DNA from: Corallococcus macrosporus DSM 14697
GTDB taxonomy: Bacteria > Myxococcota > Myxococcia > Myxococcales > Myxococcaceae
Assembly: GCF_002305895.1 (NCBI RefSeq)
Contig: NZ_CP022203.1
Coordinates: 4,380,501-4,444,500, forward strand
Direction of reading: 5' to 3'
Length of the DNA stretch: 64,000 bases
The notes below the pieces were generated by a model that saw nothing but the letters and a program-made list of their open reading frames with translations, made no database searches and was not told where the DNA came from. Every line of letters begins with the position of its first letter. Position 1 is the first letter of the stretch. The translations under genes were made by a program, and so were the position numbers. This document shows, in pieces, positions 1-64,000 of this stretch.

Positions 1-99
1 GCCACGGGCGAACGCGATTCACGTCACGGCGGAGCGCGCAGCGGCCCCAGTCCGAGGTGTTGATTGATGGCGTTGGAGTTGCAGCGGAGCCGGGCCTTC

Positions 100-2487
100 A
101 TGTCCCAGCTCCTTCAGGACGTTCGCCTGTCCCTGCGTCGCATGCGGCGCGAGGCCGCCTTCACGCTGGTCATCATCACCACGCTGGCGCTGGCCATTGG
201 CGCCACCACCGCCGTCTTCAGCGCGGTGTACCAGGTGCTGCTGCGGCCGTTGCCGTACCAGGCGCCGGAGCAGCTGGTGACGCTGTATCAGTCAACGCCT
301 CAGCGCGAGCGGCTGGGCGTGTCGCTGAAGTCGCTCCAGGCCTGGCGTGAGCGCGCATTCTCGTTCCAGGGGCTGGAGGGCCTGTCGATTCGCGACATCA
401 CCCTGGCGGCGGACGGCGAGCTGGAGCGGGTGCGCGCGGGCCGGGCGACGGCGGGCTTGTTCTCGCTCCTGGGCGTGCGGCCGTTGCTGGGCCAGGACTT
501 CCGCGCGGACCTGGACGGCACCGGGCTGATCCTGTCGCATGCGCTGTGGCAGCGGCGCTTCGGGGGACGCCCGGACGTGGTGGGGCAGACGGTGATGGTC
601 GACGAGCAGCTCCACACGGTGGTGGGCGTGCTGCCGCCGGGCTTCCGCTTCGCGCCGGACGTGGAGGCGTGGAAGCCGCTGGCCCTGTCCGCGGAGGAGT
701 CGGCTGGCGGGGTGTGGCTGCGCGTGGTGGGGCGGCTGCGCGACGGCGTGTCGGCGGAGCAGGCGCGCACGGAGCTGTCCGCGCTGGGGGCGGCGCTGGT
801 GCGCGAGCCGGACTTCGCGGAGGAGCCCTCCGGGGTGCGGCTGCTGCCCCTTCACACCCAGGTGGTGGAGGGCTCCCAGGAGCGGCTGTGGCTCCTGGCG
901 GGGGTGGTGGGCCTGGTGTTGCTGGTGGCTTGCGCCAACGTGGCCAACCTGTTGTTGGCCCGGGCCTCGGCGCGCGAGCGCGAGGTGTCCGTACGCGCCG
1001 CCCTGGGCGCGGGCCGTGGGCGGCTGGTTCGGCAGTTCCTGGTGGAGAGCGGGATGTTGGCGCTCGTGGGTGGCGCCGCCGGGCTGGTCCTGGCGATGTG
1101 GGGCGTGGACCTGCTGCGCGCGCTCATGCCGCCGCAGTTCGTGGGGGCCGAAGGGCTGCACCTGGAGCCGCACCTGCTGGCCATCGCGCTGGTCCTCTCC
1201 GTGCTGACCAGTCTGCTCTTCGGCCTGATCCCCGCGCTGCGTGTGTCCCGCGCGGACGCCCGGGGCGCGTTGGGCGGGCTTCGTGGGGGCGCGGGGGCCA
1301 CGCGGCGCGAAGGGGGGCGGGTGGTGCTGGTGGTCGCGCAGGTGGCCCTGGCGCTGATTCCGCTGGTGGGCGCGGGCCTCATGCTGCGGACGCTCCATGC
1401 GTTGAGCGCCGTGCCGCTGGGCTTCAATCCCCAGGGCGTCACGGTGGTGGACCTGTCCCTGCCTTCAACGAAGTACCGGGGCGAGGCTGCCCAACGCGCC
1501 CTCTTCTCCACCTTGCTCGAGCGGGTGCGGGAGCTGCCGGGGGTGACGTCCGCGGGCATGTCCAGCACGGTGCCGCTGTGGGGGCGCAATGGCCTGGCGC
1601 CGGTGCTGCTGCCGGGCGAGCCGGAGTCGACGGCGGACACCCGGGAGCTGGTCATGTTCCGCACCACCAGCGACGGCTACTTCAACACCCTGGGCATTCC
1701 GCTGATGGACGGGCGCGCCATCGAGACCTGGGATGGCCCGGGCACCGCGCCGGTGGTGGTGGTGAACGAGACGTTCGCCCGGCGCTACTTCCCGGGACGC
1801 AGCGCGGTCGGTCAGCGCGTGCGCCTGATGCTCGACGGTGAGACCTTCCGCGAAATCGTGGGCGTGGTCGGGGATGTCCAGCACAACAGCCTGGAGGCGC
1901 CCCCGGCCCCGGAGGCCTTCGTGCCCATGGGACAGCTCTGGGGGCTGCACATGCTGCTCACGGTGCGTGCCACGCAGGACAGCGCGGCGCTGGCTCCGGT
2001 GCTGCGGGAGCAGCTTCGCGCGGTGGCTCCCGCGCTGCCGAGCGCGTCGGTGCGCTCCCTGGCCTCGGTGGTGGACGCCAGCCTGGGCCACACGAAGGTG
2101 CTGAGTTCGTTGCTGGTGGCGCTGGCGGTGCTGGGGCTGGTGCTCGCCGGTGTCGGGCTCTATGGCGTGCTGTCCTATTCGGTGAGCCAACGGACGCGTG
2201 AGCTGGGCATTCGCATCGCCCTGGGCGCGACCGAGCAACAACTGGTGTGGCGGGTGGTGGGGCAGGGGCTCCGGATGGCCGCGGCCGGTGTCGCCCTGGG
2301 CCTTTGCGGCGCCGCCGTGCTCGCGCGCGGCCTGTCCAGCGTCCTGTATGGCGTGAGTGCGTTCGACGTCGTCACCTTCGCGGCCGTGCCCGCGTTGCTC
2401 GCCGGGGTGGCGCTGCTGGCGAGCTGGTTGCCCGCGCGCCGCGTCACCCGGGTGCCGCCACACGAGGCGCTGCGCTCGGACGGCTGA
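100..2487 (+). CDS. ADOP-type duplicated ABC transporter permease (MacB/FtsX family)
   Basis: An inner-membrane permease of about 795 residues with the MacB periplasmic core plus FtsX module present twice, the layout of the acidobacterial duplicated orphan permease (ADOP) group, whose usual length is near 800. The N-terminal LTLALAIGATTAVFSAVY segment is the diagnostic first helix. Further membrane clusters lie near residues 275-400, 415-450 and 670-780. I prefer the ATG at 100 because family members start a few residues before the LRR-R-AAFT stretch; an in-frame TTG-ATG at 64/67 would add 12 residues. No ATPase gene is adjacent, which is normal for ADOP orphans. The family is thought to move lipids, peptides or antibiotics, but the substrate cannot be read here. 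The first 60 bases may be the tail of an upstream gene; too little is visible to say. Confidence 0.85.
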   Translation: MSQLLQDVRLSLRRMRREAAFTLVIITTLALAIGATTAVFSAVYQVLLRPLPYQAPEQLVTLYQSTPQRERLGVSLKSLQAWRERAFSFQGLEGLSIRDITLAADGELERVRAGRATAGLFSLLGVRPLLGQDFRADLDGTGLILSHALWQRRFGGRPDVVGQTVMVDEQLHTVVGVLPPGFRFAPDVEAWKPLALSAEESAGGVWLRVVGRLRDGVSAEQARTELSALGAALVREPDFAEEPSGVRLLPLHTQVVEGSQERLWLLAGVVGLVLLVACANVANLLLARASAREREVSVRAALGAGRGRLVRQFLVESGMLALVGGAAGLVLAMWGVDLLRALMPPQFVGAEGLHLEPHLLAIALVLSVLTSLLFGLIPALRVSRADARGALGGLRGGAGATRREGGRVVLVVAQVALALIPLVGAGLMLRTLHALSAVPLGFNPQGVTVVDLSLPSTKYRGEAAQRALFSTLLERVRELPGVTSAGMSSTVPLWGRNGLAPVLLPGEPESTADTRELVMFRTTSDGYFNTLGIPLMDGRAIETWDGPGTAPVVVVNETFARRYFPGRSAVGQRVRLMLDGETFREIVGVVGDVQHNSLEAPPAPEAFVPMGQLWGLHMLLTVRATQDSAALAPVLREQLRAVAPALPSASVRSLASVVDASLGHTKVLSSLLVALAVLGLVLAGVGLYGVLSYSVSQRTRELGIRIALGATEQQLVWRVVGQGLRMAAAGVALGLCGAAVLARGLSSVLYGVSAFDVVTFAAVPALLAGVALLASWLPARRVTRVPPHEALRSDG

Positions 2488-2649
2488 GGCGGCTGGCTTC
2501 CGCAGTCGGCCAACCAACTGTCCGCGGTGAAGCGGCGCCGCCTCCTCGCGGTGGCCAACCGTGAGGAGCCGCACTGCTCGCCCGGCGCAAGCACCTCGGC
2601 GCTCACCGGGACCACGCCTGACCAACGCTTGTCGCCCCTCGTGCTTTTG

Positions 2650-2770
2650 CGCCCCCTGCTGTTCGGGCCTGCCCGCCGGCAGCGCGTTGGCCCGCAAGTG
2701 GGCGGCCATCCCCGAAGGACTCGACGTGCTCATCACCCATGGCCCTCCTGCGGGCTTGGGGGCACCGCGC
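2650..2770 (+). pseudogene. Fragment of a calcineurin-like metallophosphoesterase
   Basis: One reading frame here encodes SALARKWAAIPEGLDVLITHGPPAG, split across the usual metallophosphatase block in which a Trp-x-x-Ile-Pro segment precedes the metal-binding motif THGPP. Only the last third of such a domain is present, without the N-terminal DxH and GNHE motifs and without a credible start or stop. It sits in about 925 bp (2488-3412) where no intact gene can be supported. I read it as a decayed gene remnant. The remaining sequence of the gap shows no recognisable protein, repeat or RNA. Confidence 0.5.
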
Positions 2771-3412
2771 TTGAGCGGATGCGTGTACCCGTCATTGACA
2801 CGTCAGCGACACCCCATGACGTGTCATCCATACCCCCACGGTACGTCTCGGGGCCGCGCTTCCCACCCATGGGAGCACCCCAGCCGGACGTGCCTGCCGG
2901 AGCATGGAGGACGCTCGCACATGCAAGGTGTGGGCATTCCTTTGCCTGGAGACGACTGGCATTGGTGTTGCACAGCACGGGCTCGCATGTCTGCCGATTC
3001 CGCCACCCTGCAGGAGGTGACCGTGACGAATACGCGTGGCGGGCTTCAACCGCCTCGTGCCGCACAAAGCCCGCACGTTCGATGGCGCGCCTGGGTTGCA
3101 GGGCGCGTCGTTGCGCGCCGTGCTCGGCGAGAGCGACTCGGTCCAGTGCGCCTTGACGACGGCTGGCTAAATCTGGAGGACTTGTTGCCCCACGGCCTCA
3201 CGAAGCGCGGGCACGGCGCTCCGATGGGGTTCAAGACCCGGTACGTGCACCACCACCCGGAGACTTTCCATGCTGCCCTGGCGCGCAGCGGCGCCACCAT
3301 CCAGCAATGCAAGACGACGCGCCTCTGCCCGTATCCCCGCTTCATCCCTTCGGCCATTCCCCAGCGCATCAACCTCTGAGCGCGGCGGCGCTCCTGACTG
3401 GACCTGAAAACA

Positions 3413-4366
3413 ATGCGACCCGATGCTTCCCGTGCAAGTGGAGTGTTGAATCAAACTCCGGAATATCAATCCTGTATCCAGAGCTCAGAGAAGGTGTCCT
3501 GGCGTCTTGATGAGCTGTTGCCCAAGGACACGGTCCTGGATTTCAGTCGCCGGTTCCTTTCGGATGCGCTGACGGGCGCGGAGGCCATTCCCTTCCTGAA
3601 CGCCGAGGAGCGGCTGATGCTGAATCACATCCGCTCCAACAGCTATGCGCACCTGTTCCTGTTCCTGGAGGAATACGCCGTTGCGCTGGCCGCCCAGCGC
3701 GCCAGCCAGGAGCTGCACGGGAACGCGACGCACATGCGCGCGCTCCTGCGCTTCACGGAGGAAGAGCTGAAGCACCAGCAGCTCTTCGCGCGCTTCACCG
3801 GTGCGTTCGCCCGGGGGTTCAAGGTCGTCCCCGCCCTGCTCGACAACCACGTCGAGGTGGCACGGGCCATCATGGCGAAGTCGAACCTGGGAGTGCTCAT
3901 CTTCAACCTGCATCTGGAGTTGATGACGCAGCAGCACTATCTGGAGACGGTTCGCGGAAACAAGACCGAGCTGTTGGATCCGCTGTTCTGCAACCTGCTC
4001 AAGCACCACTGGCTCGAAGAGGCGCAGCACACCCGGCTGGACTTCCTGGAGGCGCAGAAGATCCTCTCCCGGGAACCCGATACACTGGACGCGGCCCTCA
4101 CGGAGTATGGGGAGTTGCTCCAGGCGCTGCGGGGGACGTTGAACGCCCAGCTCGCGCTCGATCTCCAGACGTTGGAAAAGGCGGTGGGGCGCACATTCAC
4201 TCCGGAGGAACACAAACACCTGTTCGAGTCCCAGGAGCGTTCGTATGTCTGGGGTTTCATCGGAATGGGGATGAAGGCGCCCCTCTTCCTCTCACGCCTG
4301 CGCGCGCTCTCCCCCATCGCCGAGCAGCGCGTCCTGGAGTTGGCTCCGACATACTACTGTGATTGA
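3413..4366 (+). CDS. AurF-like diiron (ferritin-like) oxygenase family protein
   Basis: A 317-residue helical protein with ligands spaced as in the AurF/CmlI diiron N-oxygenase group. Visible ligand candidates are Glu in FLEEYAV, EEELKHQ (Glu-x3-His), Glu in LHLELMTQQHY, and HHWLEEAQH, which supplies His-x3-Glu-x2-His. The extra histidine in the last motif is what separates AurF-like enzymes from ordinary ferritin-like proteins. AurF enzymes oxidise aryl amines to nitro groups; the substrate of this protein cannot be inferred. The start is the ATG at 3413; the ribosome site before it is weak, and the first 25 or so residues look unstructured, so a later start is possible. No biosynthetic genes flank it. 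Confidence 0.7.
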   Translation: MRPDASRASGVLNQTPEYQSCIQSSEKVSWRLDELLPKDTVLDFSRRFLSDALTGAEAIPFLNAEERLMLNHIRSNSYAHLFLFLEEYAVALAAQRASQELHGNATHMRALLRFTEEELKHQQLFARFTGAFARGFKVVPALLDNHVEVARAIMAKSNLGVLIFNLHLELMTQQHYLETVRGNKTELLDPLFCNLLKHHWLEEAQHTRLDFLEAQKILSREPDTLDAALTEYGELLQALRGTLNAQLALDLQTLEKAVGRTFTPEEHKHLFESQERSYVWGFIGMGMKAPLFLSRLRALSPIAEQRVLELAPTYYCD

Positions 4367-4527
4367 GGCGGATTTCGGGGCCGGCGCCTTGCCCTGCCGG
4401 TCCCGCGATGTTCATCGCGAGGCCCGTGCCGCTCGGCTCGTGCACCCGCAGCGCATTCCATGCCGATTTGGAGGAGTTCATCTTCTCGGTGGGGGAGCCC
4501 ATGACGCCGCAGCCATCCGCTTCCGGT

Positions 4528-4905
4528 TTAGCGGCCGCGCCCGAGGGAAGCTTCGCGCCTGCGTCGTTCACGCTCGCGACGTTGCTGGCGTGAGCGGGCG
4601 GTCACCTCCGCGATGAGGAGGATACGCTCCTCCAGTTGCTCCAGCGTCACGCCCCGGCTCATCATCGCATGGGACAGCAGCAGTGGGGCGCAGCGTGTCA
4701 ATGCCAGCACCATCGCGAGCCGCCCCGTCACCTGCTGTTGGCCCGACTCACCGACCTTGTGCTGCATCGAGAATTCCAGGAGGCGCGAGAGGGCCAGGGA
4801 AATCACCTTAAAGATGCGCGGCAACACCTGCGGAAGCAAGGTGTCAGGGCGCCGATCCTGTGGCACGTCATGGAGGCTGCGGACCATCCGACACGAGGAA
4901 CCCAT
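4528..4905 (-). CDS. Small hypothetical protein
   Basis: A 125-residue open frame whose codons on this strand mostly end in G or C and whose translation is coherent: a helical, Leu-rich stretch (LPQVLPRIFKVISLALSRLL), then GRLAMVLALTRCAPLLLSHA, then the amphipathic LEQLEERILLIAEV and a basic tail. I do not recognise the family. The first 20 residues look unlike coding sequence, so the true start may be further in. It may be a surviving piece of a larger gene, since both flanks (4367-4527 and 4906-4949) contain nothing recognisable. Confidence 0.4.
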   Translation of the reverse strand: MGSSCRMVRSLHDVPQDRRPDTLLPQVLPRIFKVISLALSRLLEFSMQHKVGESGQQQVTGRLAMVLALTRCAPLLLSHAMMSRGVTLEQLEERILLIAEVTARSRQQRRERERRRREASLGRGR

Positions 4906-4949
4906 TTCACAGGCAGGGCCTCCCAGGTCTCATCCGAGGTGAGATGAAA

Positions 4950-5010
4950 CGGGGCCCGACGCGAATGCACCGCGCCGGGCCCCGAAGGATGACGCGCCCT
5001 GGAGGGCGCG
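4950..5010 (-). terminator. Two tandem hairpins after the DUF4082 gene
   Basis: Immediately downstream of the minus-strand stop at 5017 lie two inverted repeats: an 8-bp arm at 5003-5010 against 4993-5000 with a very tight loop, and a 9-bp GC-only arm at 4976-4984 against 4950-4958 with a 17-nt loop. Position and strength fit transcription termination of the long minus-strand gene. Neither is followed by a clear T-run, so the call rests on structure and place only. Confidence 0.5.
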
Positions 5011-5016
5011 GGTGAC

Positions 5017-8000
5017 TCAGTTGTAGGTGGCGGTGTAGGTGCCGGCCAGGGCGGCGTCGACGAAGGCGAAGTCCACGCCCTTGATGGTGCGCGTCACCGT
5101 CGTCACAGGGGAGCCCGCGCGGGTGACGGACTGCAGCGTGCGGCCCGTCGTGGTGCGGGTGGGCACCATGAGGGACAGGTTGCGCGCGGGGCTCGTGAGG
5201 TCGAAGGTGAGCACCGTGCCGGTGAAGGCCACGGTGGACACCTGGGTGGCCTCGCGGGCATCGAGCCACTCCAGGAGCTGCTTCGCGGTGATGACGGGGA
5301 CGCTTTCACGCTTGGCGGACGCGATGATGGCGGCCGAGCCGGTGGAGCCAGCCGACGGCTGCGAGTCGACGTGCATGTTGGCGGTGAAGGCGCCGTAGTA
5401 GCCCTTGGTGCCCAGCGCGTTGTCCAGCAGCGTGTCGATGTGCAGCGGGTAGGACTGGCCGGACTCGTCCGTCATCTGCGTGGCGAGCTGGTAGACGTCC
5501 AGCGGCGTGCCGTCCAGGTCCGCGAAGCGCATGGCCAGGCCGGAGCCGGTGAACAGGCCCGGGCGATCCTGCACCCAGTAATCAGGCCAGTAGTAGTAGT
5601 TGGTGTCCATGCGGATGCCGTGCACGCGCGACACCTTGGGCTGGGTGGACCAGTCGCTGAACGCGATGCAGTGCGTGCGGTTGGTGACGGGCGCGGGGAC
5701 GGCGGGGAACGCGGCGGCGAAGCTGGCGAGCTGCGGGGTGAAGAAGTTCGGGTCCAGCGTGTTGGCCGTGTAGTCCGCGCAGCCGGTGTTGATGTGCAGG
5801 GCGTACTCGAAGCCCTGGGCCACGTAGGTGTTGGCCTGGGTGGCGCTCAGTCCGCCCACGTAGTCGTAGATGGTGCCTCGGATGCACTCCCAGTCATCCA
5901 CGCTGCAGCCGGCGGGGCTGTCCGCGAGGTACTGGTCCAGGCGCTGGGTGGTGGCGCCACCCGGGTGCCCGTCGCCCGTCATTACCACGACGGCCTTGTG
6001 GGCGCTGGGGAAGTACCAGAGGCGCGGCAGCGGCGTGGGGCTCGTCTGGTGCAGCACGTTGGCGAGCAGGCGCTGCTGCTCGTCCGCCTGGGGAATCTGG
6101 ACCTTGGCCAGGTTCACCCAGTCCGGCTGCGGGTCGAAGGCCGCGTTGCCGTAGAACATGTCGTTGGCGCGCGCGCCCGGGCCAATGGAGGAGCCGTCCC
6201 GGTTCTGGCCCTGCCAGTCCGGGTTGCCCTGCCGCGTGTAGATGACGGACTTCGCCAGGTCATACATGAAGGCGGTGGCGGTGCCGCTGCCCACGATGCG
6301 CTGGCTGATGGCGGTGAACGTCGTCGGGGTGGTGGCGTCCGAGTAGAGCGTGGCGACGGTGCGCGTGCCGGTGGCGACGGTGCGCTTGTCCGCGAGCCCG
6401 TGGTACTGCATCGTCTCCGCGGTGATGCCCGCGCCCGGGGCCTGGGTGTCGTCGACCCCGATGTAGCCATTGGCCTGCGTGCCCTGAGAGGCGTTGAGCC
6501 CGAGCAGCGACTGGAGGTTCGCCGCGGGCCGCAGCGCGATGAGGCTGCCGCCGGCGGTGACCCAGTTGGTGATGAGCGTCACCTGGGCCGCGCTCAGCGT
6601 CTGCTCGCCGAGCACCAGCACCTTGTAGTCATTGAGGGAGACGGAGACGCCCAGGTTGCCGGCATCGGTGCTGGCGAAGGCGGCGATGCCCTCGGCCTCC
6701 AGGATTTCGCGCAGGTAGTCGGTGAAGGGGTTGCCGGGAGCGGTGGCCACCAGCACGGGGCCCGCGCCGTGGACGCCCGGGCGGGGCGGCGGTCCGTAGG
6801 GCTCGAAGACGACGTCCACCCAGTAGTTGGAGTCCTGGTGGCTGCCGTTGGGGAACGTGGACGTGGAGGCATAGGCGAAGACACCGTTGCCGCCGCTGGT
6901 GGTGCCGGGCAGGGCGTGCAGCGGAGGGGCGTCAACTCCGGCGGCCAGGCCGTTGCTGTCGAACGAGTAGCCGCCGAGCGGCGCGAAGTAAGACGCCACG
7001 TAGGTGGTGCCTGCGGTGATGTCGACGGGGGAGGAGAACGTCACCTCCTGCCAGCCGACGGCCGTCTCGTTGGTGAAGGTGGCGGTGGCGAGCGGCTGGC
7101 CCGTGGCGCTCCACAGGTTGCCAACGTGGGTGCCGCTGTTGCCGCTGCCCTTGTAGAAGCGCACGCCCGTCACCTGTCCGTCCACGTCCGCGCGGAACTT
7201 CACGCCCACTTCGATGGCGGCGGTGTCCGGGGTGGTGGGGGTGCCGGGCGTGGCGGTGGGGGCGAAGATGCGGAAGCTGTTGCCCGGGGGCTGCGTGGGG
7301 GGCACCGCGCCGGTGGCCTGGAAGACGACGTCCACCCAATAATTGGAGTTGCCGAAGCTGTTGACGGGGAAGGAGCCTGCGGCGCCGTAGGAGAACACGC
7401 CGTTGCCGCCGCTGGTGCTGCCGGGCAGCGCGAAGAGGGGCGGGGTGTCCTGGCCACTGGCGAGGCCCCCGGTGTCGAAGGCGTACGCGCCAACGGGGGC
7501 GTGGTACGAGGCGACGTAGGTGGTGTTGGCGGCGATGGCGACCGGGGTGGAGAACGTCACCTCCTGCCAGCCGGTGGCCGTCTCCGAGGTGAAGGTGGCG
7601 AAGGCCAGGCGCTGCCCGTTGGCGCTCCAGAGGCTGCCCACGTGGGTGCCGGTGTTGGCGGCGCCCTTGTAGAAGCGCACGCCCAGCACGTTGCCGCTCA
7701 CGTTCGTCTTGAACTTCACGCCCAGCTCCACGGGGGCGGTGTCATTGGTGACGGAGGCGACGGCGGGCGTGGCGGTGGCGGGCCACAGGGTGACGGGCTC
7801 GGCCGGGCGGAAGACGACGTCCACCCAGTAGTTGGAGTCGCCGAAGCTGGTGCTCGGGAAGGAGCCCGCGGCGCCGTAGGTGAAGACGCCGTTGCCGCCG
7901 CTGGTGGCGCCCGCGAGCGCGTGCAGGGGCGGGGCGTCCACGGCCGAGGCCAGGCCCGCGCTGGTGAAGCCGTAGGCGCCGCCAGGCGCGTGGTACGAGG

Positions 8001-8400
8001 CGACGTAGGTGGTGTTGGCGCTGATGCGCACGGGCGTGGAGAACATCACCTCCTGCCAACCGGAGGCTGTCTCTCCTGTGAAGGTGGCGAAGGCGAGGCG
8101 CCCGCCCGCCTCGCTCCAGAGACTTCCCACGTGGGTGCCGGTGTTGGCGGCGCCCTTGTAGAAGCGGATGCCGAGGATGTCTCCCTCGATGTCGGACTGG
8201 AACTTCACGCCCAATTCCACCGGGGCGAAGTCATTGGTGACGGAGGGGACGGCCGGGGTGGAGCTGGGCGGGAACAGCGTGAACGTCGGCTGGGCTCGCG
8301 CGGCGGTGGGGAGCGTGAGCAGGACGGTCGCGAGCAGCGCCAGCGCGGGGGCGCAGGGCTGACGCGAGACCCGGCTGGGTCGTGGCTTCGAGGGTGTCAT
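5017..8400 (-). CDS. Secreted protein with three DUF4082 modules and a C-terminal enzyme-like region
   Basis: About 1127 residues. The ATG at 8400 is preceded by AAGGAAGAG and opens a clear Sec signal peptide ending ...TAARAQP. Three DUF4082 repeats follow (roughly residues 20-200, 205-370, 385-550), each with VELGVKF, GIRFYKG, NTGTHVGSLW, GWQEV and NYWVDVVF landmarks; these beta-sandwich modules are associated with extracellular carbohydrate-active proteins. The second half begins with a flavodoxin/ThuA-like stretch and then a domain with VVVMTGDGH and ALHINTG that may be related to polysaccharide deacetylases. A C-terminal all-beta tail ends in TYTATYN. Likely role: extracellular glycan binding or modification. 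The catalytic identity is inference. An in-frame start at 8505 would put 35 residues before the signal peptide and is unlikely. Confidence 0.75.
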   Translation of the reverse strand: MTPSKPRPSRVSRQPCAPALALLATVLLTLPTAARAQPTFTLFPPSSTPAVPSVTNDFAPVELGVKFQSDIEGDILGIRFYKGAANTGTHVGSLWSEAGGRLAFATFTGETASGWQEVMFSTPVRISANTTYVASYHAPGGAYGFTSAGLASAVDAPPLHALAGATSGGNGVFTYGAAGSFPSTSFGDSNYWVDVVFRPAEPVTLWPATATPAVASVTNDTAPVELGVKFKTNVSGNVLGVRFYKGAANTGTHVGSLWSANGQRLAFATFTSETATGWQEVTFSTPVAIAANTTYVASYHAPVGAYAFDTGGLASGQDTPPLFALPGSTSGGNGVFSYGAAGSFPVNSFGNSNYWVDVVFQATGAVPPTQPPGNSFRIFAPTATPGTPTTPDTAAIEVGVKFRADVDGQVTGVRFYKGSGNSGTHVGNLWSATGQPLATATFTNETAVGWQEVTFSSPVDITAGTTYVASYFAPLGGYSFDSNGLAAGVDAPPLHALPGTTSGGNGVFAYASTSTFPNGSHQDSNYWVDVVFEPYGPPPRPGVHGAGPVLVATAPGNPFTDYLREILEAEGIAAFASTDAGNLGVSVSLNDYKVLVLGEQTLSAAQVTLITNWVTAGGSLIALRPAANLQSLLGLNASQGTQANGYIGVDDTQAPGAGITAETMQYHGLADKRTVATGTRTVATLYSDATTPTTFTAISQRIVGSGTATAFMYDLAKSVIYTRQGNPDWQGQNRDGSSIGPGARANDMFYGNAAFDPQPDWVNLAKVQIPQADEQQRLLANVLHQTSPTPLPRLWYFPSAHKAVVVMTGDGHPGGATTQRLDQYLADSPAGCSVDDWECIRGTIYDYVGGLSATQANTYVAQGFEYALHINTGCADYTANTLDPNFFTPQLASFAAAFPAVPAPVTNRTHCIAFSDWSTQPKVSRVHGIRMDTNYYYWPDYWVQDRPGLFTGSGLAMRFADLDGTPLDVYQLATQMTDESGQSYPLHIDTLLDNALGTKGYYGAFTANMHVDSQPSAGSTGSAAIIASAKRESVPVITAKQLLEWLDAREATQVSTVAFTGTVLTFDLTSPARNLSLMVPTRTTTGRTLQSVTRAGSPVTTVTRTIKGVDFAFVDAALAGTYTATYN

Positions 8401-8934
8401 TCGGACTCTTCCTTGGGGGATGGCACGACGAGACAGAACAGCGGCTGCATTTTGCTGTCTGGCGCAGACGTGGACAATGACGCGAGACGTAGGCCCGCCA
8501 ATCATTGCCGCACGACGCGATTTTTAGCTCCCAGGCGGCCGGGTTGTTCGTGTGTCCGTTGTCTTCGTTCGTGATCGGGCGGTGGCGCAGTACCTTCATC
8601 ACCTGTGATTCACGAGACCGTGGCCGCTGAGTTTCGAATCCCTATGCCCGGCCAGGGGCACTGAGCAGGCGTGGGTTGCAGGCCGTATCTCGGGGTGCTG
8701 GATTGAAGAGACGTCAGGAGATCGGACGACTTGGGTGACGGCGCTCAACTCTTCTGTTTCAAGGGTGTCTGGTTTGGCCCCTGTCGATTGCTATGGGGTG
8801 GGTTGCACCCAGTTGCAATGTTTGGGACTGTTGTAGGTCTCCGACGCTCCCTCCCGGAAGGCGCTTGCTGCGTTTGTCGCCCAGTCCGGCCCGGGACGGC
8901 AGCGCTAGCACAGCGCAATGGTATGAGGGGATTG
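8401..8934. other. Divergent intergenic region, no gene seen
   Basis: This 534-bp stretch separates two divergently transcribed genes for exported proteins and must carry both promoters. It has a local A/T-rich patch near 8519-8528. I see no credible small gene, RNA or strong palindrome in it. Confidence 0.5.
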
Positions 8935-11900
8935 ATGAGACAGGAAGAACGGAAGTGTTTGGCGTGGGCGGCCCTGGTCATTTGTGCCGCGATGGCGGGC
9001 TGCGGTCCGCAGGATGCTCCGAGTGCGGTTCAGGGCGAGATCGTTTCGGCGGAGCCTGCCAGTCTGAGCCTCTCCCGGAGCACTTCATTGGATTTGATGG
9101 GGGCCAAAGCCCTCGCGGTTTCCGCGGGGCCCCTTCTCGCTGCAAGTAGTCGCCACACGGTGGCCGTGAGGCAGGGCGGCACCGTCTGGGCTTGGGGCAA
9201 CAACGCCCTTGGCCAACTGGGGGACGGGACTTATGCGGAGCGCCCCATGCCGGTGCAGGTGCCGGGGCTGACAGGCGTCACTGCTATTTCCGCGGGTGAA
9301 GCCCACACGGTGGCCGTGGGGCAGGGCGGCACCGTCTGGGCCTGGGGCAACAATGCCCTTGGCCAACTGGGGGACGGGACTCGTATGAACCGCCACACGC
9401 CGGTGCAGGTGCCGGGGCTGTCGGGCGTCACCGCCATTGCCGCGGGGCGTCACCACACGGTGGCCGTGAGGCAGGACGGCACCGTCTGGGCCTGGGGCAA
9501 CAATGCCCTTGGCCAACTGGGGGACGGGACTTACGCGGACCGCCACACGCCGGTGCAGGTGCCGGGGCTGACAGGCGTCACCGCCACTACCGCGGGTGAA
9601 TACCACACGGTGGCAGTGAGGCAGGACGGCACCGCCTGGGCCTGGGGCAACAATGCCCTTGGCCAACTGGGGGACGGGACTCGTACGGACCGCCACACGC
9701 CGGTGCAGGTGCCGGGGCTGACAGGCGTCACCGCCGTTGCCGCGGGTCGTCACCATACGTTCGCCGTGAGGCAGGACGGCACCGTCTGGGCCTGGGGTGA
9801 CAACGTCTGGGGCCAACTGGGGGACGGGACACATACGGAGCGCCACACGCCGGTGCAGGTGCCGGGGCTGACAGGCGTCACCGCCATTGCCACGGGTCGT
9901 CGCCACACGTTCGCCGTGAGCCAGGACGGCACTGTCTGGGCCTGGGGCAACAACGCCCTTGGCCAACTGGGGGACGGGACTTACGCGGACCGCCACACGC
10001 CGGTGCAGTTGCCGGAGCTGACAGGCGTCACCGCCATTGCCGCGGGTGAATCCCACACGGTGGCCGTGAGGCAGGGCGGCACCGTCTGGGCCTGGGGCGA
10101 CAACGACTGGGGCCAACTGGGGGACGGGACCCGTACGAACCGCCTCACGCCGGTGCAGGTGCCGGGGCTGACAGGCGTCACCGCCATTGCCGCGGGTCGT
10201 CGACACACGTTCGCCGTGAGGCAGGACGGCACCGCCTGGGCCTGGGGTGACAACGCCTGGGGCCAACTGGGGGACGGGACTCGTACGAACCGCCTCACGC
10301 CGGTGCAGGTGCCGGGGCTGACAGGTGTCACCGCCATTGCCGCGGGGGATTACCATACGCTCGCCGTGAGGCAGGACGGCACTGTCTGGGCCTGGGGCAA
10401 CAACGCCCTTGGGCAACTGGGGGACGGGACTTATACGGAGCGCCTCACGCCGGTGCAGGTGCCGGGGCTGACAGGTGTCACCGCCATCTCCGCGGGTGAA
10501 TCCCACACGGTGGCCGTGAGGCAGGACGGCACCGTCTGGGCTTGGGGCCTCAATTTCTGGGGCCAACTGGGGGACGGGACTCGTTCGGACCGCCTCACGC
10601 CGGTGCAGGTGCCGGGGCTGTCGGGCGTCACCGCCATTGCCGCGGGTCGTCACCACACGTTCGCCGTGAGGCAGGACGGCACCGTCTGGGCCTGGGGCGA
10701 CAACGTCTGGGGCCAACTGGGAGATGGGACCTATACAGACCGCCTCACGCCGGTGCAGGTGCCGGGGCTGACAGGCGTCACCGCCATTGCCGAGGGTCGT
10801 CGCCACACGTTCGCCGTGAGGCAGGACGGCACCGTCTGGGCCTGGGGCGACAACGTCTGGGGCCAATTAGGGGACGGGACTTATACGGACCGCCTCACGC
10901 CGGTGCAGGTGCCGGATCTGACAAGTGTCACCGCCATTGCCGCGGGTGATTACCACACGCTCGCCGTGAGGCAGGACGGCACTGTCTGGGCCTGGGGCTT
11001 CAACGCCTATGGCCAACTGGGGGACGGGACTCGTACAGACCGCCTTACGCCGGTGCAGGTGCCGGGGCTGACAGGCGTCACCGCCATTGCCGCGGGTGAA
11101 TCCCACACGGTGGCCATGAGGCAGGACGGCACCGTCTGTGCCTGGGGCTTCAACGCCTATGGCCAACTGGGAGATGGAACGTCCTCGCGGAGCCCCAGCC
11201 CAGTGATGGTGCCGGGGCTGACAGGCGTCACCGTCTTCGCCGCCCTCGCTGCGGGTGATTCCCACACGGTGGCTGTAATGCAGGACGGCACCGACTGGGC
11301 CTGGGGCCTCAACGCCTCCGGTCAGTTGGGGGATGGGGCGACCATTGACCGCCGCATTCCAGTGCAGATACCGGGGCTGGCGGGTGTCACCGCCATCGCG
11401 GCAGGTTCCGCTCATACGCTGGCCGCAGGCCAGGACGGCGCTGTCTGGAGTTGGGGGGCGAATTCCTACGGCCAATTGGGTGACGGGACGACCACGCACC
11501 GCCTTTCGCCAGTGCAGGTGCCGGGGCTGACGGGCGTCTCAGCCATGGCTGCTGGCGACGCTCACTCGGTGGCGTTGCTGCAGGACGGGACTGTCTCGGC
11601 TTGGGGACGCAATTCATGGGGCCAACTGGGGGACGGGACGACGGCTGCGCGCCTCACGCCGGTGCAGGTGCACGGATTGACGGGCGTTACCGCCGTCGCC
11701 GCGGGCTCTCTCCACACCGTGGCCTTACGACAGGACGGCACCGTCTGGGCCTGGGGTTACAACGACCTTGGCCAACTGGGCGATGGGACGACCACGCGCC
11801 GCCTCGCGCCGGTGCAGGTACAGGGGTTGACGGACGTCACCGCCATCGCTGCTGGCTACTTCCATACCGTGGCCGTGCGACAGGACGGAACGGTTTGGGC

Positions 11901-12291
11901 ATGGGGCTTCAACCTCTGGGGACAGCTCGGGGATGGGAGCTCGACGGCGCGCTCCACGCCAGTGCAGGTTCAGGAGTTGACGGGCGTCAGTGCACTTGCT
12001 GCTGGGTATGCACATACGGTGGCCGTGAAGCAGGACGGCACCGTCTGGGCCTGGGGCAACAACTCCGGTACCCAACTGGGCAATGGAAGCTCCACGGACC
12101 GTTACACGCCGGTGTGGGTGGAGGGGCTGACGGGCGTGTCCGCCCTGACAGCGGGCCGTTTCCACACGGCGGCCGTGAGCCCGGAGGGGTTCGGTTGGGC
12201 CTGGGGGCGCAACAACTCTGGCCAGGTAGGGGACGGGACAACCGCTGACCGCCCAAGGCCGGTCGACGTGGTGATTCAGGAAGGGACGTGA
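8935..12291 (+). CDS. RCC1-repeat outer-surface lipoprotein
   Basis: About 1118 residues. The ATG at 8935 follows GAGGGG and starts a lipoprotein signal, MRQEERKCLAWAALVICAAMAGC, with Gly after the lipidated Cys. From about residue 70 to the end the protein is 21 tandem 50-residue RCC1/BNR-type repeats built around VWAWGxNxxGQLGDGT, TPVQVPGLTGV and AAGxxHTVAV. Twenty-one repeats would give about three seven-bladed beta-propellers. Repeats 1-13 are almost identical; 14-21 are diverged. Such surface propellers are abundant in myxobacteria and probably serve in binding or adhesion; no ligand can be named. Start codons further upstream (from 8731) would bury the signal peptide. Confidence 0.9.
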   Translation: MRQEERKCLAWAALVICAAMAGCGPQDAPSAVQGEIVSAEPASLSLSRSTSLDLMGAKALAVSAGPLLAASSRHTVAVRQGGTVWAWGNNALGQLGDGTYAERPMPVQVPGLTGVTAISAGEAHTVAVGQGGTVWAWGNNALGQLGDGTRMNRHTPVQVPGLSGVTAIAAGRHHTVAVRQDGTVWAWGNNALGQLGDGTYADRHTPVQVPGLTGVTATTAGEYHTVAVRQDGTAWAWGNNALGQLGDGTRTDRHTPVQVPGLTGVTAVAAGRHHTFAVRQDGTVWAWGDNVWGQLGDGTHTERHTPVQVPGLTGVTAIATGRRHTFAVSQDGTVWAWGNNALGQLGDGTYADRHTPVQLPELTGVTAIAAGESHTVAVRQGGTVWAWGDNDWGQLGDGTRTNRLTPVQVPGLTGVTAIAAGRRHTFAVRQDGTAWAWGDNAWGQLGDGTRTNRLTPVQVPGLTGVTAIAAGDYHTLAVRQDGTVWAWGNNALGQLGDGTYTERLTPVQVPGLTGVTAISAGESHTVAVRQDGTVWAWGLNFWGQLGDGTRSDRLTPVQVPGLSGVTAIAAGRHHTFAVRQDGTVWAWGDNVWGQLGDGTYTDRLTPVQVPGLTGVTAIAEGRRHTFAVRQDGTVWAWGDNVWGQLGDGTYTDRLTPVQVPDLTSVTAIAAGDYHTLAVRQDGTVWAWGFNAYGQLGDGTRTDRLTPVQVPGLTGVTAIAAGESHTVAMRQDGTVCAWGFNAYGQLGDGTSSRSPSPVMVPGLTGVTVFAALAAGDSHTVAVMQDGTDWAWGLNASGQLGDGATIDRRIPVQIPGLAGVTAIAAGSAHTLAAGQDGAVWSWGANSYGQLGDGTTTHRLSPVQVPGLTGVSAMAAGDAHSVALLQDGTVSAWGRNSWGQLGDGTTAARLTPVQVHGLTGVTAVAAGSLHTVALRQDGTVWAWGYNDLGQLGDGTTTRRLAPVQVQGLTDVTAIAAGYFHTVAVRQDGTVWAWGFNLWGQLGDGSSTARSTPVQVQELTGVSALAAGYAHTVAVKQDGTVWAWGNNSGTQLGNGSSTDRYTPVWVEGLTGVSALTAGRFHTAAVSPEGFGWAWGRNNSGQVGDGTTADRPRPVDVVIQEGT
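9140..12270 (+). repeat. 150-bp tandem repeat array inside the RCC1 gene
   Basis: The coding unit recurs every 150 bp. The block beginning with the codons for TVWAWG starts at 9181, 9331, 9481 and so on, with nearly constant DNA through about 11,060 and increasing divergence after that. One unit (about 11,221-11,280) carries a small insertion coding for extra residues. The homogeneity at the 5' end implies recent amplification or gene conversion. Confidence 0.85.
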
Positions 12292-12921
12292 ACCGTCGCA
12301 TCTGGGAGTGGGCGCGCTGGAGCGGATTGCGTCTCTATCAGCGGCGGCTGCTTGTTCAGTTCGCCGCTGACTCCAGGTCGATGTGTGCCGGCCCACTTCG
12401 TGCCGCCGGTGAGCACCGGGCCATGGCAGACGTCGCCGTGCCACAGCGCGCCGGGGTACGCGGCCTCCCAGCGCCGACGCTCAAGTCCCTCACTCGTGCC
12501 GCGCAGCGAGACACCTCCTCCGCCCCAGGCCGTGCAGGGTCCACAGCGCCAGGGAGAAGGCAATCGCCTCCCCGCTGAAGTGCTTACGTGGAAAGACGGA
12601 CGGCGGCACCACGCGCATCACCGCGCCACAGGGCTGGCAGCGGTAGCGGCGACAGAGCAGCCCCCGGCATTCTGGCGCCCCGTCCGGAGTCGGCGGGCCA
12701 CGCTGCTGGCGCTCGACGAGCCCATGCCCATGGAGGCCCAGCCCACCGCCTTCGTAGGCCCCGCGCCCACACGCCACGCAGCGCTTCGGCTGGCCCTCGT
12801 CCACCGAGGGCGGCCAGTTATTGACGTGCCCTCGAAACGGACGACTCCTCGGGTGTCCCGGTTCTCTTTCCGCAGGGTTTCCGGGGTCCGCGTGGAGGGT
12901 GTTCCCGCACCCTCTGCGCAC
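12290..12921 (-). mobile_element. Decayed transposase remnant
   Basis: Read on the minus strand, the upstream part (12921 to about 12560) encodes a Zn-binding-like region with NNWPPSVDEG, CVACG and CRRYRCQPCG. The downstream part, in another frame (about 12,490 to 12,390), encodes RRWEAAYPGALWHGDVCHGP, which looks like the first-Asp block of an rve-type (DDE) transposase core. The two are out of frame, the middle and the end of the core are missing, and no terminal inverted repeats are seen. I read this as one truncated, frameshifted insertion-sequence gene. The exact IS family is not assigned. Confidence 0.55.
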
Positions 12922-13182
12922 CTTATTTAGACTCGCCCCGGCGTGCCGGCCGGCGCTGCAAGTCCTTGAATTTACAGGTCTGACAAATTTCTTTGCGACA
13001 TTTCAATCCAGCAGGCCCTTCTCCGCATGACGACGGCGCTGCGGACGAAGGGAAGAGGTTTGGACGAGCGGAGCGGCTCTGCACTCTGCCCTGGCAGTCT
13101 CTGGGCCTGGCCACCGGCTTTGCTCCGCCGACCTCGAATCCGAGCGGCCGTCGTTCGTCATCGACCATTCAGAGGGGAGCCC

Positions 13183-13938
13183 ATGTTCAAGGCTGCATTT
13201 ATCGCCATGACGCTGCTGATGTTCACAGGGTGCGGTGGTGTCGAGCGTTACGTCAAATCAATCGTGGGGAACGACGGAGGTCCCTTTCGCCAGGAAATCC
13301 TGGACATGGTCGACAGGGATGAAAACAGTCTTGAGAATCATGGCACCTATGCCTACCAGGGCCGCATCCCGCGAGACCTCCGGCCCCCTCCGGGTGAAGA
13401 CAAGCGTTTCAAGCCCAGGGCTCGCCCTTTCTACCGGTTCAACCACGGCATCGAGTTCACCTTCGAGAAGGCAGTGGACGGCCGTATCTGCTTCCTTCGG
13501 CAACATGCGGAGTACGTGGGCAGTGATGAAAGCCTCAGGGATGCGCAGGACCGGATCACACGCATCGCGACGTCCTACGAGTTCGCCATCGAGGCGCATA
13601 CGTCCATCGACGCTCCCGAGGTGCGGACCCGGGGCATCTGGCCCTCCCGTCCTGCTCCTGACCTGGACACGACGGAGGTGGTCGACAGCGAGACGCGGCG
13701 GAAATATGTAAACGGGGATGCAAGAACCCGGCTCACTGTGTTGTTCAGGGACTGCGGGGCCCTGCCGCCTCTCACACAGGAGAGCCGATTTCTGACGGTG
13801 GCCATCCGCCCGAACAACTCCGCCGAGACCGATGACCCCTATGTATTGTTCTGGGTGTTGACCGACGCTGAGGGAAAGGGCTCCATCCGGGAAGATGCCA
13901 CCTCTGTCTCAGGCGTTCAGGGGGAGCTGGATGGCTGA
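13183..13938 (+). CDS. Hypothetical lipoprotein
   Basis: A 251-residue protein with a lipoprotein signal (MFKAAFIAMTLLMFTGCGG) and a strong ribosome site, AGGGGAG, 4 bases before the ATG at 13183. The mature part is charged, with no clear domain; landmarks are YRFNHGIEFTFEKAVDGRIC and LTVLFRDCGALPP, and the three cysteines after the lipobox could form a disulphide. An open frame extends upstream to 13027 but that part is low-complexity Arg/Ala sequence. I do not recognise the family. It is monocistronic, 146 bp before the kinase gene. Confidence 0.7.
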   Translation: MFKAAFIAMTLLMFTGCGGVERYVKSIVGNDGGPFRQEILDMVDRDENSLENHGTYAYQGRIPRDLRPPPGEDKRFKPRARPFYRFNHGIEFTFEKAVDGRICFLRQHAEYVGSDESLRDAQDRITRIATSYEFAIEAHTSIDAPEVRTRGIWPSRPAPDLDTTEVVDSETRRKYVNGDARTRLTVLFRDCGALPPLTQESRFLTVAIRPNNSAETDDPYVLFWVLTDAEGKGSIREDATSVSGVQGELDG

Positions 13939-14084
13939 AGCAGGAGCAGGCCAGTAGCCGGCGGGAGGTTTGCCGCTCGCTGACGTGGCGCGGGACATGG
14001 GGCACGGCCTGTCGTGGCCGAGGCGTCAGCCACCAGTGAAGTCAAGGCATTGGGGGACCGCTTGGGGGCTATAGTCGCTCCCGA

Positions 14085-16676
14085 ATGGTCTGTCTTGATG
14101 CCGACACCGCTGCCGCCTATGCCGCCCACGCCTTGGAGGAGAATGAAGCCCGGGCCATCGACGAGCACATCGACATCTGCTCTTGGTGCCGCGAGCTGGT
14201 CTCCATGGTCGCGAGGACGGATGGCTCGATGTCCACGGCGGCCTCGGGCCAGGCAGATGAGGGGGAGCCCACCCAGGCGGTACTGCCTCGGGGCACCCGG
14301 ATTGGCCCCTTCGTGCTGGACGCCCCGCTTGATGCCGGGGGGATGGGGGTGGTCTATGCCGCGCATGATGAGCGGTTGGACCGCCGGGTCGCGCTCAAAT
14401 GTCTGCGCGAGCGCAGAGGCGATCCGCGGCAGTTGATGCGGGAGGCGAAGCTGATGGCCCAGCTCGCCAGTCCGAACGTCGTGCCCATCTATGACCTCAT
14501 CGAGGCGCACGGACAGGTCTTCATCGCCATGGAGCTGGTGGTGGGACGCAGTCTGCGCCAGTGGATGAAAGCGGGGCCGCGCGACTGGAGGACGGTGACG
14601 GGCCTCTTCCTGGAGGCCGGCGCGGGGCTGGCCGCGGCCCACGCCGCGGGCATCATTCATGGCGATGTGAAGCCCGCGAACATCCTGGTGGGAGAGGATG
14701 GCCGGGTGCGGGTGACGGACTTCGGTCTCGCCAGCCTGGTGACGGAGCACGCCGGAATGGCCGAGGGCGTCCGGGGGACGCCCGCCTACCTGGCGCCGGA
14801 GCAGTGGAGGGGCACGCCGTGCGACGCGCGAGGTGACCAGTACGCATTCTGCGTGAGCCTGTACGAGGCCCTCACGGGGACCTTGCCCGGCTCGCCCCCC
14901 GCGTGGATGCCGGGCCTGCCTCGGAGCGTGAGGCGAGCGCTCGCCAAGGGGCTGCAAGCGGATCCTGCCCTGCGCCATCCCTCCATGGAGGCGCTGCTCC
15001 TCGCGCTGCGCGCGGCTCGCTCGCGTCGATGGAGGTGGGGGATGGCCACCGCCGCGGGGGTCGTCGTCTCTGTCGGATTGGCCTACGCCGTGGGGGGCCG
15101 GCGGGTGGAGGTCGAGCAGTGCGCGGTGGCCGCCGCGGAGCTGGCCAGCCCCTGGAATGCGACGGAGAAGGCGCGGCTGCGCTCGGCGTTCGAGCTCACC
15201 CGGCTGCCCTATGCGGGCGAGACAGCGGACCGCGTCGTCACGAAACTCGACCGGTGGAGGACAGACTTCGAGGATGCGCGGAGACGGGCCTGCGCCATGA
15301 GCTGGTTCCGGCCGGAGACGCCACTGGAAGGGCTCCCTGGCCAATTGAGCTGTTTGAAGGACAGGGCTCGAGAGGTGCGGGCGCTCATCAGTCAGCTTCG
15401 CGACGCCGACACCACCGTCGTGCAGAACTCGGTCGCCGCGGTGGAGCAACTGGCGCGGGCCGGGCGCTGCGCCGAGGCCGAACCGAGGCAGGGCGCGGCT
15501 CCGGAGGGACCCGCGGTCGACGCGCTGCGCGAGCAGTTCGCCATGACACGCGCGCTGATGGAGTCGGGAAGATTCCGGGCCGCGCTCCCCATCTCCACGG
15601 AGCTGATGCGCGGCGCCGACGCGCTGGGCGACGCCACGTTCATCGCGGCGGCGAAGGTCGCGCTGGGCAACAACCAGGCGGTGCTGGCGGACTACGCCGC
15701 CGCGACTTCAAACCTGCTTGACGCCATCCGCCTGGCGGATGTCGCCCAGGAGGAGCGGGTGCGCGCGCAGGCTTGGGTCAGCCTGGCGCAGACCGAGTTC
15801 TGGCAAGGGCACTACGAGAAGGTTCTCTTCATGAAGGGCCCCGCCATGGGGGCGTGTGAGCGGGTCGGAGATGCGTGGCTCCGGTCCGAGCTGCTCCTGT
15901 TCCTCGGCGGGTCGCTCTGTCAGCTCGGCAAGGCGGGGGAAGCCCAGCCCCTTTTCGAGGAAGCGGTCCGGCTGCGCACCCAGGTGTACGGGGAAACAGA
16001 CCGCCGCACCTCGTTCGCGCTATCGAGCCTGGGCAACGCGCTGGCGATGCAGGGAGATCTCGCGGGCGGTATCGAGGCGCACCGCAAGGCGCTGGTCGCG
16101 GCCCAGGTCTCGCTTGGAGCGAATCACCCAAGCCTTGGCACGCTCCATGGGAACCTGGGGAGCGATTACCTCTATGGCCTGCAGGGCGAGCTGGCCGTCG
16201 CGGAGTTGGAGAAAAGCAAGGCGATTGCCGAGGCCGCGAACGGCCCGAGACAGCTCAAGGTCGCGTTGGCGCAAACTTCACTGGGCTTCGCCCTGCTCGA
16301 AAGCAACGCTCCAGAGCGAGCGCTGGAAGCCTTTGAGCAGGCCGCCGAGCTGTGGCGCGGTTTGTCGCCAAAGCATCCCGTTCATGGCCAGTGTCTACTG
16401 GGGAAGAACCAGGCGGCGCTGGCCCTGGGGATGCGCGTATCGCAGGCCGAGCTCGAGCATGCGCTCGAATTGGGCCAGGTGCTGCCCGGCTATGAGCGCG
16501 GTCGCATCCAGCTCGCCCTCGGAAAGGCGTTGGCTTCCGGGAAGAAGGCTCCGCCCGCTGCCGTCAAGCTGGTCAAGGCGGCGCGGGAGGGATTGATGAC
16601 ATCCACTCTCCCACTCGTGCAACGCGACCTGGGACGAGCGGAGGCCTGGTTGCGTGCCCAGGGAGTCGCGCTGTGA
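14085..16676 (+). CDS. Zn-finger Ser/Thr protein kinase with TPR domain
   Basis: 863 residues. The N-terminus has His28-x3-Cys32-x2-Cys35, the zf-HC2 pattern of anti-sigma factors. A Hanks-type kinase follows (about 72-320): Gly-loop LDAGGMGVVY, Lys in VALKCL, catalytic HGDVKPAN near 192, DFG near 212 and APEQ. The kinase is of the HGD (non-RD) type. A single membrane helix lies near 318-340, then a TPR-rich periplasmic region of some 500 residues with typical TPR pairs (ASSLGNALAMQGD, TLHGNLGSDYLYG). The stop overlaps the start of the sigma-factor gene by 4 bp, so the two are translationally coupled. This supports the idea that the kinase, through its Zn finger, holds or modifies the sigma factor. 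That mechanism is inferred from known kinase-coupled ECF groups. Confidence 0.88.
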   Translation: MVCLDADTAAAYAAHALEENEARAIDEHIDICSWCRELVSMVARTDGSMSTAASGQADEGEPTQAVLPRGTRIGPFVLDAPLDAGGMGVVYAAHDERLDRRVALKCLRERRGDPRQLMREAKLMAQLASPNVVPIYDLIEAHGQVFIAMELVVGRSLRQWMKAGPRDWRTVTGLFLEAGAGLAAAHAAGIIHGDVKPANILVGEDGRVRVTDFGLASLVTEHAGMAEGVRGTPAYLAPEQWRGTPCDARGDQYAFCVSLYEALTGTLPGSPPAWMPGLPRSVRRALAKGLQADPALRHPSMEALLLALRAARSRRWRWGMATAAGVVVSVGLAYAVGGRRVEVEQCAVAAAELASPWNATEKARLRSAFELTRLPYAGETADRVVTKLDRWRTDFEDARRRACAMSWFRPETPLEGLPGQLSCLKDRAREVRALISQLRDADTTVVQNSVAAVEQLARAGRCAEAEPRQGAAPEGPAVDALREQFAMTRALMESGRFRAALPISTELMRGADALGDATFIAAAKVALGNNQAVLADYAAATSNLLDAIRLADVAQEERVRAQAWVSLAQTEFWQGHYEKVLFMKGPAMGACERVGDAWLRSELLLFLGGSLCQLGKAGEAQPLFEEAVRLRTQVYGETDRRTSFALSSLGNALAMQGDLAGGIEAHRKALVAAQVSLGANHPSLGTLHGNLGSDYLYGLQGELAVAELEKSKAIAEAANGPRQLKVALAQTSLGFALLESNAPERALEAFEQAAELWRGLSPKHPVHGQCLLGKNQAALALGMRVSQAELEHALELGQVLPGYERGRIQLALGKALASGKKAPPAAVKLVKAAREGLMTSTLPLVQRDLGRAEAWLRAQGVAL

Positions 16677-17455
16677 CGGCGGCGGCGGACCCGGTGCGCG
16701 CCGCCGCCGAGGCGCTCGCCGCTCACGGCGTCGTGCTGGACGTGGAGGGCTTCCGTCGCGTGCTCGCCTCCCGTCCACCCGAGCGGCAGGGCGCGGCGAA
16801 TCTGCACCTCGTGGACCTTGCGCTGGCCTGGGCATACTCCCAGGGCAACGTCGCGGCCATCGTTCACTTCGAGCGAGTGTACTTCTCCCATGCCGTCCGA
16901 GCACTGCGGCGGATGAAGCTGAGTGAGACCTTGGCCGACGATGTGTTGGGCTGGCTGCGGCTCGAGCTCTTCGCGCGCCCTGGGGGCGGCTTGATGTCCA
17001 CGTACACGGGACGTGGAGATCTCGGAAGCTGGGTGCGCGCCATCGCCGTACACGAGGCGCTCAAGCGCGCGCGCAGGCAGAGTCGCGAGGTCACTCCCGA
17101 TGCCGCCGCCGACCTGCCGGTGCCCGATACGGGACTGGTGGCGGTGCGGGGCGCCTACGGCGCGGAGTTTACCCGGGCCTTGGATGCGAGCTTCCGGGCG
17201 CTGACAACGCAGCAACGCAACCTCCTGAGACAGTACTTCCTGGATGGCCTCACAATCGACATGTTGGCCCGGCTGCACGACGTGCACCGGGCAACGGCCG
17301 CCCGCTGGGTGGCGGCGGCGCGAACGGAGTTGGTCGACAACGTTCGTTCCCGTCTTACCGAGGAGTTGGCGCTGAATGAGTCGGATGTGGATGAGGTGAT
17401 TACCCTGAGCAACCTACGAGAGAGCCTGAGCCAGCTTCTGCGACGGACGCGCTGA
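16673..17455 (+). CDS. Sigma-70 family factor, Myxococcales family 1 type
   Basis: 260 residues starting at a GTG that overlaps the kinase stop (GTGA). It has an N-terminal segment with HLVDLALAWAYSQGN, region-2-like helices (VYFSHAVRALRRM, GRGDLGSWVRAIAVHEALKRARR) and a region-4 helix-turn-helix (LRQYFLDGLTIDMLARLHDVHRATAARWV). The build matches the Myxococcales sigma-70 group I know as Sig-70_gmx1 (TIGR03001). Partner of the upstream Zn-finger kinase. The target regulon is not visible; no matching promoter could be read in the window. Confidence 0.85.
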   Translation: MTAAADPVRAAAEALAAHGVVLDVEGFRRVLASRPPERQGAANLHLVDLALAWAYSQGNVAAIVHFERVYFSHAVRALRRMKLSETLADDVLGWLRLELFARPGGGLMSTYTGRGDLGSWVRAIAVHEALKRARRQSREVTPDAAADLPVPDTGLVAVRGAYGAEFTRALDASFRALTTQQRNLLRQYFLDGLTIDMLARLHDVHRATAARWVAAARTELVDNVRSRLTEELALNESDVDEVITLSNLRESLSQLLRRTR

Positions 17456-17632
17456 AGGTGGCACCCCGCCGCCGCACGGGGACTGCGGAGCTGAATCGAA
17501 GCCAGGATGTCGGATGAAAGGATTGCAGGGGTTTTGGCCTCTTACTTCTCGGACCATGCCGCGCGTGCTGGCATTCTCCAGAGAAGACCCGCCTTGCGCC
17601 ACACCCGCTGGCCTGACTGAAAGGACGTGTTC

Positions 17633-18541
17633 ATGCGTCTCCGCGCCTGTGCCGCACTTCTGCAGCTTCTCACATCCTGTGCTACGTCTGCGCCGAGCCC
17701 ACAAGGCCAAGCGCCCCGGAACCCGAGGGTCGCCAACCTCCACAGAGCGGCGACGCTGCCCTGGGCGGATGGGGGACGATGCGTGGTGCGTGAGGCGTCC
17801 AGCGAATGGGCCGTGCTCGTGGAGCGGTGCTATCACGCGCTCGACCACGACCGAGTCGAATTTCGGGATGTCACGGGACAATGCAGTGTCGCCTCGGTGG
17901 GGACCGCTGCGATTGGAGTGGGCGTCTGCATCCTGATTGCACCCGAGATCGTCGTTGGAGCTGTGATTGTCGCTGGCGCAGTCGTGGTGGCGGTCGCCAT
18001 CAAAGAGGAATTGGATGCGTATCGAAAGGCATCGCGTGAGCGTGCGACGCCCGAGACTCAGTCGCGGCCATTCGATGAGCAAGAGCGTTCGAAGCACCGA
18101 ACGCCCAAACCGGAGCCAGCAGGGCAGGATTGGTTTCCTCCCGGACCGACCGAACCACTGGACCGAGTGCGTCGTCCTGAGTGCAGGCCCGTCCCAGTGC
18201 CGCACGCGGGCAAGGATGATCCGCATAACGAGTGCGCCGACACGTTCCCTCCAAACCGATACCCCGGCATGGACGTGCTCGTAGGGGGCAAGCGCTTCGA
18301 TGCGTTGCAGGTCGGCGTGCATGCACTGTGGGAGATCAAGACCCACCAATTTGACACGTACAGTGACTTCCTCCAGGAGCAGGTGATCAGGGACCAGCTT
18401 AGGGAGTTTGAGGAAGACCGCGACATTGCGCGGGCCTGTGGATATCTCTTCGTCATCGGCGTGAGCACCAGCGCGCACAAGGCCGCACTGCTGGAGTTCG
18501 ACGACAGCTTTGATATCGTCGTCACTGGGTGCAACCGATGA
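17633..18541 (+). CDS. SitA-like polymorphic toxin lipoprotein with DUF6310-type C-terminus
   Basis: 302 residues. ATG at 17633 has AAGGA seven bases upstream; the GTG at 17627 is the alternative. The signal is lipoprotein-type (MRLRACAALLQLLTSCATSA). Then comes a conserved Cys-containing module (ATLPWADGGRCVV, VERCYHALD) and a hydrophobic span (EIVVGAVIVAGAVVVAVAIKEELDAY). The C-terminal 110 residues (RPVPVPHAGKDDPHNECAD, GMDVLVGGKRFDALQVG, WEIKTHQFDTYSDF) match the DUF6310 family as I recall it. The D...ExK-like arrangement (FDALQ, WEIKT) suggests a restriction-endonuclease fold, which is inference. Lipidated toxins followed by an immunity gene are the design of SitA proteins moved between cells by outer-membrane exchange. 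Its stop overlaps the next start by 4 bp (ATGA). Confidence 0.72.
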   Translation: MRLRACAALLQLLTSCATSAPSPQGQAPRNPRVANLHRAATLPWADGGRCVVREASSEWAVLVERCYHALDHDRVEFRDVTGQCSVASVGTAAIGVGVCILIAPEIVVGAVIVAGAVVVAVAIKEELDAYRKASRERATPETQSRPFDEQERSKHRTPKPEPAGQDWFPPGPTEPLDRVRRPECRPVPVPHAGKDDPHNECADTFPPNRYPGMDVLVGGKRFDALQVGVHALWEIKTHQFDTYSDFLQEQVIRDQLREFEEDRDIARACGYLFVIGVSTSAHKAALLEFDDSFDIVVTGCNR

Positions 18542-19293
18542 CCACTCGAAGCCGGCTCGTGCTGAACGTCTATGCGCCAGCGCTCATGAGCGACGATGGC
18601 CGCACGCTCGCTGCCATTGAAGGGATGGAGAGGGCGATCCCCGGACTGCGCTTGACATGGGAGGTCTCCAAAGAAGGGCGGTCCATTGCGCTACCCCAAC
18701 GGGACGTGTGGCTTGCCGAGGCAGCCGGACGTGGGGAGTTTCCTCTCGTTTGCAATGGTGACGAGCGCTTTCCGGTGATGATTTCAGGGCGGTGCCGACC
18801 CGCGAGTGCAAGTCCAGGTGGCCAGTCACAGCTTCAGGTGCATGCGAAGCTGCCGCAGGACCCAGCCATCGTCTTGGCAGCCGCAGATGTGCTGGAGCAC
18901 GTAGCGGAGGGGGTCCGCGCACAGTGGGGCCTCGCGGCCCCCTCACCCATATTGCAGGTTATCGCGGACCAAACGGGCCCGAAGCTGAATGGGCCTGAAA
19001 AGCCACCGCGGGGTCTGCCCGCCCTCAAGTTCCCAGAGGCAATCCCGGCGCCCGAGATTCCGCGTCACCTGGGATGGCTGAACTATTGGTCTGCCGCTGC
19101 CGCGAAGGCCATCGGATTTCCAGACCCGATCCGCGACACAGACCTGCTTTCACGGGCGCGTCGCACGGTGTCGGGTGGCTGGGTCGTGCAACTCTCGGAC
19201 GCGCCGCTCGACCTGGACAACCCCGTCCACTTGGACGCGCTCAAGCGGGCTTACGAGCGCTTTCCTGAGATCGGCGGGCGCTCCGCACCGTGA
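18538..19293 (+). CDS. DUF5953-type putative immunity protein
   Basis: 251 residues, no signal peptide, so cytosolic. The sequence (LVLNVYAPALMSDDGRTL, FPLVCNGDERFPV, HLGWLNYWSAAAAKAIGFP, GGWVVQLSDAPLDLDNPVHL) matches the DUF5953 family as I recall it, which accompanies DUF6310 genes in myxobacteria. The ATG at 18538 overlaps the toxin-like gene's stop; a GTG at 18529 is in frame but less likely. Tight coupling to a lipoprotein nuclease-like gene makes an immunity role the simplest reading. Function has not been shown, to my knowledge. Confidence 0.7.
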   Translation: MTTRSRLVLNVYAPALMSDDGRTLAAIEGMERAIPGLRLTWEVSKEGRSIALPQRDVWLAEAAGRGEFPLVCNGDERFPVMISGRCRPASASPGGQSQLQVHAKLPQDPAIVLAAADVLEHVAEGVRAQWGLAAPSPILQVIADQTGPKLNGPEKPPRGLPALKFPEAIPAPEIPRHLGWLNYWSAAAAKAIGFPDPIRDTDLLSRARRTVSGGWVVQLSDAPLDLDNPVHLDALKRAYERFPEIGGRSAP

Positions 19294-19413
19294 CCTCTTC
19301 AAGGTGACACGCGGCGCGCCCTTCCCGAAGATGGATTCGTCGGAAGGCGCTCGCTGCGCGATCCCAGTCGGTGGGAGCGACCCATGTCGAGCGGTCATGC
19401 ACCACTGCTGTGC

Positions 19414-20046
19414 TCAGTCCGCCGCGGCGAAGTGGGCCATCTGGTCCGCGTGCGCTTTCTGGAAGGCGGGGCGGGCGGTAGCGCGGGCGACGTAGTCGCG
19501 GCAGGCCGGGTGCGCCGCCAGCCCGTCGAACCGATCCACGAGCCGCAGCACGTCGGCCATCAGGATGTCTGCGACGGAGAAGCTGCCCGCCAGCCAGTCG
19601 CGCCCCGCCAGCACCGGCTCCAATCGTTCGAGGCGGAGCTTCAGGAAGTCATCGAACGGCTTCGACGCCGCCTTGTCCGCCATGCCGAACTGGAAGAATG
19701 ACCAGGGCAGGCTCGCCATCTCCACCGAGTTGAGGGCGGCGATCACCCATTCGATGGCCTCGGCCCGGCCGCGCGGGTCGGTCGGCATCAGGACGGGGCT
19801 GCGTTCGCCCAGGTGCAGCAGGATGGCGCCGCTCTCGAAGAGGGAGAGGTCGCCGTCCGTCAGCCACGGGACCTGGGCGAAGGGCTGGTGCGCCAGGTGC
19901 CCGGCATCGCGCTCGCGGAAGGGCGTGCGCTCCACGCGGTAGGGCAGCCCGGCCTCCTCCAGCGCCCAGCGCACGCGGAGGTCGCGCACATAGCCGCGCG
20001 GCGTTTTGGGGACCCAGTCGTATGTCGTGAGAACCAGCTCGGCCAT
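19414..20046 (-). CDS. Glutathione S-transferase family protein
   Basis: 210 residues. ATG at 20046 is preceded by AAGGAGGG. An N-terminal thioredoxin-like half has PYRVER, FAQVPWLTDGDLSLFESGAIL (the cis-Pro and Glu-Ser glutathione-binding motif, split here) and LHLGER. An all-helical C-terminal half has LAGSFSVADILMADVL, the usual N-capping box with Asp. Cytosolic; conjugates or reduces with glutathione, substrate unknown. It is transcribed away from the oxoamine synthase operon. Confidence 0.88.
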   Translation of the reverse strand: MAELVLTTYDWVPKTPRGYVRDLRVRWALEEAGLPYRVERTPFRERDAGHLAHQPFAQVPWLTDGDLSLFESGAILLHLGERSPVLMPTDPRGRAEAIEWVIAALNSVEMASLPWSFFQFGMADKAASKPFDDFLKLRLERLEPVLAGRDWLAGSFSVADILMADVLRLVDRFDGLAAHPACRDYVARATARPAFQKAHADQMAHFAAAD

Positions 20047-20215
20047 GCAGCCCTCCTTGAGTGAAGCGGGCAGCATATCCGCGTCGCTCGCATGCCCGGT
20101 GACCGACCAGGCGGACTTCTGACATGGGCGGGTCAAACCGGCACCCGGGTTCTCGCTCCAAGTTTCCACTGCCGTTGTGCGCGCGAACGATGGCTCGTGA
20201 GCACTTCATGGGCGG

Positions 20216-20231
20216 GCCTTCCCAGGAAGGC
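20216..20231. promoter_or_regulatory. 16-bp perfect palindrome upstream of oxoamine synthase operon
   Basis: GCCTTCC-CA-GGAAGGC lies 47 bp before the ATG at 20279 in the divergent promoter region between the glutathione transferase and the operon. Symmetry and position suit an operator for a dimeric repressor, but a 2-nt loop hairpin or chance in GC-rich DNA are alternatives. Confidence 0.35.
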
Positions 20232-20278
20232 GTGAATAGTCAGAACATGCTCGACGCGCGCTCTTGAAGGAGGCGTCG

Positions 20279-21493
20279 ATGGAAGAGAAGAACCGTTACC
20301 GCAACAGCGAGTCGATGATCGTCCACGGCAATCCGTCCTTCCAGGCGGCGAAGGAGGCGGGGCTGCTGGACCTGGCGGTGCACAACACCGGGCGCGGCAC
20401 GCTCGCGCTGAAGGACGGCCGCGAGTTCATCAACATGTGCTCGTGCTCCTACTTGGGCCTGGACGCCGAGCCGGAGGTGCTCCAGGGCGCCATCGACGTG
20501 CTCCAGCGCGAGCGCACCATGGACCTGGCCATCTCCCGGCTGCGCATCCGCCTGGCCATCCTGGACGAGCTCGAGGCGCGGCTGTCCGCGCTCTGGCGTT
20601 CGAAGGTCATCGTCACCACCACGGCGAGCTATGCGAGCGCGGGGCTGCTTCCGCTCATCGCCTCCGGCCACCTGCTGCCCGAGGGCCGCAAGCCCGTCCT
20701 GGTCTTCGACAAGTCGGCGCACTTCTCGATGAACCTCATCAAGCCCATCTGCGCGGATGAGACCGAGGTGCTGACGTCGCCGCACAATGATTTGGAGTTC
20801 CTGGAGGACGTCTGCCGCAAGCACGCGCGCGTGGCCTACGTGGCGGACGGCTTCTATTCGATGGGCGGCGCGGCGGTGGTGAAGGAGCTGCTCGCGCTCC
20901 AGGACCGCTACGGCCTCTTCCTGTACTTCGATGACTCCCACGCGCTCTCCGTCTACGGCGAGGCGGGAGAGGGCTTCGTCCGCTCCCTGGCGGGCGGCGA
21001 GCTGAGCCCGCGCACCATCATCATCGCGTCGCTGGGCAAGGGTTTCGGCACGGCGGGCGGCGCCGTGATGCTCGGGCCCCAGCAGCATGTGGACCTGGTG
21101 GGGCGCTTCGCGGGGCCCCTGGGCTGGTCCCAGAGCCTGTCCATCCCGGCCATCGGCGCTGGCATGGCCTCCGCGCGCATCCACGGCACGCCCGAGCTGG
21201 CGAAGCGACAGCAGGCCCTGCGCGCCAACATCCGCTTCTTCGACGAGCGCGTGCCCACCCGGACCTCGGGGGAGGACTTCCCCATCAAGGTCATCGACGT
21301 GGGGCCGGAGGAGGTCGCGGTGGAGCGCTCGCGGCGGCTGCTGGAGCGGGGCTTCTATTCATCGGCGGTGTTCTTCCCCATCGTCCCCAAGGGGCGCGCG
21401 GGGCTGCGCATCATGTTGCGGTCGAACCTGTCGCAAGCGGACGTGCAGCGCCTGTGCGACGCCGTGCGAGAGATCTCCGCGCCAACAGCCTGA
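20279..21493 (+). CDS. Alpha-oxoamine synthase family PLP enzyme (BioF/Kbl/CqsA-like)
   Basis: 404 residues, ATG at 20279 with AAGGAGG five bases upstream. Fold-type I PLP enzyme: FINMCSCSYLGLD (substrate entry), TTTASYASAG (cofactor ring region), DDSHALSVYGE (Asp and His for the pyridine ring) and Lys254 in SLGKGFGTAGG for the internal aldimine. The family condenses an acyl-CoA with an amino acid and loses CO2, giving an alpha-aminoketone. It is not a typical biotin BioF: no other bio genes are near. It leads an operon with CoA-ester enzymes, which may make or tailor its acyl donor. The product cannot be read from sequence. Confidence 0.88.
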   Translation: MEEKNRYRNSESMIVHGNPSFQAAKEAGLLDLAVHNTGRGTLALKDGREFINMCSCSYLGLDAEPEVLQGAIDVLQRERTMDLAISRLRIRLAILDELEARLSALWRSKVIVTTTASYASAGLLPLIASGHLLPEGRKPVLVFDKSAHFSMNLIKPICADETEVLTSPHNDLEFLEDVCRKHARVAYVADGFYSMGGAAVVKELLALQDRYGLFLYFDDSHALSVYGEAGEGFVRSLAGGELSPRTIIIASLGKGFGTAGGAVMLGPQQHVDLVGRFAGPLGWSQSLSIPAIGAGMASARIHGTPELAKRQQALRANIRFFDERVPTRTSGEDFPIKVIDVGPEEVAVERSRRLLERGFYSSAVFFPIVPKGRAGLRIMLRSNLSQADVQRLCDAVREISAPTA

Positions 21494-21510
21494 GCGGGGG
21501 AGGTGGCGTC

Positions 21511-22404
21511 ATGCCGTTGTCCATTGCTTGCAGGTCCATGCTGGTGACCCCCGCCCTGGAGCCGTCGCGCTTCGACAAGGCCTCTGAAGTGGGCGCGGAC
21601 GTGGGGCTGCTCGACCTGGAGGATGGCGTGCCCCGGGCCTTCAAGCCCGAGGCGCGCCGGCTGGCCACCGAGCACCTGGCGCGGGGCCGCGCGTCGCGCC
21701 CCATGGCGCTGCGAATCAACAGCCTTCGCACCGAGGACGGACTCCGCGACGTGCTGGCCCTGCTGGACAGAGGAGCCCGGCCCGACCTCGTGCTGCTCCC
21801 CAAGGTGGAGTCGCCCGCGGAGCTGCAGCAGCTTGACGCGCTGCTGAGCCCCCGGCTCCCGGACGTGGCGCTGCTGGCCATCATCGAGACGTCACGGGGT
21901 GTGGCCGCGGTGGATGCCATCGCCACCGCCACGCCGAGGCTCCAGGGGCTGATTTTCGGAGCGGCCGACCTGTCCGCGGAGCTGGGCATCCCGCTGACGT
22001 GGGAGCCCATGCTGTACGCGCGCTCGCGCATCGCCATGGCGGCGGGGGCGGCGGGGCTGTCCGCCATTGACTCGCCCTGCTTCGACATGGAGGACCTGGA
22101 CGCGGTGGAGGAGGAGACGCGCCGGGCCCGCGCGCTGGGCTTCGTGGGGAAGATCGTCATCCATCCGCAGCAGGTGGCCGCCGTCCACCGGGCGCTGCGT
22201 CCGTGTCCGCGCACGGTGGACCACGCGCGCCGCGTGGTGGCGCAGGCGGAGGATGACGGGCTGGGCGGCATCCGCCGGCTGGGCGGCGCCATGGTGGGGC
22301 CTCCGCTGGTGGCGGCGGCGCGGCGCGTGCTGGCCAACGAGCACCTGATGGAGGAGCTGGAGTCCGCGCCCAGGCGGCAGGGCGCCAGGACGGGAGACAC
22401 ATGA
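21511..22404 (+). CDS. HpcH/HpaI/CitE family CoA-ester lyase
   Basis: 297 residues, ATG at 21511 after GGGGGAGG. It shows the TIM-barrel landmarks of the CitE/malyl-CoA lyase group: LLDLEDGVP (Glu and Asp metal ligands), ALRINS, LLPKVESP, LAIIETSRG, FGAADLSAELG and GKIVIHPQQV. These enzymes cleave or form malyl-CoA, beta-methylmalyl-CoA or citramalyl-CoA bonds with Mg2+. It lies 17 bp after the oxoamine synthase and overlaps the MaoC gene by 4 bp. Exact substrate unknown; partner hydratase suggests beta-methylmalyl-CoA-like chemistry. Confidence 0.87.
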   Translation: MPLSIACRSMLVTPALEPSRFDKASEVGADVGLLDLEDGVPRAFKPEARRLATEHLARGRASRPMALRINSLRTEDGLRDVLALLDRGARPDLVLLPKVESPAELQQLDALLSPRLPDVALLAIIETSRGVAAVDAIATATPRLQGLIFGAADLSAELGIPLTWEPMLYARSRIAMAAGAAGLSAIDSPCFDMEDLDAVEEETRRARALGFVGKIVIHPQQVAAVHRALRPCPRTVDHARRVVAQAEDDGLGGIRRLGGAMVGPPLVAAARRVLANEHLMEELESAPRRQGARTGDT

Positions 22405-22928
22405 AGAAGATGGTCACCGCCCACAAGAAGGTGGGCAAGCAGCGCTACCGCGAGACACACGGCCTCTACTTCGAGGACTTCGAGGTGGGCGACGTCTTCG
22501 AGCACCGGCCCGGCCGCACGCTCACCGACGTGGACAACATGTGGCAGTCCCTGCTGTGCCTCAACACGCACCCGCTCCACATCGACGCGGTGTACGCCAG
22601 CAAGACGGAGTGGAAGAAGCCGCTGATGTCCAGCCTGGTGACGCTGGCCATCGTCGGCGGCATGAGCCTCAACAGCACCAGCGCCAAGGGCGTGGCCAAC
22701 CTCGGTTGGGACAAGGTCCGGCTCACGGCGCCCGTCTTCGTGGGGGACACCATCTACGCGGAGAGCCGCGTGCTGGACAAGCGCATGTCACGCTCGCGCC
22801 GCACCCAGGGCATCGTCTCCGTGGAGACGAAGGGCGTGAAGGCGGACGGCACGGTGTTCATGACCTTCGAGCGCTCGTTCCTGGTGCCGCTCAAGAAGCA
22901 CAGCGTGGACGTGGATGCGAATTATTGA
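22401..22928 (+). CDS. MaoC-like (hot-dog fold) hydratase/dehydratase
   Basis: 175 residues starting in an ATGA overlap with the lyase. YFEDFEVGDVFEHRPGRTLT is the classic MaoC opening, followed by LNTHPLHID, which holds the Asn/His-type catalytic loop of R-hydratases, and LTLAIVGGM- and FVGDTIY-like strands. MaoC proteins hydrate enoyl-CoA; next to a CitE-type lyase the family includes mesaconyl-CoA hydratases. Here the pairing may make or break a branched hydroxyacyl-CoA. Cytosolic. Confidence 0.87.
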   Translation: MKKMVTAHKKVGKQRYRETHGLYFEDFEVGDVFEHRPGRTLTDVDNMWQSLLCLNTHPLHIDAVYASKTEWKKPLMSSLVTLAIVGGMSLNSTSAKGVANLGWDKVRLTAPVFVGDTIYAESRVLDKRMSRSRRTQGIVSVETKGVKADGTVFMTFERSFLVPLKKHSVDVDANY

Positions 22929-22935
22929 AGCGCCG

Positions 22936-23916
22936 ATGCGGGCAATCACACAGGACGGGCCGGGTGGGCCGGAGGTGCTGCGCCTGTGCGAGCTGCCTCG
23001 GCCGGTGCCGGGTCCGCGCCAGCTCCGCGTCCGGGTGCGCGCCTCCGCGCTCAACCGGGGAGACCTCCTCCAGCGCAGCGGGCGCTACCCGCTGCCCCCC
23101 GATGTGGCCAGCCCGCTGATTGGCGTGGAGGTGGCGGGAGAGGTGGAGGCTATCGGCGCGGAGGTGCGCGGCTTCCAGCCAGGACAGCGCGTCTTCGGGC
23201 TGGTGGACGGCGGGGGCTACGCGGAGGCGTGCCTGATGGAGGAGGGGATGGCCATTCCGATGCCGCCGGGCTGGAGCTTCGTGAACGCCGCGGCGGTTCC
23301 AGAGGCCTTCTTCACCGCGCACGAGGCGTTGGTGGAGCTGGGCGGCCTGCGCGCGGGCCAGTCCATCCTCATCCACGCCGGGGGCAGCGGCGTGGGCACC
23401 GCGTGCATCCAGGTGGCGCGCGCGGTGGGCGCGCGGGTGTTCTTCACCGTGAGCACCGAGGAGAAGCTGCGCCGCTGCCTGGCGCTGGGCGCCGAGGCGG
23501 GCGTGCTGCGGACCGGGCAGGACTTCGCGCAAGAGGTCCCCCGCCTCACCCAGGGCGCGGGCGTGGACGTGGTGGCGGACTTCGTGGGCGGCGCCGCCCT
23601 GGCCCGCAACCTGTCCGTGTTGAAGTTCGGCGGCAGCCTGTTGCTGCTGGGCGTGCTGGACGGCATGGAGGGCGCGCTGGACGTGCGCCAGGTCATCCTG
23701 CGCCGGCTCCAGCTTCGCGGCATGTCGCTGCGTCCGCTGCCCCTGGAGGAGAAGGTGGCCGTCACCCGCCGCTTCCGCGAGCGGTGGTTGCCGGAGCTGG
23801 CGGTGGGGCGGGTGCGGCCCGTCATCGACTCCACCTTCCCGCTGGAGCGCGTGGCGGACGCGCACCGGCGCATGGAGTCCAACGCCAGCTTCGGGAAGCT
23901 CGTCCTGGAGCTGTAG
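22936..23916 (+). CDS. MDR-family NAD(P)H:quinone oxidoreductase / enoyl reductase-like (PIG3-type)
   Basis: 326 residues from the ATG at 22936; an ATG at 22915 inside the end of the MaoC gene is equally open and would give 333. No good ribosome site marks either, which fits translational coupling. Zinc-less medium-chain dehydrogenase: ALNRGDLLQRSGRYP, GVEVAGEVEAIG, AAAVPEAFFTAHEAL and the nucleotide motif IHAGGSGVGTACIQVA. It resembles PIG3/QorA. As the last gene of the operon it could reduce an enone made by the upstream enzymes. Confidence 0.87.
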   Translation: MRAITQDGPGGPEVLRLCELPRPVPGPRQLRVRVRASALNRGDLLQRSGRYPLPPDVASPLIGVEVAGEVEAIGAEVRGFQPGQRVFGLVDGGGYAEACLMEEGMAIPMPPGWSFVNAAAVPEAFFTAHEALVELGGLRAGQSILIHAGGSGVGTACIQVARAVGARVFFTVSTEEKLRRCLALGAEAGVLRTGQDFAQEVPRLTQGAGVDVVADFVGGAALARNLSVLKFGGSLLLLGVLDGMEGALDVRQVILRRLQLRGMSLRPLPLEEKVAVTRRFRERWLPELAVGRVRPVIDSTFPLERVADAHRRMESNASFGKLVLEL

Positions 23917-23921
23917 CCCGC

Positions 23922-24926
23922 TCAAGCCCGGACGACGCAGCGGAACCCGATGTGTGAGGTGCCGCTGTCCACCGCCTGGGGCGAACGCGCCGCCGGGCGG
24001 TAGCGCAGGCAGTAGTTGGGCGCGCACAGGTGGCTGCCGCCCTTGAGCACGCGGCGGGGAATCTTCACCTTGGGCAGGCAGGGGTCCAGGCTGCGCTCCG
24101 ACGTGGCCGGTCCCCGGGGATTGACGGGGATGCAGCACGGCTTGCCGGCGTGGTGCTCGTGCCGCTCCTGATACCAGTCGGAGGTCCACTCCCACACGTT
24201 GCCGGCCATGTCGAAGAGGCCGAAGGCGTTCGGCGGGAAGCTGCCCACCGGAGAGGTCCCCTCGAAGCCATCCGTGTTCAGGTTCTGCCAGGGGAACTCG
24301 CCCTGCCAGGTGTTGGCCATCAGCTTGCCACCCGGCGCGAACTCGTCACCCCAGACGTAGACCTTGCGTTCCATGCCGCCTCGCGCGGCGTACTCCCATT
24401 CCGCCTCGGTGGGCAGGGCCTTGTCCGCCCAGCGGGCATACGCGAGCGCGTCCTCGTAGCAGACGTGGACCACCGGGTGCTGTTCGCGTCCCTCCAGCGT
24501 GCTGTCCGGCCCCTCCGGGTGCTTCCAGCAGGCGCCCGCCGTGTAGAACCACCACTGCGTCAAGTCCCGCAGGTCCACGCGGCCGAGCGTCTTCTTGAAG
24601 ACGAGCGAGCCGGGGACGAGCAGCGCCGGGTTCGCGCCGGGGAAGTCGTCGGGGTTCAGGGGCCGCTCGGCCACGGTGACGTAGCCGGTGGCCTCCACGA
24701 AGCGCTGGAAGTCCGCGTTCGTCACCGGCTGGCTGTCCATCCAGAAGTCCGTCACCGTCACCTGGTGCGAGGGCCGCTCCTCCGGATAGTGGTGGTCCGA
24801 GCCCATCCAGGACGTGCCTCCCGGGATGAAGACCATGCCCGGCAGCGAGCGGGCCTCCTGCTCCACGCCGCTGTCGAGGGTGCGCCCGTCCCGGGTCGCG
24901 GCTTCGTCGACGACGTCGATGCTCAT
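23922..24926 (-). CDS. Formylglycine-generating enzyme (SUMF1/FGE family)
   Basis: 334 residues, ATG at 24926 after AGGAGG. It has the family opening FIPGGTSWMGSDHHYPEERP, LPTEAEWEYAARGG, NVWEWTSDWY and the end GFRCV. Both active-site cysteines are present in HLCAPNYC (about Cys301 and Cys306, five apart as in human FGE), followed by the RYRPAARS segment. It is therefore a genuine FGE rather than a catalytically dead relative. FGE converts a Cys in type I sulfatases to formylglycine using O2 and copper. No sulfatase is nearby, so it must serve one encoded elsewhere. Convergent with the oxidoreductase, only 5 bp between stops. Confidence 0.92.
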   Translation of the reverse strand: MSIDVVDEAATRDGRTLDSGVEQEARSLPGMVFIPGGTSWMGSDHHYPEERPSHQVTVTDFWMDSQPVTNADFQRFVEATGYVTVAERPLNPDDFPGANPALLVPGSLVFKKTLGRVDLRDLTQWWFYTAGACWKHPEGPDSTLEGREQHPVVHVCYEDALAYARWADKALPTEAEWEYAARGGMERKVYVWGDEFAPGGKLMANTWQGEFPWQNLNTDGFEGTSPVGSFPPNAFGLFDMAGNVWEWTSDWYQERHEHHAGKPCCIPVNPRGPATSERSLDPCLPKVKIPRRVLKGGSHLCAPNYCLRYRPAARSPQAVDSGTSHIGFRCVVRA

Positions 24927-25127
24927 GTGCGTGCCTCCTTCTCTGCGAGAGCGGAGGGGCGCGCCGTGCCCCGGCTCCAAACGTGTGGGGCCGCGCGGCA
25001 CGGAACAATCCGGCCCTGGGGGACAGGCCTCGTGTCCGCGCCTGCTCCTCCCGCCGGTCCCTGGCATCCAGCCCAGGGGCGCTTGTGGGTTGCTGGACGC
25101 GTCGCCACCGTGGGAGGCGGCGCCGTT

Positions 25128-26270
25128 ATGGACCCGCACTCGACGATTGCCGAATTCTCACTGGTGAAGGGCGGCCTGCTGTTCGAGACCGAGCGCCGGC
25201 TCCGGCGGGGCCCGCGCAAGCGCCATGACCTCGTGTGGCGGGCGCTGGGCTTCTCGGCGATTGGCTGGTTGCCCCTGCTGCTCTTCTCGCTGCCGTCCGG
25301 CGGGGCGACGGTGAACTCCTTGTTCCTGGAGCTCCAGATTCACGCGCAGTTGTTGATCGCGCTGCCCGTGCTGCTCGCCGCGGAGCCCTACGTCGATGGG
25401 CGCCTGTGCGTCGCGGTCCGCCAGTTCATCAACTCGAACCTGGTGGCGGCGGATGGCCTCCAGACCTTCGAGGAGGATGCCCGCCGCGCCATGCGCTGGC
25501 GGGACAGCTACCTGGCGGAGGCGCTGCTCCTCATCCTGGCGTACGCACTCACCTTCATCACCCCGGCCGACGCCACCCGGTCGTGGACCCTGAGCGGCGA
25601 CGGGTTCTCCATGGCGGGCTGGTGGAACCTGGCCGTGAGCCAGCCCCTGTTCCGCTTCCTGGCGCTCCGGTGGATCTGGCGGGGCGTCGTGTGGAGCGCC
25701 TTCCTGCTGCGCGTGTCACGGCTGCCGTTGACCCTGGTGCCCACGCATCCGGACATGATGGGCGGGCTCGGATTCCTGCCCATCTGTCAGGCCAGCTTCT
25801 CGCCCGTGGTGTTCTCCCTGGCCGTGGTGGTGGCCGCGTACACGTCCCGCGTGGAGCACAAGGGCCTGTCCTCCAATCCCGTGGTCTACGTGATTCCGCT
25901 GGTGGTCATCGCGGCCGTCGCGGTGGTGCTGGTGTTCGCGCCCATGGGCTTCTTCGCGCCCCAGCTCGTGCAGGCGAAGCGCCGCGGCGACGAGGGCTTC
26001 TCGAAGGTCGCGTCCAATCACTCGCGTCAGTTCGAGCACAAGTGGTTTCGCCGGGGCCCGGAGCCTGAGCTGCTCGGCGCGCCGGAGATGTCCTCGCTGG
26101 CGGACATCGGCACGGCCTTCACCCTGGCCCGGAGGATGCGCCTGCTGCCCTTCGACATGCGGGCCCTGTACGCCGTGGTGGGCGCGGCGTTGGCGCCGCT
26201 CGTCATGCTGCTGGTGGCGGACCGGCAGTTCATCTCCGTCCTCAAGTTCATCCACGAAGGCTTGAGGTGA
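25128..26270 (+). CDS. Uncharacterised multi-pass inner-membrane protein
   Basis: 380 residues from the ATG at 25128, which has GGGAGG about ten bases upstream; an open frame runs far upstream but lacks coding character. Predicted helices: about 38-57, 68-88, 120-138, 157-180, 215-240, 255-280 and 335-355. Conserved-looking LVPTHPDMMGGLGFLPICQ and the amphipathic SLADIGTAFTLARRMRLLPFD suggest a member of a known-but-unnamed membrane family I cannot put a function to. Divergent from the FGE gene across 201 bp. Confidence 0.75.
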   Translation: MDPHSTIAEFSLVKGGLLFETERRLRRGPRKRHDLVWRALGFSAIGWLPLLLFSLPSGGATVNSLFLELQIHAQLLIALPVLLAAEPYVDGRLCVAVRQFINSNLVAADGLQTFEEDARRAMRWRDSYLAEALLLILAYALTFITPADATRSWTLSGDGFSMAGWWNLAVSQPLFRFLALRWIWRGVVWSAFLLRVSRLPLTLVPTHPDMMGGLGFLPICQASFSPVVFSLAVVVAAYTSRVEHKGLSSNPVVYVIPLVVIAAVAVVLVFAPMGFFAPQLVQAKRRGDEGFSKVASNHSRQFEHKWFRRGPEPELLGAPEMSSLADIGTAFTLARRMRLLPFDMRALYAVVGAALAPLVMLLVADRQFISVLKFIHEGLR

Positions 26271-26371
26271 CGCGGGCCCGGGGGCGCCGCGCTCCGCCGC
26301 GAGCCCTCCCTGGCGTGGCCGTACCCCACCGCTGGGCACCTCCCCGGGGAACAATGGCGCGGCAATCCGGG

Positions 26372-26400
26372 TTGAACCGGGAGCCGTGGCGCTCTATATG
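26372..26400 (+). promoter_or_regulatory. Sigma-70-like promoter for the riboswitch-exporter transcript
   Basis: TTGAAC (26372-26377) and TATATG (26395-26400) are separated by exactly 17 bp. This places a transcription start near 26407, about 30 nt before the riboswitch aptamer. Confidence 0.55.
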
Positions 26401-26437
26401 GCCATGCGCCAGCGTCCCCATCGTGGGGCCGTCTGGC

Positions 26438-26478
26438 CCGGACGAGGCGCGCCGTACCCGGTCAGGACAAGACGACGC
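26438..26478 (+). ncRNA. Guanidine-III (ykkC-III) riboswitch
   Basis: The 41 nt here match the guanidine-III aptamer consensus as I remember it at 39 positions: it opens CCGGACGAGG, has GCGCCGTACCCGGTCAGGAC in the middle and ends AAGAC-GACGC. The two CCGG blocks can pair as in the known pseudoknot. One difference creates a C-A mismatch in the GCGCCGT/ACGACGC helix. It lies 20 nt before the ATG of a guanidinium exporter, and the AGGAG ribosome site at 26485-26489 is within reach of the structure. Guanidine binding would be expected to raise translation of the exporter. Confidence 0.9.
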
Positions 26479-26498
26479 GACAACAGGAGTCGTACGTC

Positions 26499-26819
26499 AT
26501 GTCCTGGATCCTCCTCGTCATCGCGGGGCTGCTCGAGGTCTGCTGGGCCATTGGCCTCAAGTACACGGAGGGCTTCACCCGGCTGGTACCGAGCGTCCTC
26601 ACGGGCGGTGCCATCGTCGCCAGCATGGTGCTGCTGGGGCTCGCCACGAAGCAGCTTCCCATCGGCACCGCCTACGGCGTCTGGGTGGGCATCGGGGCCG
26701 TGGGCGCGGGCATCATGGGGATGGTGCTCTTCCAGGAGCCCGCCACGCCCGCGCGCCTCTTCTTCATGTCGCTGCTGATCATCGCCATCGTGGGATTGAA
26801 GGTCACCAGCGGTCGGTAG
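26499..26819 (+). CDS. gdx: Guanidinium exporter, SMR family (Gdx/SugE)
   Basis: 106 residues with four membrane helices, the standard small-multidrug-resistance length. The essential Glu is Glu13 in GLLEVCWAIGLKYTEG; the Trp-Ala-x-Gly-Leu-Lys-Tyr pattern after it marks the SugE/Gdx branch rather than EmrE. The antiparallel homodimer exchanges guanidinium for two protons at the inner membrane. The guanidine-III riboswitch directly upstream supports the guanidinium assignment. Ribosome site AGGAG nine bases before the ATG. Confidence 0.93.
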   Translation: MSWILLVIAGLLEVCWAIGLKYTEGFTRLVPSVLTGGAIVASMVLLGLATKQLPIGTAYGVWVGIGAVGAGIMGMVLFQEPATPARLFFMSLLIIAIVGLKVTSGR

Positions 26820-26882
26820 CCGAGCCGGGCCGCCGCTGATTTTCCGGGCGCTGCCTGTGAGGCGGCGCTACACGTGGAGGCC

Positions 26883-28076
26883 ATGAGCAACGGGTTGCTG
26901 GGCCAGGGTCGTCCGAAGCGGCGGCGTGCGTGGCGGTATGCGTTGGGCGCGGTGGGGCTGGGCGTGGGTGTGGGCGCCGCCCTCACGTATGCGACGACGG
27001 ACGGCCTCCAGGCCTTCGGGGCCCGGGCCGAGGGCGCCCGGCTGGAGCGGATGCAGGCGTCGTCGCGCTACCAGGACGGCAGCTTCATCAACACCGCCGG
27101 GGCCCGGCTTCCGCAGAACGGGCCCGGTTGGGACACATTCAAGGAGCTGCTCTTCGGCACGCAGCAGCGCACGCCGCCGTCTCCCTTGCCCATGGAGCAG
27201 AACGTCGCGGCGGCGCTGGCGAAGCCACCGGAGACGGGGCTGCGGGTGACGTGGCTGGGGCACTCCACGCTGCTGGTGGAGCTTGACGGCTTCCGCATCC
27301 TCACCGACCCCATCTGGGGCGAGCGCGCGTCGCCGTCCACCATCGCGGGGCCCAAGCGCTTCCATCCGCCTCCGCTGCCGCTGGACGCGCTGCCGGACGT
27401 GGACGCGGTGCTGCTGTCGCATGACCACTATGACCACCTGGACATGCCCACCATCCGCGCGCTGGTGCCGCGCCCGGTGAAGTTCTACGCGCCGCTGGGC
27501 GTGGGGGCGCACCTGGAGAAGTGGGGCGTGCCCGCCGAGCGCGTGGTGGAGCTGGACTGGTGGCAGGAGGTGTCGCTGGGGGAGGGCCGGCTGCGCGTGG
27601 TGGCCACGCCCGCGCAGCACTTCTCCGGCCGGGGGCTGACGGACCGCAACAGCACGTCCTGGACGTCGTGGACCTTGCTGGGGCCCCAGCACCGCGTCTT
27701 CTTCAGCGGAGACACGGGGCTGACGGAGGAGTTCGCGGAGGTGGGGCGCCGCTTCGGGCCCTTTGACGTCACCCTGTTCGAGGTGGGCGCCTTCCATCCG
27801 TCCTGGGGGAGCATCCACCTGGGGCCGCACCAGGCGTTGAAGGCGCATGAGCTGGTGCGGGGGCGCACCTTGCTGCCCATCCACTGGGGCACGTTCAACC
27901 TGGCGCTGCACGCATGGGACGCGCCCGCGAACGAGCTGGCCGCGGCGGCGCGTGAGCGCGGTGTGAGCCTGCTCACGCCGGTGCTGGGCCGTCCCGTGGA
28001 GCCCACGCGGGAGCGCGTGGACACGGCGTGGTGGCGCACGCTCCAGGGGGCCGCGGTGGCTGACGACGCCCCTTGA
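26883..28076 (+). CDS. Metallo-beta-lactamase-fold hydrolase (NAPE-PLD/UlaG-like)
   Basis: 397 residues from the ATG at 26883; a GTG at 26874 is the alternative. A membrane anchor or signal lies near residues 17-40 (YALGAVGLGVGVGAALTYA). The catalytic domain follows: WLGHSTLLVELDG, the metal motif HDHYDHLD, PAQHFSGRG, FFSGDTG and PIHWGTF, in the order of the NAPE-PLD/RomA-like lipid hydrolase branch. Two metal ions, probably zinc, are expected. Likely faces the periplasm; the substrate may be a phospholipid derivative, by family only. Confidence 0.85.
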   Translation: MSNGLLGQGRPKRRRAWRYALGAVGLGVGVGAALTYATTDGLQAFGARAEGARLERMQASSRYQDGSFINTAGARLPQNGPGWDTFKELLFGTQQRTPPSPLPMEQNVAAALAKPPETGLRVTWLGHSTLLVELDGFRILTDPIWGERASPSTIAGPKRFHPPPLPLDALPDVDAVLLSHDHYDHLDMPTIRALVPRPVKFYAPLGVGAHLEKWGVPAERVVELDWWQEVSLGEGRLRVVATPAQHFSGRGLTDRNSTSWTSWTLLGPQHRVFFSGDTGLTEEFAEVGRRFGPFDVTLFEVGAFHPSWGSIHLGPHQALKAHELVRGRTLLPIHWGTFNLALHAWDAPANELAAAARERGVSLLTPVLGRPVEPTRERVDTAWWRTLQGAAVADDAP

Positions 28077-28106
28077 GTCGAGGCGTCGCTGACGGGGATG
28101 GCACCG

Positions 28107-28244
28107 CTACTTCCGGGCGACGTCATCCTCCTCCACGGTGAAGTCGAAGTGCTCGAAGGCGTCCGCGAAGACGGCGTTCAGCGCCCGCATCCATTCCAGA
28201 TCCGAGTCCCAGATTCGGTGCACCTGGTAGCTCGCCGCGGACAT
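28107..28244 (-). CDS. 45-residue ORF, possible N-terminal remnant of a GNAT acetyltransferase
   Basis: ATG at 28244 is preceded by AAGGAGCAAGGG. The peptide starts MSAASYQVHRIWDSDLEW and continues MRALNAVFADAFE, which resembles the first helix of AAC(3)-I-like GNAT enzymes, then ends DDVARK-stop. A complete GNAT domain would need another 100 residues, which are absent downstream. It is either a truncated gene or a true small protein. Confidence 0.4.
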   Translation of the reverse strand: MSAASYQVHRIWDSDLEWMRALNAVFADAFEHFDFTVEEDDVARK

Positions 28245-28452
28245 CCCTTGCTCCTTGTTGGGGGTGTTCACCATGACTGGCATTGTCCAAGTCCGGTGTG
28301 AATTTACACTGGAGAGACAGTCTCATCGGGCTGCGTTGTAGTGGTTTCCCGAGGGATTGCATCCCCCGCACGCGGGTGCCCACAATGCGCCGCGTCTGGA
28401 TTGTCGGACGGAGCATCATTCCCCGTATTGAGCCCGGGCAGGGCACGGCCGG

Positions 28453-29985
28453 ATGCGACTCTCACTCACCCATAAAATCACCCTGGCGCCTGTCGTCGTG
28501 GCGCTCCTGTTCGTCCTTCTCTCCCAGGGCTACACCGTCCCGAGGCTCCAGGAGGCCTTCGAAGCGCAGGGCCGGGAGCTGGGCGGCGCGCTGCCCACGG
28601 TGCTCGCGTCCGCGCTGGCGGAGGCCATGAAGCGCGGCGCGCACGCGGAGGTGCAGCAGACGCTGGAGGCCGTGGCGCGCCATGGCGGGGTGGCCTACGT
28701 GGCCGCCTTCGACGCGAGCGGCGCGCTGGTGGGCGTGGCGGGTGAGAAGGCCCAGGTGCTGCGGGACGCGCGTGAGCAGTTGCTGTCGGCGCGAGAGGGG
28801 CTCGTCCTGAAGGACGGTGACACGGAGCTGCAAGACCTGGCCGCCGCGGTGCCAGGCGGCGTCGGCCAGGTCCACGTGGGCTTCGACCGGACGCAGGCGC
28901 GGGGCCGCGTGGAGGGCGCCCTGGCGAACGTGGGCCTCACCGTGCTGGTGGCGCTGGTCCTCTTCTCCGTGGCGGCCTTCGTGGTCAGCCGCGCCATCGT
29001 GTCGCCGCTGGTGCAGCTCGCCTCCGCGGTGCGGCGCATCGCCGAGCACGGCGACTTGCGACAGAGCATTCGCATCGACTCGGAGGACGAGGTGGGGCAG
29101 CTCGCGCGGGCCGTGGGCATGCTGGTGGGGAAGCTGAAGGAGCTGCTGCACCAGCTCCAGTCCTCCACGGAGCTGCTGAGTGACTCGGTGACGGGGCTGA
29201 CGGAGTCCGCGGACCAGCAGACGGAGATGGTGACGCGGCACGCGGCGGCGCTCCAGGAGACGCAGGTGACGGCGCAGGAGATCCGCCAGACGGCGATGCT
29301 GGCGTCGGGCTCCGCGGAGTCCGTCATCCAGGTGGCCGAGCGCGCCGAGCAACTGAGCCGCACCGGCGAGGAGGCCGTGGCGGCGAGCATCGACGGCATG
29401 GAGGACGTGCGAAACCAGGTGGCGGAGATCGCCGCGCGCATCACCGCCCTGGGCGAGCGGACCAAGCAGATCAGCGGCATCACCGAGACGGTGAAGGACC
29501 TGGCGGACCAGTCCCACCTGCTGGCCGTCAACGCCGCCATCGAAGCGGCGCGCTCCGGGGAGCACGGCAAGGGCTTCGTCGTGGTGGCGAAGGAGATTCG
29601 CGCGCTGGCGGACCAGTCCATCCGCGCCACCAACCAGGTCCGCAAGATCCTCCACGACATCAATCAGGCCATCATCGGCACGGTGGAGATCACGGTGGAG
29701 GGCACCGAGCGCATGGAGGCGGGCCTGACGCAGGTCCGCACCTCCGGAGAGACGCTGAAGCAGCTCACCACCATCGTCGAGGACAGCACCGCGGCGGCCC
29801 GGCAGATCGCCCGGACCGTCAGCCAGCAGGCCACGGGCATCGAGCAGATCTTCACCGCCGTCAACGAGCTCAACACGCTGATGACGGACACGATGTCCCG
29901 CATCTCCACGACGAGTGACTCCGCCATGTCCCTGAAGCTGCTCTCCGAGCGCGTCTCCCAGGTCGTCCGCGCCTACGACGTCTGA
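28453..29985 (+). CDS. Methyl-accepting chemotaxis protein
   Basis: 510 residues: membrane helix 1 near 8-28, a periplasmic sensor of about 130 residues, helix 2 near 158-178 (VLVALVLFSVAAFVVSRAI), a HAMP domain (about 180-232) and a cytoplasmic four-helix signalling domain. The hairpin tip reads SHLLAVNAAIEAARSGEHGKGF, the CheA/CheW-contact motif (shown here because the tip defines the family; nearly invariant). It shows no C-terminal CheR-binding pentapeptide. No che genes adjoin, so it works with a kinase encoded elsewhere, possibly a motility or gene-regulation pathway. Confidence 0.93.
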   Translation: MRLSLTHKITLAPVVVALLFVLLSQGYTVPRLQEAFEAQGRELGGALPTVLASALAEAMKRGAHAEVQQTLEAVARHGGVAYVAAFDASGALVGVAGEKAQVLRDAREQLLSAREGLVLKDGDTELQDLAAAVPGGVGQVHVGFDRTQARGRVEGALANVGLTVLVALVLFSVAAFVVSRAIVSPLVQLASAVRRIAEHGDLRQSIRIDSEDEVGQLARAVGMLVGKLKELLHQLQSSTELLSDSVTGLTESADQQTEMVTRHAAALQETQVTAQEIRQTAMLASGSAESVIQVAERAEQLSRTGEEAVAASIDGMEDVRNQVAEIAARITALGERTKQISGITETVKDLADQSHLLAVNAAIEAARSGEHGKGFVVVAKEIRALADQSIRATNQVRKILHDINQAIIGTVEITVEGTERMEAGLTQVRTSGETLKQLTTIVEDSTAAARQIARTVSQQATGIEQIFTAVNELNTLMTDTMSRISTTSDSAMSLKLLSERVSQVVRAYDV

Positions 29986-30015
29986 CGCGGCGCAGAGGCC
30001 GCGCGTCCGCGATGG

Positions 30016-30705
30016 CTACGACGCGGACCGGGCATTCTTCCTGCGCGCGCCGTGCCGGGTGGACCGGGGGCGCTTCGCCGCGGCGCGGCGCCGCCTGGCG
30101 CTCAGGTGGACCTCATCGCTCCGGCAGACGCGCACATGGAGGAAGCGCTGGAGCTGGGAGAGGGCCAGGTCATGGTCATGGTCGCTCTCCGCCGCGCAGC
30201 AGTCGCTCAGCACGGTGAGCTTGTATTCGTGCATGTGCGCGTCATGGGCGCTGAAGAAGATGCACAGGTTGGTGGCCAGCCCGGCCAGGATGAGCTTCTT
30301 CGTGCCCAGGTGCTCCAGCAGCGGGACCAGCGACGTGGCGAAGAAGGCCGAGTGCTTGGGCTTGAGGATGAAGTAGTCGTCCGGCTGGGGCTTGAGCGCG
30401 CGGGCGACGTTCCGGCCCCGGCTCTTCGGCCGGGTGCAGTGGGCGTAGATGTCGCCGAAGTTGCTGCGCCAGTACCCGAAGTTGTCGTTGACGTAGATGA
30501 CCGGGACGCCGGTCCGCCGCATCCGCTCCGCGAAGGGGCCCAGGCGCTCCACCATCCGCAGCGCCCACGGGAGGACCTTCTCCCCGCCGGGGAAGTCCAG
30601 GTCGTTGATGACGTCGATGATGAGCAGCGCCGTGTCGGAGCGTCGTCCACTGGACGGACGCCGCCGTGGCTTCTGGGTCCTCGCCTTCCGCGTCGTCACA
30701 TCCAC
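30016..30705 (-). CDS. Isochorismatase-family cysteine hydrolase
   Basis: About 229 residues. The catalytic triad is visible: Asp in TALLIIDVINDLDFPGG, Lys in ILKPKHSAFF and Cys in LAGLATNLCIFFSAHDA. The first 20 residues are basic (Arg/Lys-rich). The start is uncertain: I chose a GTG at 30705, because no ATG with a ribosome site precedes the domain; another GTG lies six bases downstream. Family members hydrolyse amides or isochorismate; no substrate is indicated. The C-terminal tail is also Arg-rich. Confidence 0.8.
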   Translation of the reverse strand: MDVTTRKARTQKPRRRPSSGRRSDTALLIIDVINDLDFPGGEKVLPWALRMVERLGPFAERMRRTGVPVIYVNDNFGYWRSNFGDIYAHCTRPKSRGRNVARALKPQPDDYFILKPKHSAFFATSLVPLLEHLGTKKLILAGLATNLCIFFSAHDAHMHEYKLTVLSDCCAAESDHDHDLALSQLQRFLHVRVCRSDEVHLSARRRRAAAKRPRSTRHGARRKNARSAS

Positions 30706-30767
30706 CCCATCGTCAGGAGGCCGCGACCGGAAGGGTAAGCACGGCCCGGCGGGACGGCGAGCCGTGC

Positions 30768-31037
30768 TCAGCGGGCCGCGGCCTTCTTGAAGCGCAGGCG
30801 CTTCAGCTCCTCGAAGCGGGCCCTGTCCCGGGGCGGGGTGGTGGCCACCAGCCCGTCGAGCATGCGCTTCGAGCTCTGGTAGATCTCCTCGACGGCGCGC
30901 TCGAAGGCGTCGGTGTTCTGCTTCGAGGGCGCCCGCGTCCCGGCGATCTTCCGGACGAACTGAAGCGCCGCGGCGCGGATGTCGGCGTCGGTGGCGGGGG
31001 GCGCGAAGTTGAACAGGGGCTTGATGTTCCGGCACAT
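30768..31037 (-). CDS. DUF2277 family protein
   Basis: 89 residues beginning MCRNIKPLFNFAPPATDADI, the characteristic DUF2277 start, followed by AALQFVRKIAG and a basic end. Cytosolic, function unknown. It lies 27 bp after the last metal-pump gene and could be read from the same transcript, though nothing else links it to metals. Confidence 0.85.
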   Translation of the reverse strand: MCRNIKPLFNFAPPATDADIRAAALQFVRKIAGTRAPSKQNTDAFERAVEEIYQSSKRMLDGLVATTPPRDRARFEELKRLRFKKAAAR

Positions 31038-31064
31038 GCCCCCAGGCTAACGGGTGGCGGGGAA

Positions 31065-34172
<3,108 letters not shown>

Positions 34173-34181
34173 GGTGGCCGC

Positions 34182-35420
34182 CTAGTGGGAGTGGCCTTCG
34201 CCCAGGCTCTCCTTGGAGAGCTCGGACTTGAGGATGAAGGCGCCCTGGCTGACGTACGACTCACCGGGTTCGAGGCCGGAGAGGATCTCCACCTCGCTGG
34301 CGGAGCTGGCGCCCGTGCGCACGTCGCGCGGGCGGAACCGGGTTTCGGAGAGGGGCACGAAGACGACCTGCTCGCCTTGCACCTGCTGCACGGCCTGCCG
34401 CGGAATCACCACGCGGCTGTTGGCGCCGGGCGCCTCCGCGCCGGTGGCGATGGTGGCCTGGGCGAACATCCCGGGCTTGAGGCGCCGGTCCGTGTTGTCC
34501 ACCACCACCCGGACGGGGATGGTGCGGGTCTTCTCGTCGACGATGTCGCCGATGTAGCCCACCTCGCCCTCGAACTGCTGCCCGGGGAGCGCCTGGACGG
34601 TGAGGGCCACGCGCTGCCCCGTCTGGACGCGTGAGAGCTGGGACTCGGCGAGGTCCAGCATGGCCCAGAGCTGGGTGAGGTCGGCGACGGTGAACAGCGG
34701 CGTGGTGGCCTCCACCGCCTGCCCCAGCGTGCCCTGAATCTCCACCACGGTGCCGCTCAGCGGGCTGATGGCGGGGAAGCGTGAGCTGTAGTGGTCATTG
34801 CCCCGCAGCAGGGCGATCTCCTCGTCGGAGAGGCCCAGCGCGTGGAGCCGGCCGTCCGCCGCGTTGCGTTCGGCCTGGGCGGTGACGAAGGCGCTCTCCG
34901 CCTCGCGCATCTCGCGCTCGCTGGTGATGCCCTTGGCGAGCAGCTCCTCCTCCCGCTTGAAGTTCGACTCGGCCACGCGCGCCTTGGTCGCCGCGGAGAG
35001 GTAGTCCGCCCGGGCCTGCCCCAGCTCCGGGCTGTCCAGGTAGCCGAGCACCTGACCCCGCTTCACCTTCTGCCCCAGGGCGACGGCGACGCTGTCGAGC
35101 CGTCCCGGAACCCGGGAGGCCACCTTGGCCACGCCGCCCTGGGTGAAGGTGATGCGCGCGGGCACCGAGAGGCCGCTGACGAGCGGCTTCACCTGGGCCG
35201 TCGCCAGCGACACCTGCGCTGCCCGCGCGGCCTCGGGCGTGAGGGTGACGAGCGCATCGTGCCCCCGTGCCGCCTCTCCTTCGTCGCGGTGCGGGGCCTG
35301 GTCGGCGCCATGGTCGTGGCCCGACTCGTCATGTGCGGGGGTGGGCTTCTTGTCGGAGCAGGAGAACGCGAGGAGCGCCGTGGCGAGCAGGCAGGTAGGA
35401 AGCCGTCGGGAGGCCTTCAT
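34182..35420 (-). CDS. RND periplasmic adaptor (CzcB/CusB-like)
   Basis: 412 residues. A lipoprotein signal (LLATALLAFSCSDKK) is followed by a His/Asp-rich segment (HDESGHDHGADQAPHRDE) that could bind metal. The membrane-fusion fold is clear: VPGRLDSVAVALGQKVKRGQ (lipoyl half), a coiled-coil hairpin (residues about 140-200), the second lipoyl half and the beta-barrel/membrane-proximal region; it ends in a His pair (EGHSH). Its start overlaps the stop of the channel gene by 4 bp. Confidence 0.9.
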   Translation of the reverse strand: MKASRRLPTCLLATALLAFSCSDKKPTPAHDESGHDHGADQAPHRDEGEAARGHDALVTLTPEAARAAQVSLATAQVKPLVSGLSVPARITFTQGGVAKVASRVPGRLDSVAVALGQKVKRGQVLGYLDSPELGQARADYLSAATKARVAESNFKREEELLAKGITSEREMREAESAFVTAQAERNAADGRLHALGLSDEEIALLRGNDHYSSRFPAISPLSGTVVEIQGTLGQAVEATTPLFTVADLTQLWAMLDLAESQLSRVQTGQRVALTVQALPGQQFEGEVGYIGDIVDEKTRTIPVRVVVDNTDRRLKPGMFAQATIATGAEAPGANSRVVIPRQAVQQVQGEQVVFVPLSETRFRPRDVRTGASSASEVEILSGLEPGESYVSQGAFILKSELSKESLGEGHSH

Positions 35421-36640
35421 CGCAGGGTCCCCACGGCCCGCATGAGCTGGGCGTTGGCGGCGTTCAGCTCCTCGAGCGCCTCGATGTAGCCGCGCCGTCC
35501 ATCCAGGGCCTCGCGCCGGATGATGAGCAGTTGCAGGTAGTCCACCTTGCCGGCCCGGTAGGCCTCGGTGACGAGGCTGAGGTTCTCCTGGAGCGCGTCG
35601 AGCACGTCGGCGCCGAACACGTTCGCCATGGCCTGGGCCGCGCGGTACCGGTTGAGGGCGAGCTCGACCTCGGTGTGGACGAAGCGCTCGGTGGCGTCGA
35701 GCCGCAGCTGGGCCTGCCGCTTCCGCGCGGCGCTCGCGCCGCGTCCCGCCTGGTTCTGGTTGAAGAGGGGCAGGTCGATGCTGAGCGTCCCCTGGACGAT
35801 GGTGTCGCCCTCCTCGCGGCCGTAGCTCACCCCCAGGCTGGGCCGGGGCATGGCGTCCCGGCGGGCGAAGCGGACCTCGGCCCGGGCCGCCTCCCAGTCG
35901 GCGCGGGCGGCGCGGAGGTCCTGGCGCTGCCGGGCGGCCTGCTCGATGAGCGTCGCGATGGCGGGCGCGGGCGCAACGTCCGCGCGGAGCTCTCCCTCCA
36001 GCGTGACGTCCTCGTCCGGGTCCAGGTTCAGCAGGAGCTTCAGCTCCGCCAGGGCCTGGATGCGTTCCTGGGTGGCGCGGACCTTCTCCCGCTGGGCCCG
36101 GCCCAGCTCCACCCGCGCGATGTTCACCTCGATGTGGGACGCGGCGCCGGCCTTGAGCCGCTCCTCGGCCGTCTTGCGCCCTTCCTCCGCGAGCCCCAGC
36201 GCGTCGTCACTCAGTTGCAGCGCGCGTTCGGCGGCCAGGGCCCGGCCGAAGGACCGCCGCACCTCCGCGGCGAGGTCCACCTGGAGCGCCTCCAGCCGGG
36301 ACTGGCTCGCGGCGGCCGTGGCGCGCGCGGCGTCCTTGCGCGCGGCCCGCTGGCCGAAGACCTCGAGCTGCTGGCTGAGCCCCACGTTGAGCTCGAGGGT
36401 GTCGCCCTCATCGCGGAGCCGTGGGCCCACGGCGGCCTGGAGCTGGGGGTTGTTTTGCAGCAGGAGGGACGCGCCCTCCAGTCGGGCTTGGGCGGACGCG
36501 GCATCCGCCCGGCCTTCAATGAGGCGGGGGCTCTGCTCCAGCGCGAGCGCGACGGATTGCTCCATCGTCAGGGGACGGGCCGCGAGCGCCGGCGTCACGG
36601 CGACACACAGCAGGCTGACAAGGCGAAGGGATGGGAACAC
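35417..36640 (-). CDS. TolC-family outer-membrane efflux channel (CzcC/CusC-like)
   Basis: About 407 residues. A signal peptide (LRLVSLLCVAVTPALAA) and two repeats of long alpha-helical hairpins (LTMEQSVALALEQSPRL; coiled coils rich in Ala/Glu/Arg) define the outer-membrane factor family. I chose the GTG at 36640 since upstream in-frame codons give no signal-compatible start and no ribosome site is obvious. First gene of the CBA-ordered module. It probably also serves the second RND pump, which has no channel gene of its own. Confidence 0.85.
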   Translation of the reverse strand: MFPSLRLVSLLCVAVTPALAARPLTMEQSVALALEQSPRLIEGRADAASAQARLEGASLLLQNNPQLQAAVGPRLRDEGDTLELNVGLSQQLEVFGQRAARKDAARATAAASQSRLEALQVDLAAEVRRSFGRALAAERALQLSDDALGLAEEGRKTAEERLKAGAASHIEVNIARVELGRAQREKVRATQERIQALAELKLLLNLDPDEDVTLEGELRADVAPAPAIATLIEQAARQRQDLRAARADWEAARAEVRFARRDAMPRPSLGVSYGREEGDTIVQGTLSIDLPLFNQNQAGRGASAARKRQAQLRLDATERFVHTEVELALNRYRAAQAMANVFGADVLDALQENLSLVTEAYRAGKVDYLQLLIIRREALDGRRGYIEALEELNAANAQLMRAVGTLR

Positions 36641-36945
36641 GGGGCGTACCTGTGGGAGGACATGCCGGCGGAGCCGGGGCCCGGCGGTGTGCGGAGCGTG
36701 GCCTCGCGGAGAGGCCCCGCTCCGCACGCCGCCAGCGCCGACGACCGCCAGGGCGTGAATGGACAGGGCGGCATGGGCGCACCTGTCAGGCGCGTCCATG
36801 GGCTTTGGAACCTGGATGCAGGCGGGGGGCGGGTGGGCCCCATTCGCGCGCGGACCTCACGCGGAATCGGACAGGGGCAATGAATGGCACGTGGACGCAA
36901 GGCGGTGACACCGCGTCCGGTGGCCTGAGGGACCCCGGCCCGCCG
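36641..36945. other. Gap between the two metal-pump modules, no gene seen
   Basis: These 305 bp separate the small Cys/His protein from the channel gene on the same strand. A promoter or terminator may lie here, but I find no convincing -35/-10 pair, long palindrome or coding frame. Confidence 0.4.
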
Positions 36946-37275
36946 TCAGGCCGCCGCTATGGGAGGTCGCAGCAGGCGGGCCGGAATGGCCTCTGCTGCT
37001 TGCTGCGGCGTGCCGGCGATCTTCGGGGTCGGGATTCGGATGACCCAGAGCGTGACGAGCGGGGAGACCGGGGTGCTGACCTGACTGGGGCAGCAGCCGC
37101 AGTGGTGCTGGGTGGGCCCACAGCCGTGCTCCCGGCCCAGGTCCCCGAGGTCCGACTCACCCGCCTCAGCGTGTGCGATGTGCCCTGTGGCGGCGTAGTG
37201 CACGGCCAGCTCGACGGCCTCCCCGAAGGAAGGCACGAGCCCGTGTACGAGCACCAGCATCAGCAGGACGCGCAT
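36946..37275 (-). CDS. Small exported Cys/His-rich protein of the metal island
   Basis: 109 residues. A short signal-like start (MRVLLMLVLVHGLVPSFGEA) is followed by a cluster HGCGPTQHHCGCCPSQ and a hydrophobic segment (VSPLVTLWVIRIPTP). The TGATG junction couples it to the pump gene before it. The Cys/His cluster could bind soft or borderline metals in the periplasm. I do not recognise the family. A GTG at 37278 is the alternative start. Confidence 0.65.
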   Translation of the reverse strand: MRVLLMLVLVHGLVPSFGEAVELAVHYAATGHIAHAEAGESDLGDLGREHGCGPTQHHCGCCPSQVSTPVSPLVTLWVIRIPTPKIAGTPQQAAEAIPARLLRPPIAAA

Positions 37276-40200
37276 CACGCTGCCTTCGTAATGCCGTTAT
37301 CCGAGGAGTGCAAGATGGCCGGGGGCTGCCCGGCGCCGAAGACCGAGTAGAGGACCGGGAGCACCACCAGGGTCAGCAAGGTGGACGACAGCACGCCCCC
37401 GATGACGACCGTGGCCAGGGGCCGTTGGACCTCCGCGCCGACGCCGGTGTTGAGCGCCATGGGCACGAAGCCGATGGCGGCCACCGCGGCGGTCATGAGC
37501 ACCGGCCGCAGCCGGGACACGGCGGCCTGACGGATGGCGTCCCCCAGGGGCAGGCCCCGCTCCAGGAGGCCACGCACCCGCGAGACGAGCACCATGTCCC
37601 CCAGGACGGAGACGCCCGACAGGGCGATGAAGCCCACGGCGGCGGAGATGGAGAAGGGCAGTCCCCGCGCCAGCAGCGCGAGCACGCCGCCCACGAGCGC
37701 GAAGGGCACGCCGGCGAAGATGCGCACCGAGTCCAGGACGCGCTCGTAGGTGAGGTAGAGCAGCAGGAAGATGAGGGCCAGCGCGACGGGCACCACGATG
37801 AGCAGGCGCGTCCGCGCTCGTTCGAGGTGCTCGAACTGACCGCCGTAGCGGAGGTAGTAGCCCGCGGGCAGCTCCAGCTTCTCATCGAGCGTGCGGCGGA
37901 CCTCCGCGACGAAGCCGCCCAGGTCGCGGTCGCGCACGTTGGCCTGCACCACCAGCCGGCGCTTGCCCCACTCGCGTTGGAGGGTGGTGGGGCCGGAGGT
38001 CTCCCGCAGGGTCGCCAGGCGCCCCAGGGGCACGCGCTCGCCGCCGGGCGCATCCACGGGGATGGTGGCGAGCTTCCTGGGGTCCTCGCGGTATTCCTCG
38101 GAGAGGCGCACGGCCAGGTCGAAGCGCCGCTCGCCCTCACGCACCTCGCCCACGACGCGCGTACCCACGGCCTCCACGACGTCGAGCACGGCGCGGGTGG
38201 GGATGCCGTAGCGGGCCACCGAGGCCCGGTCCACCGTTATCTCCAGCACGGGCTGGCCCGTCACCTGCTCCACGGTGACGTCCGCGGCGCCGGGGATGGC
38301 GCGCACCAGCGTCTCCAGCTCGCGGGCCTTGGCCTTGAGCAGGTCCAGGTCGTCGCCGAAGAGCTTGATGCCCACGTCGCTCCGCACGCCGGCGATCATC
38401 TCGTTGACGCGCATCTCGATGGGTTGGAGGAACGCCATGCGCATGCCCGGGAGGTCCGCCAGCTCCGCCTTCATCTCGTTCACCAGCTCCTCCTGGGTGC
38501 TGGCGCGCTTCCACTGCGCCCGGGGCGTGAGGGTGATGAAGACATCGGACAGCTCGATGCCCATGGGGTCCGTGGCCACCTCCGCGGTGCCGGTGCGCGT
38601 CCAGACGCGCCGCACTTCGTCCGGGAAGCGGGCCAGCAGCACCTGCTCGATTTGGCTGCCATAGCGGATGGACTCGGTGAGGGAGACCTCCGCCAGCCGC
38701 ACGGTGTTGATGACGAGCGTTCCTTCGGACAGCCGGGGGACGAACTCGCTGCCCAGGCGCGTGGCGGCGACGAGGGCGCCCACGACGAGGAGCGCGGCGG
38801 CGGCCAGGGTGAGTCGCGCGTGGGCCAGCGCCCATTCCAGGATGGGCCGGTAGCCGCGCTGGAGCCAGCGCACCAGCCAGGGCTCGCGGTGCGCGCCGCC
38901 GCCGCGCTTCAACGCGAAGGAGGCCAGCACGGGCATCAGCGTCATGGACAGCAGCGCGCTGCCCAGCAGCGCGAAGATGACGGTGAGGGCCATGGGGCGG
39001 AACAGCTTCCCCTCCACGCCCTCCAACGCGAGGATGGGCAGGTAGACCACCATGATGATGAGCTCACCGAAGAGCGTGGGCTTGCGCACCTCGACCGCGG
39101 CGTCCCGCACCACCTCCAACAGGGAGCGCCCGTCCCGGGCTTCGGTGAGGCGCCGCTCCGCGTTCTCCACCAGGATGACGGAGGAGTCGACGACGAGCCC
39201 GAAGTCGATGGCGCCCAATGACATGAGCGTGCCGGCGATGCCGAAGCGCAGCATCGCGTTGAAGGCGAACAGCAGCGACAGGGGAATCGCCGCGGCCACG
39301 ATGAGGCCGGCGCGCCAGTTCCCCATGAAGACGAAGAGCACCGCGATGACCAGCAGCGCGCCTTCCAGCAGGTTGGTGCGCACGGTGCGCAGCACGTGGT
39401 CCACCAGCTCCGTGCGCTCGTAGACTGGCTCCACGCGGACGTCCTCCGGCAGGCGCCGCGTGACGTCCTCCAGCCGCTGGGCGAGCGCCTTCGTCACCGT
39501 GTGCGAGTTCTCGCCCACCCGCATGAAGCCCAGGCCGAGCACGACCTCGCCTTCGCCGTCCGCGGTGGTGGCGCCGCGGCGGATTTCATGGCCCACCCCG
39601 ACCCGGGCCACGTCCCGGATGCGCACCGGGACGCCCTGGTGCGCGGCGATGACCACGTCCTCGATGGACCTTCCATCCGTGAGCGTGCCCACGCCGAGCA
39701 CCAGCGTCGCCGAGCCGCCTCGCTCCAGCACGCCGCCGCCGACGTTGGAGTTGTTCTCCTCCAGCGCCCGGTAGACATCTCGCAGGGAGAGGCTGAACTG
39801 CTGCAGCCGGCGCGGGTCGACGATGACGTGCCACTGCTTCTCCTCGCCGCCCCAGGCGTTCACCTCCGCCACGCCGGGCACGCTGCGAAGCTGGGGCGCG
39901 ATGACCCAGTCGTGCAGGGTGCGCAGCTCCTCCAGGCGCCTCGTGTCGCTCTTGACCAGGTAGTGGAAGACCTCGCCCAGGCCCGTGGCCACCGGCCCGA
40001 GCGAGGGAGGTGCGACTCCCGCGGGCACCTGGACCCGGCTCAGCCGTTCGGCCACCTGCTGCCGGGCGAACCACAGGTCCGTGCCGTCCTCGAACTGGAG
40101 CGTCACCTGGGAGAGGCCGAACTTGGAGATGGAGCGCAGCTCGCTGACGCGCGGCAGGCCCGCGAGCGCCTGTTCCACCGGGACGGTGAGCTGGCGCTCC

Positions 40201-40382
40201 ACCTCGATGGGCGTGAGCGCGGGCGAGACGGTGTTGACCTGCACCTGCGTGGGCGTGGTGTCCGGGATGGCGTCAATGGGCAGGGCCTGGAAGGCGAGCA
40301 GGCCCGAGACGACGAGCGCCACCGTCCCCAGGAGCACGGCCCAGCGGTGCGACAGGGACCACTCGATGAGGCGGGTGAGCAT
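37275..40382 (-). CDS. Second HME-RND heavy-metal efflux pump
   Basis: 1035 residues, starting MLTRLIEWSLSHRWAVLLG. Helix 4 reads DFGLVVDSSVILVEN, with Ser-Ser where the first pump has Gly-Ala, so the two belong to different heavy-metal subgroups and probably differ in metal choice. The rest is standard: PIDAIPDTTPTQVQVNT near the N-terminus, R-V-P-V-G-like docking strands, and LGAIDFG. It lies 5 bp after its adaptor. Cu, Ag, Zn, Cd, Co and Ni are all possible; sequence alone does not decide. Confidence 0.9.
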   Translation of the reverse strand: MLTRLIEWSLSHRWAVLLGTVALVVSGLLAFQALPIDAIPDTTPTQVQVNTVSPALTPIEVERQLTVPVEQALAGLPRVSELRSISKFGLSQVTLQFEDGTDLWFARQQVAERLSRVQVPAGVAPPSLGPVATGLGEVFHYLVKSDTRRLEELRTLHDWVIAPQLRSVPGVAEVNAWGGEEKQWHVIVDPRRLQQFSLSLRDVYRALEENNSNVGGGVLERGGSATLVLGVGTLTDGRSIEDVVIAAHQGVPVRIRDVARVGVGHEIRRGATTADGEGEVVLGLGFMRVGENSHTVTKALAQRLEDVTRRLPEDVRVEPVYERTELVDHVLRTVRTNLLEGALLVIAVLFVFMGNWRAGLIVAAAIPLSLLFAFNAMLRFGIAGTLMSLGAIDFGLVVDSSVILVENAERRLTEARDGRSLLEVVRDAAVEVRKPTLFGELIIMVVYLPILALEGVEGKLFRPMALTVIFALLGSALLSMTLMPVLASFALKRGGGAHREPWLVRWLQRGYRPILEWALAHARLTLAAAALLVVGALVAATRLGSEFVPRLSEGTLVINTVRLAEVSLTESIRYGSQIEQVLLARFPDEVRRVWTRTGTAEVATDPMGIELSDVFITLTPRAQWKRASTQEELVNEMKAELADLPGMRMAFLQPIEMRVNEMIAGVRSDVGIKLFGDDLDLLKAKARELETLVRAIPGAADVTVEQVTGQPVLEITVDRASVARYGIPTRAVLDVVEAVGTRVVGEVREGERRFDLAVRLSEEYREDPRKLATIPVDAPGGERVPLGRLATLRETSGPTTLQREWGKRRLVVQANVRDRDLGGFVAEVRRTLDEKLELPAGYYLRYGGQFEHLERARTRLLIVVPVALALIFLLLYLTYERVLDSVRIFAGVPFALVGGVLALLARGLPFSISAAVGFIALSGVSVLGDMVLVSRVRGLLERGLPLGDAIRQAAVSRLRPVLMTAAVAAIGFVPMALNTGVGAEVQRPLATVVIGGVLSSTLLTLVVLPVLYSVFGAGQPPAILHSSDNGITKAA

Positions 40383-40387
40383 GGCGG

Positions 40388-41950
40388 TTACTCGGCCTCT
40401 CCGGTCTCACAGCAGCCCGCGCCGATGGAGTCCTTGAGGAGCTCCGTCTTGAGCAGGAAGGCGCCGGTGGTGACGACCTCCGCTCCCGCCGCGAGCCCCT
40501 TGACGATCTCCACCTCCTCGCGCGTGCTGGCGCCCAGCTCCACCGCGACGGGCTCGTAGAGCCCTGGCCGCTTGCGCACGAAGACGAGCGTGTGGCCCTG
40601 CGCGCGCTGGACGGCCGCGTGGGGCACCAGCACCGCTTCATGCTCGGTGGCGACCTGGACGCGCGCCCGGAGGAAGAGCCCGGCCTTGAGGGCGCCGTCC
40701 GGGTTGGGCAGCTCGACGCGGGCGCGCACGGTGCGCGAGGCCCGGTCCACGGAGGCGCCGATGCGCGTGAGCGTGGCCTCGCGCGTCTGACCGGGCATGC
40801 TGTCGAAGGTGAGGGTGACGCGCTGCCCGGGGCGGACGAGGGCCGCGTCCGCCTCCGGAATCTCCAGCAGGGCCCACACGGTGCTCAGGTCCGCGACCTG
40901 GATGAGCGGCTGGCCCGCGGAGGCGTAGCGCCCGGTCACGGCGTCGCGCGCCACCACCGTCCCCGCGAAGGGGGACGACAGCGCATAGGTCCCGGGTTGG
41001 CCCTGGAGGTTGGCGCCCGCGGCGGAGAGGGCGGCGCGGGCCGCGTTGCGCTCGGCCTCCGCCGCCGCGACCTCCGCTTCGGCGGCCTCGACGTCCTTCC
41101 GGGCGCTGATGCCGCTGGCGGCCAGCTTCTGCTCGCGCGCCAGCGCCGAGCGCGCCACCGTCAGGCGTGACTGCGCCGCGGACAGCCGGCCCTGGTCCGC
41201 GCCCACGGTGCCCGAGGTGATGAGCACGAGCGGCTGTCCCGCCTTCACCTCGTCACCGACGTCCACGCGGACGTCCATCACCAGGGCCTCGCCTCGGGCG
41301 GACACCTGCGCCAGCCGGTTCTGGTTGAAGTCGAGCTGGCCGACGACGTCCAACGTCCGCGCGAAGGAGCGCTTCACCGCGCGGCGGGTCTGGATGCCCG
41401 CCTCGCGGGCCGTTTCAGCGGACGCGAGGCGGACGCGCGTGCCAGGCTCGGGGAAGACGGGCGGCTGGGCTCCCGCGGCCGTCACCAGCTCCGGGTGGCA
41501 GTATGGGCAGACGGACTCCGGGAAGCCGTGCTCCCGGCAGTAGTCGCCCGCCTCGATGAACTTCGCCACCAGCGCCGGGTTGCACTTCGTGCAGCGGGAT
41601 TCGGGGACCGCGTGCTCCTTGCACCAATCCCTGGGCGCGGTGTCCTGGGCCGTGAAGCTGAGGCCCGGGTTGCACTGGAAGCACTGCGATTCGGGGACGC
41701 CGTGCCCGGCGCACCAGTCGCCCTGGTCCTTGAAGACGTCGATGAGGTCGGGGTTGCACCGGGCGCAGAGCTCCGCGGGGACCCGGTGCTCACAGAGCGT
41801 GACTTCGGATGGGGTGGAGGGGCCTCCCGAGTCGGACGGGGGCGGCGAAGGGGCCTTCGCCGTGGACGGGCTGCTTTGCTGGGTGCAGCCGGCCGCGGAC
41901 AGCGCCAGGAGCATCGCCAGGAGCACGGGACCGGCTCGGGAGGCAGGCAT
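40388..41950 (-). CDS. RND adaptor with four N-terminal Cys/His repeats
   Basis: 520 residues, about 100 longer than the other adaptor. A lipoprotein signal (LLAMLLALSAAGCTQQ) is followed by four copies of a C-x(1-2)-H-x-(V/F)-P-x3-C-x2-C-(N/H)-P-x-L motif (for example CEHRVPAELCARCNPDL and CREHGFPESVCPYCHPEL) between about residues 52 and 155. A normal adaptor follows (lipoyl, coiled coil, barrel), ending in GAGCCETGEAE with two more Cys. The repeat differs from the HMBD (CPMHP) domain usual in CusB-like proteins. Metal binding or transfer to the pump is a strong inference. Confidence 0.85.
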   Translation of the reverse strand: MPASRAGPVLLAMLLALSAAGCTQQSSPSTAKAPSPPPSDSGGPSTPSEVTLCEHRVPAELCARCNPDLIDVFKDQGDWCAGHGVPESQCFQCNPGLSFTAQDTAPRDWCKEHAVPESRCTKCNPALVAKFIEAGDYCREHGFPESVCPYCHPELVTAAGAQPPVFPEPGTRVRLASAETAREAGIQTRRAVKRSFARTLDVVGQLDFNQNRLAQVSARGEALVMDVRVDVGDEVKAGQPLVLITSGTVGADQGRLSAAQSRLTVARSALAREQKLAASGISARKDVEAAEAEVAAAEAERNAARAALSAAGANLQGQPGTYALSSPFAGTVVARDAVTGRYASAGQPLIQVADLSTVWALLEIPEADAALVRPGQRVTLTFDSMPGQTREATLTRIGASVDRASRTVRARVELPNPDGALKAGLFLRARVQVATEHEAVLVPHAAVQRAQGHTLVFVRKRPGLYEPVAVELGASTREEVEIVKGLAAGAEVVTTGAFLLKTELLKDSIGAGCCETGEAE

Positions 41951-42220
41951 CTACTTCACTCCCTTCCTGGCGAGCTCCGGGTTGCACAGGACGCACTGGG
42001 ATTCAGGGCGCGCGTGCTCGGGGCACCAGTCGCCCTTGGCCTTGTAGACCGGGGCCAGCTTCGGGTTGCAGCGGGCACAGAGGGACTTCTGCACGCCGTG
42101 CTCGCAGCGTGGCTTCTCGGACTTGGAGGCCTGGGGCCGCGGCGCGGGCGTGGCCTCCTCGGCCAGGACGGGCGTGGCGAACAGCGACAGGACGACGGAC
42201 AGCGTACGCAGCGAGTGCAT
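41951..42220 (-). CDS. Small exported protein with two Cys/His repeats
   Basis: 89 residues. ATG at 42220 follows an AGGAG. A Sec signal (MHSLRTLSVVLSLFATPVLA) is followed by a Lys/Ser linker and two copies of the same motif as in the adjacent adaptor: CEHGVQKSLCARCNPKL and CPEHARPESQCVLCNPEL. It abuts the adaptor gene with no gap. It looks like a soluble periplasmic metal carrier that feeds the adaptor, in the manner of CusF, though unrelated in sequence; that role is inferred. Confidence 0.75.
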   Translation of the reverse strand: MHSLRTLSVVLSLFATPVLAEEATPAPRPQASKSEKPRCEHGVQKSLCARCNPKLAPVYKAKGDWCPEHARPESQCVLCNPELARKGVK

Positions 42221-42376
42221 GATGAAGCGCTCCTGCCGGGGCGCATGGCCACGGCGGTGAGTGCCCGCGCGGAAGGTGCGCGGGCAGGTCGGACAGGGCT
42301 TGGGCGGAGCGGGAGGACGTGCGCACACGTCCGGCCACGGCCTTCGCAAGACACACGTCTCCCGTGAAGGGCGGTG

Positions 42377-42679
42377 TCAGGCTCTGGGCGGCTGGAAGAT
42401 GTCCGCCCCCACGCCGGTGAGCAGGGGCTCAGCCACGCGCGAGGGGACCGGGAGCCGCAGTGACGGGAGGAGGAGTCGCGCGACCGTGATGGACGGCCCG
42501 GGCGCGGCTCTCAGCGGACAGCAGACGCACAGGACGCACGTCGTCGAACAGTCAGCGCAATCGTCGGAGGCTTCCTCCGCGCACTCGTCGTGCACGTCCG
42601 ACGCCAGGGCCAGCGTCTGGAAGACGCCGCCCGTCGTCAGGACGAGGAGCACGGCAAGGAGTCGCAGGAGGAACTGCAT
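42377..42679 (-). CDS. Small exported Cys-rich protein
   Basis: 100 residues: a signal-like helix (LLRLLAVLLVLTTGGVFQTLAL), an acidic Cys cluster (DECAEEASDDCADCSTTC, then VLCVCC; seven Cys in all) and a tail. No ribosome site precedes the ATG at 42679, while a promoter ends about ten bases before it, so the mRNA may be leaderless. First of the genes running into the Cys/His-repeat proteins and pump. Probably periplasmic or membrane-bound metal ligand; no family recognised. Confidence 0.65.
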   Translation of the reverse strand: MQFLLRLLAVLLVLTTGGVFQTLALASDVHDECAEEASDDCADCSTTCVLCVCCPLRAAPGPSITVARLLLPSLRLPVPSRVAEPLLTGVGADIFQPPRA

Positions 42680-42690
42680 TGGGGAGTGGC

Positions 42691-42717
42691 TTATTAAACG
42701 TGGCCTGAGGGTGTCAA
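42691..42717 (-). promoter_or_regulatory. Promoter for the metal-efflux genes
   Basis: On the minus strand TTGACA (42717-42712) and TAATAA (42696-42691) are 15 bp apart, shorter than the optimal 17. They overlap the end of the TlpA-like gene and put the transcription start close to the ATG at 42679. Confidence 0.45.
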
Positions 42718-43211
42718 TCCGGCGGGGGCGGGGGCTCGCGCATCAAGCGCTCCAGCAGCCGGCGCATGGGCGCCGAATCCCACGCCCGAGGCCCCGAGAA
42801 GCGGGCGACCTGGCGACCGTCCACCAGGAGAAAGCTGACGGGGAGCTGGTCCACGCCGAACGCGTCTCCCACTTGCTTGTCCGCGTCGAGGCGCAGGTGG
42901 AGCGGCGCGGGCGGCGGTCCCTCGAAGAAGGACGCCACGGCCTGGGACGTCTCGTCATGGCTGAAGACCACGACCTGGAGGCCCTCCGGGGGCGCCTTGG
43001 CGAGGGCGACAAGCTGGGGCGTCTCCTGCAGGCAGGGCGGGCACCAGGTGGCCCAGAACACGACGAGCAGGGCGCGTGAGTGCGGTGCGTCCGCGAGCCT
43101 GGGCGCGGCCCCCTGGAGCCGGAGGTAGGCCGGCGGAGGCTCACGCTTGCAGGCCCCTGTCAGCGGCGACAGGCCGAGCAGGAGCAGGCTGAGCGCGGTG
43201 GCGGGGCGCAT
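42714..43211 (-). CDS. TlpA-like thioredoxin-fold lipoprotein
   Basis: 165 residues, lipoprotein signal (LSLLLLGLSPLTGACKRE), then a thioredoxin fold with the redox motif WATWCPPC and the cis-Pro in VDQLPVSFLLVDG. TlpA/ResA relatives reduce disulphides in exported proteins. Upstream of several Cys-rich exported proteins, a job in keeping their metal-binding cysteines reduced is reasonable inference. GTG at 43214 immediately before the ATG is an alternative start. Confidence 0.85.
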   Translation of the reverse strand: MRPATALSLLLLGLSPLTGACKREPPPAYLRLQGAAPRLADAPHSRALLVVFWATWCPPCLQETPQLVALAKAPPEGLQVVVFSHDETSQAVASFFEGPPPAPLHLRLDADKQVGDAFGVDQLPVSFLLVDGRQVARFSGPRAWDSAPMRRLLERLMREPPPPPD

Positions 43212-43352
43212 CACGTGGGAATCCCTCGAGGCGTGCGAGCGGAACCGAGGCTACAACGTCCCGCCGGCCCGGCGTGACAGGCGACGAGGCACCTCCAGAA
43301 GGTTTCTTACGATGACCGACCCCGTGCCCAGGCACGGCGGCGGCGCCGTGGT

Positions 43353-43835
43353 TCACGCGGGCGAGAGCCAGAACCAGCGCCCATTCGAGCGGAGCGCGCC
43401 GGCGAGGAATTCGGCGAACGAGGATGCAATCTGCCGACAGTAATCCGGGTCCGGGAACCCCTCGCGGTACCCATCGCGAAGGGGATACCGGCCCGCTGCC
43501 TGGTGGCTCACGTCGAGGAGGATGTAATTGCTGTCCCGCACTTCGCACACCGCGTACCAGGTTGCGGGGCCGGCCTTGTCCGTGTCGTCCTGGCTAATGA
43601 CCAGCCGGGCGCGCTGAATCCGTGCCAGGGGGAGGAACGAGAATGCCGGGTCTCTGAATGCGTGGGTCCGGGGAGCGAAGAGGTCGGCACCATCGCAATG
43701 CAGGTAGAAGGCGCGCAGGTCCGGGTCCAGCGGCCATCCGACCCGCTCCTCGAACGCTTCGATTTGCTCGGGCGTCGCAGGAGGGTTGGGGTGGTGGAGG
43801 CGCGAAACCTCGGCAAGTAGTTCGGCCATCTTCAT
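43353..43835 (-). CDS. SMI1/KNR4 family protein
   Basis: 160 residues with the SMI1/KNR4 signature: TPEQIEAFEERVGWPLDPDLRAFYLHCDGADLF (shown in part by its hallmarks, the Pro-Leu-Pro/Asp step and the Asn/Asp-Gly turn), FLPLARIQRA and the D-x-Y-x-L-L-D strand. Bacterial members are often immunity proteins for polymorphic toxins. No toxin gene adjoins, so it may be an orphan immunity gene or a housekeeping regulator. Start at the ATG 43835, with a second ATG two codons on. Confidence 0.8.
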   Translation of the reverse strand: MKMAELLAEVSRLHHPNPPATPEQIEAFEERVGWPLDPDLRAFYLHCDGADLFAPRTHAFRDPAFSFLPLARIQRARLVISQDDTDKAGPATWYAVCEVRDSNYILLDVSHQAAGRYPLRDGYREGFPDPDYCRQIASSFAEFLAGALRSNGRWFWLSPA

Positions 43836-43973
43836 GGGCTGCGCTCACGCTCCACAGGGGTAGTCAGGCCCCACCCGAGTCCATGGAGGGTTGTTCGCAT
43901 ACCAGACGTCCGCTTCCCGCGAGCATTCGGATGCACTGCCCCAGTCCTCGTGAGGCGCTGGCCGCGCGCGAGG

Positions 43974-44007
43974 CCGGGCCGGAGTCCACGGTGGAGCTCC
44001 GGCCCGG
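43974..44007 (-). terminator. Strong hairpin after the M36 protease gene
   Basis: CCGGGCCGGAG (43974-43984) pairs perfectly with CTCCGGCCCGG (43997-44007), and TCCA/TGGA extends the stem inside. It starts 13 bases past the minus-strand stop at 44021. No long T-run follows. Confidence 0.6.
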
Positions 44008-44020
44008 TGGGGTTCAGCGA

Positions 44021-46096
44021 TTACAGCGTGGGCGCCGTCGGGCCGAGCGCCGCGCAGGCCGCCGGCACAGCGAAGCCGTTGGTGGGCGCGGTGCTGCCAG
44101 AGCCACCGGACACGGCGTTGGTGCCCAGACCGAACGCGGCGAAGGCCGTCCACAGGCGGCAGACGTCCTCGCCACCGTGCAGGGTGGTGGCCGCGGTGAT
44201 GATGCCGTCACGCACCTGGGTGAAGGTGGGGCTGCACGGCGTGTTCTTCAGGCCCTGGGTGAAGTACAGCATCATGCGCTGGTTCCCCGCGTTACCCGTG
44301 GCGTCGTAGAGGTTGCTGCTGAACCCGTGGTGGTTGACCAGGGCCCAGTACGCCTCCCACATGCCCTGGGCGAACACCGCGCCCACGCCGTGCGGAACCG
44401 CCATGCCGTTGATGCTGGCGTAGGTCCAGGTGTTGACGCTGGGGCTGGTGCTGTAGCGCTGGGGACGGATGCCCACGCCCGTGGTGGGCTGGTTCAACGC
44501 GTAGGTGCCCACGCCGCGGCCCTGCGCGCCGGTGTCCGTCTGCTTCGCGGTGTAGAAGAGCGACAGGAAGTCGCTGATGCCCTCACCCGGCTGCTGGCGG
44601 TTGGAGAGGCAGGACACGTTGCTGGGGCCACCCACGAGGCGGTTGGAGATGCCGTGGCCGTACTCGTGGACGATGATGCCGGCGTCCAGGTCGCCGTCCT
44701 TGTTCGGCGTCACCGTGTTCCAGCGGTACATCTGCATGCGCGGCGCCTGGCCATCCGGCGGCGTGTAGAAGTTGGCGTTGTTCATGCCGCCGCCGTCCTG
44801 GGCCTCCGCGCGCACGGAGTCGTTGCCCGCACCACCCCGGCCGTAGTTGTTGACCTGGAAGTTACCGGAGCGCTCGTCGAAGCCGTACTGGTAGTGGACG
44901 TCGTGGATGATGTTGTTCCAGTAAAAGAGGTTGGTGACGGCCGCGGGGATGTACGTGGACGGCGCGCCCGTGAGGTAGATGGGGAAGTCGCAGTGGATCG
45001 CCGCGGTGCAGTTGGGCTGAACGGCGGGCGGCGCCCCGTTCCTGTCGCTGTCCTCGTAGGCGTGGACGTTGTTGCCGCGCGGAATGGTGTACTCGGCGCC
45101 GGCCACGCCGTTGGTGTCGTGCCAGCCATGGGGCGAGGCAGTCGGGTGGGCCGGGTTGGTGACGAGCACGCGCCCATCCGACGGCGGCAGGGGCGTGGTG
45201 TGGTTCGGGCTCTCCACCGGCATGGGGTAGACGCGGTACGTGTCGGCCGCCACCCAGTCGTAGCGCGTCCAGACCTCGCCCGTGGACGCGTCCACCGTGA
45301 CGTCGTAGGCGTGCTCGTTGTCCGGGGTGTGGACCTGGAAGCGCCAGACCAGCCGCGCCTCACCGCGGCGGACGGGCAGCACCGCGAGCTCCGCGTCGAT
45401 GGGCTCGGTGGACAGGCCCTCCACCGCCACGCGCGTGCGCTGACGCGCGCCGGGCTCGGCCTCGAGGGGCTGCGGCGCCGCGGGCAGGCGGACGCGCAGG
45501 TGCCTGGCCACGCCCATCACCGCGTCGGCGGCGCTCAGGCGAGGCGAGGCGGTGGCGATGGCGGACTCCAGGTTCGGGAGGAAGTCGCTGTGCACGCTGA
45601 GCACGCGCCCGTCGTGGCCCACGTTGATCTGCAACTGGCCGTTGTACACGGGCAGGCCCCGGTACGTCTGGCGCAGGTACAGGTTGGTGATGCCGCTCCG
45701 CTTCGAATAGACGCGGTCCGTCACCTCGAGGTTCGCCAGGTCGTTGAGCCCCAGCCCGAGCGCGTCCCGGTGCTTCTGGACGAAGTCCAGGCCAATGGCC
45801 AGCGCGTCACCGCTGCGCGGACCGGAGAGCGCACCCACCGGGTTGGTGAGCGAACGCACCAGGCCGCTGCCCTCGTCGAACTCCACCATCAGCTCCGGAA
45901 CGGCCCGCCGCAGCGCTTCCTGGCTGGACGCCTGGGCGGACGTCACGCCAAACCGTGCCTGCGCGTTATAGGCATCACGGGCATCGTAATTGCGATTGCC
46001 GTGCTCCGAATGGACTGCCATTGCAGCGGAACCCGAGAGGGTTCCCACGAGAAACACCGCATGAAAAAGGCGCCTTCGGTAAGGACCTGAGGACAT
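44021..46096 (-). CDS. Secreted fungalysin-type metalloprotease (peptidase M36)
   Basis: 691 residues. ATG at 46096 with AGGAG six bases upstream; signal peptide through GSAAMA. A FTP-like propeptide follows (LYLRQTYRGLPVYNGQL, HDGRVLSVHSDFL), then the M36 catalytic domain: GNNVHAYEDSDRNG, NLFYWNNIIHDVHYQYGFDE, the zinc motif HEYGHGISNRL (His, His and Glu) and GEGISDFLSLF, whose Glu is the third ligand. Two Cys-bearing C-terminal loops end the protein. Made as an inactive precursor and exported; likely part of the predatory or nutritional secretome. Confidence 0.93.
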   Translation of the reverse strand: MSSGPYRRRLFHAVFLVGTLSGSAAMAVHSEHGNRNYDARDAYNAQARFGVTSAQASSQEALRRAVPELMVEFDEGSGLVRSLTNPVGALSGPRSGDALAIGLDFVQKHRDALGLGLNDLANLEVTDRVYSKRSGITNLYLRQTYRGLPVYNGQLQINVGHDGRVLSVHSDFLPNLESAIATASPRLSAADAVMGVARHLRVRLPAAPQPLEAEPGARQRTRVAVEGLSTEPIDAELAVLPVRRGEARLVWRFQVHTPDNEHAYDVTVDASTGEVWTRYDWVAADTYRVYPMPVESPNHTTPLPPSDGRVLVTNPAHPTASPHGWHDTNGVAGAEYTIPRGNNVHAYEDSDRNGAPPAVQPNCTAAIHCDFPIYLTGAPSTYIPAAVTNLFYWNNIIHDVHYQYGFDERSGNFQVNNYGRGGAGNDSVRAEAQDGGGMNNANFYTPPDGQAPRMQMYRWNTVTPNKDGDLDAGIIVHEYGHGISNRLVGGPSNVSCLSNRQQPGEGISDFLSLFYTAKQTDTGAQGRGVGTYALNQPTTGVGIRPQRYSTSPSVNTWTYASINGMAVPHGVGAVFAQGMWEAYWALVNHHGFSSNLYDATGNAGNQRMMLYFTQGLKNTPCSPTFTQVRDGIITAATTLHGGEDVCRLWTAFAAFGLGTNAVSGGSGSTAPTNGFAVPAACAALGPTAPTL

Positions 46097-46278
46097 GTCG
46101 TGCTCCTGCACTGCGGGTTGACCGCTCACTCTGGGAGAAGCGGTGCTGAGGTGGTAGAAAGCACACTTTGCGTGAAAATAGCAAATAGCCAGCTAGTCTG
46201 GAATTCTGCGGTTTGGCGCAAAGGATTCGCACAGTCCCGCAGCATGACAAGCAATGACGCTGTGAAGGTTTGGAAGCG

Positions 46279-47643
46279 TTATTTATCCAACGCCGTCCGT
46301 TGAGCAGGAATTGGCCGGGGCATCAGCCTCTCCATCAGCGCGCCCACGGAGCGCGCCGGGTGGGCGCCGGGCTCGGAGATGCGCGCGGTCAGCCGGGCGG
46401 CGCACAGGCGTGCCACGGAGGACAGCACGAAGAGGACGTGCAGGTTCACCCAGGTGTGGCCGCCCAGGGTGAACTGGGTGGGCAGCGCGGCGGCGATGGC
46501 GCCTCCCAGCGCGGCCGCCGCGGCGTAGGCCAGACCGCCCGCGGTGGCGAAGGCGGCCAGGTAGAAGGGGCGGTTCTTCCGGGGGGCCACCGCGAGCGGC
46601 AGCTCGAAGATGGCCAGGCCGTGGCCGCTCCAGAGCGCGCCGGCGAGGAGGACGTCGAACAGCAGGGGCCACAGCGTCCCGGCGGTGGGCAGCAGCCAGA
46701 GGGCAGGGATGACGCCGATGCCCAGCGAGCAGGCCATCAGCACCGGCTGCGCGCCGCAGCGGTCAATCATCCGGCCCCACAGCGGCGCCGCGAGGATGCG
46801 CACGGCGGCCACGGCCGCGGCGTGCAGCGCCATGATGACGAAGGTCATCTTGAGGTTCTGGAGGCTGTGCAGCGCGAAGAAGGGCGCGGACACGCCCACC
46901 GCCGCGTTCCAGGCCACCTGGTAGGTGAGGACCCGGCGCGCGTTGTCATCCTTGAAAGGGACGAGCGCGCCCTTGAGCTCCAGGGGCGGCGTGGTGCCCG
47001 GCGGCGCCGGGTCGTGCTGCGACGCCATGAGCAGGGTGGTGACGACGCCCAGTACACACGCGCCCAGCGCGAGCAGGGGCAGGGCCACGCCCACGCCCAC
47101 GCCGCCAGCCGGGCGCAGCCGGTCCAGCAGCAGGCCCGCGCACAGGGAAGCCAGGGTTCCCGCCAGCGTGGTGAGCGCGGTGCGGCGCCCGAAGAAGCGG
47201 CCCCGGACGGCGCGGGGCACCAGCTCCCCCATCCACGCCACCCAGGCGTTGTTGCCCACGACGCTCAGCGCCGCGGAGACGCCCGCCACCGTCAGCAGCA
47301 GGCGCTGCTGGGATTCGAAGGGCAGGCCCAGCCAGGGCAGCACCGCCAGGGGAAACATCACCACGCGTGACAGGCACACCGCGGTGAGGGCCACGCGCCG
47401 GTGTCCGAAGAGGCCCGTCAGCCAGGCCGCGGGGAACTGGACGAACTGCGCGAAGAAGGGCAGGGCTGTCATCACCCCCACCAGGAAGGGCCCCAGCTTC
47501 AGGGCAATGGCCCACGCGGTGAGCACCGTGGCGCCGGCGCACGCGGTGAAGACCTCCGAGAACATGCCCTCCACCACGGAGACGCCCAGCGTCCGCCGCA
47601 GGCGGCCATGCGGCTGGTGCGCGGTGGCGCCGGGGCCCTCCAC
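46279..47643 (-). CDS. Major facilitator superfamily transporter
   Basis: About 454 residues with twelve likely membrane helices; helix 1 lies near VVEGMFSEVFTACAGATVLTAWAIAL. Loop 2-3 (LTGLFGHRRVALTA) replaces the usual GxLaDRxGRR. The start is uncertain: I used the GTG at 47643, the last start that leaves a short basic N-terminus (RLRRTLGVSVVEG); no good ribosome site is seen. Substrate unknown. Transcribed divergently from the polyprenyl synthetase operon. Confidence 0.75.
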   Translation of the reverse strand: MEGPGATAHQPHGRLRRTLGVSVVEGMFSEVFTACAGATVLTAWAIALKLGPFLVGVMTALPFFAQFVQFPAAWLTGLFGHRRVALTAVCLSRVVMFPLAVLPWLGLPFESQQRLLLTVAGVSAALSVVGNNAWVAWMGELVPRAVRGRFFGRRTALTTLAGTLASLCAGLLLDRLRPAGGVGVGVALPLLALGACVLGVVTTLLMASQHDPAPPGTTPPLELKGALVPFKDDNARRVLTYQVAWNAAVGVSAPFFALHSLQNLKMTFVIMALHAAAVAAVRILAAPLWGRMIDRCGAQPVLMACSLGIGVIPALWLLPTAGTLWPLLFDVLLAGALWSGHGLAIFELPLAVAPRKNRPFYLAAFATAGGLAYAAAAALGGAIAAALPTQFTLGGHTWVNLHVLFVLSSVARLCAARLTARISEPGAHPARSVGALMERLMPRPIPAQRTALDK

Positions 47644-47927
47644 GGGGGGCGCCCCCAACAGCGGGCGGACGAGCCGGGGAGGGACGCGCCGGGCCGGAAC
47701 AGCGGCACCGCGGAAGCAAGAGAAGCGAAGCTGCGGAGGAACTGCCGACGGAGGGCTGCGCGAGTCACAGGTCCGCTCTCTGTCGCACGCTCCGCCGCGC
47801 CCCCTCAATCCACCCCCAGTCGCCCCCAGGGCGCCCGGCCGCTCTCCGGGCGGGGACGGCGCGCCTGTCCCACATCCGCTGGCACCGCTGCGCGCCTGGC
47901 TGCTGGGCAGCGCTGGAATCAGGTGCA

Positions 47928-47945
47928 GTTCAAGCGGTCTTGAAC
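47928..47945. promoter_or_regulatory. 18-bp perfect palindrome, likely operator
   Basis: GTTCAAGCGGTCTTGAAC has perfect 7-bp arms around CGGT. It lies 30 bp upstream of the ATG at 47975 and is followed by TATATGAACG, which repeats half of the arm. The operon it precedes encodes a MarR/GbsR-type dimeric regulator, so autoregulation by that protein is the obvious hypothesis. Confidence 0.55.
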
Positions 47946-47974
47946 TATATGAACGGACGAGGAGACGGCGCACT

Positions 47975-48973
47975 ATGGATCTGGCTCGGGAGCTGACGGA
48001 GTTTCTGGGGGCGGTGGAGCAGCGGCTTGGCACCACCCTGGTGGATGGCAACGCCGGTCCGGACGTGAAGGGCGACACGCTGATGGAGGCGGCCCGTCAC
48101 CTCTGTCTGGGCAGCGGGAGCAAGCGCGCGCGTCCCATGCTGGCGCGGCTGTTCGGCGGCGCGGTGGGCGTTCCGGCGGAGCGGCTGGTGGACGTGGCGG
48201 TGGCCGCGGAGCTCATCCACTCCGCCAGCTTGCTGCACGACGACGTGGTGGACGCGGGCATGTTCCGGCGGGGCCGTCCCACGGTGAACGCGCGGTGGGG
48301 CAACATCGTCGCGGTGATGAGCGGCGACCTCATCCTGTCCACGGGCCTGCACCAGTTGTCCCTGCTGGACGCGCGGCTGACGCGCAGCGCGCTGTCGGTC
48401 GTCTCGGAGATGACCCGCGCCGCCATCGCCGAGGTGGAGGCCCGGGGCGACCTGGACCTGCCGCTCAACCGGCTGCGCTTCATCGCCGAGGGCAAGACGG
48501 GCTCGCTGTTCGGCTGGTGTGGCAACGCGGCGGCGACGCTGGCGGAGCACCCCGAGGCGGTGGAGCGCTTCGATGGCTTCGGGCGTCACCTGGGCGTGGC
48601 GTTCCAGATCGCGGACGACATCCGCGACATCCTGGGCACGGACGTGGGCAAGCCGCGCTACGCGGACGTGCACTCGCGCACGCCCTCCATGCCCATCCTC
48701 CTGGCGGTGGCCAAGGACGAGTCGCTGCGGCGCAAGCTGAAGGACGCGTGGGCGTTCGCCGCCATCACACCGGAGCGGACGAAGGAGATTGGCGCCGCCA
48801 TCGAGGCCACCGGCGCGGTGGACGCGTCCATGGCGCGGATGAACGTGGAGATCGAGGCCGCGCTCGACAAGCTGGGCCACTTCGCGCAGGAGCCCGCGGG
48901 CGCGGAGCTGGTGAGCTGGGCGCGGAGGCTGTCGGCCGGCATCGCCGAACAGGTCCAGGGGCGCGCTGCATGA
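47975..48973 (+). CDS. Polyprenyl (isoprenyl) diphosphate synthase
   Basis: 332 residues, ATG at 47975 with GAGGAG about ten bases upstream. Both Asp-rich motifs are present: LLHDDVVDAG (first, about residues 88-92 region) and QIADDIRDILG (second). The GSGSKRARPML start and the FGRHLGVAFQ block are typical of trans-isoprenyl diphosphate synthases of the IspB/octaprenyl type. Product chain length cannot be set from sequence. It overlaps the regulator gene by 4 bp. Confidence 0.92.
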   Translation: MDLARELTEFLGAVEQRLGTTLVDGNAGPDVKGDTLMEAARHLCLGSGSKRARPMLARLFGGAVGVPAERLVDVAVAAELIHSASLLHDDVVDAGMFRRGRPTVNARWGNIVAVMSGDLILSTGLHQLSLLDARLTRSALSVVSEMTRAAIAEVEARGDLDLPLNRLRFIAEGKTGSLFGWCGNAAATLAEHPEAVERFDGFGRHLGVAFQIADDIRDILGTDVGKPRYADVHSRTPSMPILLAVAKDESLRRKLKDAWAFAAITPERTKEIGAAIEATGAVDASMARMNVEIEAALDKLGHFAQEPAGAELVSWARRLSAGIAEQVQGRAA

Positions 48974-49566
48974 AAGGCTACCTGTGGACGGGGGGACCCG
49001 GGAGCCCGAGCTCGGAGGCGCCGCCAGCGGATGGCCGGCTGGCGCCCTGGGAGGCCATCGCGGTGGACGCGGTGGGAAACGTCATTGAATTCTGGGGGTT
49101 CAAGCGCAACCAGGGCCGCGTGTGGGCCCTGCTGTACCTGCGCGGTGAGCCGCTGACGGCCGGCGAAATCGAGCGCGAGCTGGACCTGTCCAAGGGCGGC
49201 GTCTCCATGCTGCTGCGTGACCTGGAGCGCTGGGGCGTCATCCAGCGCGTGCGCCTGCCCCAGGACACCGTCTGGCGCTACGGCGCGGAGAACGACCTGG
49301 TGCGGATGGTGACGCACGTCATCGAGGAGCGCGAGGCGGGCTTCGTGGCGCGCATCCGCGCCGACCTGGCGGAGGCCCGGCGGCTGGCCGAGTCCCATGA
49401 GGGGCTCCCCCCGGACCGGCTGCTGCGGCTGGAGAAGATGGCCACGCTGGCGGAGCACGTGGAGCGCGCGCTGCGCCTGTTCATCAAGACGTCCCGGCTG
49501 GACGTGTCCGGCGTGCTGTCCGTCTTCCGGGACGAGGCCACCGGCGGCCGCCGGGGCTCCAAGTAG
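48970..49566 (+). CDS. GbsR/MarR-family transcriptional regulator
   Basis: 198 residues beginning in an ATGA overlap. The winged helix is clear: QGRVWALLYLRGEPLTAGEIERELDLSKGGVSMLLRDLERWGVI contains the recognition helix (SKGGVSMLLRDL), followed by a wing and a C-terminal coiled coil with Cys-free leucine heptads. GbsR-type regulators repress nearby genes in response to small osmolytes or metabolites. The palindrome 30 bp before the operon is a candidate site. Confidence 0.85.
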   Translation: MKGYLWTGGPGSPSSEAPPADGRLAPWEAIAVDAVGNVIEFWGFKRNQGRVWALLYLRGEPLTAGEIERELDLSKGGVSMLLRDLERWGVIQRVRLPQDTVWRYGAENDLVRMVTHVIEEREAGFVARIRADLAEARRLAESHEGLPPDRLLRLEKMATLAEHVERALRLFIKTSRLDVSGVLSVFRDEATGGRRGSK

Positions 49567-49581
49567 TCAGAAGAGGCGGAC

Positions 49582-50103
49582 ATGGATTCGCATTACGACC
49601 AGGTGATGAAGGCGCGCGCGGGCGCGGACCCGACGGCCACGCGCCTGTACTTCGCGTACTCGACCATCCTGGACCGGGCCGCGTTCGAAGAGTGGCGTTC
49701 GCAGCACGGCTACGACTTCTTCGAGCTGCCCGAAGGCCGGCTGGCCGAGGCCCTGGACGTGGACCTGGTCTACGACTTCCCGTCACGCTGGTGGGGCGGG
49801 CGCGTCGCGGGGTTGAAGGACGCCGCGGGCCAGAAGGTGTACGGCCGCCTGTTCGAGATTCGCGGGCAGGACTGGCCCATCATCCAGCACAAGGAAGGCT
49901 TCGTCACCAGCATGTGCGTGGAGCGTCCGGTGCGGGTCCGGGTGGAGGGGCAGGAGGTGGAGGCCACGGCCTTCGTCACGAACCCGCGCCGCGCGTCCGC
50001 GGACGGCCCGGTCAGCCCCCGCTTCGTGGAGGCGCTGGTGCGGGGTGCCCGGTCCGCGGGGCTCCCCGAGGCCTACGTGGAGCGCCTGACGCGCGGCGAG
50101 TAG
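49582..50103 (+). CDS. Gamma-glutamylcyclotransferase-like (AIG2 fold) protein
   Basis: 173 residues, 15 bp after the regulator. YFAYSTILDRAAFEEW occupies the place of the YGSN-L phosphate loop of GGCT proteins, and the later VYGRLFEIRGQDW and HKEGFVTSMCVERPV strands fit the fold, with Glu of KEGF in the position of the catalytic acid. Reaction and substrate are not established; it could be a member that has lost the classical activity, since the loop is atypical. Confidence 0.7.
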   Translation: MDSHYDQVMKARAGADPTATRLYFAYSTILDRAAFEEWRSQHGYDFFELPEGRLAEALDVDLVYDFPSRWWGGRVAGLKDAAGQKVYGRLFEIRGQDWPIIQHKEGFVTSMCVERPVRVRVEGQEVEATAFVTNPRRASADGPVSPRFVEALVRGARSAGLPEAYVERLTRGE

Positions 50104-50188
50104 CGCGCGTCCGTTCCGTACGTCCGAGGACAGAAAACCGGCGCGATGGCTTCCCATCGCGCCGGGAGTGCGCAGCTTGGCCGCGCGC

Positions 50189-50284
50189 ATGTTCTTCTTC
50201 TTTTCGAACCGGCTCGGCTGTATCGGCAGCATCCTGGTCTCCGTCGCCCTGAGCGCGGTGCTCTACTTCCTGTTCATGCGCTGA
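50189..50284 (+). CDS. 31-residue membrane protein
   Basis: MFFFFSNRLGCIGSILVSVA and then a hydrophobic run to YFLFMR-stop: one membrane helix with a basic cap. Small proteins opening MFFFFSNRLGC occur in other high-GC bacteria as I recall, which supports a real gene. Function unknown. The ribosome site is weak. Confidence 0.55.
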   Translation: MFFFFSNRLGCIGSILVSVALSAVLYFLFMR

Positions 50285-50299
50285 GCGCGGGCCCAGGGC

Positions 50300-50509
50300 T
50301 CACGGCTTGCCGTGCCACAGGTCGTCAGAGTCCTCGGCCTCCAGCGGATGGATGGTGACTTCGCGACCGTCCTTGTCCGGCGTGCTGCGCGCGGCCTCCG
50401 ACTCGTCCGGTGTCCGCGGCGCCCGCTCCGAGAAGTTGTCGTTCTGGAGGTGGCGCTGACGCTGCTCGCTGGTACCGCCGTACCCCTCGCTGATCTTCTT
50501 CTTCGGCAT
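50300..50509 (-). CDS. Small hydrophilic hypothetical protein
   Basis: 69 residues with a strong ribosome site (AGGAGG) before the ATG at 50509. The sequence is charged and probably disordered (MPKKKISEGYGGTSEQRQRH, PLEAEDSDDLWHGKP). No family recognised. It converges on the 31-residue gene. Confidence 0.65.
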   Translation of the reverse strand: MPKKKISEGYGGTSEQRQRHLQNDNFSERAPRTPDESEAARSTPDKDGREVTIHPLEAEDSDDLWHGKP

Positions 50510-50611
50510 CCCCGTCCTCCTGGTGAATCGCCCAGGTCAACGGTGGGGGCTCCGGGGTAGGGGAGCAAGCGACGTCACCGGCCTGCGCGGTGGGCGCCCC
50601 GCCTGTCTGCC

Positions 50612-50990
50612 TGCTTGGTCAATGCCTACCTGAACGAATCATCAGGCAGTTTCCTAGACACTCCGAGGCGTCATGCCTACATGAACGGATGGATAGTCTT
50701 TTCGCTGGATCAGATCGGCGGGGACTCACTGCTTGAGTGTTCAGGCGTGCTGGCACCCGTCCCGGTGGCCATGCCTACATGCTCCGATGTTCAGGCGTTT
50801 CTCCAGGGGTTCTGATCGCGATGCCTACACGCCTGCCTGTTCAGTCAGGCCGACATCGGACGGGGCAGAGGCCGCTGTCAGGATGTTCAGTGAGTCGAGC
50901 AGTCACCTGGCTGGCAATGCCTACATGCTCTCGCGTTCAGGTGAGGTGGCCGCACCGGGCCTGAACGGACCTTCAGCCATTTTCCAGGCC
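50612..50990 (+). repeat. Degenerate array of short repeats with about 50-bp period
   Basis: The octamer ATGCCTAC occurs at 50622, 50673, 50771, 50821 and 50917, four of them as ATGCCTACATG or close variants. A second block, GTTCAG, follows 18 bases later at 50789, 50839 and 50935 and also stands alone at 50739 and 50885 where the octamer has decayed. Block spacings are 50, 50, 46 and 50 bp; octamer spacings are 51, 98, 50 and 96. The intervening bases differ from unit to unit. Seven units fit. No cas gene is near. Confidence 0.7.
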
Positions 50991-51032
50991 CGACGTGCAT
51001 TGAATTGGCGTCTGTGTTTGTGTTCAATCAAA

Positions 51033-51095
51033 ACAAAGACGTCTGTCTTTGTGTGCTTCGCGTCCCTGATACATGGCTCGTATCAGGGACGCGAA
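51033..51095 (-). terminator. Tandem hairpins ending the GlgE operon
   Basis: A 16-bp perfect stem (51057-51072 with 51080-51095, 7-nt loop) starts 8 bases beyond the glgB stop on the minus strand. A second stem, ACAAAGAC/GTCTTTGT (51033-51040 with 51045-51052), follows, and then a TTTGTTTTG run on the minus strand. Together they form a convincing intrinsic terminator pair. Confidence 0.8.
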
Positions 51096-51102
51096 AGACA
51101 GC

Positions 51103-53307
51103 TCAGCCTGGCGTGAACCACAGCACGGAGAGCGGGGGCAGGGTGAGGGCGGCCGACGCGGGCTGTCCGTCCCAGCCCGTGGGCTCGGTGTGAATCTGCC
51201 CCTGGTTGCCCTGGTTGGAGCCGCCGTACTGCTCGGCATCCGTGTTGAGCAGCTCCACGTAGCGGCCCTGGAGCGGGAGGCCCACGCGGTAGTTCTCACG
51301 GACCGCGGGCGACAGGTTGGCGACGCACACCACGTGCCGCCCCGGCTGACGCGAGCGCCGCACGAAGGCGAAGACGTTGTCCGCCGCCGCGTCCGGCTGG
51401 AGCCACTGGAAGCCCGTGGGCTCGCTGTCCGCGTCGTAGAGCGCGGGCATCTCCTTGTAGATTCGGTTGAGGTCCGCCACCAACTGGAGGATGCCGTGGT
51501 GGCCCGGGTCGTGCGTCAGGTGCCAGTCCAGGCTCTTGTCGTGGTTCCACTCCGCGGGCTGGCCGAACTCGCCGCCCATGAAGACCAGCTTCTTGCCCGG
51601 GTGCGCCCACATCCACGCGAAGAGGGCGCGCAGGTTGGCGCGCTTCTGCCACGGGTCTCCGGGCATGCGGCCGTACAGGCTGCCCTTGCCGTGCACCACC
51701 TCGTCATGGCTCAGCGGCAGCATGAAGTGCTCGCTGAACGCATACAGCAGCCCGAAGGTGAGCTGGTTGTGGTGGTACTGCCGGTAGATGGGGTCCTTGG
51801 AGAAATACGACAGCGTGTCGTGCATCCACCCCATGTTCCACTTGAAGTCGAAGCCCAGGCCGCCTTCGCTCACGGGCGCGGACACCTTGGGCCACGCGGT
51901 GGACTCCTCGGCGATGACCACGACGCCCGGGTGCTTGCGGCGGACCGTCTCGTTCAGCTCGCGCAGGAAGTGGATGGCCTCTTCGTTCTCACGGCCGCCC
52001 CAGCGGTTGGGAATCCACTCGCCCTGCTTGCGGCTGTAGTCGAGGTAGAGCATCGAGGCGACGGCGTCCACGCGCAGTCCGTCGATGTGGTACTCCTCGA
52101 TCCAGAACAGCGCGTTGGCGATGAGGAAGTTGCGCACCTCATTGCGGCCGAAGTTGAAGACCAGCGTGCCCCAGTCCGGCTGGGCGCCCTTGCGCGGGTC
52201 GGCGTGCTCGTACAGCGCCGTGCCGTCGAACTGCCCCAGCGCGTGCAGGTCGCGCGGGAAGTGTCCGGGCACCCAGTCCACGAGCACCCCGATGCCCTGC
52301 TGGTGCAGGTGGTCGATGAAGAAGCGCAGGTCGTCCGGATGGCCGAAGCGCGCGGTGGGGGAGTAGTAGCCACCGACCTGGTAGCCCCAGGAGCCACCGT
52401 AGGGGTGCTCGGCCACGGGGAGCAGCTCCACGTGGGTGAAGCCGGTGTACTTGATGTACTCCGCCAGCGCGGGCGCCAGCTCGCGGTACGTCATGGGCCG
52501 GTCGCCGTCCTCCACCACGCGGCGCCAGCTCCCCAGGTGGACCTCGTAGACGCTCCACGGCTGGTGATGCACGTCCGGCCGCTGCGAGCGCTGCTCCAGC
52601 CAGGCGGCGTCGCCCCACGAATAGCGCGCCAGGTCGTGCACCACGGACGCGGTGGCCGGGGGGACCTCGGTGCGGAAGGCGAAGGGGTCCGCCTTGAGGA
52701 CGTTGGGCCCGCCGTGCCCCGGGCGGATTTCGAACTTGTACCGGGTGCCTTCACCCACCTCGGGGACGAAGAGCTCCCAGATGCCGGACGAGCCCATGCG
52801 GCGCATGGCGTGCAGCCGGCCGTCCCAGCCGTTGAAGTCGCCCACCACGGACACCCCGGCCGCGGTGGGGGCCCACACCGCGAACGAGGTCCCGCGCACG
52901 CCGTTGTGGTGGAGCAGGTGCGCGCCCATGCGCTCCCAGAGGCGTTCGTGGCGGCCCTCGCCGGCGTAGTACAGGTCCATCTCCCCCAGGGTGGGGAGGA
53001 AGCTGTACGGGTCGCGCAGGGTGAAGACGCGCTTGCCGGGGTACTCCACCTCCAGCAGGTAGTTGAACGTCTGGTCCTTGCCGTTGATGCGGGCCTCGAA
53101 GATGCCGCCCAGCCGGTGGTTCATCGCGACGCGGCCGCCGGACTCCGGCAGCACGTGGATGGCCACGGCGTCCGGGCGGAAGGCGCGAATCACCACCCCG
53201 TCTCCATCCGGGTGGATGCCGAGGACGGAGTGGGGCTCGGGGTGCCTCAGCTCCACGACGCGCTGAAGCTCCGCATCGACCTGGGCCTTGTCGGCTGGCT
53301 TCCTCAC
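51103..53307 (-). CDS. glgB: 1,4-alpha-glucan branching enzyme
   Basis: 734 residues from a GTG overlapping the maltokinase stop. An N-terminal CBM48-type region (HPEPHSVLGIHPDGDGVVIRAF hallmark of GlgB) precedes the GH13 barrel: VYEVHLGSW, the nucleophile Asp about 414 in GLRVDAVASMLYLDY and the acid Glu about 464 in VVIAEESTAWP, then LPLSHDEVVHGKGSL. Normal full length. It adds alpha-1,6 branches to the linear alpha-1,4-glucan made by GlgE. Last gene of the operon. Confidence 0.95.
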   Translation of the reverse strand: MRKPADKAQVDAELQRVVELRHPEPHSVLGIHPDGDGVVIRAFRPDAVAIHVLPESGGRVAMNHRLGGIFEARINGKDQTFNYLLEVEYPGKRVFTLRDPYSFLPTLGEMDLYYAGEGRHERLWERMGAHLLHHNGVRGTSFAVWAPTAAGVSVVGDFNGWDGRLHAMRRMGSSGIWELFVPEVGEGTRYKFEIRPGHGGPNVLKADPFAFRTEVPPATASVVHDLARYSWGDAAWLEQRSQRPDVHHQPWSVYEVHLGSWRRVVEDGDRPMTYRELAPALAEYIKYTGFTHVELLPVAEHPYGGSWGYQVGGYYSPTARFGHPDDLRFFIDHLHQQGIGVLVDWVPGHFPRDLHALGQFDGTALYEHADPRKGAQPDWGTLVFNFGRNEVRNFLIANALFWIEEYHIDGLRVDAVASMLYLDYSRKQGEWIPNRWGGRENEEAIHFLRELNETVRRKHPGVVVIAEESTAWPKVSAPVSEGGLGFDFKWNMGWMHDTLSYFSKDPIYRQYHHNQLTFGLLYAFSEHFMLPLSHDEVVHGKGSLYGRMPGDPWQKRANLRALFAWMWAHPGKKLVFMGGEFGQPAEWNHDKSLDWHLTHDPGHHGILQLVADLNRIYKEMPALYDADSEPTGFQWLQPDAAADNVFAFVRRSRQPGRHVVCVANLSPAVRENYRVGLPLQGRYVELLNTDAEQYGGSNQGNQGQIHTEPTGWDGQPASAALTLPPLSVLWFTPG

Positions 53308-54638
53308 TGGGCTGCCTCCATGCGCAAGAGGGCCTGGACGGGGATGCGCACCCAGTCGGGCCGGTTCTGCAGTTCGTACCGCACCTCGTAGAGCAACTTC
53401 TCCAACTCGAACGCACGCAGCATGACGTCGAAGGCGCCCTCGTCGGAGGGCAGGAAGGCCGCGCCGCGCGTGACCTGCCGGTAGCCGTCCACGAAGGCCT
53501 CGCGGATGGCGCCGGCGCGGTCATGCGGGGTGCCTCCCTCCAGCGCCACCGTGGCCTCCGCGTAGTCGAACGAGCGGATCATCCCCGCCACGTCGCGCAG
53601 GGCGCTGTACTTCTCCCGGCGCGCGGTGAAGGAGCGGGCGGGCTCGCCCTCGAAGTCGAAGATGAGCCACTGTCCCTGGGCGCGCAGCACCTGTCCCAGG
53701 TGCAGGTCACCGTGGATGCGGATCTTCTGGCCGGAGGGCGTCACCTGCGCCAGCCGCTTCGCGTGTTCAATCAGGGTTTCACGGCCGCGCTCCAGGTCCG
53801 GCGTCTGCCGGCTGGCGTCCGCCAGCGTCACGCCCAGCTCGCCGACGATGGAGGCGCTCCAGCGCTGGAGGTCCTCCTGGAGCAGCGGCTCCGGCGCGAA
53901 GGCCGGGTCCTCATCCGACGCGGAGGCGAAGGCGAGGTGGAGCTCGCCCACGCGCATGCCCAGGTCGCGCATCTCCGAGAGGAAGCGCTCCCCCACGGCG
54001 CGCTCCTCCCGCAGCCGGTCCAGCGTGTACTTCCAGCCGTCCGTCGCGTCCGGCACGAAGCGGTGGGCCACCGCGAGCGTCGCGCCCGCCGTGCCCTCCA
54101 GGTGCAGCGCGCCCAACAGGGAGGGCGTGGCGCGGAACGACGTCCTGGTGGCGAGGAAGCGCCCCACCTCGTGCTCGGGATTCACCCCGGCTTCCAGCTT
54201 CCGGATGATCTTCAGGATGACCTGCTCACCCAGCACCACGGAGGTGTTGCTCTGCTCCACCTGGAGCCGCCGCACGCTCAGCGGGGAGGGGAGGGCGAGC
54301 AGTCCTTCCTGGCCGGCGATCCACTCACCTTCCACGCGCCCGGCCGCGGACGCCACGTGGCCGCCGGTCCGGATGAGGTCGAAGAGGCCGCGCATGCACG
54401 CGTCGTTCTCCAGCGCGTCCCGCACGCCGTCCGTGGAGGGCTGGACGGGGAGCAGGTAGCGCTCCGGGCTGCCCAGCTCGTAGACGACCTCCACCACGGC
54501 GAGGCTGAACGCGCAGCCGCCGGCTTCGATGGTGGCGTGGTCCATCACCGTGACGTGCTTGATGGGCCACGCCTTGCCGCTGAACCAGCGCTGGTGCTTG
54601 AGGTAGTCGGGGAGCTTGGTCAAGTCGAGGGTCGTCAT
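53304..54638 (-). CDS. mak: Maltokinase
   Basis: 444 residues; ATG at 54638 after GAGGAG, overlapping the treS stop by 4 bp. [18 protein letters not shown] opens the trehalose synthase-linked maltokinase N-lobe; the kinase core has [20 protein letters not shown], the Brenner-type [10 protein letters not shown] and DFEGEP (metal Asp). It phosphorylates maltose from TreS to maltose-1-phosphate using ATP, which feeds GlgE. Standalone here; in some bacteria it is fused to TreS. Confidence 0.93.
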
Positions 54639-56290
54639 TCGAGGCTCCTCTCCTGCTGCGGCCTGTCCAGCCGGAACCACAGGAACATGTAGGGCCCCAT
54701 GGAGAGCTGGTACGGCAGCTCACTCACCCGCGGGAAGGGGGTTTCTCCAATCAGCTCCACTGGCACCGTGCCCTCCCATTCACGCATGTCGAGCACCGCG
54801 GGCTGGGCGAAGCGCGACAGGTTGCACACCACGAGGACCGTCTGGCCTTCCCATTCGCGGATGAAGGCCAGCACCTTGCGATTGTCCGTCTGGAGGAAGC
54901 GCAGGTTGCCCAGGGAGAAGACGGGGTAGCGCTGGCGGATGCGGATCATCCGCTTCACCCAGTGCAGGAGGCTGGACTTCACGCGCTCCTGCGCTTCCAC
55001 GTTGATGGATTGATAGCCGTACACGGGGTCGGCGATGACGGGCGCGTACAGCCGGGAGTAGTCCGCGCGGCTGAAGCCCGCGTTGCGGTCACCCGTCCAC
55101 TGCATGGGCGTGCGCACGCCGTTGCGGTCGCCGAGGTAGATGTTGTCACCCATGCCAATCTCGTCGCCGTAGTAGAGGACGGGCGTGCCGGGCAGGGTGA
55201 AGAGCAGGCTGTGCATCAGCTCGATGCGCCGGCGGCCGTTGTCCATCAGCGGCGCCAGGCGGCGGCGGATGCCCAGGTTGATGCGCATGCGCGGGTCGGT
55301 GGCGTACTCCCGGTACATGTAGTCCCGGTCCTCGTCCGTCACCATCTCCAGCGTCAGCTCGTCATGGTTGCGCAGGAAAATGGCCCACTGGCAGTTGTCC
55401 GGGATGTCCGGCGTCTGCTGCATGATTTCCACGATGGGCGTGCGGTCCTCGCGGCGCACCGCCATGAAGAGGCGGGGCATCACCGGGAAGTGGAAGCCCA
55501 TGTGGAACTCGTCGCCGTCGCCGAAGTACACGCGCACGTCGGCGGGCCACTGGTTCGCCTCCGCCAGCAGCATCTTCCCCTGGTATTCGGCGTCGATGGT
55601 CTTCCGCAGGCGCTTGAGGAAGGCGTGCGTCTCCGGGAGGTTCTCGCAGTTGGTGTCCTCCCGCTCGAAGAGGTAGGGCACGGCGTCGCAGCGGAACCCG
55701 TCCACGCCCATGTTGAGCCAGAAGCGCATGACGTCCAGCATGGCCTCCTGCACCTCGGGGTTGTCGTAGTTGAGGTCCGGCTGGTGGCTGAAGAAGCGGT
55801 GCCAGAAGTACTGCTTGGCCACCGGATCCCACGTCCAGTTGGAGCGCTCCGTGTCCAGGAAGATGATGCGCGCGCCCTTGTACTGCTCGTCGGTGTCGCT
55901 CCAGACGTACCAGTCGCGCTTGGGGCTGTTGGGGTCGCTGCGCGCCTCCTGGAACCAGGGGTGCTGGTCGCTGGTGTGGTTCACCACCAGCTCGGTGATG
56001 ATGCGGATGTCGCGCTTGTGCGCTTCATCCACCAGGCGCTGGAAGTCCGCGAGCGTGCCGTAGTCCGGGTGGACGCCGTAGTAGTCCGCGATGTCGTAGC
56101 CGTCGTCGCGCAGCGGCGACGGGTAGTGGGGCAAGAGCCAGAGGCAGTTGACGCCCAGGTCCTGGAGGTACGGCAGCTTTTCAATCAGGCCCGGGATGTC
56201 GCCGTGGCCGTCGCCATTGGAGTCATGGAAGGCGCGAAGGTGCAGCTCGTAGATAAGGGCTTTCTTGTACCAGAGGGGATCCAGGTCCAT
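54635..56290 (-). CDS. treS: Trehalose synthase (maltose/trehalose isomerase)
   Basis: 551 residues. It begins [20 protein letters not shown], typical of TreS, with the GH13 residues Asp about 200 in [10 protein letters not shown], Glu about 243 in LLAEANQWP and Asp about 310 in [10 protein letters not shown]. It interconverts trehalose and maltose and may form a complex with Mak. It lies 15 bp after glgE and overlaps mak. Confidence 0.95.
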
Positions 56291-56305
56291 ACGCCTCTCG
56301 GGTTG

Positions 56306-58303
56306 TCACTCGTAGTAGTCGAACGCGTTCTCGGTGCGGCGGAACCGGTGGACGGCCCAGAGGGCCGCGGGCTGCTCGGGCGTCAGGCGCACCTGCACGT
56401 CGGGACCCTGCCACAGCGAGCGCTGGTCCGACATCAACTCGTGCACCTGATATGTCTCATCGGGGCGCGCGCCCAGCCACTCCAGGGGCACGTGCAGCAG
56501 CGCCTCCTGGGCGGCGTACGGGTCCAGGCTCACCGCCACCAGCACCGTGCTGGCGCCGTCGGGCGTGCGCTTGCCGTAGAAGAGGACGCGGTCGTTGTTC
56601 GACGTGAAGAAGCGCAGCGTGCCGTACTGGTGCAGGGCGGGGTGCGTGCGGCGCGCGTCGTTGAGGCGCGCAATCCAGTCCCGGATGTTGCCGGGCCGGT
56701 CCCAGTCCCAGGCGACGAGCTGGTACTTCTCCGAATCGGTGTACTCCTCCTTGCCCGGGATGGGGCGGCCCTCGCACAGCTCGTAGCCGCAGTACATGCC
56801 CCAGACGGAGGACAGGGTGCCCGCCAGCGCCGCGCGCAGCCGGAAGGCGCCGGGCCCCGCGTTCTGGAGGAACTCCGGGAGGATGTCCGGCGTGTTGGGC
56901 CAGAGGTTGCCGCGGAAGGAGTCGGACACGGGCGGCTGGGTGATCTCCTCCAGGTACTCCTGGAGCTCGCCCTTGAAGTTGCGCCACGTGAAGTAGGTGT
57001 ACGACTGGGTGAAGCCCACCTTGCCCAGGGCCTTCATCACCTTGGGCCGGGTGAAGGCCTCCGACAGGAAGAGGACCTGCGGGTGGGCCTCCTGCACGCG
57101 GCGGATGAGCCACGCCCAGAACTGCGTGGGCTTGGTGTGGGGGTTGTCCACGCGGAAGGTGTTCACCCCCTGCTTCACCCAGTGGAGGACGACGGACTCC
57201 AGCTCCGCCCAGAGCGACTCCCGGGCGGGCCCCATCCAGTCGAAGTTGACGATGTCCTCGTAGCGCTTGGGCGGGTTCTCCGCCGTCTTGATGGTGCCGT
57301 CCGGGCGGTGCTGGAACCACTCCGGATGCTCCTTCACGTAGGGGTGGTCCGGTGAGCACTGGAAGGCCAGGTCCAGCGCCACCTCGATGCCGTGCGCCTG
57401 GGCCGCCTCGACGAAGTGTCGGAAGTCCTCCAGCGTGCCCAGCTTGGGATGCACCGCCTTGTGGCCGCCCTCCGCGGCGCCAATGGCCCAGGGGCTGCCC
57501 ACGTCGTCGGGGCCCGCGGTGAGGCTGTTGTTCCGGCCCTTGCGCGCGGTCCGGCCAATGGGGTGGATGGGCGGCAGGTAGACGGTGTCGAAGCCCATCG
57601 ACTGGATGTACGGCAGCCAGGCCTCGGCGTCGCGGAAGGTGGCGTGGGTGACGCCGTCGCGCAGGGCCGAGCGCGGGAAGAACTCGTACCACGCGCTGAA
57701 GCGGGCCTTCTCCCGGTCCGCGAAGACCTCCAGCACCTTGTCGTAGCGGCGCGCCAGGGCGCGGTCCGGGTGGGCGGAGGCCACGTCGGCGAGCTCGGGC
57801 GCCAGCGCCACGGCGAGCAGGTCAGGGGAGGGGGGCTGACGCAGCCGGGCCGCGGCTTCGCCGAGCACGCGGGCGTCCTCCGGCTGCTTCGCCGTGCGGG
57901 CTCGGGCGGCGGCGCCCTCCAGCAACGCGGCGCCTTCCAGCAACTCGCTGCGCACGTCGCGGCCCACGTCCACCTTGCGCTTCAGCTCGGAGGTCCAGGT
58001 CCGGAAGAGGTCGGGCCAGGCTTCGATGGTGAATTCGTAGCGGCCGTTCCGGGCCAGGGGGAAATCCCCCTCCCAGCGGTCATTGCCGAGGAAGCGCAGG
58101 GGGACTTCCTCCCAGTCGGTCTGTTGGGCCCTGGGCGTCACCTGGCGCCAGCGGACGACGGCGACGAGGACGTCATGGCCTTCCTTGAAGATGTCAGCCC
58201 GGACGGTGCACCGTTCTCCAACGACGCGCTTCACGGCGTGACGTCCAGCGTCCAGCTCGGGGCTGACTCCCTCGATGAATACGCTTCCGAGTCGTTCAGT
58301 CAT
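56306..58303 (-). CDS. glgE: Alpha-1,4-glucan:maltose-1-phosphate maltosyltransferase
   Basis: 665 residues, the usual GlgE length. An N-terminal beta domain (RVVGERCTVRADIFKEGHD) is followed by a four-helix insert and a GH13 barrel: FDTVYLPPIHPIGRTARKG, the nucleophile Asp about 384 in FRVDNPHTKP, and Glu about 413 in LFLSEAFTRP. The PPIHPIG and NPHTKP blocks distinguish it from ordinary amylases. It transfers maltosyl units from maltose-1-phosphate to growing alpha-glucan. First gene of the operon; its promoter must lie in 58304-58523. Confidence 0.95.
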   Translation of the reverse strand: MTERLGSVFIEGVSPELDAGRHAVKRVVGERCTVRADIFKEGHDVLVAVVRWRQVTPRAQQTDWEEVPLRFLGNDRWEGDFPLARNGRYEFTIEAWPDLFRTWTSELKRKVDVGRDVRSELLEGAALLEGAAARARTAKQPEDARVLGEAAARLRQPPSPDLLAVALAPELADVASAHPDRALARRYDKVLEVFADREKARFSAWYEFFPRSALRDGVTHATFRDAEAWLPYIQSMGFDTVYLPPIHPIGRTARKGRNNSLTAGPDDVGSPWAIGAAEGGHKAVHPKLGTLEDFRHFVEAAQAHGIEVALDLAFQCSPDHPYVKEHPEWFQHRPDGTIKTAENPPKRYEDIVNFDWMGPARESLWAELESVVLHWVKQGVNTFRVDNPHTKPTQFWAWLIRRVQEAHPQVLFLSEAFTRPKVMKALGKVGFTQSYTYFTWRNFKGELQEYLEEITQPPVSDSFRGNLWPNTPDILPEFLQNAGPGAFRLRAALAGTLSSVWGMYCGYELCEGRPIPGKEEYTDSEKYQLVAWDWDRPGNIRDWIARLNDARRTHPALHQYGTLRFFTSNNDRVLFYGKRTPDGASTVLVAVSLDPYAAQEALLHVPLEWLGARPDETYQVHELMSDQRSLWQGPDVQVRLTPEQPAALWAVHRFRRTENAFDYYE

Positions 58304-58523
58304 GGTGGCTGGCGGCCCTTATAGGTCTTGGGTTGTGATGGCCTCGCGGCGAATCGCGACTGTTGTCGATGCTGGACGGCTTCCTTCCCGGCCGCGTTGG
58401 CTCGTGAACGTTAAGGATGGGGGCGGGCACTGCCCACCCTGGAAGGCACGGCGCGCACGGGTGCCCGCCTGCCGATACTTGAAGCTGGGAACTGCCCCGC
58501 TGATTGAGCTATCCGGGACGAAC

Positions 58524-59111
58524 ATGGCGCCTCCCCCCACCGCTGTTCTCCGAGCAGGCGACCCGGCGTCAGACCATGCCCTGCTTCAGCGAGTGGCCCT
58601 GGGCAGTCCTCAGGCCATGCAGGACGTCTATGCCCGGTGCGGCGGGCGCGGCTTCGCCATCGCGTTGCGGCTGCTGCCGACGCGCGCGGACGCGGAGGAG
58701 GTGTTGCAGGAGTCCTTCCTGGAGGTCTGGCGGCGCGCGCGTGAGTTCGACCCGGACCGAGGGGGACTGGAGGGCTGGGTGACGACCATCGTGCGCACGC
58801 GCGCCATTGATCGGCTGCGCGCCCAGGGCACGGTGGCGCGCGTGGCGGAAGGCGCGTCACACCAGGGGCCGCCCGTCAGCGCCATGCCCACCGCGCCTGA
58901 CGAAGCGGCGAGCCAGGAGGAGTCCCGCGCGCGGGTCCAGGAGGCCCTGGCGCAGCTCCCCCCGGAGCAGCGCGAGGTGGTGGAGCTGGCCTACTTCGAG
59001 GGGCTGTCACAGCGGGAGATCTCCGAGCGCACCGGGCACCCGCTGGGCACGGTGAAGACGCGCGCCCGGCTCGCCCTGGAGAAGCTGGGAGGGCTGCTGG
59101 ACCCGCCGTGA
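58524..59111 (+). CDS. ECF sigma factor (RpoE/SigK-like)
   Basis: 195 residues from the ATG at 58524; an open frame from 58275 continues upstream but the added part overlaps glgE and is not coding-like. Region 2: AMQDVYARCGGRGFAIALRLL, ADAEEVLQESFLEVWRRA and FDPDRGGLEGWVTTIVRTRAIDRLR. Region 4: LAQLPPEQREVVELAYFEGLSQREISERTGHPLGTVKTRARLAL (the classical ECF helix-turn-helix, quoted by its hallmarks). No anti-sigma gene follows; an exported dioxygenase gene starts 135 bp downstream. Confidence 0.88.
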   Translation: MAPPPTAVLRAGDPASDHALLQRVALGSPQAMQDVYARCGGRGFAIALRLLPTRADAEEVLQESFLEVWRRAREFDPDRGGLEGWVTTIVRTRAIDRLRAQGTVARVAEGASHQGPPVSAMPTAPDEAASQEESRARVQEALAQLPPEQREVVELAYFEGLSQREISERTGHPLGTVKTRARLALEKLGGLLDPP

Positions 59112-59245
59112 CGGGCGCCTGGCTCCCTGGCCGTCCTGGGGCGCCGATTCCGTTTCGCCGCTTCAGATTCCCTCAAGGTTTTCCGGCCAGAAGGGAGAGG
59201 TGCCCGCGGCCGTGGGCACGTCACCGACTGGAACGGAGGCTCTGG

Positions 59246-60196
59246 ATGAAAAGCGAAGTCATGTCGCGCCGTCGGATTCTCAAGGGCATGGGAATGACGC
59301 TGGCCACCTTGCCACTCGCGCGTCTCGTCATGGCCTGTGGTGAGGGCACGGACCCCATTGATGAATCGGACGCCGGCTCGGAGGCGGATTCGGGGACGGG
59401 CGCCAGCGCGTGGGCCACGGGCGGCACCGCCGCGATGACGCTGGCGGCGTCCTATCCGGACCCGTTCGCGGCGGGCCTCGGGACGGCTTGCGCGCTCACG
59501 TGCGAGGCCACGCTGGGGCCCTGCTACGCCGCCACGGTGGAGCGGCAGGACATCAGCGAAGGCGAGGCCGGGCTGCCTGTCCGTCTGGCATTCCGGGTGG
59601 TGGACGAGAACTGCGAGCCCATCCCCGGCGCCAGCGTGGACATCTGGCACGCCGGGCCCGGCGGGCTGTATTCGGGCGAGGACGCGAGCGACTTCTGTAC
59701 CTCGGGTGACGCGGACGCCCGCGCCGCGCGGTGGTTCCGAGGCGTGCAGACGACGGACGCCGAGGGCCGGGTGAGCTTCGATACGTGCTTCCCGGGCTGG
59801 TACAGCAGCCGCACCATCCACATCCACTTCACCGTGCGCGTGAACGGGAGCGAGTACGTCACCTCGCAGCTCTTCTTCGACGACACGCTGAATGACGAGA
59901 TCGTCAACACCCAGCCGCTCTATGACGCGCGCGGGCCGCGGGACACGACGAACCAGGACGACACGGTCATCTCCGGCGACGCCGTGGGGGATTACCTGTT
60001 CCAGACCGAGCGCATGGCGGATGGCGCGATGCTGGCGTGGAAGACGCTGGTCATCCGCTCCTCCCTGTCGGATGCGCGGTGCGCGGTGCCAGGAGGGGGC
60101 GGTGGACCGGGCGGTCCCGGTGGACCGCCGCCGGGCGGTGACGGCGGGATGGGGCCTGCACCGGGACTCGACGGAGGCACGGGCGCGCCTCCCTGA
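59246..60196 (+). CDS. Exported intradiol ring-cleavage dioxygenase-like protein (Tat lipoprotein)
   Basis: 316 residues, ATG at 59246 after GGAGG. The twin-arginine start SRRRILKGMGMTLATLPLARLVMACG ends in a lipobox-like Cys, so a Tat-exported lipoprotein is likely. The catalytic core has CEATLGPCYA, GASVDIWHAGPGGLYSG (first Tyr ligand) and GWYSSRTIHIHFTV (second Tyr and both His ligands for non-haem Fe3+). All four iron ligands are present. The C-terminus is an unusual Gly/Pro-rich tail (about residues 275-316). Ring-cleaving substrate unknown; related exported proteins are widespread in soil bacteria. Confidence 0.85.
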   Translation: MKSEVMSRRRILKGMGMTLATLPLARLVMACGEGTDPIDESDAGSEADSGTGASAWATGGTAAMTLAASYPDPFAAGLGTACALTCEATLGPCYAATVERQDISEGEAGLPVRLAFRVVDENCEPIPGASVDIWHAGPGGLYSGEDASDFCTSGDADARAARWFRGVQTTDAEGRVSFDTCFPGWYSSRTIHIHFTVRVNGSEYVTSQLFFDDTLNDEIVNTQPLYDARGPRDTTNQDDTVISGDAVGDYLFQTERMADGAMLAWKTLVIRSSLSDARCAVPGGGGGPGGPGGPPPGGDGGMGPAPGLDGGTGAPP

Positions 60197-60238
60197 GCTG
60201 GCCGCGCGCGGCTCGGGGTGGACGAGGAGGCAGACGGC

Positions 60239-60913
60239 ATGGGAGAGCGCATCCTGCTCGTGGAGGACGCCCCGCAGCTCGGCGCGCAGATTGTCGAGCA
60301 CCTGCGCGGCGCGGGCTTCGAGCCCGCGTGGTGGCGGGAGGGCCGCGTGCTGGCCCCCGGCGAGCTGCCCGACGTGAGCCTGGTCGTGCTGGACCTGATG
60401 CTCCCCGGCACCTACGGCCTGGACATGTTGAAGTCGCTGCGGGCCTTCTCGGAGGTGCCGGTGCTCATCCTCAGCGCTCGCAACGACACCCTGGACAAGG
60501 TGCGGGCGCTGAAGCTGGGCGCCGATGACTACCTGACGAAGCCGTTCTGGCCCGAGGAGCTCATTGAGCGGGTGCGGGCCCGGCTGCGCCGGCCGGCGTT
60601 GCAGAAGCCGGACGCCGTGGTGGAGCTGGGGCCGCTGCGCCTCGACCTCGCGTCCCACGAGGTCCAGGTCCATGGCCAGCCCGTGGAGTTGACGCGGGTG
60701 GAGTTCGCGCTGCTCGCGGCGCTGGCCCGCCGGCCGCGCGAGGCCGTGACGCGGCAGTGGCTGGTGGACCATGTGATGGATCCGGAGCGGGAGGGGACCG
60801 AGCGGACGCTGGATGTGCACGTGTCCCGGCTCCGGCGGAAGCTGGGCGCGCGGCATGGCGTGGAGACCGTCTGGGGCGTGGGCTACCGGCTCGTGCCGGG
60901 GGATGGAACGTGA
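60239..60913 (+). CDS. OmpR-family response regulator
   Basis: 224 residues from the ATG at 60239, which has GAGGAGG eight bases upstream. Receiver: ILLVEDAPQ (acidic pair), phosphoacceptor Asp about 53 in LVVLDLMLPG, Ser/Thr in LILSARN, Lys in LTKPFWPEEL. A winged-helix Trans_Reg_C domain follows, with ELTRVEFALLAALARRP-like and RTLDVHVSRLRRKLG blocks. The stop overlaps the sensor-kinase start (GTGA). Confidence 0.93.
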   Translation: MGERILLVEDAPQLGAQIVEHLRGAGFEPAWWREGRVLAPGELPDVSLVVLDLMLPGTYGLDMLKSLRAFSEVPVLILSARNDTLDKVRALKLGADDYLTKPFWPEELIERVRARLRRPALQKPDAVVELGPLRLDLASHEVQVHGQPVELTRVEFALLAALARRPREAVTRQWLVDHVMDPEREGTERTLDVHVSRLRRKLGARHGVETVWGVGYRLVPGDGT

Positions 60914-62436
60914 AGCTTCGTCTGCGGTTGGCGCTCACGGTGGTCGCGGTGTCCGTGCCGGTGGTCGCGAGCGTGGGGTACGTGCAGCACTCGCTGCGGC
61001 AGCGCGGCCAGGCGGAGGTGTTGGAGGCGTCCACGCTGGCGCGGATGCAGGCCGGTGAGCGGGAGCGCTGTGAGGCGCGGCCCGCGACGTGGCTGGCGCG
61101 GCGGGGGCCCATGCCTCGGGAGGGACGGCCACCGCCGCCTGGGATGGAGGGGCGCGGGCCGGAGGGACGCTTGGGGATGAACGGGCCTCCCGGTCCGGAT
61201 GGGCCGCCTCGCAGGGACGGCCCGGGTGGACCTGGCGGCCCTCCTCCAAAGGGTGAGCCCGGTCCGTGGCCCATGGGCGTTGCCCACTACGCCTACGACA
61301 CCACGCTCGACTCCCAGAACCCGTCCGCGCCCGTCCTCCCCGAGTCTGTCCGGCGCGAAGCCCTGGACGGAGGGGCGACGGTCGTCCGCCGCACGAGCCG
61401 GGACGGCGCGAGCGTGCTGGAGGTCCTCGTCCGGATGCCGTGGGAGGAAGGCCCTTGTGCCTTCATCCTCGCGCGGCGGCTGGAGCCCCGGGGGCCGCCG
61501 ATGGGGGGCATTCCGCCCCCAGAGGTGCTGGGCGTCCCGTTGCTCGCCGTGCTCGCGATGGTGGTGGCGCTGGGGCCGGTGGTCCGGCGCGTGCGGCAGC
61601 TCACCGCGGAGGTCCGCGCCTCCGCGAACAGCCGCTACGCGGAGCCGGTGTTGGTCCGCGGCCATGACGAGGTCGCCGAGTTGGCTCGCGCCTTCCAGGA
61701 GGCCCGCGCCGAAATCCAGCGGCAGCTCTCCCAGCAGGAGGCGCGCGAGCAGGCCCTGCGGGACTTCCTCGCGAACACCACGCACGACGTGATGACGCCG
61801 CTCACGGTGCTGCAAGGGCACCTGTCCGCGCTCCAGCAGCGGCTGAGCCGCGGTGAAGCGCTGGAGCCCTCCGTGGTGGGCGACGCGATGGGCGAGGCGC
61901 ACTACATCGCGTCCTTGGTCCACAACCTCGCGGCGGCCGCGCGGCTCGAGGCGGGACAGCCGCGGGTCCAATGGGCGGCCGTGGACTTGAACGCGGTGGT
62001 GTCACGGGTGCTGGGGCGGCATCAGCCCATCGCCCGGCAGCAGCGGATCGCCCTGGAGAGCGGCGTGCCGGAGGCGGCCGTCCGGGTCCACGGGGACGTC
62101 ACGCTCATCGAGCAGGCCGTGAGCAACCTCGTGTTCAACGGCATCCACCACGGCCGCGAGGACGGTCACGTCGCCGTGGTGTTGGAGCATTCGAGAGACC
62201 AGCGCTTCCTCCTGCGCGTCATCGATGACGGGCCCGGCATCCCGGAGGAGGAGCGCGTCCGGCTGATGGAGCGGCGCTTCCGCGGGAACGCCGCGCGCAC
62301 CCGGGGAATCCAGGGGCAGGGGCTGGGCCTGCACATCACTCAGCACGTCGCGCGGGTGCATGGCTGGAGCCTGACGCTGGCGCCGTCGGAGTATGGAGGG
62401 CTGGAGGTCGTGCTGGAGGGGGCGTCCGCCAGTTAG
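60910..62436 (+). CDS. Sensor histidine kinase with Pro/Gly-rich periplasmic insert
   Basis: 508 residues from a GTG that overlaps the response-regulator stop. A first membrane helix near 8-25 is followed by a sensor region containing a remarkable Gly/Pro/Arg-rich stretch (about 60-120; repeated GPPG-like triplets), then helix 2 near 200-220, HAMP, the HisKA box with His about 292 in NTTHDVMTPLTVL, and the ATPase with NLVFNGIHHG, DDGPGIPEE and GLGLHITQHV. Pairs with the OmpR regulator. The signal may be sensed by the Pro/Gly insert, but no ligand is known. Confidence 0.92.
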   Translation: MKLRLRLALTVVAVSVPVVASVGYVQHSLRQRGQAEVLEASTLARMQAGERERCEARPATWLARRGPMPREGRPPPPGMEGRGPEGRLGMNGPPGPDGPPRRDGPGGPGGPPPKGEPGPWPMGVAHYAYDTTLDSQNPSAPVLPESVRREALDGGATVVRRTSRDGASVLEVLVRMPWEEGPCAFILARRLEPRGPPMGGIPPPEVLGVPLLAVLAMVVALGPVVRRVRQLTAEVRASANSRYAEPVLVRGHDEVAELARAFQEARAEIQRQLSQQEAREQALRDFLANTTHDVMTPLTVLQGHLSALQQRLSRGEALEPSVVGDAMGEAHYIASLVHNLAAAARLEAGQPRVQWAAVDLNAVVSRVLGRHQPIARQQRIALESGVPEAAVRVHGDVTLIEQAVSNLVFNGIHHGREDGHVAVVLEHSRDQRFLLRVIDDGPGIPEEERVRLMERRFRGNAARTRGIQGQGLGLHITQHVARVHGWSLTLAPSEYGGLEVVLEGASAS

Positions 62437-62526
62437 AGCGCCGATCAGGCCATGGCGAGGGAATCGGCACGAGTTGTTCGACGAGGCTCTTCAGGACGAA
62501 CTTGAGGCAATGTACCGCCCGGCACG

Positions 62527-63405
62527 TCAAGGCGCGCCGGGTCTGCGCGGGTCTGCGAGCTGGTGCTGGGCCCTGTAGGAGGGAGGTACGAGGTGACGAA
62601 GCGCGTGCCACGCGAATGCGGACCACTGTGCTTCCGGGGTGAAGCTGTCCGCGATCAGTTGGTTCCACCGTTTGTGCGCCTCGGGGATACGGCCAGCGGC
62701 CAGATGTTGCTCCACTTCTTCGATGATCGGCAGCAGCGATCTCACATGGCCCTGAGCCCGGCCCGCCAATTCGCTGAGCTGGAGGATTTCGATGGTTGCT
62801 CTCCCCTCGTCCGTCAGGCCCAGGGGCGTCCAGAGCCAGTCTCGCCGGTTGAAGCGGGTGTTCGTGGGGTACCACTCGATGTGGTCGAGCGGGTCTTCGG
62901 CTCCCGCCGGATCGAGCAACAGCGGCCGCTCCTTGGACACGTCCGAGATGGAGTCGGGCCGCGAGCGTGAAACGGGCGCCTTGGGTGCACGGGCTTTTCG
63001 AGTCTTGCGGCGCAGTGGGAAGTAGTTCGCCTTGTGGCCACGGTCATTACATCGGCTGCAGGAAAACAGCAGGTTCGACCAGCTCCAGGCCAGCCACCAG
63101 TAATGCCCCTTGTCGATACGAGGCTTCTGGCCAGGGAGGTGCCTCCAGGCACCATCTTTAGGGCGGTAATGCTCGACCGGCGAGCTGCTGAAATCCATCT
63201 GGCGCTCGCACCATGCGCACTTCTCGTGCTGGGCGAGGTACAGGGCCTGCTTGGTCGCGCGAGAGTTGTAGCCTTTGCTCAGGATTTCCTGCAGGGCGTC
63301 GGACATCCCCCTGTGTCGGTTGAAGACCTTCGCGGCGGCGGCTTGGTACCGGGGGGCGGATTTTTCAAGGCCGATGGGCGCGGCACCGCGAGCGATGCGG
63401 ATCAC
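62527..63405 (-). CDS. ptuB: Septu PtuB-type HNH nuclease (TIGR02646-like)
   Basis: 292 residues from a GTG that overlaps the PtuA stop (GTGA). The HNH core is intact: CAWCE (first Zn Cys pair), VEHYRPKDG (His of the active site), WWLAWSWSNLLFSCSRCNDRGHKANYFPL (Asn and second Cys pair). This order is the TIGR02646/PtuB form. In Septu, PtuA binds ATP and oligomerises with PtuB, which cuts phage DNA. No reverse transcriptase or retron RNA is seen in the window, so plain Septu is favoured, but the upstream side is cut off. Confidence 0.87.
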   Translation of the reverse strand: MIRIARGAAPIGLEKSAPRYQAAAAKVFNRHRGMSDALQEILSKGYNSRATKQALYLAQHEKCAWCERQMDFSSSPVEHYRPKDGAWRHLPGQKPRIDKGHYWWLAWSWSNLLFSCSRCNDRGHKANYFPLRRKTRKARAPKAPVSRSRPDSISDVSKERPLLLDPAGAEDPLDHIEWYPTNTRFNRRDWLWTPLGLTDEGRATIEILQLSELAGRAQGHVRSLLPIIEEVEQHLAAGRIPEAHKRWNQLIADSFTPEAQWSAFAWHALRHLVPPSYRAQHQLADPRRPGAP

Positions 63406-64000
63406 TGCGCGCTCCCTCGGTTCGCCGAGAGGTCTTCAAAGGCTTTCGTGCCCTCGGCTCTTCCGAGCCGCTGAATGAGCTCTCTCCGCATCTGGCCGAG
63501 TAGTTCCTTCAGTTCCCGCGACTGAGCGCCTGTCGGCTTGGGGTGGGCCGCGAGGACCTGGAGCCGCCGGAGTTTTTCCCCCAGCGGATTGGGCGTCATG
63601 CCTTCGAGTCCGAACCACGTCCGGTACAACTCACCGCCAGTCATGAGCCGAGGATCCGGCTGATGCTCGGCGTCTTGAACCCCTGGACGGAACTGTCCTC
63701 CCTGCCGATCCCAGCCCCCCTGGACGATGTCGCCCGTCTCCTCGTCCACCACGAGCCGGACCACCTCATGGGGAGCCAGCGATGACAGCACGACAGGGGA
63801 GTGGGTGGTTGCCACGAACTGCATGCGGGGGAAGACGCGGCGCAGGGCTGGAATGAAGCGCGCTTGCCAGGTTGGATGCAGGTAGAGGTCGATCTCATCA
63901 ATGAGGACGAGTCCCTCCATGTCGGTGGTGTCCAACTCGGTCTTCGACTCCAGTAGAACATGGCCGATGAGATCCGCGATCCATGCGAAGGTCGACTGGT
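63402..64000 (-). CDS. ptuA: Septu PtuA-type AAA/ABC ATPase, partial
   Basis: Only the last 199 codons are in the window; the N-terminus runs past 64000. Visible motifs are LVLIDEIDLYLHP (Walker B with catalytic Glu and D-loop-like Asp-Leu-Tyr-Leu-His-Pro), FVATTHSPVVLSSL (H-loop His) and a C-terminal helical tail with ELKELLGQMRRELIQRLGR. This is the AAA_15/AAA_21 group of OLD-like and Septu ATPases. Coupled to ptuB by a 4-bp overlap. The Walker A lies outside the window. Confidence 0.85.
   Translation of the reverse strand, partial: QSTFAWIADLIGHVLLESKTELDTTDMEGLVLIDEIDLYLHPTWQARFIPALRRVFPRMQFVATTHSPVVLSSLAPHEVVRLVVDEETGDIVQGGWDRQGGQFRPGVQDAEHQPDPRLMTGGELYRTWFGLEGMTPNPLGEKLRRLQVLAAHPKPTGAQSRELKELLGQMRRELIQRLGRAEGTKAFEDLSANRGSAQ

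What the first reader, a model, noticed from the sequence alone, without database searches (positions are those of the whole stretch)
20216..23916. Four-gene oxoamine synthase / CitE-like lyase / MaoC / MDR operon: possible new small-molecule or signal pathway
A BioF/Kbl/CqsA-type synthase with no biotin genes is tightly linked to a CoA-ester lyase, a hydratase and an enoyl-reductase-like enzyme. Three CoA/enone enzymes with an alpha-oxoamine synthase suggest a dedicated acyl donor and a reduced aminoketone product, comparable in logic to CqsA-made autoinducers. A palindrome sits before the operon.
Basis: inference. Interest (0 to 1): 0.65.

Follow-up and report, generated by a model that had tools for sequence, protein, structure and literature searches.

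The report
Ketomethylene pseudodipeptide operon in Myxococcus
Four adjacent genes in a Myxococcus genome match the core enzymes that make ketomemicin-type "fake peptide bonds" (protease-inhibitor-like compounds); close relatives carry the same four genes directly behind a peptide-making megaenzyme, which this strain lacks while keeping the four genes intact.

Summary
AOS (20279-21493), CitE-like (21511-22404), MaoC (22401-22928) and MDR (22915-23916) form a tight operon. The four proteins belong to the same families as KtmB, KtmA, KtmC and KtmF of the ketomemicin pathway: Streptomyces locus L178 carries the published ktmA-F gene set in published order, and its AOS, CitE and MaoC are 51, 41 and 57% identical to the window's.
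Inferred pathway: 2-oxo acid + acetyl/malonyl-CoA give a 2-substituted malyl-CoA; dehydration and reduction give a 2-substituted succinyl-CoA; condensation with an amino acid gives a ketomethylene pseudodipeptide.
AOS+CitE+MaoC are linked in 82 of 102 loci, over four phyla. In 18 of 21 close relatives an NRPS ending T-C, without thioesterase, lies immediately upstream, apparently replacing the ATP-grasp ligase KtmD: its C domain could put the peptide on the pseudodipeptide's amine. The window's clade lacks that NRPS, and no KtmD or KtmE was found, yet the four genes are under purifying selection. The palindrome looks incidental.
Verdict: new variant of a known kind; product unproven.

The parts
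20118..20278 (+).
   Evidence: About 95% identical among the window, L009 and L099; homology of the clade begins at 20118
20279..21493 (+). Alpha-oxoamine synthase, KtmB-like; proposed decarboxylative condensation of a 2-substituted succinyl-CoA with an amino acid
   Evidence: NCBIfam NF005697/PRK07505 517 bits; PDB 8xha (Alb29) E 1.9e-91; clade 100/100 apart from Kbl/BioF; catalytic His, DDSH and Lys present
21511..22404 (+). CitE/HpcH-like aldolase or lyase, KtmA-like; proposed joining of a 2-oxo acid with acetyl/malonyl-CoA
   Evidence: HpcH_HpaI E 1.6e-34; best solved relative 3qll E 6.9e-65; RipC_Ccl 259 bits, below the 375 cut-off; catalytic Arg, Glu and Asp motifs aligned
22401..22928 (+). 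MaoC-type hydratase/dehydratase, KtmC-like; proposed dehydration of the 2-substituted malyl-CoA
   Evidence: MC_hydratase E 4e-22; RipB_Ich 252 bits, below the 340 cut-off; beta-methylmalyl-CoA dehydratase 8hgn E 1.2e-24
22915..23916 (+). MDR enoyl reductase-like protein (PIG3 family), KtmF-like; proposed reduction of the enoyl-CoA; start may be 22936
   Evidence: TIGR02824 354 bits, cut-off 297; ADH_zinc_N E 4.6e-24; GxGxxG-type nucleotide motif in sequence

Best explanation
The operon makes a ketomethylene (carbonylmethylene) pseudodipeptide: a delta-amino-gamma-keto acid in which one peptide bond is replaced by CO-CH2. Proposed steps: (1) the CitE-like protein joins acetyl- or malonyl-CoA to a 2-oxo acid such as phenylpyruvate, giving a 2-substituted malyl-CoA; (2) the MaoC protein removes water; (3) the MDR protein reduces the double bond to a 2-substituted succinyl-CoA; (4) the AOS condenses it, with loss of CO2, with an amino acid. 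In most relatives the amine of this unit is then probably acylated by the terminal condensation domain of the adjacent NRPS. In the window's clade that NRPS is absent, so the likely end product is the free pseudodipeptide, comparable to arphamenine. Shown: families, operon, linkage, NRPS architecture, selection. Inferred: reaction direction, substrates, product, and its role (probably protease or aminopeptidase inhibition).
For: Same families as KtmB, A, C, F; Streptomyces loci with the full ktmA-F gene set and order: CitE-AOS-MaoC-ATP-grasp (PGM1, E 7e-104)-amidinotransferase (GATM, E 4e-47)-MDR against the published set; linkage of AOS+CitE+MaoC in 82 of 102 loci, 75 also with an MDR or OCD-type reductase; relatives of CitE and MaoC act on exactly this substrate class (citramalyl-CoA/itaconyl-CoA); actinomycete L163 has AOS-CitE-MaoC in the window's order followed by an ATP-grasp gene; purifying selection on all four, dN/dS 0.03-0.21; M28 or M24 aminopeptidase genes in several related clusters, as expected for peptidase inhibitors.
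Against: No biochemistry. KtmD- and KtmE-like genes are absent from the operon. CitE and MDR are only moderately similar to the ktm-type proteins (41% and 32%). Direction of the CitE reaction is assumed. The ktm-type reference loci were recognised by gene content, not by named Ktm sequences.
Confidence: 0.78

Rival explanations
1. The operon supplies the ketomethylene building block in trans to an NRPS elsewhere in the genome, so the final product is a larger peptide.
For: 18 of 21 relatives examined have an NRPS with a terminal C domain directly upstream; the genome has many NRPS modules.
Against: The dedicated NRPS has no ortholog in the window's genome, G077 or G074 (best 46% or so identity against 100% for its owner G061). 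Of 11 NRPS stretches inspected, the one T-C end (L192) corresponds to the interior of a longer reading frame in G077. Not exhaustive.
Confidence: 0.12
2. Itaconate/C5-dicarboxylate degradation (RipABC-like), with the AOS a bystander.
For: CitE and MaoC are closest to RipC/Ccl and RipB/Ich among named families.
Against: Both score well below the equivalog cut-offs (259 against 375; 252 against 340); no CoA-transferase beside the operon; the pair travels with AOS across phyla.
Confidence: 0.02
3. A CqsA-like synthase making an alpha-hydroxyketone or aminoketone autoinducer.
For: Same PLP superfamily.
Against: CqsA-type model 73 bits against 428; CqsA systems do not need an aldolase and dehydratase (own knowledge); no sensor kinase in the operon.
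Confidence: 0.02
4. An Alb29-type synthase condensing L-glutamate with short acyl-CoAs, the other genes being incidental.
For: Alb29 is the best solved relative.
Against: Alb29 groups with another subclade (100/100) whose loci lack CitE and MaoC.
Confidence: 0.04
5. A decaying remnant of an NRPS cluster with no present function.
For: The adjacent NRPS is missing in this clade.
Against: All four frames intact in three species; dN/dS 0.03-0.21, no higher than neighbouring genes (0.11-0.23); leader about 95% identical.
Confidence: 0.02

Closest known systems
Ketomemicin biosynthesis (ktmA-F; Streptomyces mobaraensis, Micromonospora, Salinispora)
   Same: Aldolase, PLP C-acyltransferase, dehydratase and MDR dehydrogenase of the same families, clustered; same chemical logic
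   Different: No ATP-grasp ligase (ktmD) or amidinotransferase (ktmE); gene order B-A-C-F instead of A-B-C-D-E-F; in relatives an NRPS with a terminal C domain stands where the ligase function is needed
Arphamenine A/B (Chromobacterium violaceum)
   Same: A free ketomethylene pseudodipeptide would be the expected type of product
   Different: I found no arphamenine genes in the papers searched, so homology could not be tested
Alb29 (albogrisin pathway, PDB 8xha)
   Same: Same AOS superclade, best solved relative
   Different: Different subclade; loci of that subclade lack CitE and MaoC
RipB/RipC (Ich/Ccl) itaconate degradation
   Same: Closest named relatives of the MaoC and CitE proteins; same substrate class
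   Different: Below both equivalog cut-offs; linked to AOS and a reductase, not to a CoA-transferase; proposed to run in the synthetic direction

Membership tests
ketomemicin (ktm) gene cluster | KtmA, B, C, F-type proteins clustered | tested here: met
   AOS 51%, CitE 41%, MaoC 57% identical to the ktm-type Streptomyces locus L178; MDR same family, 32%
ketomemicin (ktm) gene cluster | ATP-grasp peptide ligase (ktmD) | tested here: not met
   None in the operon; no PGM1-like match in the whole genome with the L178 protein (that run had no positive control, the query itself is sound)
ketomemicin (ktm) gene cluster | Amidinotransferase (ktmE) | tested here: not met
   None in the operon or its immediate flanks; the rest of the genome was not searched
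ketomemicin (ktm) gene cluster | Ketomethylene product | not testable with these tools
   Needs enzyme assay or metabolomics
CqsA-type autoinducer synthase | Scores above the curated model cut-off | tested here: not met
   NF005526 73 bits against 428
Kbl or BioF | Scores above the curated cut-off; groups with them in a tree | tested here: not met
   122 against 493 and 146 against 426; separate clade, 100/100
itaconate degradation RipABC | RipB and RipC above cut-off, plus RipA CoA-transferase | tested here: not met
   252 against 340 and 259 against 375; no CoA-transferase among the neighbouring genes; the genome was not searched for RipA

The most novel reading that the evidence does not exclude
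Myxobacteria and some Gammaproteobacteria make a class of NRPS-ketomethylene hybrids not found in the papers searched: an assembly line without a thioesterase is released by its C-terminal condensation domain onto the free amine of a pseudodipeptide made by the AOS-CitE-MaoC-MDR cassette. The window's clade has lost the NRPS and kept the pseudodipeptide as a stand-alone, selected product.
Probability: 0.5. Interest if true: 0.68.

Novelty: new variant of a known kind. Interest (0 to 1): 0.5.

Why it matters
PMC11943689 (2025) calls ketomemicins and arphamenines the only known natural ketomethylene pseudopeptides and reports ktm homologues only from Actinomycetota. The survey here finds the same AOS-aldolase-dehydratase(-reductase) core in Myxococcota, Pseudomonadota and Acidobacteriota, in several architectures, including one in which an NRPS terminal C domain seems to replace the ATP-grasp ligase. 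That points to a large, unread set of candidate protease inhibitors (some clusters also carry M28 or M24 aminopeptidase genes) and to an NRPS release route that can be tested directly. Whether the NRPS version has been described in subscription journals could not be checked.

Tried and rejected
Palindrome as operator: broken in L099, folds no better than shuffles. Kbl/BioF/SPT/ALAS/CqsA identity of the AOS: rejected on model scores and tree. Itaconate degradation: below cut-offs, no CoA-transferase nearby. Trans-acting NRPS: the one T-C end found (L192) corresponds to the interior of a longer reading frame in G077. Decay: rejected on dN/dS. Searching papers for the PDB codes of the closest structures gave only the Alb29 mention. 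No paper linking ketomethylene to an NRPS of this type was found. The home-made gene caller missed some genes, so linkage counts rest on tblastn with known proteins, not on that caller. No structure prediction was run, since matches to solved structures were already strong.

Full report
OBSERVATION. The window lies at 4,380,501-4,444,500 of an 8.97-Mb single-contig genome; the nearest named relative is Myxococcus vastator (94% identical AOS). The flanks are unrelated: a GST-like gene on the minus strand to the left and a formylglycine-generating-enzyme-like gene on the minus strand to the right.

WHAT THE PROTEINS ARE. The synthase matches the PRK07505 subfamily (517 bits, cut-off 342) and is far below the cut-offs for BioF (146/426), Kbl (122/493), ALAS (83/339), SPT and the CqsA-type model (73/428). 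Its best solved relatives are four chains at E about 1e-91; one of them, 8xha, is named as Alb29 of the albogrisin pathway in PMC11906848. A tree of 61 synthases puts it with 56 others in one clade (100/100) apart from E. coli Kbl and BioF and the genome's own BioF and SPT-like paralogue; long branches separate the outgroups, but the model scores agree. Catalytic His, DDSH and Lys are present. The CitE protein is closest to RipC/Ccl (PDB 3qll, E 7e-65), the MaoC protein to RipB/Ich and mesaconyl-CoA hydratases, both below the equivalog cut-offs. The MDR protein is in the PIG3 quinone-oxidoreductase family.

CONSERVATION. A genome-collection scan gave 46 loci; family, genus and class searches gave more. 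Of 102 loci examined with tblastn, 82 have CitE and MaoC within 6 kb of the AOS, and 75 of these also have an MDR or an ornithine-cyclodeaminase/mu-crystallin-type reductase. The group spans Myxococcota, Actinomycetota, Pseudomonadota and Acidobacteriota. The loci are not a random sample (chosen by AOS similarity, some close kin or the same genome twice), but the own genome holds only one other, much weaker RipB-type MaoC match, so chance adjacency is not a credible reading. The exceptions are informative: the loci that group with Alb29 in the tree lack CitE and MaoC.

LINK TO KETOMEMICIN. PMC11943689 lists the ktm cluster as aldolase A, PLP C-acyltransferase B, dehydratase C, ATP-grasp ligase D, amidinotransferase E, dehydrogenase F. 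Streptomyces loci L178 and L141 carry CitE, AOS, MaoC, an ATP-grasp protein (PreAtp-grasp + PGM1_C domains; L178 E 7e-104 to PGM1), an amidinotransferase (L178 E 4e-47 to glycine amidinotransferase) and MDR, in that order. The products of these strains are not known to me, so they are ktm-type by gene content. The window's proteins belong to the same families as positions B, A, C and F. In actinomycete L163 the order is that of the window, AOS-CitE-MaoC, followed by an ATP-grasp gene.

MECHANISM (inferred). The closest named enzymes act on citramalyl-CoA/itaconyl-CoA, that is, on a 2-substituted malyl-CoA and its dehydration product. Run in the synthetic direction: 2-oxo acid + acetyl/malonyl-CoA (CitE), dehydration (MaoC), reduction (MDR), giving a 2-substituted succinyl-CoA, then decarboxylative condensation with an amino acid (AOS), as ALAS does with succinyl-CoA and glycine. 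The product is a ketomethylene dipeptide isostere. From memory, Kawata et al. 2017 (Angew. Chem.; cited in the papers, not readable here) showed this route for ketomemicin with malonyl-CoA and phenylpyruvate.

NRPS COUPLING IN RELATIVES. In 18 of 21 genomes examined with the window-type operon, an NRPS gene on the same strand ends just before the AOS, within about 80 bases. Where domains were checked its last domains are T-C and the gene then stops: Pfam Condensation at the C-terminus, with the HHxxxDG motif intact in all 13 myxobacterial genes inspected. The same ending is found in the marine gammaproteobacterium L021 and in NRPS genes near a second myxobacterial cluster type (L107, L185, L026). 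A terminal C domain without a thioesterase suits release onto a free amine, here the aminoketo acid's, in place of KtmD. This is inference from architecture.

THE WINDOW'S CLADE. The window, L009 and L099 lack this NRPS. The best NRPS match in the genome is 46% identical over the module, and the NRPS ends inspected give no convincing in-trans candidate, though the check was not exhaustive. A PGM1-like ligase was also not found (no positive control in that run). Yet all four genes are intact, with dN/dS of 0.03-0.21 against clade-mates, no higher than neighbouring genes (0.11-0.23), and the 160-bp leader is about 95% identical. DNA similarity with NRPS-bearing relatives starts at about the AOS start codon and in most ends at the MDR stop, so the four genes behave as one unit. 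The most economical reading is loss of the NRPS with retention of a functional core that makes a free pseudodipeptide.

COMPARISON. It works like the ktm core; it is not a ktm cluster, since ktmD was tested and not found and ktmE is absent from the operon and its neighbours. It is not CqsA, Kbl, BioF or an itaconate pathway.

Noticed in passing
window 17627-18541 and 18529-19293: A DUF6310 protein followed by an overlapping DUF5953 protein; looks like a toxin-immunity-type pair in a fast-changing left flank (79% DNA identity to M. vastator, not matched in the L099 stretch held).
   Followed up: partly
L026, L032, L034, L040, L044, L045, L105, L107, L108: A second myxobacterial cluster type, CitE-AOS-MaoC-MDR with a class III aminotransferase, a ketosynthase and an NRPS; in L107, L185 and L026 the NRPS end is T-C. 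AOS about 50% identical to the window's.
   Followed up: partly
L028, L035, L043, L050 (Dyella): NRPS-CitE-ADI/amidinotransferase-fold protein-AOS-MaoC-MDR: a ktm-like set with an NRPS in place of the ATP-grasp ligase; the L050 NRPS ends with a C domain lacking the usual motif and an A-domain remnant.
   Followed up: partly
L029, L031, L033, L036-L039, L042, L046, L047, L051, L052: In Pseudomonas, Duganella/Massilia, Rheinheimera, Xenorhabdus and Erwinia an ornithine-cyclodeaminase/mu-crystallin-type protein stands where the MDR is; it may be an alternative reductase. Duganella-type and Rheinheimera loci add an EamA transporter and an M28 peptidase.
   Followed up: no
L143-L149, L151, L153, L155, L156, L159, L164, L179, L182 (Streptomyces): Several other AOS-CitE-MaoC-OCD cluster types with isopropylmalate-synthase-like or DmpF/DmpG-like genes and, in many, an M24 aminopeptidase P; products unknown.
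   Followed up: no
L163:7130-11807: Actinomycete cluster with AOS-CitE-MaoC in the window's order, then an ATP-grasp_4 ligase and a methyltransferase; AOS 55% and MaoC 65% identical to the window's.
   Followed up: partly
L017, L104 (Citreicoccus inhibens): A second, 64% identical AOS with only an MDR partner and no CitE or MaoC beside it.
   Followed up: no
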